40,079 bases of DNA from assembly GCA_018829545.1 (NCBI GenBank), contig JAHJTX010000350.1, forward strand, positions 1 to 40,079, read 5' to 3'. Shown here in pieces: positions 1 to 40,079 of this stretch. A program made the position numbers and the translations under genes. Source of the DNA: Bacteroidota bacterium. Its GTDB lineage: Bacteria; Bacteroidota; Ignavibacteria; Ignavibacteriales; Melioribacteraceae. The notes beneath the pieces were generated by a model. The model ran no database searches, was not told where the DNA came from, and saw nothing but the letters and a program-made list of their open reading frames with translations. How positions within the stretch are numbered: position 1 is the first letter of the stretch; each line of letters begins with the position of its first letter.

Positions 1-478
1 CTTTGCCTTTGTAAGGTTCTGGCTCTCTGAAAGATCTAATTTTTGCTGCGACCAAGCCAACAAGGTCTTTATCAATACCATTAATTTTAATTTGAGTAGG
101 CACAGGAACCTCTAACGTAACACCTTGTGGCGGTTCGAAAAAGATTGGATGCGAGTAACCAATATTCAATAATAATCCTGTTTCCTTTAGTTCCGCTCTG
201 TAACCAACGCCAACTATGTCCAGTGCTTTGTTAAATCCAACGGTAACACCTGTAACCATATTTTGAATAAGAGCTCTTGTTAATCCGTGAAGCGAGCGTA
301 CTTCTTTACTGTCGTCAGGTCTAGTTACAATCAACTCTTCGCCATCGATATTAACGGAGATTTTGGGATGAACTACCATAGACAGTTCGCCAAGCTTACC
401 CTTAATTTTAAGATTTTTCTCTGCTTGAGTAACCTTAACTTCTTTAATATTTACTGGTTTTTTACCAACTCGTGACAC
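1..478 (-). CDS. rplF: 50S ribosomal protein L6, 3' end cut by window edge
   Basis: L6 of the large ribosomal subunit sits near the factor-binding site and sarcin-ricin loop. The first 159 codons are present; the family is usually about 175-185 residues, so only the C-terminal tail lies beyond the window. The translation starts MSRVGKKPVNI and contains KALDIVGVGYRAEL and a late GYSHPI segment, all typical of L6. The start is GTG at 478, with GGAG at 485-488 six bases upstream. It lies 20 bp downstream of rpsH, the normal spc order (rpsN-rpsH-rplF). Confidence 0.95.
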   Translation of the reverse strand, partial: MSRVGKKPVNIKEVKVTQAEKNLKIKGKLGELSMVVHPKISVNIDGEELIVTRPDDSKEVRSLHGLTRALIQNMVTGVTVGFNKALDIVGVGYRAELKETGLLLNIGYSHPIFFEPPQGVTLEVPVPTQIKINGIDKDLVGLVAAKIRSFREPEPYKGK

Positions 479-498
479 TTAAAACTCCATTCAATATA

Positions 499-894
499 TT
501 ACCAAATATGACAAAGTACTTCGCCGCCAACAGCTTGAGCCATGGCTTGTTTATTTGTCAACAATCCTTTTGAAGTAGAAATAACAGCTATTCCTAATCC
601 ATTTAATACTCGTGGAATGTCTTCTTTACCAACATACTCTCTTAAACCTGGTTTAGATATTTTCTTCATTCCAGAAATTGATGCAGCACCATCAACATAT
701 TTAAGATGTACACGTAGAACATTCTGCTTGTTATCTTCAACAACGTTATAATCTCTAATAAAATTGTTTTCTTTCAAAATATTAGCCAAACCAACTTTTG
801 TGAAAGAAGACGGAATATCAACGTATCTCTTCTTAGCACGCACAGCGTTTCTAATTCTTGTCAAAAAATCTGCAATCGGATCAGTTACTGGCAT
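499..894 (-). CDS. rpsH: 30S ribosomal protein S8
   Basis: S8 is a primary 16S rRNA-binding protein that nucleates the central domain of the small subunit; in E. coli it also represses the spc operon. The 131-residue length is usual. The N-terminus PVTDPIADFLTRIRNA and the C-terminal STSKGLLTNKQA and GGEVLCHIW blocks are family hallmarks. ATG start, with a GGAG-type site just upstream. It sits between rpsN (17 bp gap) and rplF in the canonical order, on the operon strand. Whether S8 autoregulates here cannot be read from the sequence. Confidence 0.97.
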   Translation of the reverse strand: MPVTDPIADFLTRIRNAVRAKKRYVDIPSSFTKVGLANILKENNFIRDYNVVEDNKQNVLRVHLKYVDGAASISGMKKISKPGLREYVGKEDIPRVLNGLGIAVISTSKGLLTNKQAMAQAVGGEVLCHIW

Positions 895-911
895 TTATAA
901 TTCTCCTTCTA

Positions 912-1181
912 TTACCAACTAGATTTTTTAATTCCTGGAATTTCACCGCTCAGAGCCATTTCTCTGAATACCAATCTTGAAACTCCAAATTTTCTATAAT
1001 AGCCTCTTGGTCTACCCGTTAAAACACATCTGTTTCTAACTCTAACAGGCGATGCATTTTTAGGCAGTTTCTGTAAAGCTTCATAATCCCCGTTGGCTTT
1101 TAATTCCTTACGTAATTCAGCGTATTTTGCTACCGTTTTTTTTCTCTTAACTTCTCGAGCTATCAAACATTTTCTTGCCAT
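912..1181 (-). CDS. rpsN: 30S ribosomal protein S14, zinc-independent type
   Basis: S14 is a late-assembly protein of the 30S head. At 89 residues it matches the long form, and it lacks the paired CxxC motifs of the roughly 61-residue zinc-ribbon form, so it should not need zinc. The conserved C-terminal block runs [20 protein letters not shown], followed by a KKSSW terminus. ATG start; it follows rplE by 20 bp in the spc order. Confidence 0.97.
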
Positions 1182-1201
1182 GAATAACCTTAATTAGATT
1201 T

Positions 1202-1804
1202 TTATTTTTTTCTAAATGGAAAACCAAAAGCTGCTAATAATTCGTATGCTTCGTTATCTGTTTTAGCGGAAGTAACCAGCGTAATGTCCATTCCTAAAAC
1301 TTTTGTAATTTTATCTGCGTTAATTTCCGGGAAAATAATTTGATCTTTAATTCCCAAGGTATAATTTCCTCTTCCGTCAAAAGATTTATCCGAAACTCCT
1401 CTAAAGTCCCTAACTCTCGGCAGCGCAATTGCAATTACTCTTTCAAAAAATTCGTACATATTATCTCTTCTAAGAGTAACTTTAGCGCCGATTTTCATTC
1501 CTTCTCTTAACTTAAAGTTAGAAATCGATTTTTTAGCAATTCTAACAGAAGGTTTTTGACCGGTAATTGTTTCTAATTGTTTAACCGCTTCATCCAAAAT
1601 TTTTGAATCTGTAGCCGCATCGCCAACACCCATGTTCACAACAATTTTTTCCAATTTAGGTATTTGCATTGTACTTGTATAAGCAAACTTCTCTTTTAAT
1701 TTTGGAGCAATTTCCTTTTTATATAAAGTATAAAGGTTAACAGGCGCTTTAATTACAGCTTCCTGAGCTTTTTCTGATTTCCGGTTTTCTTTTTTCTTTG
1801 CCAT
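1202..1804 (-). CDS. rplE: 50S ribosomal protein L5
   Basis: L5 binds 5S rRNA and forms part of the central protuberance, contacting S13. The core is typical ([39 protein letters not shown]). The protein is 200 residues against about 179 in E. coli. The extra length is a Lys/Glu-rich N-terminal extension of about 20 residues before the usual YKKEIAPKL start. GAGG lies some 12 nt before the ATG at 1804, so that start is plausible but the extension is worth checking. It lies between rplX and rpsN. Confidence 0.96.
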
Positions 1805-1828
1805 TTTAAAACTTAATCCTCAATATTA

Positions 1829-2161
1829 TTAAGACAACATTTCGCCGCTTGTTTTGCTAACCCTAACTCTACGTTTTTTATTTGTTTTATCGTCCATAAT
1901 AACTTTTTTGCCAAGTCTTGAAGGTTCACCGGATTTGGGATCTAAAAACATTACGTTAGAAGCATTAATCGGAGCTTCCTTTTCAATAATCCCGCCTTGA
2001 GGGTTAGCCTGACTTGGTTTTGAGTGTCTTTTACTAAGATTAACACCTTCGACAATTACTCTGCCATCTTTAGGAAATACTTTTAATACTTTACCGGATT
2101 TTCCTTTATAGTTTCCAGTAATAACAACAACGGTATCGTCTTTTTTAATTTTCATAATCAT
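1829..2161 (-). CDS. rplX: 50S ribosomal protein L24
   Basis: L24 is an assembly initiator that binds the 5' end of 23S rRNA. The N-terminal KOW motif is clear ([20 protein letters not shown]). Length is 110 residues, the usual bacterial size. Two starts are possible: ATG at 2161 (MIMKIK), four bases after AAGG, or the second ATG at 2155, ten bases after it; other L24 proteins begin near the second. It follows rplN by 11 bp. Confidence 0.96.
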
Positions 2162-2172
2162 AAAACCTTATT

Positions 2173-2541
2173 TTATAACACTTCAGGCGCTAAAGAGATA
2201 ATTTTCATAAATTTCTTATCGCGTAACTCTCTTGCAACAGGTCCAAAAATTCTTGTTCCTCGCGGCTCGTTCTGCGCGTTTAGTAATACGGCTGCGTTTT
2301 CATCAAATCTAATGTAAGAACCATCTTTTCTTTTTACTTCTTTGGCTGTTCTAACAATAACTGCTCTGGAAACTTCGCCTTTTTTAACTCCGCCGCCAGG
2401 AATTGCAGATTTTACCGCAACTACAATTAAATCGCCAACGCTGGCGTATCTTCTTCTGCTTCCACCAAGAACCTTGATGCATCTTACTTTTTTTGCACCG
2501 GAATTATCGGCAACCACTAAGTTTGTTTCTTGTTGTATCAT
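2173..2541 (-). CDS. rplN: 50S ribosomal protein L14
   Basis: L14 lies at the subunit interface, where it forms intersubunit bridges with 16S rRNA and interacts with L19. It has the standard 122 residues. The N-terminus [18 protein letters not shown] and the internal [12 protein letters not shown] and [11 protein letters not shown] blocks are diagnostic. The ATG at 2541 follows AAGGAG. Order rpsQ-rplN-rplX is canonical. Confidence 0.98.
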
Positions 2542-2569
2542 ATCAAACTACTCCTTCTCGATGCGTATA

Positions 2570-2827
2570 TTACTTAGCTTTTTCAATAACTTCTACGACA
2601 CGCCATTTCTTGTTTTTACTTAATGGCCTTGTTTCCATAATTTTAACTAAATCGCCTATGCTGCATTCGTTTTTCTCGTCATGAGCCATTAGTTTTGTAG
2701 TTTTCTTAAAATATTTTTTATAGATAGGATGCGCAACTTTACGCTCAATAGCAATTAAAATGCTCTTTTCCATCTTATTTTTAACAACTACACCGAGTCT
2801 AGTTTTTCTTAATGCGCGGTTTTCCAT
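2570..2827 (-). CDS. rpsQ: 30S ribosomal protein S17
   Basis: S17 is a primary binding protein of the 16S 5' domain with an OB fold. It has 85 residues, the expected size, with the signature [19 protein letters not shown] and the [20 protein letters not shown] block. Its ATG overlaps the rpmC stop by one base (TAATG), which indicates translational coupling. Confidence 0.97.
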
Positions 2828-3060
2828 TAATTTTCAGCCGCTCCTTCTTTAATGTTTTCTTTCAATTCTGTTTCAAGCTCACGCTGTTTCAGTACAGTTT
2901 TCATCTTAGCAATATCTTTTTTAACAAGATTTAGTTTAGCAGTATTTGTTAAATTCTTTAATTCATGCTGAAATCTTAAATCAACTAAATTATGCTCTTC
3001 TTCATCTATTCTTTTCAGAATTTCTTCGTTACTCATTTCTCTAATTTCGTGTATCTTCAT
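2827..3060 (-). CDS. rpmC: 50S ribosomal protein L29
   Basis: L29 is a small helical protein near the peptide exit tunnel, next to L23, where chaperones and SRP dock. This 77-residue version has the family's two-helix pattern ([16 protein letters not shown], then [17 protein letters not shown]) and a slightly long acidic tail ending KEGAAEN. It follows rplP by 19 bp and overlaps rpsQ by one base. Confidence 0.96.
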
Positions 3061-3079
3061 TTTGACAGCCTATAATATT

Positions 3080-3496
3080 TTATTCGTAATCCGGTCTAAC
3101 CGAAGTTTTAGTTTTAATAGGTAATTTATGCGAAGCTAATCTAAAAGCTTCCATTGCAATTTCTTTGCTAACTCCAGATACTTCGAACATAATTCTGCCT
3201 GGTTTTACAACTGCTACCCAAAATTCGGGGGCGCCTTTTCCTTTACCCATTCTAGTTTCGAGCGGTTTTTTAGAAACCGGTTTATCCGGGAATATTCTAA
3301 TCCAAACTTTACCATCTCTTTTCATTGTTCTGGTAATTGCAATACGGCACGCTTCAATTTGACGACTTGTTATCCAACCCACTTCTGTTGCCTTTAAGCC
3401 AAAATCACCAAAACTTACCAAGCTGCCACGATAAGCTTTACCTCTTCTTTTTCCGCGCTGCGATTTTCTATACTTTACTCTTTTGGGCATTAACAT
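3080..3496 (-). CDS. rplP: 50S ribosomal protein L16
   Basis: L16 organises the A-site region and is needed late in 50S assembly. It has 138 residues, the usual size. The N-terminus [16 protein letters not shown] and the [18 protein letters not shown] block are diagnostic. I kept the first ATG because the MLMPKR form is common in this lineage. It lies in canonical order between rpsC and rpmC. Confidence 0.97.
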
Positions 3497-3516
3497 GAGA
3501 AAAACTCCTAAAACTC

Positions 3517-4158
3517 TTATTCAGATATTCTTTTTCCTAAAATTTCGCCTCGGCAAATCCAAACTTTTATACCGATTGCACCATAAACCGTATGAGCTGT
3601 TGCTGTAGCATAATCAATATCAGCTCTTATTGTATGAAGAGGAATTCTACCTTCTTTATACTGCTCTGTTCGAGCCATTTCTGCGCCGCCCAAACGACCG
3701 CTGCACATAATTCTTATTCCTTCCGCTCCCATTCTGCGTGCAGAAGTAATTGAGCTTTTCATTGCTCTTCTAAAAGATATTCTGCCTTTTAACTGGGAAG
3801 CAATATTTTCTGCAACAAGAGTTGCATCAAGTTCAGGTCTTTTAATTTCCGTAATCTGAACTTTAACTTCTTTACCTGTTATTCCATTAAGTTCTTGCTC
3901 TAATTGTGCAATTTCTTTGCCGGACTTGCCAATTACTACACCAGGTCTTGATGTTTGAATAGTAAGAATAATATTTTTAGAAGTTCTGTCGATTATTATT
4001 CTTGAAATACCTGCCTTTTTAAGTCTATTGCGAACATACGCTCTTAACTTTCTATCCTCAGTTAACTTTTCGGCATAACTTTTATTCTCATACCAGTTAG
4101 ATTCCCAACCGCGAATAACACCTACTCTAAAACCTATCGGATTTACCTTTTGACCCAA
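3517..4158 (-). CDS. rpsC: 30S ribosomal protein S3, TTG start
   Basis: S3 is at the mRNA entry channel of the 30S subunit and contributes to helicase activity and decoding fidelity. The KH domain GxxG loop is seen as GKSG at residues 77-80, and the C-terminal S3 domain contains [20 protein letters not shown]. Length 213 is typical. The start codon is TTG at 4158, fixed by GGAGG at 4164-4168 (5-nt spacer) and by the family N-terminus [13 protein letters not shown]. Confidence 0.97.
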
Positions 4159-4172
4159 AAAATCCTCCTAAA

Positions 4173-4517
4173 TTAACCTCTTGTAGAAACTACAATTGTT
4201 AAATGATTAGATCGCTTTCTTATTTTATATGCCCGTCCCATTGGAGCCGGGGAAATTCTTTTTACCGTTGGACCTTGATTTACAAAAGCTTCTTTTACTA
4301 CAAGTTCAGACGGTTCGTGTTTTGTTTCATCATCTTTATTAAAAAGATTTGCTACAGCAGATCTTAAAACTTTTTCGGCAGCTTTTGAAGCGTGCTTTGG
4401 ATTGAAATGTAACATTTCAATAGCTTTATCCACTTGCTGACCTCTAATAAGATCAACTACTAATCTCATTTTCCTTGGAGATGAAGTTATGTATCTATGT
4501 GTTGCTCTGGCTTCCAT
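4173..4517 (-). CDS. rplV: 50S ribosomal protein L22
   Basis: L22 lines the nascent peptide exit tunnel with its beta-hairpin. It has 114 residues. Family blocks include YITSSPRKMRLVVDLIRG at the N-terminus and KRISPAPMGRAYKIRKRSNH in the tunnel hairpin. ATG start; neighbours are rpsS (23 bp before) and rpsC (14 bp after). Confidence 0.97.
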   Translation of the reverse strand: MEARATHRYITSSPRKMRLVVDLIRGQQVDKAIEMLHFNPKHASKAAEKVLRSAVANLFNKDDETKHEPSELVVKEAFVNQGPTVKRISPAPMGRAYKIRKRSNHLTIVVSTRG

Positions 4518-4540
4518 TTATCCGTTACCTCAATATCTCT

Positions 4541-4828
4541 TTACTTTACTCTTGAAGCTTTTTCAGCTTTTGTTCCTGGATGCCCTCTAAAAATTCTAGT
4601 AGGCGAAAACTCACCTAATTTATGACCAACCATGTGCTCACTTATGTAAACAGGAATCATCTTGTTTCCATTATGAACCGCAATGGTATGACCTACAAAC
4701 TCTGGAGAGATTGTACTTGATCTACACCATGTTTTAATAATTTTTTTCTGATTACTATCGTTTAAAGTCTGAACTTTTTTTAGAAGTTTGTAATCAATAA
4801 ATGGACCCTTTTTAACTGATCTTGGCAT
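4541..4828 (-). CDS. rpsS: 30S ribosomal protein S19
   Basis: S19 is in the 30S head near the A site and binds S13. It has 95 residues with the hallmark [38 protein letters not shown] and [14 protein letters not shown] segments. It starts 8 bp after the rplB stop, so the two are probably coupled. Confidence 0.97.
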
Positions 4829-4836
4829 ATCTAACT

Positions 4837-5664
4837 CTAAGCTTTTCTACGTTTAACGATATATTTATTAGATGAATTCTTTTTCTTTCTGGTTTTCAAA
4901 CCTTTTGCTGCTTGACCCCAAGGAGAAACCGGATGTCCGCCGCCAGATGTTTTACCTTCGCCGCCGCCCATTGGGTGATCGACTGGATTTTTGGCAACGC
5001 CTCTAACTTTTGGTCTTTTGCCAGCCCATCTTGTTCTACCAGCTTTACCTAAACTTAAATTCTCGTGGTCGCTATTTCCAACTGTTCCGTATGTTGCCAT
5101 ACATTCTGTTGGAACTAATCTAACTTCGCCCGAAGGCAATTTTAGCTGAGCTTTTGTACCTTCTTTAGCCATTAACTGAATGCCCATTCCTGCAGAGCGT
5201 CCTATTTGACCGCCTTTACCGGGTTTCATTTCAACATTGTGAACAAAACTTCCGAGTGGCATTTCCTTTAACTTTAATGCGTTTCCAACTTTAATTTCAA
5301 CACCTTCGCCGGAAACAATTTTATCGCCAACTTTTAATCCGTCCGGAGCGAGAATGTATCTTTTTTCGCCATCTAAATAATGTAAAAGAGCAATTCTTGA
5401 AGATCTATTCGGATCGTATTCGATAGAAAAAACTTTCGCCTCAACACCAAATTTATCTCTCTTAAAATCAATAACTCTATATCTTCTTTTGTGCCCGCCG
5501 CCTCTGGTACGATTTGTCATCCTTCCAAGATTATTTCTTCCACCGGTCTTTTTAAGAGCAACCGTAAGAGATTTTTCCGGAGTTGTTTTGGTAATATCAT
5601 CAAAAGATGATACAGACATAAATCTAGTTCCGGGGGTATTTGGTTTTAATTTTCTAATTGCCAT
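4837..5664 (-). CDS. rplB: 50S ribosomal protein L2
   Basis: L2 is a primary 23S-binding protein essential for subunit joining and peptidyl transferase assembly. It has 275 residues. The OB-fold and SH3-like halves are both present, and the C-terminal [15 protein letters not shown] segment carries the conserved His near the peptidyl-transferase centre. ATG start. It lies in S10-operon order between rplW and rpsS. Confidence 0.98.
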
Positions 5665-5691
5665 TTTCTAAAGCTCCAATTCCTATGCTCA

Positions 5692-5985
5692 CTAAACTTC
5701 GCCAAAGAGATCTATTTTCTGATCAGCTTTTATTGTAATAATAGCTTTTTTACTTTTTGGTGTTCTCCCGCTGAATCTTCCTTTACGGGTGAACTGCGTT
5801 TTTGTTTTACCTTTATGCCTAATTGTATTTACTGCAACAACATCTACATTAAACTTTTTTTCAACCGCTTTTGCAATTTCAATTTTGTTAGCATTTATAT
5901 CTACACAAAAACCGTATTTATTCTCTTTTTCGGTAATGTTAGTCATCTTTTCAGTAATCAACGGTCTAATTAAAACGTTACGCAT
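5692..5985 (-). CDS. rplW: 50S ribosomal protein L23
   Basis: L23 surrounds the exit tunnel and is the docking site for trigger factor and SRP. It has 97 residues, with an N-terminal [20 protein letters not shown] block and the loop [20 protein letters not shown]. The ATG follows a GAGG site (GAGGATAGG). Canonical position after rplD. Confidence 0.97.
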
Positions 5986-6002
5986 CCTATCCTCATCACC
6001 TT

Positions 6003-6629
6003 TTAGTTAAAAGTACTTTCTAATTGTTCAACAGCACTCTTTTGGAATAAAAGAACCTGATTATTCAACAATTCATATGCAGAAGCTTTGTTAGCTTCAA
6101 TAATGTTTACTCTATCAATATTTCTACCGGATTTGTAAACGTTAACTTGAGTTCCGTTTGTAAGAACTAATGCTTTTTTGCCAGTCAACTTAAGCGCATC
6201 AAGAATGTTTGAAAAATCTTTAGTTTTCGGCGATTCAAAATTGAAATCTTCCACTACAAAAATTTGATTAGCTTGCGCTTTATAAGATAAAGCGGATTTA
6301 CGAGCAAGTCTATTAACTTTTTTATTCAACTTTTGTCTGTGATCTCTAGGCTTAGGACCAAAAATGGTTCCGCCGCCAACCCAAATAGGAGATCTGCTCG
6401 TGCCGGATCTTGCAGTACCGCGTCCTTTTTGTCGCCAAGGTTTTTTACCGCCGCCTCTAACTTCATTGCGTTCTTTTGTTTTTGCCGTACCTTGTCTCTG
6501 ATTAGCTAAATATGCTTTCACAGATAAATAAATTACATGATCATTCGGTTCGATGGCAAATATACCGTCAGATAATTCTACTGACTCACCAGATTTAGTA
6601 CCATCTATTTTATAAACATCAAGCTTCAT
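6003..6629 (-). CDS. rplD: 50S ribosomal protein L4
   Basis: L4 binds 23S domain I and reaches into the exit tunnel; in E. coli it represses the S10 operon. The core contains the tunnel loop block [19 protein letters not shown] and [14 protein letters not shown]. The open frame extends to a GTG at 6632, immediately before ATG at 6629; I chose the ATG (208 residues, [10 protein letters not shown]). It follows rplC closely. Confidence 0.96.
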
Positions 6630-6640
6630 CACTTAACCAA

Positions 6641-7261
6641 TTACTTATTAATTTCAACAATTGTGTTAACAGAACCGGGAATTGCGCCTTTTACAAGAAC
6701 AATATTCTTTTCCGGTAATATTTTAACTACTTTTAATCCAGAAACTGTAAATCTCGAATAACCCATTCTTCCAGCCATTTTTGTGCCTTTTAGCACTCTT
6801 GATGGATATGAACTCTGTCCAATTGAACCAGGAGCTCTTTCTCTATCGCTTTGACCGTGAGTTCTTCCGCCAACACCGCTAAAACCGTGTCTTCTAACTA
6901 CGCCTTGGAATCCTTTACCTTTGCTCTTTGAAGAAACTTTAACTTTGTCTCCAACAGTTAAAATCTCAACATTAATCACATCGCCAACTTTGTATTCCGA
7001 GCCGGAATAATTCTTGAATTCTCTTAAAACTGCAGCAAGAGTTAATTCACGTTTTTTGAAATATCCTGAAACCGGTTTTGTAGTATGCTTTTCTTTTTTC
7101 GAACCAAAACTTAACTGAAGCGCATCGTAACCATCTGTTTTAATCGATTTAACAGCTACTACATTGCAAGGACCTGCTTCAATAACAGTTACCGGAATTA
7201 TTTCTCCGTCAGCAGAATAAATGCTCGTCATACCTAATTTTTTACCTAACAATCCTGGCAT
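6641..7261 (-). CDS. rplC: 50S ribosomal protein L3
   Basis: L3 initiates 50S assembly and its extension reaches the peptidyl-transferase centre. It has 206 residues. Typical blocks are LLGKKLGMTSIYSADGE at the N-terminus, GFQGVVRRHGFSGVGG, and GSIGQSSYPSRVLKG, where the Gln corresponds to the one methylated by PrmB in E. coli. ATG start, 10 bp after rpsJ. Confidence 0.98.
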   Translation of the reverse strand: MPGLLGKKLGMTSIYSADGEIIPVTVIEAGPCNVVAVKSIKTDGYDALQLSFGSKKEKHTTKPVSGYFKKRELTLAAVLREFKNYSGSEYKVGDVINVEILTVGDKVKVSSKSKGKGFQGVVRRHGFSGVGGRTHGQSDRERAPGSIGQSSYPSRVLKGTKMAGRMGYSRFTVSGLKVVKILPEKNIVLVKGAIPGSVNTIVEINK

Positions 7262-7271
7262 TGTATAACCC

Positions 7272-7580
7272 TTATAGCTTTATCTCTATATCAACACCCG
7301 CCGGAATTTCCAGTTTACTCAATGAATCGACGGTTTTGTTGTTAGAATTGTGAATGTCAATTATTCTTTTATGTGCTCTAATTTCAAATTGTTCTCTCGA
7401 CTTTTTATCCACGTGCGGCGAGCGCAAAACAGTGTACACTGATCTTCTTGTTGGTAATGGAATAGGACCAGAAACTACCGCACCAGAACTTTTAACTGTT
7501 TTAATAATTTTTTCAGTCGATTTATCAATCAAAATATGATCGTATGATTTTAATTTAATTCTTATCTTTTGACCAGGCAC
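7272..7580 (-). CDS. rpsJ: 30S ribosomal protein S10 (NusE), GTG start
   Basis: S10 is a 30S head protein and, as NusE, the partner of NusB in antitermination and of NusG in transcription-translation coupling. It has 102 residues with the signature [15 protein letters not shown] and [20 protein letters not shown]. The GTG start at 7580 is preceded by AAAGGAG. It is the first S10-operon gene, directly after a terminator-like hairpin that separates it from tuf. Confidence 0.97.
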
Positions 7581-7596
7581 TTCTTCTCTCCTTTAA

Positions 7597-7625
7597 GAAA
7601 ATCCCGACAGAATATCTGCCGGGAT
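7597..7625 (-). terminator. Intrinsic terminator-like hairpin between tuf and rpsJ
   Basis: On the transcribed strand an 11-bp stem (ATCCCGGCAGA pairing with TCTGTCGGGAT, one G-U pair) with a 3-nt loop occupies 7601-7625 and is followed by TTTTCTT. This is the best terminator-like structure in the cluster. It sits in a 55-bp gap that also holds the rpsJ ribosome-binding site, so readthrough or an internal promoter must supply the S10 genes. Role as terminator, partial attenuator or processing site is inferred. Confidence 0.75.
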
Positions 7626-7635
7626 ACATCAATAA

Positions 7636-8844
7636 TTATTCGTGGATTTTTGTTACAACACCAGCGCCAACTGTTCTGCCGCCTTCACGAATAGCGAATC
7701 TTAATCCTTCATCCATTGCGATTTCTGAAATTAAATTGATTTTTAATTTAACATTATCGCCAGGCATAACCATTTCCGTTCCTTCAGGAAGGTCAGCAAT
7801 TCCAGTTACGTCAGTTGTTCTGAAATAAAACTGTGGTCTGTAGCCAGTGAAGAATGGAGTGTGGCGTCCACCTTCATCTTTTGATAGGATGTAAACTTCA
7901 CCATCAAATACTTTATGAGGTGTAATAGAACCAGGTTTAGCTAATACCATTCCTCTTTGAATTTCATTTTTATCAATGCCTCTCATAAGAACGCCAGCAT
8001 TATCGCCAGCCATAGCTGAATCGAGCTCTTTTCTGAACATTTCGATACCGGTAACAACTGTTTTCTTATGAATGCCTAAGCCAATTAATTCAATTTCTTC
8101 GCCTAATTTAACTTGACCTCTTTCAACTCTACCGGTAGCAACTGTGCCTCGTCCGGTAATTGAAAAAACGTCCTCAACAGGCATAATAAAAGGTTTATCA
8201 ACATCTCTTGGAGGAAGTGGAATGTAGCTGTCTACCGCATCCATAAGTTCCCAAATGCAATTCATTCTAGGATCATCTTTAGACACACTATCATCAGCTG
8301 AAGCTTCTAAAGCATGAAGAGCAGAACCTTTAATTATCGGTATCTCGTCTCCAGGAAATTCGTAATAAGTTAATAACTCTCTTAACTCCATTTCCACTAG
8401 GTCGATCAATTCTTCGTCATCAACCATGTCAACTTTATTCATGAACACAACCATTTTAGGAACGCCAACCTGACGAGCCAACAAAATGTGCTCTCTAGTT
8501 TGTGGCATAGGACCGTCTGTAGCTGCAACAACTAAAATTGCACCATCCATCTGAGCTGCGCCAGTAATCATGTTTTTAACATAGTCAGCGTGACCAGGAC
8601 AGTCAACGTGAGCATAATGTCTATTCGCAGTTGAATATTCAACGTGCGCTGTTGCTATTGTTATACCTCTTTCTCTTTCTTCCGGAGCATTGTCAATGCT
8701 ATCGAAAGTTCTTTTAGCGGATAATCCTTTTTTGAAAAGAGCCATAGTGATAGCAGCGGTAAGAGTAGTTTTGCCATGATCTACGTGACCGATGGTACCT
8801 ATGTTTACGTGAGGTTTACTCCTATCAAATTTTTCTTTTGCCAT
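7636..8844 (-). CDS. tuf: Elongation factor Tu
   Basis: EF-Tu is the GTPase that delivers aminoacyl-tRNA to the ribosomal A site. GTP-binding motifs are intact: GHVDHGKT at 19-26, DCPGH at 81-85, NKVD at 136-139, and the GSAL G5 motif, followed by beta-barrel domains 2 and 3 ending in [13 protein letters not shown]. It has 402 residues, slightly longer than the 394 of E. coli through a small insertion near the G5 loop ([12 protein letters not shown]). The ATG has GAGGAG upstream. Order fusA-tuf is the str operon; no second tuf is seen in the tRNA-secE interval where many bacteria keep one. Confidence 0.98.
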
Positions 8845-8881
8845 CGAAAACTCCTCGATTTTACTTAATTAATAATTTTAT

Positions 8882-10984
8882 TTATTCTGTTTCTGCCTTT
8901 TTGGATCCTTGAGACTTCTCAGAAATCTCATCTGAAATTTGTTTTGGCACTTGTGCATAGTGTGAAAATTGCATTGTATAAATTGCTCTTCCTTGAGTCA
9001 TTGACCTTAAAACAGTAGCATAACCAAACATTTCTGCCAATGGAGCTGAAGCTTTAATAACCTGAGCATCTTTTCTTGCGGTAAATCCTTCAATTTTGCC
9101 GCGTCTAGAACTGATATCGCCCATTACATCTCCCATATATTCTTCGGGAGTAATAACTTCAACACCCATTACCGGTTCTAGCAAAACCGGATTAGCCTTT
9201 CTTGCTCCACTTCTAAAAGCCATTGAACCGGCAACTTTAAAAGAGATTTCATCCGAATCAACATCATGATAAGAACCGTCATACAATTTAACCTTAACAT
9301 CAACGACAGGGTAACCAGCAATTACTCCATTGCGCATAGCTTCCTGAACGCCGTTAGAAACCGGATTAATATATTCTTTTGGCACTACGCCGCCAACAAT
9401 TCCATTTTCAAATTCAAAACCTTTGCCTTGCTCGTTTGGTTCAATTTCAAGCCAAACGTGACCGTATTTTCCTCTACCGCCAGACTGCTTAACAAATTTA
9501 CCTTCAACCTGAACTTTTTGAGTTATTGTCTCTCTATAAGCAACCTGAGGTTTACCAATATTTGCTTCAACTTTAAATTCACGTCTCATTCTATCAACAA
9601 GAATTTCAAGATGAAGTTCGCCCATACCGCTTATCAAAGTTTGTCCGGTTTCATCATCTACTTTAACTTTAAATGTAGGATCTTCATCAGACAATTTAGT
9701 TAAAGATTCCGACAATTTATCTTGATCAGCTTTTGTTTTAGGTTCGATGGCAATTTGAATAACTGGTTCAGGGAAAGCCATTTTTTCAAGAATTATTGCG
9801 TCATCTTCCGTGCAAAGTGTATCGCCGGTTCTTGTGTGTTTTAATCCAACAATCGCAGCAATATCTCCAGCTCTAATTTGGTCTAAATCCTCACGTCTAT
9901 TTGCGTGCATTAGCAGAATTCTGCCAACTCTCTCCTTTTTGTCGGAAACTGAATTGAAAATATATGATCCCGCTTTTAATTGACCACTGTAAACCCGAAT
10001 ATAAGTTAGTTTACCAACAAATGGGTCAGTCATAATCTTAAATGCAAGTGCAGTAAACTTTTCTGTTTCACTAATTTTTCTAACTACATCATCATTCCTA
10101 TAAATATGATGTGCATGTAATTCTTCATTATCAAGAGGAGAAGGTAAAAATTCTAATACTGTATCAAGTAATTTTTGAACGCCTTTATTCTTAAAAGAAG
10201 ATCCACAAAGAACAGGAATAATTTTCAGCTTAATTGTAGCTTTTCTTAAAACAGCTTTTACTTCTTTTTCAGTAATTTCTTTGCCTTCCAAGTATTTTTC
10301 TAGCAAAGAGTCATCTATATCTGAAACCGCTTCCAGCATAACAGTTCTGTATTTATTTGCAACAGGGACTAAGGCTTTAGGGATTTCAATATCTTCAAAT
10401 GTTGAGCCGGAAGTATCTTCGCGATACATTCTTGCTTTCATTGTCATCAAGTCAATTACACCAGTAAACAAATCACCTTCGCCAATAGGCAATGTAATAG
10501 GAACAGCATTAGCGCCGAGTCTCTGCTTCATCATGTCAATAGCATTGTAAAAATCAGCGCCTACACGGTCCATTTTATTTACAAAGGCTATTCTGGGAAC
10601 ACCGTATTTATCTGCTTGTCTCCAAACAGTTTCAGATTGAGGTTCAACACCGCCAACTGCACAAAACAGCGCAACTGCTCCATCCAATACTCTAAGTGAT
10701 CTTTCAACTTCAGCTGTAAAATCTACGTGACCAGGTGTATCTATAATATTTATTTGATGATCATTCCAATAGCAGGTAGTAGCGGCACTAGTAATAGTTA
10801 TTCCTCTTTCCTTCTCTTGTTCCATCCAGTCCATTGTTGCTGCGCCATCGTGCACTTCTCCCATGCGATGCAGTTTACCAGTATAATACAGAATTCTTTC
10901 TGTAGTTGTGGTTTTACCAGCATCAATGTGAGCCATAATTCCAATGTTTCTAACTTTACCTATTTCAAACCGCTTTTCTTGCAT
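8882..10984 (-). CDS. fusA: Elongation factor G
   Basis: EF-G catalyses ribosomal translocation and, with RRF, recycling. It has 700 residues with G1 AHIDAGKT (18-25), the switch region around [17 protein letters not shown] (G3) and NKMD (G4), then domains II-V. The domain IV segment [16 protein letters not shown] and the C-terminal [16 protein letters not shown] block are standard for canonical translocating EF-G. It lies between rpsG and tuf. Confidence 0.98.
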
Positions 10985-11003
10985 TAAATCAAATCCTGCC
11001 TAA

Positions 11004-11471
11004 TTACCACTTAAAATGGGCAAATGCTTTATTTGCTTCTGCCATTCTATGAGTATCGTCTTTCTTTTTAACTGTTGACCCTTCTCCATTAGATGCCGCA
11101 ATAATTTCAGCAGCTAGTTTTGCAGCCATCGATTTATCTTTTCTATCTCTCGAATAATTTCTAATCCATCTCATAGCAAGAGAAATTCTTCTTTCGTGTC
11201 TAACTTCCATAGGCACTTGGTATGTAGCACCGCCGACTCTTCTACTCCTAACTTCTACTAAAGGTTGAGAGTTAGATATCGCTTTTTTGAAGACTTCAAG
11301 AGGCGCTTTTTTAGTTTTTTCTTCAATCATATCGAAACATGAGTATATCATATTTCTAGTAGTTGACTTCTTACCATCATACATCATGTAGTTAATAAAT
11401 TTAGCTACTAACAGATCGTTATATTTTGGATCTGGCTTAATAAATCTTTTTTCTGCTCTTCTTTTTCTCAT
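11004..11471 (-). CDS. rpsG: 30S ribosomal protein S7
   Basis: S7 nucleates the 16S 3' domain and lies at the E site; in E. coli it represses the str operon. It has 155 residues with [19 protein letters not shown] at the N-terminus and [20 protein letters not shown] in the middle. ATG start 11 bp after rpsL. Confidence 0.98.
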
Positions 11472-11482
11472 TTCAATTCTAA

Positions 11483-11857
11483 TTATTTTTTAGGTTTTTT
11501 TGTGCCGTATTTAGATCTGCCTTTTTTCCTATCTTGAACACCGCTAGTATCCAAAGTACCACGAATAATATGATATCTTACACCTGGTAAATCTTTAACT
11601 CTACCGCCTCTAATAAGAACAATCGAGTGTTCCTGTAAGTTGTGTCCTTCTCCAGGAATATATGCAGTTACTTCTATTCCGTGCGTAAGTCTTACTCTGG
11701 CAACTTTTCTTAAAGCTGAATTCGGTTTTTTTGGCGTAGTTGTATAAACTCTGGTACAAACACCTCTTTTCTGTGGACATGCGTCCAAAGCTGGCGCTTT
11801 GTTCTTAGAAGTTATTACTTTACGACCTTTCCTAACCAACTGGTTTATTGTTGGCAC
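11483..11857 (-). CDS. rpsL: 30S ribosomal protein S12, GTG start
   Basis: S12 sits at the decoding centre and controls accuracy. It has 124 residues. The streptomycin-relevant positions appear wild type: Lys in [12 protein letters not shown] and Lys in [13 protein letters not shown], the latter followed by the Asp that RimO modifies in many bacteria. GTG start at 11857 with GGAGG at 11864-11868, six bases upstream. It is the first gene of the str operon, with its own consensus promoter just upstream. Confidence 0.98.
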
Positions 11858-11902
11858 TAATTACCTCCATTAAAATTGCAGTCACTAAAAATTCAGACTC
11901 TC

Positions 11903-11931
11903 AATATAAAATTATTATGTTTTTTTGTCAA
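11903..11931 (-). promoter_or_regulatory. Consensus sigma70-type promoter of the str operon
   Basis: On the minus strand there is TTGACA (11926-11931), a 17-base spacer, and TATATT (11903-11908). The expected start of transcription is near 11896, about 39 bases before the rpsL GTG. The box pair is identical to that before the ilv leader. Confidence 0.85.
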
Positions 11932-11970
11932 GTAAACTGCAAATGAAAATCAGCTAATTTTGTAGTTTAC
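11932..11970 (-). terminator. Hairpin at the rpoC stop codon
   Basis: Arms of 12 bases (11932-11943 and 11959-11970, one mismatch, GTAAACTnCAAA type) enclose a 15-base loop. The distal arm includes the rpoC TAA codon, and the other arm abuts the -35 box of the rpsL promoter. It is AT-rich and has no U-run except the A-rich spacer, so it may be an inefficient terminator or an mRNA 3'-end stabiliser. Confidence 0.5.
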
Positions 11971-14900
11971 GCAGTTTCTTTCGATTTATTTTCTTCAGTT
12001 TCAGTTTTTTCTTTAACAACCACTTCTTCGCTTGCCAATATTATTTTTAAATACTTCTTAAGTCCTGTTCCCGCTGGGATTAAATGACCCATCACAACAT
12101 TTTCTTTTAATCCATTAAGATGATCAACCTTTGCTTCTATTGCAGCATTTGTTAGAACTTTAGTAGTTTCCTGGAATGATGCTGCCGAAATGAAACTCTC
12201 TGTGGAAAGCGCAGCTTGCGTAATACCAAGAAGCACATTATCAAAAGTTGCAGGTTCAGCATCACGCGCTTCCAACTGATTCTTTTCTTTTCTAGCTAAA
12301 TCACTATTTATTTCACGCATTTTGTTTCTAATGATGAGCTGACCTTTATGAAGCTTTGAAGCAGAAGGATCAATAATATAAACCAAGTTTTTAATTTCAT
12401 CATTTTCTTCTGTTACTTTAACTCGGTCAACATATCCTTCATCAATAAATTTACTATCGCCGGCAGAAATAATTTTTAACTTCTGCAGCATCTGTTTAAC
12501 GATTACTTCGATATGCTTGTCGTTAATTTTAACGCCTTGCAAACGGTAAACATCCTGAATCTCGTTTACGAGGTATTCCTGAACAGCATTTGTTCCCTTA
12601 ATCTTCAAAATATCATGAGGATTTATTGGTCCGTCTGTAATTTTCTCGCCGGCTGGTATTTCATCACCTTCCTGAACGAGAATATGTTTTCCATAAGGAA
12701 CGCCGTATACTTTTTGATCTTTGCCATCAAAAGATTCAACAATAATTTCCCTTGAACCTTTTTTCCTCGCTCCGAATTTAACAACACCCTCAATTTCGGA
12801 AACAATTGCCGGATCGTGCGGACTTCTTGCTTCAAAAAGTTCAGTAACTCTTGGCAGACCGCCCGTAATGTCACGGCTTTTTGAAGCTTGCTTTGAAATT
12901 TTTGCTAAAATTGTACCGGATTGAACAACTTCTCCTTCTTCAACAGAGAGATATGCTCGAGTTGGTAAGTTATAGCTTTTTTCTTCTCCGCTTTCACTTG
13001 TAATAATAATGCTAGGAGTAAGATTTTTATCTTTTGTGTCAATAATAACTTTTTGAACGTGACCGGTCTGATCATCTGCAACTTGTTGAACGGTAGAGTT
13101 TTCAACTAAATCTACAAATGAAACTTTTCCGCCGGTATCAGTTAAAATTACAGCATTGTAAGGGTCATGGTTGTAAAGCGGTTGACCTTTTTTAATTTCC
13201 TGTCCATCATCAACCATCAACTCTGAACCGTAAGGAATATCAAATTTTTTCAACTGTCTGTTATCTTCGTCGTAAACGCCCATGGAACCTCTTCTTCCGG
13301 TAACAACTTTTACTTTACCGAAGAAGTCTGTCTTTTCAACGTAATTTATTTTATCGAATTGTACAATACCAGAAACGTTTGCATCTACTTGAGACTGACT
13401 TGCAATTCGCGAAGATGTACCGCCTAAGTGGAAAGTTCTTAGAGTTAACTGTGTTCCAGGCTCACCAATTGATTGAGCAGCGATTATACCAACCGCTTCG
13501 CCGATTTCTACAATGCTGCCGGTAGTTAAATTTCTTCCGTAGCATTTAGCGCATACACCGCGTTTAGATTCACATGTTAATACTGTTCTGATGTAAACCG
13601 AATCGATCAAAGAATCGTCAATTTTCTCAGCAATTTCTTCGCTAATCAGATCACCAGCGCCAATAATTATATCATCTGTCTTTGGATCGTAAATATCTTC
13701 TTGAGCGGCTCTACCTGTAATTCTTTCTGCTAGCGGCTCGCGTTCAAGTTCAACATCTTTAAGTGCAGATACGTAAACACCTCTAATAGTACCGCAGTCT
13801 ACTTCAGATATAATAACATCCTGAGCAACGTCACATAATCTTCTTGTTAAGTAACCGGCATCAGCAGTTTTTAGAGCCGTATCAGCAAGACCTTTTCTAG
13901 CTCCGTGAGTAGAGATAAAATATTCAAGAACGGAGAGACCTTCTTTAAAGTTAGCAACAATCGGGTTTTCAATAATTTCACCTGATTGACCGCTTAAACT
14001 CTTTTGTGGTTTCATCATCAAGCCTCTCATTCCGGCTAACTGACGAACCTGCTCCTGAGAACCTCTGGCGCCAGAGTCAACCATCATGTGCAGTGCGTTA
14101 AATCCACCCTGATCGCTTCTGATTTTTTCCATAAGAATTTTACTGACGTTGTTAGTTGTATGAGTCCAAACGTCAATAATTTTATTGTAACGCTCAGCAT
14201 CTGTAATCAAACCTTGTTCGTGCTCGTTTAAGATTCCAGAAACTTTTGCGTTTGAATCGTTAATCAATTTTACTTTTTCATCAGGCACAATCATATCACT
14301 GAAACTGATTGAAATACCAGCAGCAGTTGAATATCTATACCCAAGTTCTTTAAGATTATCGAGGAAATTGGCAGTAACTTCATTGCCCAATTTGATAAAC
14401 ATTTTGTAAATAAAACCACTGAAAATCTTCTTTACCAACAATTCATTGAAAAAGCCCATTTCCGGTGGAACAATTTTGTTGAAAACTACACGACCAGGAG
14501 TAGAATCAATAAATTTGCCGTTAACTTTAACTTTAATTTTTGCGTGTAACTCAACTACTTTGGTATCGTAAGCAATAACCACTTCGTCCAAGTCGCCAAA
14601 AATAAGTCCTTCGCCAATTGCTTTGGTTTTTACTTTTGTTAAATAATAACAACCTAAAACTATATCCTGAGTTGGAACAACAATTGGGCTACCGTTTTGC
14701 GGAGACAAAATGTTATGGCTAGAAAGCATTAATAACCATGCTTCTAATTGAGCTTCATATGAAAGAGGTATGTGAACAGCCATCTGGTCACCGTCAAAGT
14801 CAGCGTTGAATGCTGTACAAACCATAGGGTGAAGTTGAATAGCTTTTCCGTCTATTAAAATTGGTTGAAAAGCCTGTATACCAAGTCTGTGAAGTGTAGG

Positions 14901-16211
14901 AGCTCGGTTTAATAAAACCGGATGCCCTTCAATCAGTTTTTCAAGAATATCCCAAATAACCGGCTCTTTTCTATCCACAGCTTTTCTAGCGCTTTTTACA
15001 GTTTTGTAGTATCCGCGCTCAATAAGTTTGCGTATAACAAATGGTTTGAACAATTCAATTGCCATATCCTTTGGCAAACCGCATTGATGCAATTTCAATT
15101 CCGGACCAACAACAATTACAGAACGACCTGAATAGTCAACACGTTTACCTAAAAGGTTTTGGCGAAAACGTCCCTGCTTTCCTTTAAGCATATCGCTTAA
15201 AGATTTTAGAGGTCTGTTGCCGTCGCTTCGTACAGCGCTTGCTCTTCTTGAATTGTCAAAAAGTGCATCAACTGCTTCCTGAAGCATACGTTTTTCGTTT
15301 CTTAAAATTACTTCAGGCGCTTTTATATCAATTAATCTTTTTAATCTGTTATTTCTAATTATTACGCGGCGATACAAGTCGTTCAAATCGCTAGTGGCAA
15401 ATCTGCCGCCTTCAAGAGGAACGAGAGGTCTTAATTCCGGTGGAATAACAGGAATAATACTCATCACCATCCATTCCGGTTTGTTGGGAACCTTACCTTC
15501 ATGTTCTCTAAAAGCCTCTAAAACTCTAAGTCTCTTTAATAAATCATTTCTCTTTTGCTGCGAAGTTTCTTCATCCAATTGAATTTTTAATTCAACAAAC
15601 GTTTCTTCGATGTTAATGCTCTTCAATAAAAGTTTAACACCTTCGCCGCCAATTTTAGCAATAAATTTATTTGGATCGTCATCTTCCAGAGAATCATTAT
15701 CGTGAGGTAATGAGTTTATAATTTCAAAATACTGATCTTCTGAAATAAGGTCTTTTTCGCTAAGTCCTGTTGGACCTGGATTGATAACAACATAAGACTC
15801 GTAATAAATGATTTTTTCAAGTTCTTTTGTCGTTACTCCGATGATATTTCCAATTTTGGATGGAAGAGCTTTGAAAAACCAAATATGAACGATTGGCACT
15901 GCGAGGCCAAGATGCCCCATTCTCTCTCTTCTAACACTTTTGAGAGTAACTTCAACACCGCATCTATCGCACACAATTCCTTTATATCTAATGCCTTTAT
16001 ATTTTCCGCACGCGCATTCCCAGTCTTTAACCGGTCCGAAAATTTTCTCGCAAAATAATCCGTCTTTTTCCGGTCTGAACGATCTGTAATTTATGGTCTC
16101 AGGTTTAGTAACTTCGCCATGCGATCTAGATAAAATAGCATCAGGACTGGCTAGACTAATGGTAAGTTTTTCTATCTGTTTAATTTTTTGTTCTTGAGCT
16201 CTAAACCTCAT
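11967..16211 (-). CDS. rpoC: DNA-directed RNA polymerase subunit beta'
   Basis: Beta' carries the catalytic magnesium site. The NADFDGDQM motif is intact. The N-terminal zinc site has its four cysteines in CACGKYKG and CDRCG (residues 66, 68, 81, 84), and the second zinc site appears as [11 protein letters not shown]. The trigger loop and the [18 protein letters not shown] block are present. The open frame extends to a TTG at 16232, but ATG at 16211 is preceded by AAGGAG with an 8-nt spacer and matches family starts (MRFRAQEQK), giving 1414 residues. It follows rpoB by about 40 bp. Confidence 0.97.
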
Positions 16212-16250
16212 AAAGCGATCTCCTTGAAACAATTAAAAATTTTTATTCTA

Positions 16251-19200
16251 CTAGTTTACTTTAATATCTAAGCCTAATCCTTGCAATTCTTTAATCAGGA
16301 CGTTAAAAGATTCGGGTATGCCTGGACGTAACAAATTTTCTCCTTTAACAATGGATTCGTATGTCTTTGCACGACCAGAAACATCATCACTCTTTATTGT
16401 TAAAATTTCCTGCAAAATATGAGCTGCTCCGTATCCTTCTAATGCCCAAACTTCCATTTCACCAAATCTTTGACCGCCAAATTGAGCTTTACCGCCCAAC
16501 GGCTGCTGTGTAATTAATGAATATGGTCCAATAGATCTTGCGTGAATTTTGTCGTCCACCATGTGACCTAGCTTCAATATGTAAATATATCCGCATGTAA
16601 CTTTCTGGTGGAATTTTTCGCCTGATCTTCCGTCATAAAGCGCTGTTTTGCTGCCAACGGGAAGATTAGCTTCTTCAATATAATTTTCAACATTTTCGAG
16701 GCTAGCTCCATCAAAAATTGGCGTTTCAAATTTTACACCAAGTTCTTTACCAACCCAACCTAAAGCGGTTTCGTAAAGTTGACCAAGGTTCATTCTGGAA
16801 GGAACGCCTAGAGGATTAAGAATAATATCCACGGGACGGCCATCAGCTAAATAAGGCATATCTTCTTGAGGAACTAGTTTAGCAACAACACCTTTGTTAC
16901 CGTGCCGACCAGCCATTTTATCGCCAACAGATAATTTACGTTTTTTTGCTACGTAAACTTTTGCTAGCTGAACAGTACCTGGCGCAAGTTCATCACCACT
17001 TTGAACCTTTAATTTCTCACGTTTGTACTCTTCCTCAAAATCAGAGAGAATATTGAAATAATTGATAAACAATGTGTTTATCATTTCATTCACTTTTTCT
17101 TCACTGAACCAAGCGATTGTATAATCGAGTTTTGTAATATCATCAACACCAGGGAAAGTAGATTCTTTAATAACAGTATTGCTCCTTATAACAACAGAGC
17201 TATCAAGGTCTCTAATACCCGTAGTTGTTTTATTGAGCGTAATTTTAGTTAATTTCTCAATTAATTTTTTATAATGATTTTCCTTGTTCTTAGAATAATT
17301 TACTTCTAATTGATCAAGTTGCTTCTTCTCTATTTTTTTAGATTCGCTGTCTTTTCTTTTTCTGCTGAAAAGTCTCGTCTTAATAACAGTACCTTTCAAT
17401 CCCGGAGGCGCTTTTAGCGATGCATCTTTTACGTCGCCTGCTTTTTCTCCAAATATAGCTTTCAATAGTTTTTCTTCCGGAGTAGGATCGGTTTCACCTT
17501 TTGGAGTTATTTTACCAATAAGGATATCGCCTTCTCTAACTTCAGCGCCTTCCATAATAATACCATTTTCGTTAAGATTTTTAGTCGCTTCTTCCGATAC
17601 GTTTGGAATATCTTTTGTAAGTTCTTCTTCTCCTCGTTTAGTTTCACGAACTTGTAATTCGAATTCTTCAATATGAATAGATGTGAATTCGTCGTTAGAA
17701 ACTAATCTTTCGCTGATTACGATAGCATCTTCAAAATTATATCCGCGCCAAGGCATGAATGCAACAAGTACGTTTTTACCTAACGCTAATTCGCCGTTAT
17801 CTATTGCAGGACCATCAGCGAGGATGTCACCTTTTTTAACTTTTTGGCCTGTTCTAACAATTGAAATCTGATTAAAGCAAGTTTCTTGGTTAGTTCCGGA
17901 AAACTTAGTGAGTATATATTCTGTTCTGCGCTCGTCGTTAAAGCTAGTTAGAACTTCAGGACTGTTTTCATCAACCTCGTATTTAACAACAATTCTTGTT
18001 GCATCAGCAAATTCAATAACGCCGTTGTCTTCTGCAATAACAATTGATTTAGAATCTCTTGCAATTTTAGCTTCCATACCGGTTCCAACAATTGGAGCTT
18101 CTGGTTTTAATAATGGAACAGCTTGACGCTGCATGTTAGAACCCATCAGTGCACGGTTAGCATCATCATGTTCTAAAAATGGAATCAAAGATGCCGCGGC
18201 GCTTACAATCTGAGATGGAGCAACGTCCATATAATGTATGTGCGCTGGAGGAATTACTGGGAACTCACCTTTCATTCGGCATTTTACTCTTTCACGAAGA
18301 AAATTTCCTTGTTCGTCAATAAGAGCGTTTGCCTGTGCAATTGTGAATTCGTCTTCCTGATCAGCGCTAAGGTAATGAACTTCTTTAGTTACTTTGCTAT
18401 TCGTAACTTTTCTGTAAGGAGTTTCCAAAAATCCAAAATGATTTACCCGTGCAAAAATGGTTAGCGAGGAAATCAAACCGATGTTTGGTCCTTCAGGAGT
18501 TTCAATAGGACAAAGTCTGCCATAATGTGAATGGTGAACATCACGAACTTCGAAACCAGCGCGCTCTCTGGTTAACCCGCCAGGTCCTAATGCAGATACC
18601 CTTCTTTTGTGAGTCAATTCAGCGAGTGGATTTGTTTGATCCATAAATTGGGATAATTGGTTTGTTCCAAAAAATGCATTGATAACGCTGCTAATAGTTC
18701 TTGCGTTCACTAAATCCTGTGGCTGCATATTTTCAGTGTCGCGCATATTCATACGCTCTTTAATTGTTCTGGACATTCTTGCCAGACCAACATTGTACTG
18801 CTGCTGCAATTGCTCACCTACAGTTCTTACTCTTCGATTTCCAAGATGATCAATATCATCAATGTTAACATTACCATTTTTAAGATGAATAATATTCTTC
18901 ATAATAGCGACTATATCTTCTACAGTAAGGATTTTTACATTCTCAGGAATCTTCAGTCCGAGCTTGTCATTCATTCTGAATCTTCCAACATCGCCCAAAT
19001 CGTATCTTTTTTCGTTAAAAAAGAGTTTATCAATTAATCCTTGAGCAGTGTCTAAATCCGGAGCTTCGCCAGATCTAAGCTGACGGTAAATTGCATAGAG
19101 CGATTCTTCTCTAGTTTTAGCGGCATCTTTTCTTAATGTGTTTAGTATTAAATCTTGATCCGGAGATGTTGAACTACTGATCAATTTAACTACCTTTATT

Positions 19201-20030
19201 GAGGAAGCTTTAATGTTTTCAATAATTTCTATTGTTAAATCACCATCTTTAACCGCAAAAATCTCACCGGTTGCAAGATCAATAATATCATCGGCGGCAA
19301 TTCTACCTAAATGAGTTTCTGGATCAAGGTCTTTTGATTTTACATCTTCAATAAGATTGAAAAGGTTTAATATCTCATCGTCTGTGGTATAGCCTAAAGC
19401 TCTTAAAAGAGTTGTAGCCGGGAATTTTTTCCTTCTATCAATATACACATACATGACGTGATTAATATCCGTCGCAAATTCAACCCATGAACCTCTGAAT
19501 GGAATAATTCTAGCAGAATAAATTGGAGTTCCGTTGGGGTGAACAGTTTGTGCAAATGCAACACCAGGTGAACGGTGAAGCTGACTTACAATAACTCTTT
19601 CCGCACCATTAATGATAAACGTACCTCTAACAGTCATAAACGGAAGATTCCCAAGATAAACTTCCTGCTCAACAGAGTTAACGAATTCATCCTTTGAATT
19701 GTCACGTGTAGAAAGCCTAAGTTTTGCTTTCAAAGGTGCGCTATATGTTAAACCTCTTTCCTCGCATTCAGCTATGGAAAATCTCGGTTTTTCAACACTA
19801 TAATTAATAAAGTCTAGTCTAAAAAATTCTTTATTATCTAGGATAGGAAAATTAGCATTGAATACTTCCTGCAGTCCTTTATTATTTCTCTTTTGAGACG
19901 CCGTTTTATGTTGAAGGAACTCTTCAAAGGATTCCGTTTGAATATTCAGCAAATTTGGCTGCTCAATGGTAGGAATAATGGACCCGAATGTAATTCGATT
20001 AGTTAATTTATTTATTTTTCGCTTATCCAA
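16251..20030 (-). CDS. rpoB: DNA-directed RNA polymerase subunit beta, TTG start
   Basis: Beta forms half of the RNA polymerase cleft. It has 1259 residues. The rifampicin pocket (residues 453-483: NQLSQFMDQTNPLAELTHKR and onwards) matches the wild-type pattern at the Gln, Asp, His, Arg and Ser positions where resistance changes usually occur, so sensitivity is expected. The C-terminal GGKAQFGGQRFGEMEVWALE block is intact. The start is TTG at 20030, fixed by GGAGG at 20037-20041 with a 6-nt spacer and by the frame, which has no better ATG nearby. Confidence 0.98.
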   Translation of the reverse strand: MDKRKINKLTNRITFGSIIPTIEQPNLLNIQTESFEEFLQHKTASQKRNNKGLQEVFNANFPILDNKEFFRLDFINYSVEKPRFSIAECEERGLTYSAPLKAKLRLSTRDNSKDEFVNSVEQEVYLGNLPFMTVRGTFIINGAERVIVSQLHRSPGVAFAQTVHPNGTPIYSARIIPFRGSWVEFATDINHVMYVYIDRRKKFPATTLLRALGYTTDDEILNLFNLIEDVKSKDLDPETHLGRIAADDIIDLATGEIFAVKDGDLTIEIIENIKASSIKVVKLISSSTSPDQDLILNTLRKDAAKTREESLYAIYRQLRSGEAPDLDTAQGLIDKLFFNEKRYDLGDVGRFRMNDKLGLKIPENVKILTVEDIVAIMKNIIHLKNGNVNIDDIDHLGNRRVRTVGEQLQQQYNVGLARMSRTIKERMNMRDTENMQPQDLVNARTISSVINAFFGTNQLSQFMDQTNPLAELTHKRRVSALGPGGLTRERAGFEVRDVHHSHYGRLCPIETPEGPNIGLISSLTIFARVNHFGFLETPYRKVTNSKVTKEVHYLSADQEDEFTIAQANALIDEQGNFLRERVKCRMKGEFPVIPPAHIHYMDVAPSQIVSAAASLIPFLEHDDANRALMGSNMQRQAVPLLKPEAPIVGTGMEAKIARDSKSIVIAEDNGVIEFADATRIVVKYEVDENSPEVLTSFNDERRTEYILTKFSGTNQETCFNQISIVRTGQKVKKGDILADGPAIDNGELALGKNVLVAFMPWRGYNFEDAIVISERLVSNDEFTSIHIEEFELQVRETKRGEEELTKDIPNVSEEATKNLNENGIIMEGAEVREGDILIGKITPKGETDPTPEEKLLKAIFGEKAGDVKDASLKAPPGLKGTVIKTRLFSRKRKDSESKKIEKKQLDQLEVNYSKNKENHYKKLIEKLTKITLNKTTTGIRDLDSSVVIRSNTVIKESTFPGVDDITKLDYTIAWFSEEKVNEMINTLFINYFNILSDFEEEYKREKLKVQSGDELAPGTVQLAKVYVAKKRKLSVGDKMAGRHGNKGVVAKLVPQEDMPYLADGRPVDIILNPLGVPSRMNLGQLYETALGWVGKELGVKFETPIFDGASLENVENYIEEANLPVGSKTALYDGRSGEKFHQKVTCGYIYILKLGHMVDDKIHARSIGPYSLITQQPLGGKAQFGGQRFGEMEVWALEGYGAAHILQEILTIKSDDVSGRAKTYESIVKGENLLRPGIPESFNVLIKELQGLGLDIKVN

Positions 20031-20081
20031 TCCTGACCTCCTAAAAATGGAAATTCATTTACTTTAATTTAAAATCAAATA

Positions 20082-20117
20082 AAAGTGGCAAGACGTATCA
20101 CACCATCTTACCACTTT
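20082..20117 (-). terminator. Hairpin in the rplL-rpoB gap (attenuator-like)
   Basis: A 12-bp stem (AAAGTGGTAAGA with TCTTGCCACTTT, one U-G pair) encloses a 12-base loop and is followed by TTATTTGATTTT. E. coli has a partial terminator and an RNase III site in the same gap, which lowers rpoBC expression relative to the L7/L12 genes. A similar role here is inferred from position and fold. Confidence 0.6.
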
Positions 20118-20153
20118 GGCAATATTATCAGATATTATGTAGAAAAAGTATAG

Positions 20154-20537
20154 CTACTTAATTTCTACTGAAGCGCCAGCTTCTTCTAATTCTTTCTTAA
20201 TTTTTTCTGCTTCGTCTTTAGAAATACCTTCTTTCAGCGGTTTTGGAACGCCATCAACTAAGTCTTTAGCTTCTTTTAAGCCTAAACCAGTGTGAACTCT
20301 AACAACTTTAATAACGTTGATTTTTTTGTCGCCAAATCCTGTTAGAATAAGGTCAAACTCAGTTTTCTCTTCAGCAGCGGCAGCTTCGCCAGCGGCAGGA
20401 GCAACAACTCCGCCCATAACCATTGAAGCGGCGGCTGTAACACCAAATTCTTCTTCTAAGGCAGTTTTTAATTCAGAAGCTTCTACTAATGTTAAAACTT
20501 TAATTTTTTCTACTATTTCGGCTACTTTATCAGACAT
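20154..20537 (-). CDS. rplL: 50S ribosomal protein L7/L12
   Basis: L7/L12 forms the mobile stalk that recruits translation GTPases. It has 127 residues: an N-terminal dimerisation helix pair, an Ala-rich flexible hinge ([12 protein letters not shown]), and a C-terminal factor-binding domain with [23 protein letters not shown] start 52 bp after rplJ, in an AT-rich gap with no obvious structure. Confidence 0.98.
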
Positions 20538-20589
20538 TTTGCTCAGTCTCCTATTAATATAATTTATTACAATAATTTACTTTCTAAAA

Positions 20590-21111
20590 TTAAGCTGCTT
20601 TCTTCTTGCTAATTTCGGCAACGACACTAACAAGTTCTCTGAACACAGCGTTTATTGCACCAACAATACCAGACGCCGGCGCTGCAATACTTCCAACAAT
20701 ACCTGCCATAATTTCTTCTTTTGTTGGCATTGAAGCTAGTACATTTAGTTTATCGGCTGCAAAGAATTCAGATTCAACATAAGCGCCCAAAAACTCTAGC
20801 TTTTTATTTTTATCAAAAAATTTCTTGATAATTTTAGCGGGAGCTACAAAATTTTCTTTAACAAAAACATAGCCTATCATTCCTTCCAAAATACGATTGA
20901 ACTCATCATATCCGCCAAGTTCAGTAATTGCTTTGCTGAACAAAGTGTTTTTGAATACTTTGTAGGTAAGGTTTTCTTTGGAAAATTCCCTTCTTAATCC
21001 GCTAATTTGTTCAACCGAAATACCGCTGTAGTTAACAAGGTAAACGGTGGAACTATTGTTAAGAAGTTCTTTGATCTGAGCAATTTGCTCAGATTTTTCA
21101 TTTTTTTTCAT
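20590..21111 (-). CDS. rplJ: 50S ribosomal protein L10
   Basis: L10 anchors L7/L12 dimers to the stalk base through its C-terminal helix; in E. coli the L10-L12 complex represses its own mRNA. It has 173 residues with VYLVNYSGISVEQISGLRRE and the YKVFKNTLFSKAI segment. ATG start. The 70-bp gap after rplA is AT-rich, and I see no convincing L10 leader structure or promoter in it. Confidence 0.96.
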   Translation of the reverse strand: MKKNEKSEQIAQIKELLNNSSTVYLVNYSGISVEQISGLRREFSKENLTYKVFKNTLFSKAITELGGYDEFNRILEGMIGYVFVKENFVAPAKIIKKFFDKNKKLEFLGAYVESEFFAADKLNVLASMPTKEEIMAGIVGSIAAPASGIVGAINAVFRELVSVVAEISKKKAA

Positions 21112-21181
21112 TGTACACCTAAATCATTCTACATTAAAAGTAAAACAGAAGCATTAATTATAATTTATGAGTGCGTATTTA

Positions 21182-21880
21182 TTATTTAATTATTGGTACA
21201 GCTTCTCTGCTAATTTGAAGCCCGGGTCCCATTGTACTGGACAAGTATAAACTTTTAACATACTGCCCCTTTGCAGACGAAGGTTTCATTTTAATTATTG
21301 TTGTAAGAAAAGCGGTTGTATTTTCAACCAATTTCTGTTGATCAAAGTCTAGTTTTCCTAGAGCAGTATGAACTATTCCGGTTTTATCCACTCTGAATTC
21401 AATTTTACCGCCTTTTACTTCTTTAACAGCGTTTGCAACATCAAGTGTAACTGTTCCGCTTTTAGGATTGGGCATTAAACCTTTTGGTCCAAGAATTCTG
21501 CCAAGTTTTCCCAATTCGGGCATTGCATCCGGCGTAGCGATTATAACATCTATATCCGCCCAGCCGCCTTTAATTTTTTCTAAATATTCTTCGAACCCAG
21601 CATGATCTGCGCCGGCAGCAAGAGCTTCTTCTGCTTTTGCGCCTTTTGCAATAACCAATACGTTCACTTCTTTACCAGTGCCGTTTGGAAGACTAACCGT
21701 TCCACGAATCATTTGATCTGCATGTCTAGGATCAACACCTAATCTAATCGCACAGTCAAGAGTCTCTTTAAATTTAACTTTAGATTCTTCCTTTAAAATT
21801 TTAATAGCTTCTTCTAAAGAATATTCTTTATTTAAGTTTACTTTTTCCCTTATTGCTTTAACTCTTTTAGAGAACTTCAT
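21182..21880 (-). CDS. rplA: 50S ribosomal protein L1
   Basis: L1 forms the stalk that moves deacylated tRNA out of the E site, and it is a translational repressor of rplK-rplA in E. coli. It has 232 residues with [20 protein letters not shown] and the signature [22 protein letters not shown] start; it follows rplK by 37 bp. Confidence 0.98.
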
Positions 21881-21917
21881 AATTCTACCAGTCTTAATTT
21901 TAAATAATACCTTTTAA

Positions 21918-22343
21918 TTATTCCTCGACAGTAATTCCCATACTTCGAGCGGTACCTGCAATCATGCTGATTGCATGATCGATATCATTCGCATTCAAAT
22001 CAGGCATCTTTGCTAGTGCGATTTCTTTGAGTTGATCTCTTGTAACTTTTGATACCTTTGTTTTATTTGGTTCTGCAGAACCTTTAGCTAAATTCAAATT
22101 CTTTTTTAGTAGAACTGCAGCCGGAGGAGTTTTGGTAATAAAAGCAAAAGATTTATCAGCGTAAACAGTTATTACAACTGGAATTATTAAACCAGATTTG
22201 TCTGCAGTTTTGGCGTTGAACTGCTTACAAAACTCCATTATGTTAACACCTTTCTGACCTAACGCAGGGCCAACTGGAGGTGAAGGATTTGCCGCACCCG
22301 CTGGAATCTGCAATTTAATATAGCCAGTAATTTTCTTTGCCAT
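21918..22343 (-). CDS. rplK: 50S ribosomal protein L11
   Basis: L11 forms the GTPase-associated centre with 23S helices 43/44, the thiostrepton site, and is needed for RelA activation. It has 141 residues with [20 protein letters not shown], including the Pro residues of the thiostrepton-binding face, and a late [19 protein letters not shown] block. ATG start, 17 bp after nusG. Confidence 0.98.
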
Positions 22344-22360
22344 GACTTAACCTATCTAAT

Positions 22361-22906
22361 TTATTTTTCTAATTCCGCTTGAACAAAGTCAATTTCGACT
22401 GGAGTTTTTCTTCCAAAAATCGATACCATAACTTTGATTTTCATTTTGTCTTCGTTTACTTCTTCAATAATTCCGGAGAAATTGTTGAATGGTCCGTCAA
22501 CTATTTTAACAAAATCACCGGCTCTAAAAATAGTTTCGGCTCTTTCTGTCTCTTCGTTTTGAGTAAGTCTGCCAACAATTCTTTTAACTTCATCGGGTTG
22601 TAAAGGATTAGGTTGGTTTTTCGCGCCCAAAAATCCCATAATCGAAGGGGTGTTAATAATAAAGTCTTTAACTCTATTATCTAAATCTGCTTGAACAAGA
22701 ATATATCCGGGGAAGAAATTCTTAGTTTTAGTTTTCTTTTTTCCATCCTTAACTTCAAAAACTTTTTCGGTTGGAACTAAAACTTCATGAATTTTAGCTC
22801 GTAATTCTTCACTGTCACGCAATTCGGCTTCAATCAACGTTTTAACCTTATTCTCGTGTCCAGAAAAAGTTCTTACGACATACCATTTGGCTGCGGAGTT
22901 TTCCAC
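22361..22906 (-). CDS. nusG: Transcription termination/antitermination factor NusG
   Basis: NusG binds the RNA polymerase clamp and couples it to ribosomes through S10. It has 181 residues: an NGN domain (KWYVVRTFSGHENKVK to PGYILVQADL) and a C-terminal KOW domain (FVKIVDGPFNNFSGIIEEV). The GTG start at 22906 lies only two bases after the secE stop, with AAGGGA inside secE, so the two are coupled. Confidence 0.97.
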   Translation of the reverse strand: MENSAAKWYVVRTFSGHENKVKTLIEAELRDSEELRAKIHEVLVPTEKVFEVKDGKKKTKTKNFFPGYILVQADLDNRVKDFIINTPSIMGFLGAKNQPNPLQPDEVKRIVGRLTQNEETERAETIFRAGDFVKIVDGPFNNFSGIIEEVNEDKMKIKVMVSIFGRKTPVEIDFVQAELEK

Positions 22907-22908
22907 TA

Positions 22909-23091
22909 TTAAAATATCCCTTTAAATATTTCTGTAATCGTCATATCAATTGCATACGTAAAAGCTGCAAGAATTAAGCAGACTACAATTACTATTACAG
23001 TAGATTCTTGTAATTCGTCTTTTGTTGGCCAAGTAACTTTTTTCATTTCCTTGACAACATCAGTAAAAAAGTTGATAATTTTTTCTTTCAT
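22909..23091 (-). CDS. secE: Preprotein translocase subunit SecE, single-span form
   Basis: SecE stabilises the SecY channel. This is the short 60-residue form: an amphipathic N-terminal helix with the conserved KKVTWPTKDEL motif, then one transmembrane helix (VIVIVVCLILAAFTYAIDM). ATG start. It lies between tRNA-Trp and nusG, the canonical place. Confidence 0.97.
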   Translation of the reverse strand: MKEKIINFFTDVVKEMKKVTWPTKDELQESTVIVIVVCLILAAFTYAIDMTITEIFKGIF

Positions 23092-23116
23092 AGTTCAATA
23101 CCGGTTTTGTATCTAG

Positions 23117-23189
23117 CACGTCAGGAGGGACTCGAACCCCCAACCTGCGGTTTTGGAGACCGCTGCTCTACCAATTGAGCCACTGACGT
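23117..23189 (-). tRNA. tRNA-Trp (CCA)
   Basis: A 73-nt cloverleaf with acceptor ACGTCAG/CTGACGT, D-arm GGCTCAATTGGTAGAGC, an anticodon loop CTCCAAA giving anticodon CCA, and T-arm GGTTCGAGTCC. The 3' CCA is not encoded. It begins only two bases after the rpmG stop and ends 25 bases before secE, so it must be cut out of a shared transcript. Confidence 0.96.
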
Positions 23190-23191
23190 AT

Positions 23192-23359
23192 CTATTTAGT
23201 TTCCTTAAATACAACGTGTTTTCTTGACACTGGATCGTATTTCTTAAATTCAACCCTGCTAGGATGATTTCTTTTGTTTTTTGAAGTAGTGTAGCGATAA
23301 CCCGTACCATCTGTACTTTCCAAAATAATCGTCACTCTTGCATTTTTTGCTTTAGCCAT
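23192..23359 (-). CDS. rpmG: 50S ribosomal protein L33, zinc-independent type
   Basis: L33 is a small 50S protein near the E site. This 55-residue gene starts at ATG 23359 and ends at TAG 23192-23194. The translation reads [20 protein letters not shown], then [20 protein letters not shown], ending [16 protein letters not shown]. It has no cysteines, so it is the zinc-free form. A CGGAG site lies before the ATG. It sits between tRNA-Thr and tRNA-Trp, a common location. Confidence 0.95.
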
Positions 23360-23434
23360 AAAATTCTCCGTTAAATCGGCTCCTAAAAATAATTGACCCT
23401 TTACAAGTCATTTCAAATAGTACTAAAAAAGTCG

Positions 23435-23507
23435 AGCTGATGACCGGGATTGAACCGGTGACCTCATCCTTACCAAGGATGTGCTCTACCAACTGAGCTA
23501 CATCAGC
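23435..23507 (-). tRNA. tRNA-Thr (GGT)
   Basis: A 73-nt cloverleaf: acceptor GCTGATG/CATCAGC, D-arm TAGCTCAGTTGGTAGAGC, anticodon stem CATCC/GGATG with loop TTGGTAA (anticodon GGT), and T-arm GGTTCAATCCC. CCA is not encoded. It is part of the tRNA-Tyr/Gly/Thr/rpmG/tRNA-Trp/secE transcript. Confidence 0.96.
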
Positions 23508-23663
23508 ATAAAGAGGGCAACAGAAATAAATTCTGAACCCTTCCCGTTACGCGGGATAACTCTAGTTTAGAAAAGTAAGGGAAACATTTCTTTGATCAGC
23601 CCGTATTCTCAAGCCAACAAATTGAGCAATCTACTTTTCATAATAAACTAAATTTTACTTTTG

Positions 23664-23737
23664 AGCGGGAGACGGGATTCGAACCCGCGACCAACAGCTT
23701 GGAAGGCTGTGACTCTAGCCAACTGAGTTACTCCCGC
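23664..23737 (-). tRNA. tRNA-Gly (TCC)
   Basis: A 74-nt cloverleaf: acceptor GCGGGAG/CTCCCGC, D-arm AACTCAGTTGGCTAGAGT, anticodon stem CAGC/GCTG with loop CTTCCAA (anticodon TCC), and T-arm GGTTCGAATCC. CCA is not encoded. A decayed partial copy appears 58 bp away at 23795-23830. Confidence 0.96.
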
Positions 23738-23794
23738 TTATAGTATTTCAATAAGTTTATGAACAAACGAGAATAGTTTTGCAGTAATTTTTTA

Positions 23795-23830
23795 AACCCG
23801 CGACCATCCCCGCTTAAGTATAATTTCAAT
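23795..23830 (-). pseudogene. Fragment of a duplicated tRNA-Gly
   Basis: On the plus strand, AACCCGCGACCA followed shortly by CCCGCTTA and then AGTATAATTTCAATA matches two separated parts of the intact tRNA-Gly gene and its 5' flank (AACCCGCGACCA, CCCGCTTA, TAGTATTTCAATA). The middle of the tRNA is missing. This looks like a tandem duplicate that lost its core by deletion. It cannot fold as a tRNA. Confidence 0.55.
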
Positions 23831-23960
23831 ACAAAAAGAACCTTTTCCTTTCGATAAAACATATTATCAAAAAGAATGTAAAACATATTTATTTCATGAA
23901 ATAGAGCAACGAAGTACGAAAATCCTGGGATGTTCTCTCCTTCATTATTCCGTCTTTACG

Positions 23961-24043
23961 TGGGCAGGGAGGGAATCGAACCCCCTAAGGCTTAGCCAAC
24001 GGATTTACAGTCCGCCCCAACTCTCCTACTTTGGCGCCTGCCC
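23961..24043 (-). tRNA. tRNA-Tyr (GTA)
   Basis: An 83-nt class II tRNA: acceptor GGGCAGG/CCTGCCC, anticodon stem CGGA/TCCG with loop CTGTAAA (anticodon GTA), a long variable arm (GGCTAAGCC region) and T-arm GGTTCGATTCC. CCA is not encoded. It is the first gene of the tRNA-rpmG-secE-nusG transcript, with a promoter about 45 bp upstream. Confidence 0.95.
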
Positions 24044-24085
24044 AATATGTCAAAAAAAAACATATTCGTTTTTTAACGAGCTACA

Positions 24086-24114
24086 AATATAGAGGCAAAT
24101 CTTTTTAAATGCAA
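24086..24114 (-). promoter_or_regulatory. Promoter of the tRNA-Tyr/secE/nusG transcript
   Basis: On the minus strand, TTGCAT (24109-24114), a 17-base spacer and TATATT (24086-24091) form a good sigma70-type promoter. The predicted start is near 24079, some 36 bases before tRNA-Tyr. The -10 box is the same as at the rpsL and ilv promoters. Confidence 0.7.
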
Positions 24115-24227
24115 GCAAGGAAGTTTACAAAAATTTGGGATAATGATTCAAAGATGGAGCATTTCTGTAACTTACTCTTCGTTTTATGATTAGTTATTAA
24201 GGTGTTTATTTAAACAAAACTATAGAC

Positions 24228-24548
24228 TGTTTTTTCCACTTGAAAACTGACCAGTTTTCCACTTGAAAATTGACCGCTTGAGAAGGAATAAATAATCCCC
24301 TTAGTTTGAGCAATAAAACTTTTATTGTTGAGTAAAAGAGGAGAAAAAACTGGCGATCAGTATGGAAGATTATGTAACCATAAAAAATCTCAAAGTAAAA
24401 AAATCCGGAATGGTCTTTTCGTGAAATCGGACGATCGCTTCACGTAAGTCATAACACGATAAAATCAGCTTTATCCAAAGAAGAAGTTCCAGAGTATCAG
24501 AGGGTTGAAATAGAGAGACACTTTTTTACCTTTGAATTCATACTCTAG
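24228..24548 (+). mobile_element. Decayed IS21-family element, left end
   Basis: Two near-identical 21-bp repeats (24232-24252 and 24255-24275; TTTTCCACTTGAAAA then a TGACC ending, one mismatch) lie just inside a TG dinucleotide. This is the arrangement of the multiple terminal repeats at IS21 ends. About 90 bp further in, the start of an IstA-like transposase is recognisable. There is no istB, no remainder of istA and no matching right end in the flanking sequence, so this is a fossil. Confidence 0.65.
24362..24548 (+). pseudogene. IstA transposase N-terminus, frameshifted remnant
   Basis: The first frame reads MEDYVTIKNLK. After a run of seven A's (24397-24403) the sense continues one frame over as NPEWSFREIGRSLHVSHNT, then IKSALSKEEVPEYQRVEIER. 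This is the N-terminal helix-turn-helix of IS21-type IstA, which binds the terminal repeats. One A removed from the run restores the frame. Homology stops near 24519 and a stop follows at 24546. The rest of the roughly 400-500-residue protein and the IstB ATPase are absent, so it cannot transpose. Confidence 0.7.
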
Positions 24549-24632
24549 TTTGCATTTCAAGTTGAACTGTTCTGAGTCTGTAAAATCGTTTGTTTTAGAA
24601 AAGGTTTTCGTATTAGCATTTCACAGTTTCTC

Positions 24633-24822
24633 ATTCTGGAAAATTATCTAAAAATATTGCCGTATTCTGGAAAATAATCCAAATTATTCATACTTCTAGC
24701 TCTTATCCTGGAAAATAATCCAAATCGTTTTATTCTGGAAAATATTAATAATTATTTGGCTTATTCTGGAAAATATTAATAATTTTATACTGCAATTTTA
24801 ATTATTCTGGAAAATATTAATA
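24633..24822 (+). repeat. Six-copy TTCTGGAAAATA iteron array before fic
   Basis: Copies begin at 24634, 24665, 24706 (TCCTGG variant), 24733, 24764 and 24805, with spacings 31, 41, 27, 31 and 41. Copies 2-3 continue as AATAATCC and copies 4-6 as AATATTAATAAT. The fuller unit TTATTCTGGAAAATAA is an imperfect palindrome (12 of 16 positions symmetric), as expected for a dimeric regulator's site. The last copy ends at the fic ATG. A TATACT at 24786-24791 could be the fic -10 box, placing copy 5 over the -35 region. Operator function is inferred. There is no Shine-Dalgarno before the ATG. The stretch 24549-24632 shows nothing else. Confidence 0.8.
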
Positions 24823-26277
24823 ATGAGTGAAATAATATTTGCATCATCAAATTCTAAAGACGCATATAAAATCTCTAAAATGCTTCAAGAGAAGAGAATT
24901 CGGAAGATATCTCCAAGGATTTATTCAACAAATTTTGAAGAAGCACCTTCCGCTATTGTCAAAAGAAATATTCTTGAGATATTGGGGAATCTATATCCGG
25001 AAGCTGTGCTAAGTCATCGCTCCGCGTTTGAATTTAAACCAACTGCTACAAATAAATTATTTGTTACTTATACATATACAAAAAAAATAAAATTGCCTGG
25101 CATTACAATAAATTTTCTTGAAGGAAAAGGTCACATTGACGGCGACAATAAAATGATAGGGGAGCTTTATGTTGCTTCAGAACCCAGAAGGTTTCTGGAG
25201 AATCTACAAATAACGAAAAAGACTGGTCCTGATTCAAAAGCATTAAGCATTCCGCAAATAGAAGAAAAGCTTGATGATATTCTTAGAATCAAAGGAGAAG
25301 AAGGCTTAAATAGTCTACGTGATAAGGCGAAGGATTTATCCAAAATTTTGAATATGCAAAAAGAATATGAGTTGTTAAATAAAATCATTGGTGCTTTATT
25401 TACAACAAAGCCATCAAAAATACTAAAGTCTGATCTTGCTCTATCTCGTTCAGTTGGTCTTCCGTATGATAGGCATAGAATTGAAATATTTGAGATACTT
25501 TTTAATTATCTGCATAACAAAGTATTTCAAGAGCATCCGGAAAATAACTTAACGCCAAACTCATTTAGGAATTTTGCTTTCTTCGAAGCTTATTTTTCTA
25601 ATTATATAGAAGGCACGGTGTTCGAAGTTGCAGAAGCAAAAGAAATTATTGATACTGGCGTTCCATTACCTGCACGTAGTGGTGATTCCCACGATATTCT
25701 TGGTACTTATCAGCTTGTTGCGAATAGAAACGAAATGAAAATTATTCCGCAAGTTGAAAACGGACTTTTATCATTGTTGCAAGCAAGACATAAGGTTTTG
25801 CTTTCCGCTCGAACCGATAAACATCCTGGTGAATTTAAAGTTAAAAATAATAGAGCCGGTGATACTCACTTTGTTGATTTTAATCTTGTTCGTGGTACGC
25901 TTACACGCGGTTTTAATTACTATAAAATATTAACAGATCCCTTTTCACGTGCAGCATATATGATGTTCATCGTCAGTGAAGTCCATCCGTTTGAAGATGG
26001 CAATGGTAGAATTGCTCGCGTTATGATGAATGCAGAATTAGTAAATCGCAATCAATGTAAAATAATTATTCCAACAGTCTATCGTGAGGATTATTTACTC
26101 ACATTAAAAAAACTTACAAGAGATAAAGACCCTGTGCCTTATGTCGAAATGCTTTCCAAAGCTCACAAGTTCAGCTCGTATCTTAGCAATGAGGATTATG
26201 ACGAACTATATAAATATCTCGTAACTCATAATGCTTTTTACGAACCGGATGAGGGAAGACACATTATTATCGATTGA
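24823..26277 (+). CDS. Fic-domain protein with AbiEi-like N-terminal part
   Basis: Fic enzymes usually transfer AMP from ATP to Ser, Thr or Tyr of a target protein. The active-site loop is intact: HPFEDGNGRIAR at residues 388-399, with the catalytic His and the phosphate-binding GNGR. The inhibitory-helix motif S/T-x-x-x-E-G/N is present as SNYIEG (259-264; Glu263) N-terminal to the Fic core, the class II self-inhibited layout. Residues about 1-130 (KRIRKISPRIYSTNF, AIVKRNILEILGNL, AVLSHRSAFEF, ELYVASEPRRFLENL) resemble AbiEi-type antitoxin/regulator domains, with a helical linker to 210. ATG start just after the iteron array, no Shine-Dalgarno. It is the only plus-strand gene between two minus-strand operons and sits beside an IS fossil, so it is probably acquired. 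Target and toxicity are unknown. Confidence 0.9.
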   Translation: MSEIIFASSNSKDAYKISKMLQEKRIRKISPRIYSTNFEEAPSAIVKRNILEILGNLYPEAVLSHRSAFEFKPTATNKLFVTYTYTKKIKLPGITINFLEGKGHIDGDNKMIGELYVASEPRRFLENLQITKKTGPDSKALSIPQIEEKLDDILRIKGEEGLNSLRDKAKDLSKILNMQKEYELLNKIIGALFTTKPSKILKSDLALSRSVGLPYDRHRIEIFEILFNYLHNKVFQEHPENNLTPNSFRNFAFFEAYFSNYIEGTVFEVAEAKEIIDTGVPLPARSGDSHDILGTYQLVANRNEMKIIPQVENGLLSLLQARHKVLLSARTDKHPGEFKVKNNRAGDTHFVDFNLVRGTLTRGFNYYKILTDPFSRAAYMMFIVSEVHPFEDGNGRIARVMMNAELVNRNQCKIIIPTVYREDYLLTLKKLTRDKDPVPYVEMLSKAHKFSSYLSNEDYDELYKYLVTHNAFYEPDEGRHIIID

Positions 26278-26770
26278 TTATAAACATACCCCTAGAATTG
26301 ATATTTCAATATTTAACATTTTATAAGGGCACAACAAACAAAGAGCATTGAACCATATTGTCATTCTTAGCCTTATACATTGTTAAACTAACCTTATCCT
26401 GCGCTGTGAAGTGAAATATTATTTTTCAATATATGTTATCAACTCGCATCAAAATTGTTTACAATTTTATTCGGTCTACTTACTTCACTGGGCTTGTTGG
26501 GCTGGTTTATCCGCCGTTTCACTCGCCATTTTGTTGGGCGGGTTTACTTGCCATTCTTTTGGGCAGGCTTTCTGCTTCTGCCTACTTCTTACTGACTACT
26601 GATTGCTGACTACTTAGTTCAAAATCCCCATCCGCTAAATTATACCTCTTCCTAAATTACTCCTTCGTAAACTTCACTCCCACTCGTCCCGGCGTAGTTC
26701 GGCTTTTAACGAACGTACTTGTCAACCTTTGGTTGAGACGGATTGTCACGAACCCCCTAGTTAAGGTCAG
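26278..26770. other. Intergenic stretch between fic and the cimA operon end
   Basis: No convincing gene. Three small structures stand out: an 18-bp palindrome AAAATTGTTTACAATTTT (26451-26468); two neighbouring short inverted repeats, CGCC-GGCG (26524-26540) and TGCC-GGCA (26549-26565), in a roughly 25-bp imperfect tandem unit; and TCAACC-TTT-GGTTGA near 26726. The fic and cimA genes converge here, so a shared terminator is expected, but no stem with a clear U-run was found. Confidence 0.5.
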
Positions 26771-26974
26771 TCAATAACTCAATAATTTGTTAATCCCCAG
26801 CTCGACAAGTTTCTGATCCGCTATCCCAATGTAGCCAAGCATTTCTTTATATACCTCAGTAGCTCCGTAACTTCCCGAACTGCCAATATCCATTGTCAAT
26901 GTTGCGGTAAGAATCGCTTTAGATATTTCATAAATCAATTTAGTTGAATTGAACGCATTTTTACTTTGCTGCAA
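26771..26974 (-). CDS. Small unrecognised reading frame overlapping cimA end
   Basis: A 67-codon frame beginning with TTG inside the last 14 bases of cimA and reading MQQSKNAFNSTKLIYEISKA, ending in QKLVELGINKLLSY. I do not recognise it. No proper Shine-Dalgarno or ATG supports it. It could be a small coupled gene at the operon end, a remnant of a larger gene, or chance. Confidence 0.2.
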   Translation of the reverse strand: MQQSKNAFNSTKLIYEISKAILTATLTMDIGSSGSYGATEVYKEMLGYIGIADQKLVELGINKLLSY

Positions 26975-28550
26975 GCTCTTGTTTACCTTTATGATACTGA
27001 AACAATTTGTAATTTATGCTATCGCTTAGAGCTTTGAAACTAGCCTCAATGATATTTGTTGATACGCCGACAGTTCCCCACGTTTCTATTTTATCACTCG
27101 ATTCTATCATAACTCTTACTTTAGCCGCAGTTCCATCCTTCTCATCTAACACACGAACTTTATAGTCAATAAGTTTAATCTCAGAAATTTCCGGATAGAA
27201 TCTGAGCAAAGCTTTGCGCAGAGCTCGGTCTAATGCATTTACCGGGCCATCCCCGTTTGAAGCTGTATGTTCAATTTCATTATTCACCTCAATTTTTAAT
27301 ACTGCTTCTGAACTTGAATTTCCGGCATCGTCATAAAAGACATTCACTTTTGAATCTATTAATTTGAAGAACGGAGAAAATTCGTTTTTTTCTGATCTTA
27401 AGATCAACTCAAAGGAAGCTTCCGCGCCATCGAACTGATAACCATTATATTCGAGTGACTTGATGCGATCGACAACTTTTTTACTTAATTCTTTATCCTC
27501 AGAAAGATCAATTCCAACTTCTTTTGCTTTATACTTAACATTACTTTGCCCCGATAAATCTGAGACCAAAACTCGCTGTTTATTCCCCACTAATTCTGGT
27601 TGGATGTGCTCATACATTCTATTGTCCTTAATTACTGCGCTGACGTGTATACCGCCCTTGTGAGCAAAAGCAGATTTTCCTATGTACGCTGCTCGTGTAT
27701 TTGGGTGAATATTTATTAATTCATAAACGTAATTTGAAACCGACGCTAAGCTGCTGAGCTGATTTTTTTGATTTGTCTCTAAATTCATTTTCAAAATTAG
27801 ATTTGGGATAATACTGCAAAGATTTGCATTTCCGCATCTTTCCCCCACTCCATTAAATGTACCTTGCACGTGAGTCGCTCCTGCTTGAATTGCTGTTAAC
27901 GAATTTGCAACTGCGAGTTCACTATCATTATGAGTATGTATGCCGATTCTTGTATCACCAAATTCTTTTTTCACTAATGTTACGATTTCAAAAACTTCTG
28001 TTGGCAACGAACCGCCATTGGTATCGCAAAGGACTAATGTATCTGAACCACCTTTGACTGCAGAATCTAACATTGATAACGCAAAATTTGGATCATGCTT
28101 GTAACCATCAAAAAAATGTTCCGCATCAAAAATCACCCGTCTGCCAAATGATTTTAAGTATTTCACGGATTTATAAATCAACTCGCCATTTTCATCATCA
28201 GTCAGACCCAGCCCTTTTTGAGAATGAAGCTGCCAAGTCTTTCCGAAAATAGAAACAACCGGCGTATCGGAATCTACAAGAGCATTTAAATTAATATCTC
28301 CTTCAACATCCGAAAGTGAACGCGCAGTTGAACCAAAAGCACAGAGTTTGGCGTGAGAAAATTTAAGATTTTTAGCTTGCTTAAAAAACATTTCATCGCG
28401 TGGATTACTACCTGGCCAGCCGCCTTCAATGACGTCTATTCCAAATTCATCAAGCCTTTTGGCAATAAGGAGTTTATCTTGCACGGAAATGTTAACTCCC
28501 TCACCCTGGGTTCCGTCGCGTAAAGTTGTATCAAATATTTCTATAAACAT
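26961..28550 (-). CDS. cimA: (R)-citramalate synthase
   Basis: Condenses pyruvate with acetyl-CoA to citramalate, the first step of threonine-independent isoleucine synthesis. The N-terminal TIM barrel shows DTTLRDGTQGEGV, the IEGGWPGSNPRD block typical of the CimA branch rather than LeuA, the metal-binding GIHTHNDSELAVANS, and GVGERCGNANL. The C-terminal part, with DGPVNALDRALRKAL, is the LeuA-type allosteric domain, usually sensing isoleucine in CimA. It has 529 residues, an ordinary size. ATG start, 35 bp after leuD. It is the last recognisable gene of the operon. A few family members are called 2-isopropylmalate synthase, but a separate LeuA exists upstream. Confidence 0.9.
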   Translation of the reverse strand: MFIEIFDTTLRDGTQGEGVNISVQDKLLIAKRLDEFGIDVIEGGWPGSNPRDEMFFKQAKNLKFSHAKLCAFGSTARSLSDVEGDINLNALVDSDTPVVSIFGKTWQLHSQKGLGLTDDENGELIYKSVKYLKSFGRRVIFDAEHFFDGYKHDPNFALSMLDSAVKGGSDTLVLCDTNGGSLPTEVFEIVTLVKKEFGDTRIGIHTHNDSELAVANSLTAIQAGATHVQGTFNGVGERCGNANLCSIIPNLILKMNLETNQKNQLSSLASVSNYVYELINIHPNTRAAYIGKSAFAHKGGIHVSAVIKDNRMYEHIQPELVGNKQRVLVSDLSGQSNVKYKAKEVGIDLSEDKELSKKVVDRIKSLEYNGYQFDGAEASFELILRSEKNEFSPFFKLIDSKVNVFYDDAGNSSSEAVLKIEVNNEIEHTASNGDGPVNALDRALRKALLRFYPEISEIKLIDYKVRVLDEKDGTAAKVRVMIESSDKIETWGTVGVSTNIIEASFKALSDSINYKLFQYHKGKQELAAK

Positions 28551-28585
28551 GCTAATCCTCTTTTCAAATAAATTTGATGACTACA

Positions 28586-29143
28586 CTAAATCAAGTTATT
28601 AAGTTTTGCGTATTCAAAAATGTTTCCTGCTTCAATTATAGGAAGTATGTCTCCGAGCGGATTTAGATCATACTCTTCCGATTTGGTAATATTGCGGAGT
28701 TTATTATCGGAGAGAACAATTTCTAAATCGTCACCGGTTGAAATTTTATCATTCAATTTTATTCCAGTTTCATACGGAATTAAAAACCCACCATCGACAG
28801 AATTTCTATAAAATATTCTCGCATAGGATTCTGCAATTATAACTTCGACGCCAGCAACTTTAAGTGCAAATGGAGCATGCTCTCGTGAAGAGCCGCATCC
28901 AAAATTTGAACCGCCAATTATAATATTAAACTGTGAAGTGAAATTATTGCCTACAATAAAAGGTACGCCTCCCAATGGTAATCCCGCATCTTTTATCGGA
29001 ACTCCGGAAAATGCAAACTTTCCATAATTTTTTGATTCTATAGGATCGCTTAAACTATAAACTAAATGCTCTGCCGGTATTATTTGGTCGGTATCAACAT
29101 TATTCCCTAAAACAAAAGCCTTCCCTTTAATTACTTTTTCCAT
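28586..29143 (-). CDS. leuD: 3-isopropylmalate dehydratase small subunit
   Basis: Small (swivel-domain) subunit of isopropylmalate isomerase, which converts 2- to 3-isopropylmalate and, in the CimA route, citramalate to beta-methylmalate. It has 185 residues, closer to the short archaeal-like form than to the roughly 200-residue E. coli LeuD. Hallmarks are GNNVDTDQIIPAEHL, the GSNFGCGSSREHAP substrate-binding block and ESYARIFYRNSVDGG. ATG start, 12 bp after leuC. Confidence 0.95.
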   Translation of the reverse strand: MEKVIKGKAFVLGNNVDTDQIIPAEHLVYSLSDPIESKNYGKFAFSGVPIKDAGLPLGGVPFIVGNNFTSQFNIIIGGSNFGCGSSREHAPFALKVAGVEVIIAESYARIFYRNSVDGGFLIPYETGIKLNDKISTGDDLEIVLSDNKLRNITKSEEYDLNPLGDILPIIEAGNIFEYAKLNNLI

Positions 29144-29155
29144 GTGTTGTATTCC

Positions 29156-30451
29156 TTATAAATAATCTCTTGGATCGGTTATGCTTCCTCTAATTGCAGA
29201 TGCTGCGACAGTGAGAGGCGACGCTAAATAAACATCCGATTTTTTGCTTCCCATTCTTCCTGGAAAGTTTCTATTTGTTGTTGATATCACAACCTCGCCG
29301 TCTACCGCGCGACCAATCGTATCGGAGGGTCCGCCAAGACAAGCAGCGCAAGAAGATTGGGCAATGTAACAGCCTGCATTTTCAAAAATTTGTTTTAATG
29401 AAATTCCATTAAATTTTTCTTCTTCAAGCTGCCGCGAAATTAACGTGCTTGCAGGTACAATAAACGTTGGGACTTTAACCCGATTACCATAAATTATTTT
29501 TGCGGCATTTGTAAAGTCGCTGAGTTTTCCTCCCGTACAAGAACCTATATAACACTTTGTCAGCTTAGTCCCTTCAACATTCCTAACAGTGTCTTTGTTA
29601 TCCGGGCTATGAGGTTTGGCAACAAGCGGTTCTAATTTGCTTACATCATAATTATAGATTGATTTATATTTTGCATCATCATCGCTTTCAAATATTTCGT
29701 ATGGTTTGTAAGTACGGGCCTTCACGTAGTTCATCGTTACTTCATCGGCTTTAATAATCCCGTTCATAGCTCCGCCTTCAATAGCCATATTTGTCAATGT
29801 CATTCTTTCGTTCATATCCATCTCGAAAACGGCTTCACCGTCAAACTCCAACGCGCAGTAAGTCCCGCCATCCGTGGTAATATCTCCAAGTACTTGCAAA
29901 ATCAAATCCTTAGCGGTTAGGTATTTTGGTAATTCACCATTGAAAACGAACTTAATCGATTCGGGAATTCTTTCCCAAATTTTTCCTGTACCTAGGATAA
30001 ATGCCGCATCAGTGTTACCGACTCCGGTTGCGAACATTCCAAACGCACCGGATGTGCAAGTGTGTGAATCTGTACCAAATAAAACTGTGCCTGGTAAATT
30101 AAATCCCTCTTCTGCAAGAGCTATATGGCAGACGCCTTTATAATCCGCAGTACCCACATCATAATAATTTGGCAGATTATAATCCTTGGCAAATTGCCTT
30201 AAAATTTCCACGTTCCTATTAGCATGAGAATTTTTTGTAAATATGTAATGATCAGGAAAAATCACCAACTTGTCTTTATCCCAAATTTTTGCATTCTCAC
30301 CAAACTCTTTTTTCCAGATTTCTATTGTGGGCGGACCGCATACATCGTGTGTCATTAAAACATCAACATCAAGCCAAACGTTTTCACCAGGTTTAACATT
30401 TTTTTTGCCCGCTGACTTTGAAAGAATTTTTTCAGTAATCGTCATTTGCAT
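29156..30451 (-). CDS. leuC: 3-isopropylmalate dehydratase large subunit
   Basis: Aconitase-family [4Fe-4S] subunit that pairs with LeuD. It has 431 residues, the short archaeal/homoaconitase-like type rather than the roughly 466-residue E. coli type. Cluster ligands are visible in CYIGSCTGGKLSDF and SSCAACLGG, and substrate motifs in LFGTDSHTCTSGAFG and NRNFPGRMG. The first ATG is supported by AGAGG inside the end of leuA, seven bases upstream; another ATG lies two codons later. It begins 3 bp after leuA. Confidence 0.95.
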   Translation of the reverse strand: MQMTITEKILSKSAGKKNVKPGENVWLDVDVLMTHDVCGPPTIEIWKKEFGENAKIWDKDKLVIFPDHYIFTKNSHANRNVEILRQFAKDYNLPNYYDVGTADYKGVCHIALAEEGFNLPGTVLFGTDSHTCTSGAFGMFATGVGNTDAAFILGTGKIWERIPESIKFVFNGELPKYLTAKDLILQVLGDITTDGGTYCALEFDGEAVFEMDMNERMTLTNMAIEGGAMNGIIKADEVTMNYVKARTYKPYEIFESDDDAKYKSIYNYDVSKLEPLVAKPHSPDNKDTVRNVEGTKLTKCYIGSCTGGKLSDFTNAAKIIYGNRVKVPTFIVPASTLISRQLEEEKFNGISLKQIFENAGCYIAQSSCAACLGGPSDTIGRAVDGEVVISTTNRNFPGRMGSKKSDVYLASPLTVAASAIRGSITDPRDYL

Positions 30452-30454
30452 TTA

Positions 30455-32038
30455 TTAACCTCTAACTCTGATTTGGTTTTCGAATTCAAGATCAAAATAT
30501 TCATCTAATTTTTGAGGTTTATTATTGTTAAGCGCTTGCAGATATGCCTTCCCGCTCGCTTCAATTATGTCCGTCGATAAACCTCTTCCGTTCAAAATTT
30601 TATTCCCAAGTTTAAGCCTCAAAGTAACTTCTCCGAGCGCTTGCCGTCCTGAAGTAACCGATCTAACAGAATAAGATTCCACAGTGGGTTTAATATCCAA
30701 CGCACGGTCAAGTGCGTTAAAAAGTGCGTCAACGGGTCCGTCTCCAGTCGAGGATTCTTCAAAAACATTTTCAGGTGTTTTAATTCTAACAGTTGCAGTA
30801 GGAATTGCAGCGGTACCAGAGGTTACATTGAGATATTCAATTTTGTAAAATGACGATTGTGTTAGTACGTCATCGCCCATCAAAACGCGTAAGTCATCGT
30901 CGAATACTTCTTTCTTTTTATCGGCTAATTCCAGAAACGATTCATAAACTTTTTGCATTTCATCTTCCGTTGGAGTATACCCAAGTTCTTTCAATCTTGC
31001 ACTTAAACCATGCCTGCCTGAGTGCCTTCCAAGAATAATTTTTGTCTTGTTTACTCCAACGGATTCCGGCGTCATTATTTCATAAGTGAATTTGTTTTTC
31101 AGCATTCCATCTTGATGAATTCCGCTTTCATGTGAAAATGCATTATCTCCAACTATCGCCTTGTTTGGTTGAACTATTATTCCAGTAAATCCGGAAACCA
31201 TTCTGCTCGTATTATATATTTCTGTAGTCTTTATCTCGGTGTAGAAATCAACAATATCTTTACGTACGCGCAACGCCATAACGAACTCTTCAAGCGAAGC
31301 GTTACCGGCTCTTTCTCCAATTCCATTTATTGTGCATTCAATCTGACGGACTCCGTTTTGAATAGCCGCGAGAGAATTTGCAACTGCCAATCCAAGATCA
31401 TTATGGCAGTGAGCGCTGATGATTGCTTTCTCGATGTTGCTTACTCTACTTTTTAACTCTCGAATTTTATCACCAAATTCAGATGGAAAAGTATAACCCG
31501 TTGTATCGGGTATATTAACCGTTGTTGCGCCTGCTTCAATTACGGATTCTATAATTTCTGCCAAATATCCGATATCTGTTCTTCCGGCATCTTCTGCAGA
31601 ATACTCAACGTCATCCGTAAATGTTTTTGCGTAAGCGACGGCATCGTAAGACATTTGCAAAACCATGTTTCTTTTTTCGCTAAGTGATGCGCCATATTTA
31701 CTATCCCCAAATTTGCCGAGTATGTGAATATCAGATGTACTTGAGAAAGTATGAATACGCGGATGCCTCGCGTTTAACAACGCATCATTAGCGATTTTGA
31801 TATCATATTCTTTTGCGCGGCATAGGGCAGCAATAATTTTGTCAGATTCATCTGCAATTCTTTTTACTGCTTCGAACTGTGCCGGAGATGATACCGGAAA
31901 TCCTGCTTCAATAACATCCACGTTTAATCTTGAAAGTTGCCGGGCAATCTCTAATTTATCGTGTACAGATAATGATGCTCCGGGCGATTGTTCACCGTCT
32001 CTTAAAGTTGTATCAAAAATTATAATTTTCTCTTTCAT
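30455..32038 (-). CDS. leuA: 2-isopropylmalate synthase
   Basis: Condenses 2-ketoisovalerate with acetyl-CoA, the committed step to leucine. The catalytic barrel shows DTTLRDGEQSPGASL, HCHNDLGLAVANSLAAIQNG and GIGERAGNASLEE. The HSGRHGLSARLKELG region leads to the C-terminal leucine-sensing domain with DGPVDALFNALDRAL. The open frame reaches 32092 inside leuB, but ATG at 32038 follows GAGGAAATA and fits the family start MKEKIIIFDTTLRDGEQ, giving 527 residues. Confidence 0.95.
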   Translation of the reverse strand: MKEKIIIFDTTLRDGEQSPGASLSVHDKLEIARQLSRLNVDVIEAGFPVSSPAQFEAVKRIADESDKIIAALCRAKEYDIKIANDALLNARHPRIHTFSSTSDIHILGKFGDSKYGASLSEKRNMVLQMSYDAVAYAKTFTDDVEYSAEDAGRTDIGYLAEIIESVIEAGATTVNIPDTTGYTFPSEFGDKIRELKSRVSNIEKAIISAHCHNDLGLAVANSLAAIQNGVRQIECTINGIGERAGNASLEEFVMALRVRKDIVDFYTEIKTTEIYNTSRMVSGFTGIIVQPNKAIVGDNAFSHESGIHQDGMLKNKFTYEIMTPESVGVNKTKIILGRHSGRHGLSARLKELGYTPTEDEMQKVYESFLELADKKKEVFDDDLRVLMGDDVLTQSSFYKIEYLNVTSGTAAIPTATVRIKTPENVFEESSTGDGPVDALFNALDRALDIKPTVESYSVRSVTSGRQALGEVTLRLKLGNKILNGRGLSTDIIEASGKAYLQALNNNKPQKLDEYFDLEFENQIRVRG

Positions 32039-32072
32039 TATTTCCTCGCTTTTTAGCTCAACAATTTTGTCG

Positions 32073-33167
32073 TCAAAGTGTGAACAGTCCAATCGCTTGA
32101 TTGTGATACAATTCTTTAAAATTAGTAATTACTATCTGAGTCATTTTTTCTGTTGAAACAATTTTACAACCTTCGGATTGGATATCGACCGTTCTGTATC
32201 CATCTTCCAAAGTTTTTACAATTGCTTCATTAATTAGACTTGCTGCTTTTTTCATTTCGAACGAATAGTCGAACATCATTGCAACTGAGGCAATTGCTGC
32301 AAGCGGATTAGCTTTATTTTGACCGGCTATGTCCGGCGCACTTCCATGAACCGGTTCGTAGAGTGCGTATTTATTTCCCAAACTTGCAGATGGCAGCATT
32401 CCCAAACTGCCCGTAATCATTCCGGCAATATCGCTTAGAATATCACCAAAAAGATTTGAAGTTAATATCACATCAAATTGTTTTGGATTGTGTACAATCT
32501 GCATCGCCGCATTATCTACATACAAATCATTTAACAGCACATCTTCATATTCCTTGTGAACTTGATGAACCACATTACGCCAGAACTGAGAAACTTCCAG
32601 CACGTTAGCTTTATCGACAGAGGTAACTTTATTATTTCTTTCCCGCGCAATTTTAAACGCCATGTGAGCAATTCTTTCAACTTCATCCTTGAAATAAACC
32701 ATTGTATTTAAACCATGGTTGGCATCAAATTCTCGCGGCTCTCCAAAATAAATTCCTCCAGTCAATTCGCGAAGTACCAGGAAATCAACTCCACTCAGAA
32801 CCTCCTTTTTTAATGAGGATGAATCGATGAGAGGCTTGTAAATTTTTGCCGGTCGAATATTTGTGAACAATCCCAACGCTTTCCGGAGTTTCAATAATGC
32901 GGCTTCGGGTTTTAAATTATGGGGTAAACTTTCCCATTTGTAACCGCCAACCGCTCCCAGAAATACTGCATCGGAATTATAACACGCCTGTAACGTTTCT
33001 TTAGTTAACGGTTCGCCATACGCATCATAAGATGATCCGCCAATCAGATGTTTTTCAAATTCCAATTCCACATTGAAAAGCTCTGCAACAGTTTTCATAA
33101 CACTTAGGGCAGATTTTGTCACTTCAATTCCGATTCCATCTCCAGGCAGTAAAATTATTTTGTACAT
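32073..33167 (-). CDS. leuB: 3-isopropylmalate dehydrogenase
   Basis: NAD-dependent oxidative decarboxylation of 3-isopropylmalate; in the CimA route it also yields 2-ketobutyrate. It has 364 residues with ILLPGDGIGIEVTKSALSVM at the N-terminus, LRELTGGIYFGEPRE, the metal-site segment TSNLFGDILSDIAGMITGSL, and HGSAPDIAGQNKANP in the cofactor-binding region. ATG with TTAGGAG upstream. It follows ilvC by 36 bp and links the ilv and leu halves of the operon. Confidence 0.96.
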   Translation of the reverse strand: MYKIILLPGDGIGIEVTKSALSVMKTVAELFNVELEFEKHLIGGSSYDAYGEPLTKETLQACYNSDAVFLGAVGGYKWESLPHNLKPEAALLKLRKALGLFTNIRPAKIYKPLIDSSSLKKEVLSGVDFLVLRELTGGIYFGEPREFDANHGLNTMVYFKDEVERIAHMAFKIARERNNKVTSVDKANVLEVSQFWRNVVHQVHKEYEDVLLNDLYVDNAAMQIVHNPKQFDVILTSNLFGDILSDIAGMITGSLGMLPSASLGNKYALYEPVHGSAPDIAGQNKANPLAAIASVAMMFDYSFEMKKAASLINEAIVKTLEDGYRTVDIQSEGCKIVSTEKMTQIVITNFKELYHNQAIGLFTL

Positions 33168-33203
33168 TAAATCTCCTAATTATTGAATTCCCACAGTGGG
33201 TTG

Positions 33204-34193
33204 CTATTTTTTCAGCCAGCTCATCATACCGCGAAGTTTATTGCCGACAACTTCAATAGGATGCTCTCTATTATCCTTTCTCAATTGATTCATATTCGGC
33301 TGCCCGTTGTTGTATTCATCAAGCCATTCTTTTGCGAAGCTGCCGTCTTGAACTTCTTGAAGAATTTTTTTCATTTCTTTTTTTGTCTCTTCCGTTATTA
33401 TTCTGCTTCCTCGTGTCATGCCGCCATATTCCGCTGTATCGCTCACAGAATAATTCATTCTTGAAAGACCGCCTTCGTAATACAAATCAACAATCAATTT
33501 CATTTCGTGCATGCACTCGAAGTAAGCAAGTTCCGGGGGATATCCGGCTTCAGTTAAAGTTTCAAATCCTGCTTTAATTAATTGAGCTGAGCCGCCGCAT
33601 AAAACAGCTTGCTCGCCAAAAAGATCTGTTTCAGTTTCATCCTTAAAATTTGTTTCTATTACGCCGGCATGAGTTCCGCCAATTCCTTTTGCCCAAGCAA
33701 GAGCCAAATCTTTTGTGCTGCCGCTGTAATCTTGAAAGACAGCAATTAAACATGGCGTTCCGCTGCCTTGCTGATATGTTCTTCTAACTAAATGACCCGG
33801 ACTCTTCGGAGCGATCATCATAACATTTACGTTTTTTGGAGGAACAATTTGCTTGTAATGAATATTGAATCCGTGACCGAATGCAAGCGTATCGCCTTCT
33901 TTTAAGTGTGGAGCAATTTCATTATCATAAACAGCTTTTTGATTTTGGTCGGGAAGCAGAACCATAATCACATCGGATGATTTAACTGCTTCTGCTACTG
34001 TTTTTACTTCGATTCCCTCTTCTTTAGCTTTGTTACAACTAGGTGAATCACTCCGCAAGCCAACGCAGACTTGCATACCGCTTTCTTTTAAATTGAGCGC
34101 ATGGGCATGACCCTGGCTTCCAAAACCAAGAACTGCAATCTTTTTATTTTTTAGAAGATCCAAATTTGCGTCGCTATTATAATAAACTTTCAT
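33204..34193 (-). CDS. ilvC: Ketol-acid reductoisomerase (class I)
   Basis: Isomerises and reduces acetolactate and acetohydroxybutyrate for valine/leucine and isoleucine. It has 329 residues, the short class I size. The Rossmann motif is [19 protein letters not shown]. The loop after it ([15 protein letters not shown]) contains Arg and Ser residues that favour NADPH, though an Asp is also present, so cofactor preference is open. The knotted C-terminal domain is intact ([28 protein letters not shown]). ATG start 19 bp after ilvN. Confidence 0.96.
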
Positions 34194-34212
34194 TTCTAAC
34201 CTCTATTAATTC

Positions 34213-34722
34213 TTAAGTTATATTTTGTTTTTTTTTAATCTTGGTTTGCTCGCCTCTTTGGAGGGCAACAATTCCGCTTCGCGCCATTTCTTTAATTCCA
34301 AAAGGTGCAAGAACATTTACTGCCGCGTCAACTTTGTCCGGCGGACCGGTCACTTCTATCGTCATGCTTCTATTTGTTATATCAACAATATTTCCGCGGA
34401 AGATATCGCACAAATTTTTAATCTCTTCCATTGATCCTTTGCTAATATTGACTTTGATTAATGCAAGCTCACGTTCAACCCTCGGCGCATGCGATAGGTC
34501 AACTACCTTGATTGTATCGATCAAACGGTTGAGCTGTTTTACAACTTGATCAATAAGTTGTGCGTCACCTTGTGTTACAATTGTCATTCTGGAAATGTCT
34601 TCAATCTCGGTTTCCCCGATTGAAATACTTCTGATATTAAATCCTTTTCCGCTGAACATTGTCGCAACGCGATCGAATGAGCCGAAATGATTCTCTACTA
34701 GAATAGATATTGTGTGTTTCAT
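34213..34722 (-). CDS. ilvN: Acetolactate synthase small (regulatory) subunit
   Basis: Regulatory subunit that gives acetohydroxyacid synthase valine sensitivity and full activity. It has 169 residues: an N-terminal ACT domain (ISILVENHFGSFDRVATMFS, GFNIRSISIG) and a C-terminal ACT-like half (ALIKVNIS to IEVTGPPDKVDA). The ATG overlaps the ilvB stop in TAATG, so it is translationally coupled to the catalytic subunit. The name ilvH is equally used. Confidence 0.95.
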   Translation of the reverse strand: MKHTISILVENHFGSFDRVATMFSGKGFNIRSISIGETEIEDISRMTIVTQGDAQLIDQVVKQLNRLIDTIKVVDLSHAPRVERELALIKVNISKGSMEEIKNLCDIFRGNIVDITNRSMTIEVTGPPDKVDAAVNVLAPFGIKEMARSGIVALQRGEQTKIKKKQNIT

Positions 34723-36440
34723 TATATCATCCTCTTTGGGTTTAATCGTTTTACAATCATATCTGAAATTGATCCTCCTGAAGGAACCATTGGAAAGACC
34801 ATATCTTCTTTTACTACTTTGAATTCCACAAGTACCGGGCGATCATTAATAGAAAAAGCTTTTTCCAATAATCCATCAACATCTTTTGGATTATCCGTTG
34901 AAAATGACTCTATATTAAATGCTTCGCCCACTTTAACGAAATCAGGATTGCTTAAACTTAGATCCGTAAAGCTGTACTTTTCCGCATGAAATAATTCCTG
35001 CCACTGCCTTACCATTCCGAGAAAGTTATTATTTATGATGAAAAACTTAACGGGAACTTTATAATAGGATGCGGTGATTAATTCCTGAATATTCATTTGG
35101 AAACCGCCGTCTCCGCTGATTGAAATTATTGGTCTATCCTTAACGGCAAATGAAGCGCCGATTGAAGCAGGTACGGAAAAACCCATTGTTCCCAAACCGC
35201 CGCTGGTAATGTTAGAACGTGGATAATTGTATTTGAAATACTGTGCAGTCCACATTTGATGCTGTCCAACATCCGTTATTACAACCGCGTTTCCTTTTGT
35301 CTTTTCCGAAATTTTTTCTATAACAAATTCAGTTCTCAGTCGACCATCGTTATCTTCATAATGCAGGGGACATTCATCTCTCCATTCATTTATTTGAGAT
35401 AGCCAATCGTCAGTGTCAGGTGTTCGCGGCATTTCGGATGCAATTTCAGCGAGGATATGTTTAACATCCCCAACGATTGGAAGATCAACGACAACATTTT
35501 TATCGATGCAAGTCGGATCGATATCAACATGAATTTTATAAGCGCCGGTTGCGAAAGTATCTGTTTTTCCGGTAACGCGGTCATCGAACCTTGCGCCGAG
35601 GGAAACAAGCACATCGCAATTATTTACTGCCTGGTTCGCCCAATATGTGCCGTGCATCCCCAGCATACCTAGCGACAATTCATCAGTACCAGGGAATGCG
35701 CCAAGTCCCTGAAGAGTCATCGTAACAGGCAATTTATTTTCTCTTGCAAACAAAGCCAATTCATTTGCTCCGCCGGACATTATTACGCCTCCGCCAACGT
35801 AGAGTAATGGTTTCTTTGCTTTAGAAATTATCTCTGCCGCTTTTTTAATTTGATTGCTGTGACCCTTATAGTTTGGTTTGTATCCTCTCAAATCTACGTC
35901 TTCGGGATATTCAAATTCACAATTGGAAGCAATTACATCTTTTGGAAGATCAACCACCACCGGTCCCGGTCTTCCGGTTGAGGCGATGAAAAAAGCTTTC
36001 CTAATTGTTAACGCGAGATCTTTAACGTCTCTTACTAAAAAATTGTGTTTTGTAATCGGTCTTGTAATGCCAACAATATCAGCTTCCTGAAATGCATCAT
36101 TACCAATAAGGTGCGATGGAACCTGACCTGTAAACACAACGATTGGAACGGAATCCATATAAGCATCAGCTATTCCGGTCACGGTATTTGTTGCCCCTGG
36201 TCCGGAAGTAACCAATACAACGCCAACTTTGCCTGAAGCTTTGGCATAACCTTCGGCAGCATGAACTGCGCCTTGCTCGTGGCGGACAAGTATGTGTTTT
36301 AAGAAATCCACATCATACAAATGTTCGTATAGTTTGAGAACGGATCCTCCCGGATAGCCAAAAATATATTCAACTTTTTCGTGCTTCAGACATTCAAAAA
36401 ATATATCTGCACCGCTTAATAATTTATTTTCTTTTTTCAT
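34722..36440 (-). CDS. ilvB: Acetolactate synthase large (catalytic) subunit
   Basis: Thiamine-diphosphate enzyme that joins two pyruvates, or pyruvate and 2-ketobutyrate. It has 572 residues. The catalytic Glu lies in HEQGAVHAAEGYAKASGK, the FAD-binding middle domain is present, and the ThDP motif runs GDGGFQMNIQELITASYYKV and ends in NN. The name ilvI would serve as well. It lies 8 bp after ilvD and overlaps ilvN by one base. Confidence 0.96.
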   Translation of the reverse strand: MKKENKLLSGADIFFECLKHEKVEYIFGYPGGSVLKLYEHLYDVDFLKHILVRHEQGAVHAAEGYAKASGKVGVVLVTSGPGATNTVTGIADAYMDSVPIVVFTGQVPSHLIGNDAFQEADIVGITRPITKHNFLVRDVKDLALTIRKAFFIASTGRPGPVVVDLPKDVIASNCEFEYPEDVDLRGYKPNYKGHSNQIKKAAEIISKAKKPLLYVGGGVIMSGGANELALFARENKLPVTMTLQGLGAFPGTDELSLGMLGMHGTYWANQAVNNCDVLVSLGARFDDRVTGKTDTFATGAYKIHVDIDPTCIDKNVVVDLPIVGDVKHILAEIASEMPRTPDTDDWLSQINEWRDECPLHYEDNDGRLRTEFVIEKISEKTKGNAVVITDVGQHQMWTAQYFKYNYPRSNITSGGLGTMGFSVPASIGASFAVKDRPIISISGDGGFQMNIQELITASYYKVPVKFFIINNNFLGMVRQWQELFHAEKYSFTDLSLSNPDFVKVGEAFNIESFSTDNPKDVDGLLEKAFSINDRPVLVEFKVVKEDMVFPMVPSGGSISDMIVKRLNPKRMI

Positions 36441-36448
36441 TTTTCACC

Positions 36449-38128
36449 CTAAAAGTTATTTAATAAAATTGCGCCTTTGCTTGCAGAAGTTACCATGCGG
36501 GAATATCTGGCTAAGTAACCGCGTTTAATTTTTGGTTCAAACTTTGGTAGTGCTTCAAGTCTTTTTTGAATTTCGCCGATGCTTAATTTCACTTCTAATT
36601 TTCTGTTTGGAATATCAATTTCAATTATGTCGCCCTCTTTCAAAGCTGCAATCGGTCCGTACTCTGCCGCTTCAGGAGAAACATGACCAATACAAGCACC
36701 ACGAGTACCTCCCGAAAATCTCCCGTCTGTTATTAGCGCAACCTTATCTCCCAAACCCATGCCCATAATTGCGCTTGTTGGCGATAGCATTTCCGGCATT
36801 CCAGGTCCGCCTTTTGGTCCTTCATAACGGATAACAACAACATCCCCAGCTTTAACATCGCCCAAATAAATTTTTTCAACTGCTTCTTCTTGTGATTCAT
36901 AAATTTTTGCTGGACCGGAGAACTTCATCATCTTCTCATCAACCGCTGCGGTTTTAATAATTGACCCGTCCAGCGCAAGATTTCCGAAAAGAACTGCTAA
37001 TCCACCTTTGAGTGAGAAAGGCGCTTCAATCGTTCGGATTACATTTTCATCTTTGATTTCTGCTGAAGAAATGTTTTCTCCAAGAGTTTTTCCGGTTACA
37101 GTTAAGCAATCCATATGAAGTAAATTTTTCTTTGAAAGCTCTTTAAGAATTGCGGATATACCGCCGGCTTTATCAACATCTTCGATGTGGATTTCCTTTG
37201 TAGCGGGACTTACTTTACAGATATACGGAACCTTATCTGCAAGTTCATTCAGCATTTGCAAATCAAGATTTATTCCGGCTTCATAAGCAACAGCAAGAGT
37301 GTGAAGAATTGTATTTGTGCTTCCGCCCATTGCAAGATCAAGAGTGAAAGCATTTTTAAATGAATTCAGATTTAGAATATTACTAGGCTTTATATCATCC
37401 TTAACAAGCTGAAGTATTTGTCTTGAAGCGGCTTGGGCAAGTTCTTTCCTTTTGGGATCGATCGCTAAAATTGTTCCGTTACCCGGCAAAGCTAAACCTA
37501 AAGCTTCGAGCAAACAGTTCATGGAATTTGCTGTGAACATTCCGGCGCAAGATCCGCATGTAGGACATCCAAAATCCTCCAACTGTTTTAATTCTTCTTC
37601 GTCAATGGAGCCGTTCGCAAATTTTCCAACGCCTTCAAACACCGAAATCAAATCAATTTTTTCGCCGCTTGGTAAACGTCCTGCCTTCATGGGTCCGCCG
37701 GAAATAAATATTGTTGGGATATCAACTCTAGCGGCAGCCATCATCATTCCGGGAACAATTTTATCACAGTTTGGAATACATATCATTCCATCAAGGCGGT
37801 GGGCTTCAACGACAGTTTCAACGCAATCAGCAATTAATTCTCTACTAGCGAGTGAATAGCGCATGCCAAGATGCCCCATTGCAATCCCATCGTCAACGCC
37901 AATCGTATTGAATTCAAATGGAACGCCGCCGGCATCGCGGACTGCTTCTTTAATTACCCTTCCGAATTCTTGAAGATGAACATGCCCGGGAATTAAGTCT
38001 ATATACGAATTGCATACACCGATGAATGGTTTATTAAAATCTTCATCGCTTTTAATAGCTCCCGTTGCTTTCAATAAACTTCTATGTGGAGCTTTGTCAA
38101 ATCCTTTTTTTATTAAGTCAGACCGCAA
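36449..38128 (-). CDS. ilvD: Dihydroxy-acid dehydratase, TTG start
   Basis: Fe-S dehydratase giving 2-keto acids for valine, leucine and isoleucine. It has 559 residues. The cluster Cys ligands appear in [15 protein letters not shown] and [18 protein letters not shown], and the C-terminal [20 protein letters not shown] block is intact. The start is TTG at 38128, supported by GGAGG at 38134-38138 with a 5-nt spacer and the family start MRSDLIKKG. It is the first enzyme gene of the operon, 109 bp after the leader peptide. Codons 2-5 can pair with the leader RNA. Confidence 0.96.
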
Positions 38129-38194
38129 AAATACCTCCGCAAAAAAAATCCTCAGAGTACAACTAAAGGTTTGGTCAACCCCTCGATCTGACTT
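38115..38194 (-). promoter_or_regulatory. Candidate attenuator/translation-control region before ilvD
   Basis: In the RNA, AAGTCAGATC (38185-38194) can form a 10-bp helix (one G-U pair, 8 bp perfect) with GGTCTGACTT (38115-38124) inside the first ilvD codons. This would enclose the GGAGG and the TTG start. The same upstream element can instead pair through TCAGA (38187-38191) with TCTGA (38152-38156), which lies just before a T8 run (38141-38148); a small GGTT/AACC hairpin sits inside. Two exclusive folds, one terminator-like, fit attenuation, but the stems are modest and the model is inference. Confidence 0.4.
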
Positions 38195-38237
38195 TTGTTT
38201 ATTTTATTTTGTGAGATTTTGGGATTGGCTTATCATT

Positions 38238-38408
38238 TTAGCTAATAATGGTAAGAGTATTTACCAGAATTAGAGCTAAAGCAATTAGAATCCCTAGTAG
38301 AATTGTTTCTGAAGATACGATAATAGGTGAAGAAATATTCACAACTTTGCCGCTGATGGTTACTGCCATCAATCCGGAATACGCGATATGTTGTTGTGAG
38401 TTTTTCAT
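38238..38408 (-). CDS. Branched-chain leader peptide of the ilv-leu operon
   Basis: A 56-codon frame from ATG 38408 to TAA 38238-38240. The product reads MKNSQQHIAYSGLMAVTISG, KVVNISSPIIVSSE, then TILLGILIALALILVNTLTI and IS. Twenty-four of 56 residues are Ile, Leu or Val, with a dense run at the C-terminus, and four of eight Leu codons are CTA. It starts about 14 nt after the predicted transcription start and ends 109 bp before ilvD. This is the layout of an attenuation leader such as ilvL of E. coli, where ribosome stalling on Ile/Leu/Val codons relieves termination. No Shine-Dalgarno is seen. The alternative is a one-span membrane microprotein. Confidence 0.65.
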   Translation of the reverse strand: MKNSQQHIAYSGLMAVTISGKVVNISSPIIVSSETILLGILIALALILVNTLTIIS

Positions 38409-38428
38409 ATTGTAAAAATTTAGGATTG

Positions 38429-38457
38429 AATATAGTTTAGGAATATTTAATTGTCAA
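38429..38457 (-). promoter_or_regulatory. Consensus promoter of the ilv-leu-cimA operon
   Basis: TTGACA (38452-38457), a 17-base spacer and TATATT (38429-38434) on the minus strand. The predicted transcription start is near 38422. The boxes are identical to those of the rpsL promoter. A 10-bp perfect palindrome CGAGGCCTCG lies about 30 bp upstream (38487-38496), position unexplained. Confidence 0.85.
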
Positions 38458-38540
38458 GCTTTTGTTGAGATTGAGTAAAAAAAATGCGAGGCCTCGATAT
38501 GGGATTGGGTGAATCGCTCATTCGCTCAAAAATGAGACGA

Positions 38541-38774
38541 TGAGCGAACAGCCTGTTCGCTCTACAAGCGCAGCAAACTAAAGTTTGTATTACAACTTGT
38601 CGAAGCTCAACTGAAATCGTTGTTTCGCTTCGATTTACAAGATCAGTTTGTAACTCGAAGCGAAGCTTCGTGAAGTTGTTTTTGTAGAGCGAATCGCTGA
38701 TTCGCTCTAAAGGAAAGGGAATTATTAATATCTCTATCCATTTTTTGTAAAGCGAACAGGCTGTTCGCTCTACA
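38541..38774. repeat. REP composite block A (left of RAYT)
   Basis: Begins and ends with GCGAACAG-x-CTGTTCGC palindromes (38544-38560 and 38746-38774) and includes a second palindrome, AGAGCGAATCGCTGATTCGCTCT type (38686-38708), and CGAAGCGAAGCTTCG (38656-38670). It aligns almost base for base over about 235 bp with block B on the other side of the transposase gene. The bases before it (38512-38540) hold a degenerate copy, GAATCGCTCATTCGCTC. Confidence 0.9.
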
Positions 38775-38828
38775 AGCGTAAGCTAACTAAAGTTGGCGGT
38801 CAATAATTAAAGTTTCGTGAAGTTATTT

Positions 38829-38857
38829 TGTAAAGCGAACAGCCTGTTCGCACTACA
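38829..38857. repeat. REP palindrome upstream of RAYT
   Basis: A 29-bp unit with core GCGAACAGCCTGTTCGC and outer TGTAAA/ACTACA arms. It is preceded by CGTGAAGTTATTTTG, the same lead-in seen before the copy at 39839. Between it and the transposase start (38858-38965) I see only AT-rich sequence with no clear promoter. Confidence 0.9.
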
Positions 38858-38965
38858 AGATTAAGTTGAAACTCAAAGCGAAGATTGTTTTATTGAGCCA
38901 ATCGCCCCCTCCCTTTTTGGTTTTAGCTTTCAGTAAAAAGAAGTTTTTATTATTTTACGATTGTT

Positions 38966-39700
38966 ATGGCAGCCATAAAAATTTTTTATGAAAGAAATCT
39001 TCCACATTACCAGCCGCCTGGTTTTGCTTTCTTTGTAACTTTCCGATTAACAAATTCGATACCGATTAAAACTATAATCGAGTTAAAAAATGAAAGGCAG
39101 AAAGAGCTTGAGAAAATTTCATCAATCCAGAACAAAAGCGAAAAGAAAGAGCATTATAGAAAATATATCGGTGCATACTTCGGTAAGTTTGATCGTCTGC
39201 TTGATGGAAGTACAACCGGACCAAAATGGTTATTAAAGCCCGAGATTGCTGAAATTGTAAAAGAAGCAATTCATTTTAGAGATGGGAAGAAATACGATTT
39301 ATTTGCATACACTATAATGCCGAACCATGTGCATTTAGTAATAAAACCATTTGTAGAGCGAAGCGAAGTTTCGAATAAACTTCAGGAGATTGAAAAAATA
39401 TCAAGCACCGCTTCCGATGGTATTGAAAACGATTTGCATGTAAAGCGAACAGACTGTTCGCACTACATATTGACATTTATTCTCAGATCATTGAAATGGT
39501 ATACGGCAATAGAATGTAACAAACTCCTCAATCGTTCTGGCGCGTTTTGGCAGCATGAAAGTTATGACCATGTTGTTCGAGATGAGAAAGAATTAAAAAG
39601 GATTGTAAAATATATCTTATTGAATCCTGTAAAAGCCGGATTGTGTGAAACTGCAGAAAACTGGAAATGGAGTTATTATAATCCAAATTTTTTAGTGTAA
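38966..39700 (+). CDS. REP-associated tyrosine transposase (RAYT, Y1/IS200-like)
   Basis: RAYTs are single-copy relatives of IS200/IS605 TnpA that nick REP hairpins. The Y1 domain is clear: YQPPGFAFFVTFRLTN at the start, the catalytic HVH in TIMPNHVHLVIKP (His121, His123), then SLKWYTAIECNKLLNRSGAF, WQHESYDHVVRD, and YILLNPVKAGL with the candidate catalytic Tyr216. It has 244 residues. Residues about 129-167 are unusual: two REP-type motifs lie in frame there (see repeats at 39353 and 39439), lengthening the gap between HVH and the SLKWYTA block. ATG start without Shine-Dalgarno. It is flanked by REP blocks A and B, as expected for a RAYT locus. Confidence 0.88.
   Translation: MAAIKIFYERNLPHYQPPGFAFFVTFRLTNSIPIKTIIELKNERQKELEKISSIQNKSEKKEHYRKYIGAYFGKFDRLLDGSTTGPKWLLKPEIAEIVKEAIHFRDGKKYDLFAYTIMPNHVHLVIKPFVERSEVSNKLQEIEKISSTASDGIENDLHVKRTDCSHYILTFILRSLKWYTAIECNKLLNRSGAFWQHESYDHVVRDEKELKRIVKYILLNPVKAGLCETAENWKWSYYNPNFLV
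39353..39373. repeat. REP-type motif inside the RAYT frame (first)
   Basis: GTAGAGCGAAGCGAAGTTTC resembles a join of two motifs of the flanking blocks, GTAGAGCGAA and CGAAGCGAAGCTTCG. It encodes VERSEVS (residues 130-136) just after the HVH motif, with the frame kept. Confidence 0.6.
39439..39467. repeat. Full REP palindrome inside the RAYT frame
   Basis: A complete 29-bp unit (core GCGAACAGACTGTTCGC, outer TGTAAA and ACTACA) encodes residues HVKRTDCSHY (158-167). It differs from the external copies at one central base and keeps the frame open. It lies between the catalytic HVH and the C-terminal helices. Confidence 0.9.
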
Positions 39701-39744
39701 ATTAAGCATACCTCATTCGGTAGTCTTGCATATTCGATTTCTGT

Positions 39745-39789
39745 TGTGTGAACAGACTTGACCGACAAGGGAGGGCTGTTCGCATTACA
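39745..39789. repeat. REP copy split by about 19 bp
   Basis: Left arm TGTGTGAACAG and right arm CTGTTCGCATTACA, the two halves of a REP, are separated by ACTTGACCGACAAGGGAGG instead of one or two central bases. The outer bases also differ slightly. It lies just after the RAYT stop; 39701-39744 shows nothing else. Confidence 0.55.
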
Positions 39790-39842
39790 ACTTGTCCAAA
39801 CTCTACTAAAATCGTTGTTTCGCATCGTGAAGTTATTTTGTA

Positions 39843-40079
39843 AAGCGAACAGGCTGTTCGCTCTACACACGCAAGCTAACTAAAGTTTGTATTACAACTT
39901 GTCGAAGCTTAACTAAATTCGTTGTTTCGCTTCGATTTACAAGATTAGTTTGTAACTCGAAGCGAAGCTTCGTGAAGTTGTTTTTGTAGAGCGAATCGCT
40001 GATTCGCTCTAAAGGAAATGGAATTATAAATATCTCTATAAAGTTTTATTGTAAAGCGAACAGGCTGTTCGCACTACAA
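39843..40079. repeat. REP composite block B (right of RAYT), cut by window end
   Basis: REP at 39839-39867, then the shared internal sequence (GTTTGTATTACAACTTGTCG, GTTTCGCTTCGATTTACAAG), CGAAGCGAAGCTTCG, the second palindrome type at 39988-40010, and a final REP at 40050-40078. It is nearly identical to block A in order and sequence. The window stops one base after the last REP, so the array may continue. Confidence 0.9.

Follow-up and report, generated by a model that had tools for sequence, protein, structure and literature searches.

Does the short reading frame that precedes ilvD in a member of the Melioribacteraceae encode the leader peptide of an attenuator, and, if so, by which step would the signal reach the genes that follow? 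The DNA analysed, called here the window, comprises 40,079 nucleotides from a Bacteroidota bacterium (contig JAHJTX010000350.1). Among proteins with named sources, the relatives of its IlvD put the window close to Stygiobacter electus and Melioribacter. The promoter, leader, and operon described below are located on its minus strand. Nine genes follow each other in a single direction, with small gaps or overlaps, in the order ilvD-B-N-C-leuB-A-C-D-cimA. The first structural gene, ilvD (36449–38128), starts with TTG and is preceded by the Shine-Dalgarno sequence GGAGG (38134–38138), and ilvB, ilvN, ilvC, leuB, leuA, leuC, leuD, and cimA make up the remainder of the operon (26961–36440). The NCBIfam equivalog cut-offs are exceeded for ilvD, ilvB, ilvN, ilvC, leuB, leuA, and cimA, and leuC and leuD pass at the subfamily level. 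The frame very probably encodes a leader peptide through which a ribosome-mediated attenuator controls all nine genes. A first-pass annotation had proposed such a branched-chain leader, and its proposal fits the competing RNA structures, the leucine codon bias and the content of the operon, with the reservation that most relatives lack a textbook terminator.

The reading frame and its promoter

The 56-codon frame placed at 38238–38408 by that annotation is present on the minus strand (38408–38238) and ends in a run rich in branched-chain residues. Isoleucine, leucine, and valine account for 24 of the 56 residues, with the highest density in the last third, and four of the codons are CTA, both counts agreeing with those reported earlier. 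The gap before ilvD, previously estimated at about 110 nt, measures 109 nt from the leader stop codon to the TTG at 38128. No Shine-Dalgarno-like sequence precedes the leader ATG.

Upstream of the frame, a −35 hexamer TTGACA (38452–38457) and a −10 hexamer TATATT (38429–38434) are separated by a 17-nt spacer, and a similar pair is found in most relatives. This promoter had been called perfect, but it matches only 11 of the 12 consensus positions. The leader ATG lies 20 nt past the −10 hexamer; the distance of about 14 nt formerly given between promoter and frame is thus correct only if it is counted from the putative transcription start, which would be located about 7 nt past the −10 hexamer. 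The region shows no excess of promoter-like matches, with 2 observed and 2.1 expected from shuffled versions of it. Ahead of the leader start, a promoter-like pair with P ≤ 0.1 relative to shuffles is present in 49 of the 59 leader loci, a set also used for RNA pairing and codon counts, which comprises 66 listed loci minus L126 and L133 (no leader) and five duplicates. Locus L066 lies outside this set; its frame qualifies, but no convincing arms 2 and 3 could be identified there.

Beyond the promoter, the window contains a gene for a REP-associated tyrosine transposase (38966–39700, NCBIfam NF047646), flanked on both sides (38500–38960 and 39700–40079) by repeats with GCGAACAGGCTGTTCGC-type palindromes. 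A sub-threshold Rfam microRNA match at 38682–38775 falls within repeats and was discarded.

Conservation and codon choice of the leader

In the family loci, a frame was counted if at least 10 of 14 residues were isoleucine, leucine, or valine and if it ended 60–160 nt upstream of ilvD; the threshold was relaxed to 9 of 14 for the order, phylum, and named loci. An IlvD match at E ≤ 1e-60 was obtained in 42 of 79 family genomes, two of them with distant genes (L063 and L064, 45–46% identical) that were left out, and all 40 others were read. A frame of this kind is present at the corresponding position in all 40 family loci, compared with 1 of 40 on the reverse strand and 0.2 of 40 in dinucleotide shuffles. 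The order sample gave an IlvD match in 47 of 113 genomes, 16 of which are outside the family and 14 of these with the IlvD N terminus, and all 14 carry the frame (0.1 in shuffles). The check suggested earlier, a comparison of the regions upstream of ilvD in relatives, was thereby carried out with a positive outcome at both levels. In the phylum sample, 45 of 148 genomes had an IlvD match; 27 of the 37 loci outside the order were read, and 20 of them have the frame (0.0 in shuffles). Additionally, upstream DNA was available for 78 of 80 named loci, of which 57 qualify (0.9 in shuffles), counts that overlap with those above because many named loci belong to the same species as the family, order, and phylum loci. 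The named loci with the frame include members of Chlorobiaceae, Calditrichota, Marinimicrobia, and Chloroflexota; no qualifying frame was found at this threshold in the named Ignavibacteriales loci L126 and L133, both of which have ilvD, nor in several Chlorobiaceae. Upstream of the excluded gene L064 (genome G002), whose product is 45% identical to the IlvD of the window, two short frames rich in branched-chain residues are arranged in tandem, and a hairpin with a T run comes after each of them.

A leader-peptide search of 58 genomes returned, besides the query itself, one clear homologue, 57% identical and located in genome G012; the other matches, with E between 0.05 and 1, were treated as chance. 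Among the last 22 codons in 12 close pairs, 19 of 38 substitutions exchange isoleucine, leucine, and valine for one another; in the 23 codons before them, 8 of 119 do so.

The choice of codons in the last 22 positions, outside region 1 defined below, is also biased. CTA represents 134 of 317 leucine codons there (42%) as opposed to 108 of 2244 (5%) in ilvD, whereas TTA and TTG together represent 35 of 317 in the leader run and 1136 of 2244 in ilvD, where TTA is the commonest leucine codon. The N-terminal halves of the leaders resemble ilvD, with 12% CTA and 36% TTA among 130 leucine codons. At least one CTA is present within the C-terminal run of 53 of the 59 leaders. In turn, the glycine of the Gly-Ile pair in region 1 is encoded by GGG at 41 of 56 sites, compared with 8% of the glycine codons of ilvD. 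According to a published account of enterobacterial attenuators (PMC1183508), CUA codons make the leu attenuator of Salmonella sensitive, UUA and UUG are predicted not to do so, and the replacement of CUA by CUG in that leader lowered the sensitivity. The strong preference for CTA and the avoidance of TTA and TTG offer an independent case for a theory of codon choice in attenuators that was, in the same account, built on Escherichia coli (PMC1183508).

Two explanations that dispense with attenuation can be weighed against these data. AT-rich DNA easily yields isoleucine and leucine codons, and 5 of the 40 reverse strands in the family do reach a looser threshold of 8 of 14 residues, so that a frame of this composition might have arisen by chance; this explanation is refuted by the 40 of 40 loci found at 10 of 14, against 0.2 in dinucleotide shuffles, as well as by a codon bias that runs towards the rare codon CTA, and its probability is close to nil. 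The frame might instead encode a small membrane-type peptide with a function of its own, to which any regulation would be incidental, as the hydrophobic C-terminal half and the conservation of the frame across genera could be taken to indicate. However, Pfam yields no match below E 0.1 and none near a cut-off, and NCBIfam none at all, while the conserved Gly-Ile pair and the last residues coincide with the RNA pairings described below. The differences between the leaders of L025 and L026 are equally distributed over the three codon positions (14, 14, and 14), indicating that the peptide as a whole is free of ordinary constraint. We consider a functional peptide very improbable.

Alternative pairings of the leader RNA

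Four segments of the transcript, numbered as they are read, can form competing helices. Region 1 (GGGATT, 38289–38294) consists of the Gly-Ile codons of the leader; it echoes the motif of region 3 and, like it, is complementary to region 2 (CAATCCC, 38221–38227). Within the 1:2 hairpin, the fold places an inner stem with the 5′ arm TTTAGCT (38274–38280) and the 3′ arm AGCTAAA (38237–38243), the latter overlapping the leader stop codon. Region 3 (GGGGTTG, 38176–38182) can pair either with region 2, forming an antiterminator, or with region 4. Region 4 plus a closing arm (together AACCTT ... TTG ... TCTGA, 38152–38171) and the 5′ closing arm TCAGA (38191–38187) belong to a terminator-like hairpin. 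The antiterminator 2:3 and the terminator-like 3:4 are mutually exclusive pairings. Region 2 starts 10 nt past the stop codon in the window and 0–23 nt, mostly 3–13 nt, past it in 40 loci, near enough for a terminating ribosome to be expected to mask it.

The 2:3 pairing is the best supported of these helices. Region 2 is complementary to region 3, situated about 40 nt further on, in nearly all loci, and the 2:3 helix is the sole consensus structure returned by RNAalifold for 55 sequences, and 4 of its 7 pairs show changes on both sides. When it is counted over nine pairs, 95.4% of 495 cells are paired, compared with 22–53% in slid versions, and 17 cells have changed on both sides, compared with 3.8 in shuffles and 1–6 when slid. 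Kinship inflates these covariation counts, but the changed states (C-G to U-A and A-U to G-C) are spread over several genera. Loci L031 and L136 were left out of the region 1 comparison, and L131 and L153 additionally out of the structure alignment. Comparison of sequences establishes the leader together with its position and codon bias, as well as the 2:3 pairing; the two remaining pairings are supported, but less strongly. For 3:4, the mean hairpin score is 13.1, compared with 7.2 in shuffles; 5% of shuffles or fewer do as well in 32 of 59 loci, a group that does not include the short form of the window (20%), whose extended form has an energy of −9.6 kcal/mol. The mean 1:2 pairing energy is −12.0 kcal/mol for arms of the same locus and −10.4 kcal/mol for swapped ones. 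Covariation of 1:2 is weak, with a two-sided change at 1 of 5 pairs, equalled in 402 of 500 shuffles, and the inner stem overlapping the stop codon is 76% paired.

The predicted fold of the window depends on where the RNA begins. From region 1 onward, 1:2 and 3:4 are formed together; starting at region 2, the fold is 2:3; and with region 2 omitted, it is again 3:4. Such a shift with the starting point corresponds to what the attenuation model asks of a moving ribosome. The 141 nt from the end of the leader to ilvD, if folded alone, are no better than their shuffles (z 0.08); the structural signal came from the comparison of loci and not from folding of the downstream region by itself.

From these features we infer the start site, the stalling, the termination, and the direction of regulation, as follows. 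The leader ATG would lie about 14 nt past the start of transcription, and a shortage of charged tRNA for isoleucine, leucine (mostly at CTA), or valine would stall the ribosome in the C-terminal run. The stalled ribosome would cover region 1, leaving region 2 free to pair with region 3, so that region 4 would stay unpaired and transcription would proceed into ilvD. If amino acids were sufficient, the ribosome would either cover the start of region 2 while at the stop codon or depart and allow 1:2 to form. With region 2 blocked in one way or the other, 3:4 would pair, and in the window genome the hairpin, together with eight U residues, would stop transcription just before the ribosome-binding site of ilvD.

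Known attenuators and the output step

The mechanism itself is known already, and the element in Ignavibacteria would be a new instance of it, a familiar type of switch in a little-studied group. Operons named as attenuated in PMC1183508 are the enterobacterial ilvGMEDA, ilvBN, and leu, and the present element shares with them a leader rich in branched-chain residues, alternative hairpins, and CUA as a leucine control codon. The likeness concerns these features. Unlike its enterobacterial counterparts, the single Ignavibacteria leader precedes ilv, leu, and cimA genes together, and most relatives have a weaker terminator or none. The ilvB-II, ilvB-OMG, and ilvB RNA motifs, for which PMC10272879 describes upstream frames rich in branched-chain residues before ilvB in Corynebacterium, several phyla, and Leptospira, are also comparable; in ilvB-II, such a frame is followed by a terminator and an antiterminator, but the motifs stand upstream of ilvB, whereas the element of the window precedes ilvD (PMC10272879). 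At the thresholds used, neither a T-box nor any other Rfam cis-element was detected at this element in the window and ten related loci; the tmRNA and SAM families that Rfam returned for other loci are unrelated.

Searches of the open-access literature by title and abstract found no paper on the attenuation of ilv operons in Ignavibacteria or Chlorobi. The abstract of Vitreschak et al. 2004 reportedly names Bacteroidetes/Chlorobi among the groups with candidate attenuators; if so, attenuators were predicted earlier in the wider group. The data extend leader-peptide control of branched-chain amino acid synthesis to Ignavibacteria, with sequence and covariation support, and suggest similar control in loci of Chlorobi, Calditrichota, Marinimicrobia, and Chloroflexota.

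The same family offers its own standard of comparison in the leaders of trpE and hisG, each of which was searched in 28 genomes and scanned at 22 loci. Like the ilv leaders, they are short frames ahead of the first gene and enriched in the amino acid that the pathway makes: tryptophan-rich frames (3 of 6 residues) precede 22 of 22 trpE genes, and histidine-rich ones (4 of 8 residues) precede 17 of 22 hisG genes, with 0.05 in shuffles in both cases. In the genome of the window (G000), the Trp leader upstream of trpE (L211, contig C284) ends in WAWWWNISV and is followed by a 14-pair terminator, while the frame upstream of hisG (L206, contig C162), one of the five below the histidine threshold, contains three His codons in a row and is accompanied by an 8-pair terminator.

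Unlike the ilv leaders, these trp and his leaders have strong terminators. Of the ilv loci, 2 of 59 have an uninterrupted stem with a U tract behind it, whereas in the family this pattern was detected at 17 of 22 loci for trp and at 21 of 22 for his. The stem pattern allows no bulges or interruptions and therefore undercounts ilv hairpins, but the contrast is still large. The same pattern occurs in 9 of 20 ilv loci taken as Chlorobiaceae, in 1 of 10 of Marinimicrobia type, and in 5 of 5 of Chloroflexota. In the window, a tract of eight T (38141–38148) begins 3 nt past a hairpin that is moderate and interrupted, and neither a terminator scan of the window nor the stem pattern detected a terminator there.

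These differences raise the question of whether the same leader and the same switch between 2:3 and 3:4 might act through access to the ribosome-binding site of ilvD, through Rho, or through RNA decay. In addition to the scarcity of unbroken stems, a U tract of 7 of 8 follows region 3 in just 22 of 59 loci, and the Shine-Dalgarno sequence of ilvD is paired in the folds of several genomes, both in favor of such an output. Against it, a U tract of 7–8 follows the hairpin in the window and in its close relatives L026 and L032–L036, the scan permits no bulges while the ilv hairpin is interrupted, and the stretch before ilvD folds weakly (mean z −0.97 if a U tract is present and −0.48 if not). A third hairpin near the Shine-Dalgarno sequence (CTGAAG ... 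TTCAG), present in a subset of relatives, could take part, but as a translational switch it was rejected for its weak folding and for acting, as drawn, with the wrong sign. An output of this kind is considered less likely. Attenuation by leader translation is very likely, and intrinsic termination is the likely output in the window and its clade.

For the group as a whole, we can speculate, with a good deal of doubt, that the ilv attenuator of Ignavibacteria senses through its leader peptide yet works in most lineages without an intrinsic terminator, unlike the trp and his leaders of the same genomes, and with an undescribed output located between region 4 and the ribosome-binding site of ilvD. 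With strong trp and his terminators beside weak ilv ones in one family, the output step becomes a well-defined question. In L153, a locus of candidate division KSB1, GTGAGTGGT-like units form a long inverted repeat between the attenuator and ilvD, with a fold of −56 kcal/mol.

Follow-up and report, generated by a model that had tools for sequence, protein, structure and literature searches.

Near the end of the window, the 40,079-nucleotide stretch of DNA analysed here, a RAYT transposase gene contains within its own reading frame two REP palindromes, which are of the types that surround it and that the RAYT is believed to spread. Coevolution is assumed for RAYTs and their REPs, and the locus bears on how both change together. 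The locus raises the question of how the enzyme's substrate came to lie within its gene, and whether the in-gene copies are ancestral protein sequence, inserted REPs or elements with a function of their own.

The RAYT gene and the REPs in its frame

The gene (38966-39700, forward strand) encodes 244 amino acids and was identified as a RAYT/TnpAREP resembling subclass 2.4 by profile, sequence and structure matches and by motifs. The NCBIfam profile REP_Tyr_transpos (NF047646) recognizes the product with 81.5 bits (cut-off 80, E 5e-23), and Pfam's Y1_Tnp scores it slightly under Pfam's own cut-off. E. coli TnpAREP (PDB 4er8) is the sole solved relative by sequence, and also the top structural match (E 4e-7) of the predicted model, whose mean pLDDT is 85.5. 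The HVH (HUH) metal-binding motif comprises residues 121-123 (39326-39334, forward strand). H121, H123 and Y216 are invariant across both of our alignments (A1 and A2). The putative catalytic tyrosine is Y216 (39611-39613, forward strand, within KYILLNPVKAG), which corresponds in the alignment to Y115 of E. coli TnpAREP. GTAG-tagged REPs flank the gene and are dispersed in the genome, as is characteristic of RAYTs. The protein is presumably active.

Within this gene we found two REPs. Site 2 (39438-39468, forward strand) is a complete REP of type A, identified by type A matches and its hairpin fold, that has a CTAC foot at 39463-39466 and reads V-K-R-T-D-C-S-H-Y-I. It differs from the REP copy at 38828 in three of 31 bases, and its DNA hairpin folds better than all 200 of 200 shuffles. 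Site 1 (39353-39373, forward strand) is a worn REP of type B that retains an intact GTAG foot (39353-39356) and reads V-E-R-S-E-V-S. Its core (39358-39373) has two mismatches in 16 positions to the type B sequence TCGAAGCGAAGCTTCG, and an intact form occurs on a fragment of the same genome (contig C260). The earlier note on this DNA had claimed a complete REP at 39439-39467, which is indeed there and is one base longer at each end, and a second REP-type motif at 39353-39373, which is real and matches type B but is degenerate. The translation has no stop across either motif. The hairpin strength of the in-gene element corresponds to z scores of -2.9 as RNA and -3.8 as DNA.

A linker (39374-39437, forward strand) separates the two sites, which are inverted relative to each other. 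From GTAG to CTAC, with the feet outward, the whole doublet spans 114 bp or 38 codons (39353-39466, forward strand). A REPIN consists of two near-identical inverted REPs that pair together. We considered and rejected this identity for the in-gene pair, given that the REPs differ in type and fold as separate hairpins; the pair is a REP doublet with only the orientation of a REPIN. A double-foot REP (GTAG ... CTAC), GTAGAGCGAACAGCCTGTTCGCTCTAC, occurs on contig C352 of the same genome, and one foot of the in-gene copy is altered to GTAA.

The REP-bearing segment is predicted to be a loop that connects the HUH strand, beta3, to the next helix, alphaC. In the model, confidence is low from about residue 131 to 170 and lowest at 155-164, while the core is at 90 or more; the structure prediction that the earlier note suggested as a check thus places the segment in a low-confidence loop after the HUH strand. 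That note's figure of roughly 40 added residues is about right, since the distance from HUH to FWQ is 70 amino acids, compared to about 36 in short-loop RAYTs, and the doublet accounts for 38 codons.

The surroundings of the gene are rich in the same palindromes. The type A core, GCGAACAGNCTGTTCGC, has six sites in the window, all of them at the RAYT locus within 1.55 kb, where shuffled sequences are expected to have none. A type A motif search located flanking cores at 38544-38560, 38752-38768, 38835-38851 (the nearest upstream of the gene), 39845-39861 (the nearest downstream) and 40056-40072 (at the contig end). A type B motif search found perfect copies at 38655-38670 and 39957-39972, on either side of the gene, with a chance expectation of 0.01. 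Genome-wide, there are 16 type A sites in the 4.1-Mb draft and about 37 type B sites at no more than one mismatch, both of which are lower bounds because draft MAGs collapse repeats. The gene is also bracketed by a REP-containing direct repeat of 174 nt (38572-38745 and 39874-40047, both on the forward strand), the copies of which are 94% identical. Elsewhere in this genome, a type A REP lies inside a CRISPR-like repeat array and splits a repeat unit (L039/L159, G000:C181, about 390-411).

Relatives, flank matches and local turnover

We searched 164 genomes of the order and found strong matches in 19 of them, representing 18 genera. A scan of named genomes places the relatives in Ignavibacteria and other Bacteroidota. 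Their N- and C-terminal parts are well conserved, and the segment from HVHLVxxPI to YIVTxIL is unalignable. The HUH-to-FWQ distance, about 36 amino acids in ordinary RAYTs of the order, reaches 115 in long-loop relatives. The loop peptides are about 6 to 85 amino acids long and also differ in sequence and charge. The extra DNA contains GTAG-tagged palindromes that differ from genome to genome. Between one and about six REPs occupy a loop (L016, L070); one loop has six tandem in-frame REPs of VGRAVCPTYGATNS-type repeats (L070), and another has a REP doublet repeated in tandem (L058). Four genes (G015, G022b, G070b and G089) have no REP in the loop despite clear or intact flanking REPs. The same loop junctions recur across genera, and on a tree built from the core without the loop, REP-bearing loops require seven changes, as opposed to 21.4 in shuffles. 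REP-bearing loops are thus clustered on the core tree.

To compare loops with their surroundings, every 22-nt word of each gene was assigned its best match in that gene's own flanks, with a threshold of at least 20/22 and with the N-terminal part counted from the LPH motif onward. Loops of 17 of the 40 long-loop genes matched at this level, or 16 of 38 without L065 and L067, whose spans are below 43 amino acids and which we assigned to the long-loop set by hand for their palindrome. None of the 40 N-terminal parts, none of the 40 C-terminal parts and none of the loops of 37 short-loop RAYTs did so. In the window, a good match to the flanks is seen for site 2 alone, with none for the linker, and recent copying is therefore more evident in the relatives than here. 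Some in-gene REPs (G045, G082 and G151) do not match their own flanks. The in-gene REP of G045 (L016) resembles one that precedes the RAYT in G101 (L046), which belongs to a different family; this likeness could reflect exchange between lineages.

Several pairs of genes reveal how rapidly the loop REPs change. One genome (G025) has two RAYTs whose core residues are 71% identical, with third codon positions at 0.56, and whose in-gene REP blocks agree in 61 of 62 nt. Within each of its two loci, the in-gene doublet resembles, linker included, a doublet after the stop codon (76/79 and 75/80), while the doublets of the two loops match each other in only 66 of 81 positions. Since the agreement is greater within a locus than between loops, we conclude that the doublets were copied locally. 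Two further pairs of same-genome paralogues (G057a/G057b and L063/L070) have loops that match their own flanks at 20/20 and those of the paralogue at only 14-16/20. Core DNA identity is 87% between the RAYTs of G151 and G160, and their loop REPs are of different types. In one 3.3-Mb genome (G144), a REP has no more than three exact copies, one in the loop of the RAYT and one close by on either side of the gene, all within about 0.8 kb, and in G057b three of four exact copies are at the RAYT. Turnover of the in-gene REPs, by replacement or copying, therefore outpaces change in the protein.

These comparisons led us to reject the idea that the loop is ancestral protein sequence: the loops of G151 and G160 differ completely at 87% core identity, and in G025 the REP blocks are more conserved than the third codon positions of the core. 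By such sequence comparisons, the in-gene REPs do not represent old protein sequence. The earlier note had proposed that close homologues should be aligned, and that close homologues with the same residues in genomes without these REPs would count against inserted REPs. We encountered no such homologues among the relatives. Instead, relatives are either without these residues or carry different REPs at this loop position, mostly matching their own flanks, which supports the note's suggestion that the gene records REP insertion into itself.

The genome of the window contains additional RAYT pieces. At one contig end (G000:C260:21136-21373), there is a piece whose homology starts precisely with the TGTA foot of site 2; 13 nt beyond it, a second piece starts precisely with the TGTAG foot that belongs to site 1. 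A further piece is at a contig start (G000:C115:1-116). The pieces on C260 and C115 are in rearranged order and their contig ends have a 17-nt overlap in common, although this join is uncertain, as both pieces are at contig ends. The arrangement suggests that the in-gene REPs may have acted as breakpoints, either through cutting by the RAYT or through recombination between REPs.

The reading register of the loop doublets is nearly uniform. The GTAG foot of the loop is in frame 0, read GTA-G, in 26 of 27 cases, and the CTAC foot is exactly 27 amino acids ahead of FWQ in 11 genes, in both cases among genes that are kin, so the events are not independent. The register xGT-AGx would equally avoid the stop in GTAG. 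Exchange from foot to foot, or a single ancestral insertion followed by exchange, would fit the register better than many independent insertions.

Explanations for REPs within the gene

It is likely that this gene is a RAYT of the tnpAREP subclass 2.4 kind, with a permissive loop holding an in-frame REP doublet that is tolerated and repeatedly exchanged with the flanks. This explanation builds on the observed presence, position and register of the in-gene REPs, their match to cognate flanks, their local copying and their swaps between close relatives. Two features would make a doublet of the RAYT's own REPs tolerable in the beta3-alphaC loop: the peripheral position of this loop, and a register in which both REPs escape the TAG stop within GTAG. 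Flanking doublets would then repeatedly overwrite, or exchange with, the in-gene REPs of the same gene, in a manner that leaves both the frame and the GTAG/CTAC feet intact. The copying is probably done by the RAYT itself, rather than by host gene conversion, and the in-gene REP is presumably open to cleavage. We consider it unlikely that the RAYT goes on rewriting its in-gene palindrome to match the flanking substrates, with the in-gene copy acting as a protected master or a feedback site. If such an active, locus-bound copy existed, enzyme and substrate specificity would be physically linked in a single reading frame.

Alternatively, the in-gene REP could be retained as a functional cis element through which the RAYT, by binding or cutting its own gene or mRNA, keeps its own level in check. 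The earlier note likewise suggested that the RAYT could nick itself or bind its own message. The strength of the hairpin as both RNA and DNA agrees with such autoregulation, as do the feet and palindrome kept at the DNA level in G025, the loop's status as one of just three genomic sites in a low-copy REP family (G144) and the own-genome fragments that begin exactly at the in-gene feet, as though these were breakpoints. However, the DNA-level identity is equally well explained by recent copying, the number of REPs per loop is variable, and the four genes that have flanking REPs and none in the loop indicate that the element cannot be obligatory for the subfamily. Moreover, we know of no RAYT for which RNA binding has been established. 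We therefore regard autoregulation as improbable. A benefit at the protein level, for example a specificity loop whose REP-encoded peptide tracks the REP, seems very unlikely. It would account for the single register of the doublet in nearly all members and for the position of the loop next to the HUH strand. Yet the peptides differ in sequence, length and charge, the loop is modelled at low confidence, and short-loop RAYTs manage without it; the insertion of subclass 2.4 was also modelled as peripheral, away from DNA and the active site (PMC6006769).

The loop might also merely have received random hits of a high-copy REP, unlinked to the RAYT locus. In-frame REPs do occur in other genes, including an HsdM-like gene in G057 and a gene for a T9SS-sorted protein in G025, and have been published for many genes (PMC3733652). 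Nonetheless, REP families with only three or four exact copies per genome still place one in the loop (G144, G057b), identical junctions are found across genera, and among about 35 REP sites away from RAYT genes in four genomes, only two are in plausible real ORFs. We find this reading very doubtful indeed.

Known systems and neighbouring cases

In-frame REPs within tnpAREP genes are a hallmark of subclass 2.4 (Quentin et al. 2018, PMC6006769), which corresponds to RAYT group 4 of Bertels et al. 2017, so the phenomenon of REPs in RAYTs has been known since 2018. The window RAYT has NHVH and FWQ, in agreement with the subclass motifs NH[IFV]H and WQ, and shares with the subclass a variable insertion between beta3 and alphaC, frame-preserving REPs in the gene and double-foot GTAG/CTAC REPs. 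Its tyrosine motif is YILLNP, where the consensus of our subfamily is YVLNNP and that of subclass 2.4 is YIxNNP. The subclass is also defined by an 8-amino-acid insertion at the end of alphaB (PMC6006769), and the likeness here rests on motifs, loop insertion, in-frame REPs and double-foot REPs. E. coli TnpAREP and its REPtron (PDB 4er8; PMC8266576) have the HUH fold, catalytic tyrosine and flanking GTAG REPs in common with our RAYT, but differ in their short post-HUH loop, REP-free gene and bulged REP stems.

Di Nocera and colleagues described in-frame GTAG REPs, single or as dimers, in many other genes (PMC3733652). Like these intragenic GTAG/CGTC REPs and the Rickettsia palindromic elements, the REPs studied here are GTAG-tagged palindromes inserted in frame at tolerant sites. 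The hosts differ, however, being DNA repair and other genes rather than a RAYT; the main text describes no REP inside a RAYT and lists no GTAG REPs for Bacteroidetes. Ignavibacteria are not mentioned in the main text on subclass 2.4 (PMC6006769), which our results extend with the outward-foot doublet and its fixed junctions. The controlled match to own flanks, the copying of whole doublets within a locus and the REP swaps between close RAYTs are new relative to the main texts of both papers (PMC6006769, PMC3733652). New for Ignavibacteria is that in-gene copies turn over together with the flanking palindromes. Both in closely related pairs and in same-genome paralogues, a substrate lying within the gene of its enzyme can be seen turning over with the copies that flank it. 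Nature has thereby left a record of how REPs are replaced, and the pairs G025a/b, G151/G160 and G057a/b are testable cases in which enzyme and REP changed either jointly or independently.

We noticed some additional REPs and RAYT domains in unusual contexts. The HsdM-like methylase gene mentioned above contains the REP doublet VGQFAESHNIRNSVSTYT in frame, at a distance of about 1.3 kb from a RAYT (L162, G057:C46, REP at about 127586). The T9SS case is an in-frame REP in an apparent C-terminal sorting domain, SIPFVERKSSFAQ, in the same register as in the RAYT loop (L167, G025:C365:92-111). Two Chloroflexi MAGs encode a thiamine pyrophosphate enzyme with TPP_enzyme_N/C domains whose C-terminus is a RAYT-like domain (L090:1090-3633 and L096:1177-3633; 848 and 819 amino acids). 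Finally, a whole RAYT domain (L033, G027:C13, about 131329-131877) is in frame inside a 1487-codon frame that otherwise encodes an Eco57I-type methylase. Y1_Tnp matches residues 596-675 and the methylase matches are at 727 and 842-1120, such that the transposase is lodged, like an intein, within a restriction-modification gene.
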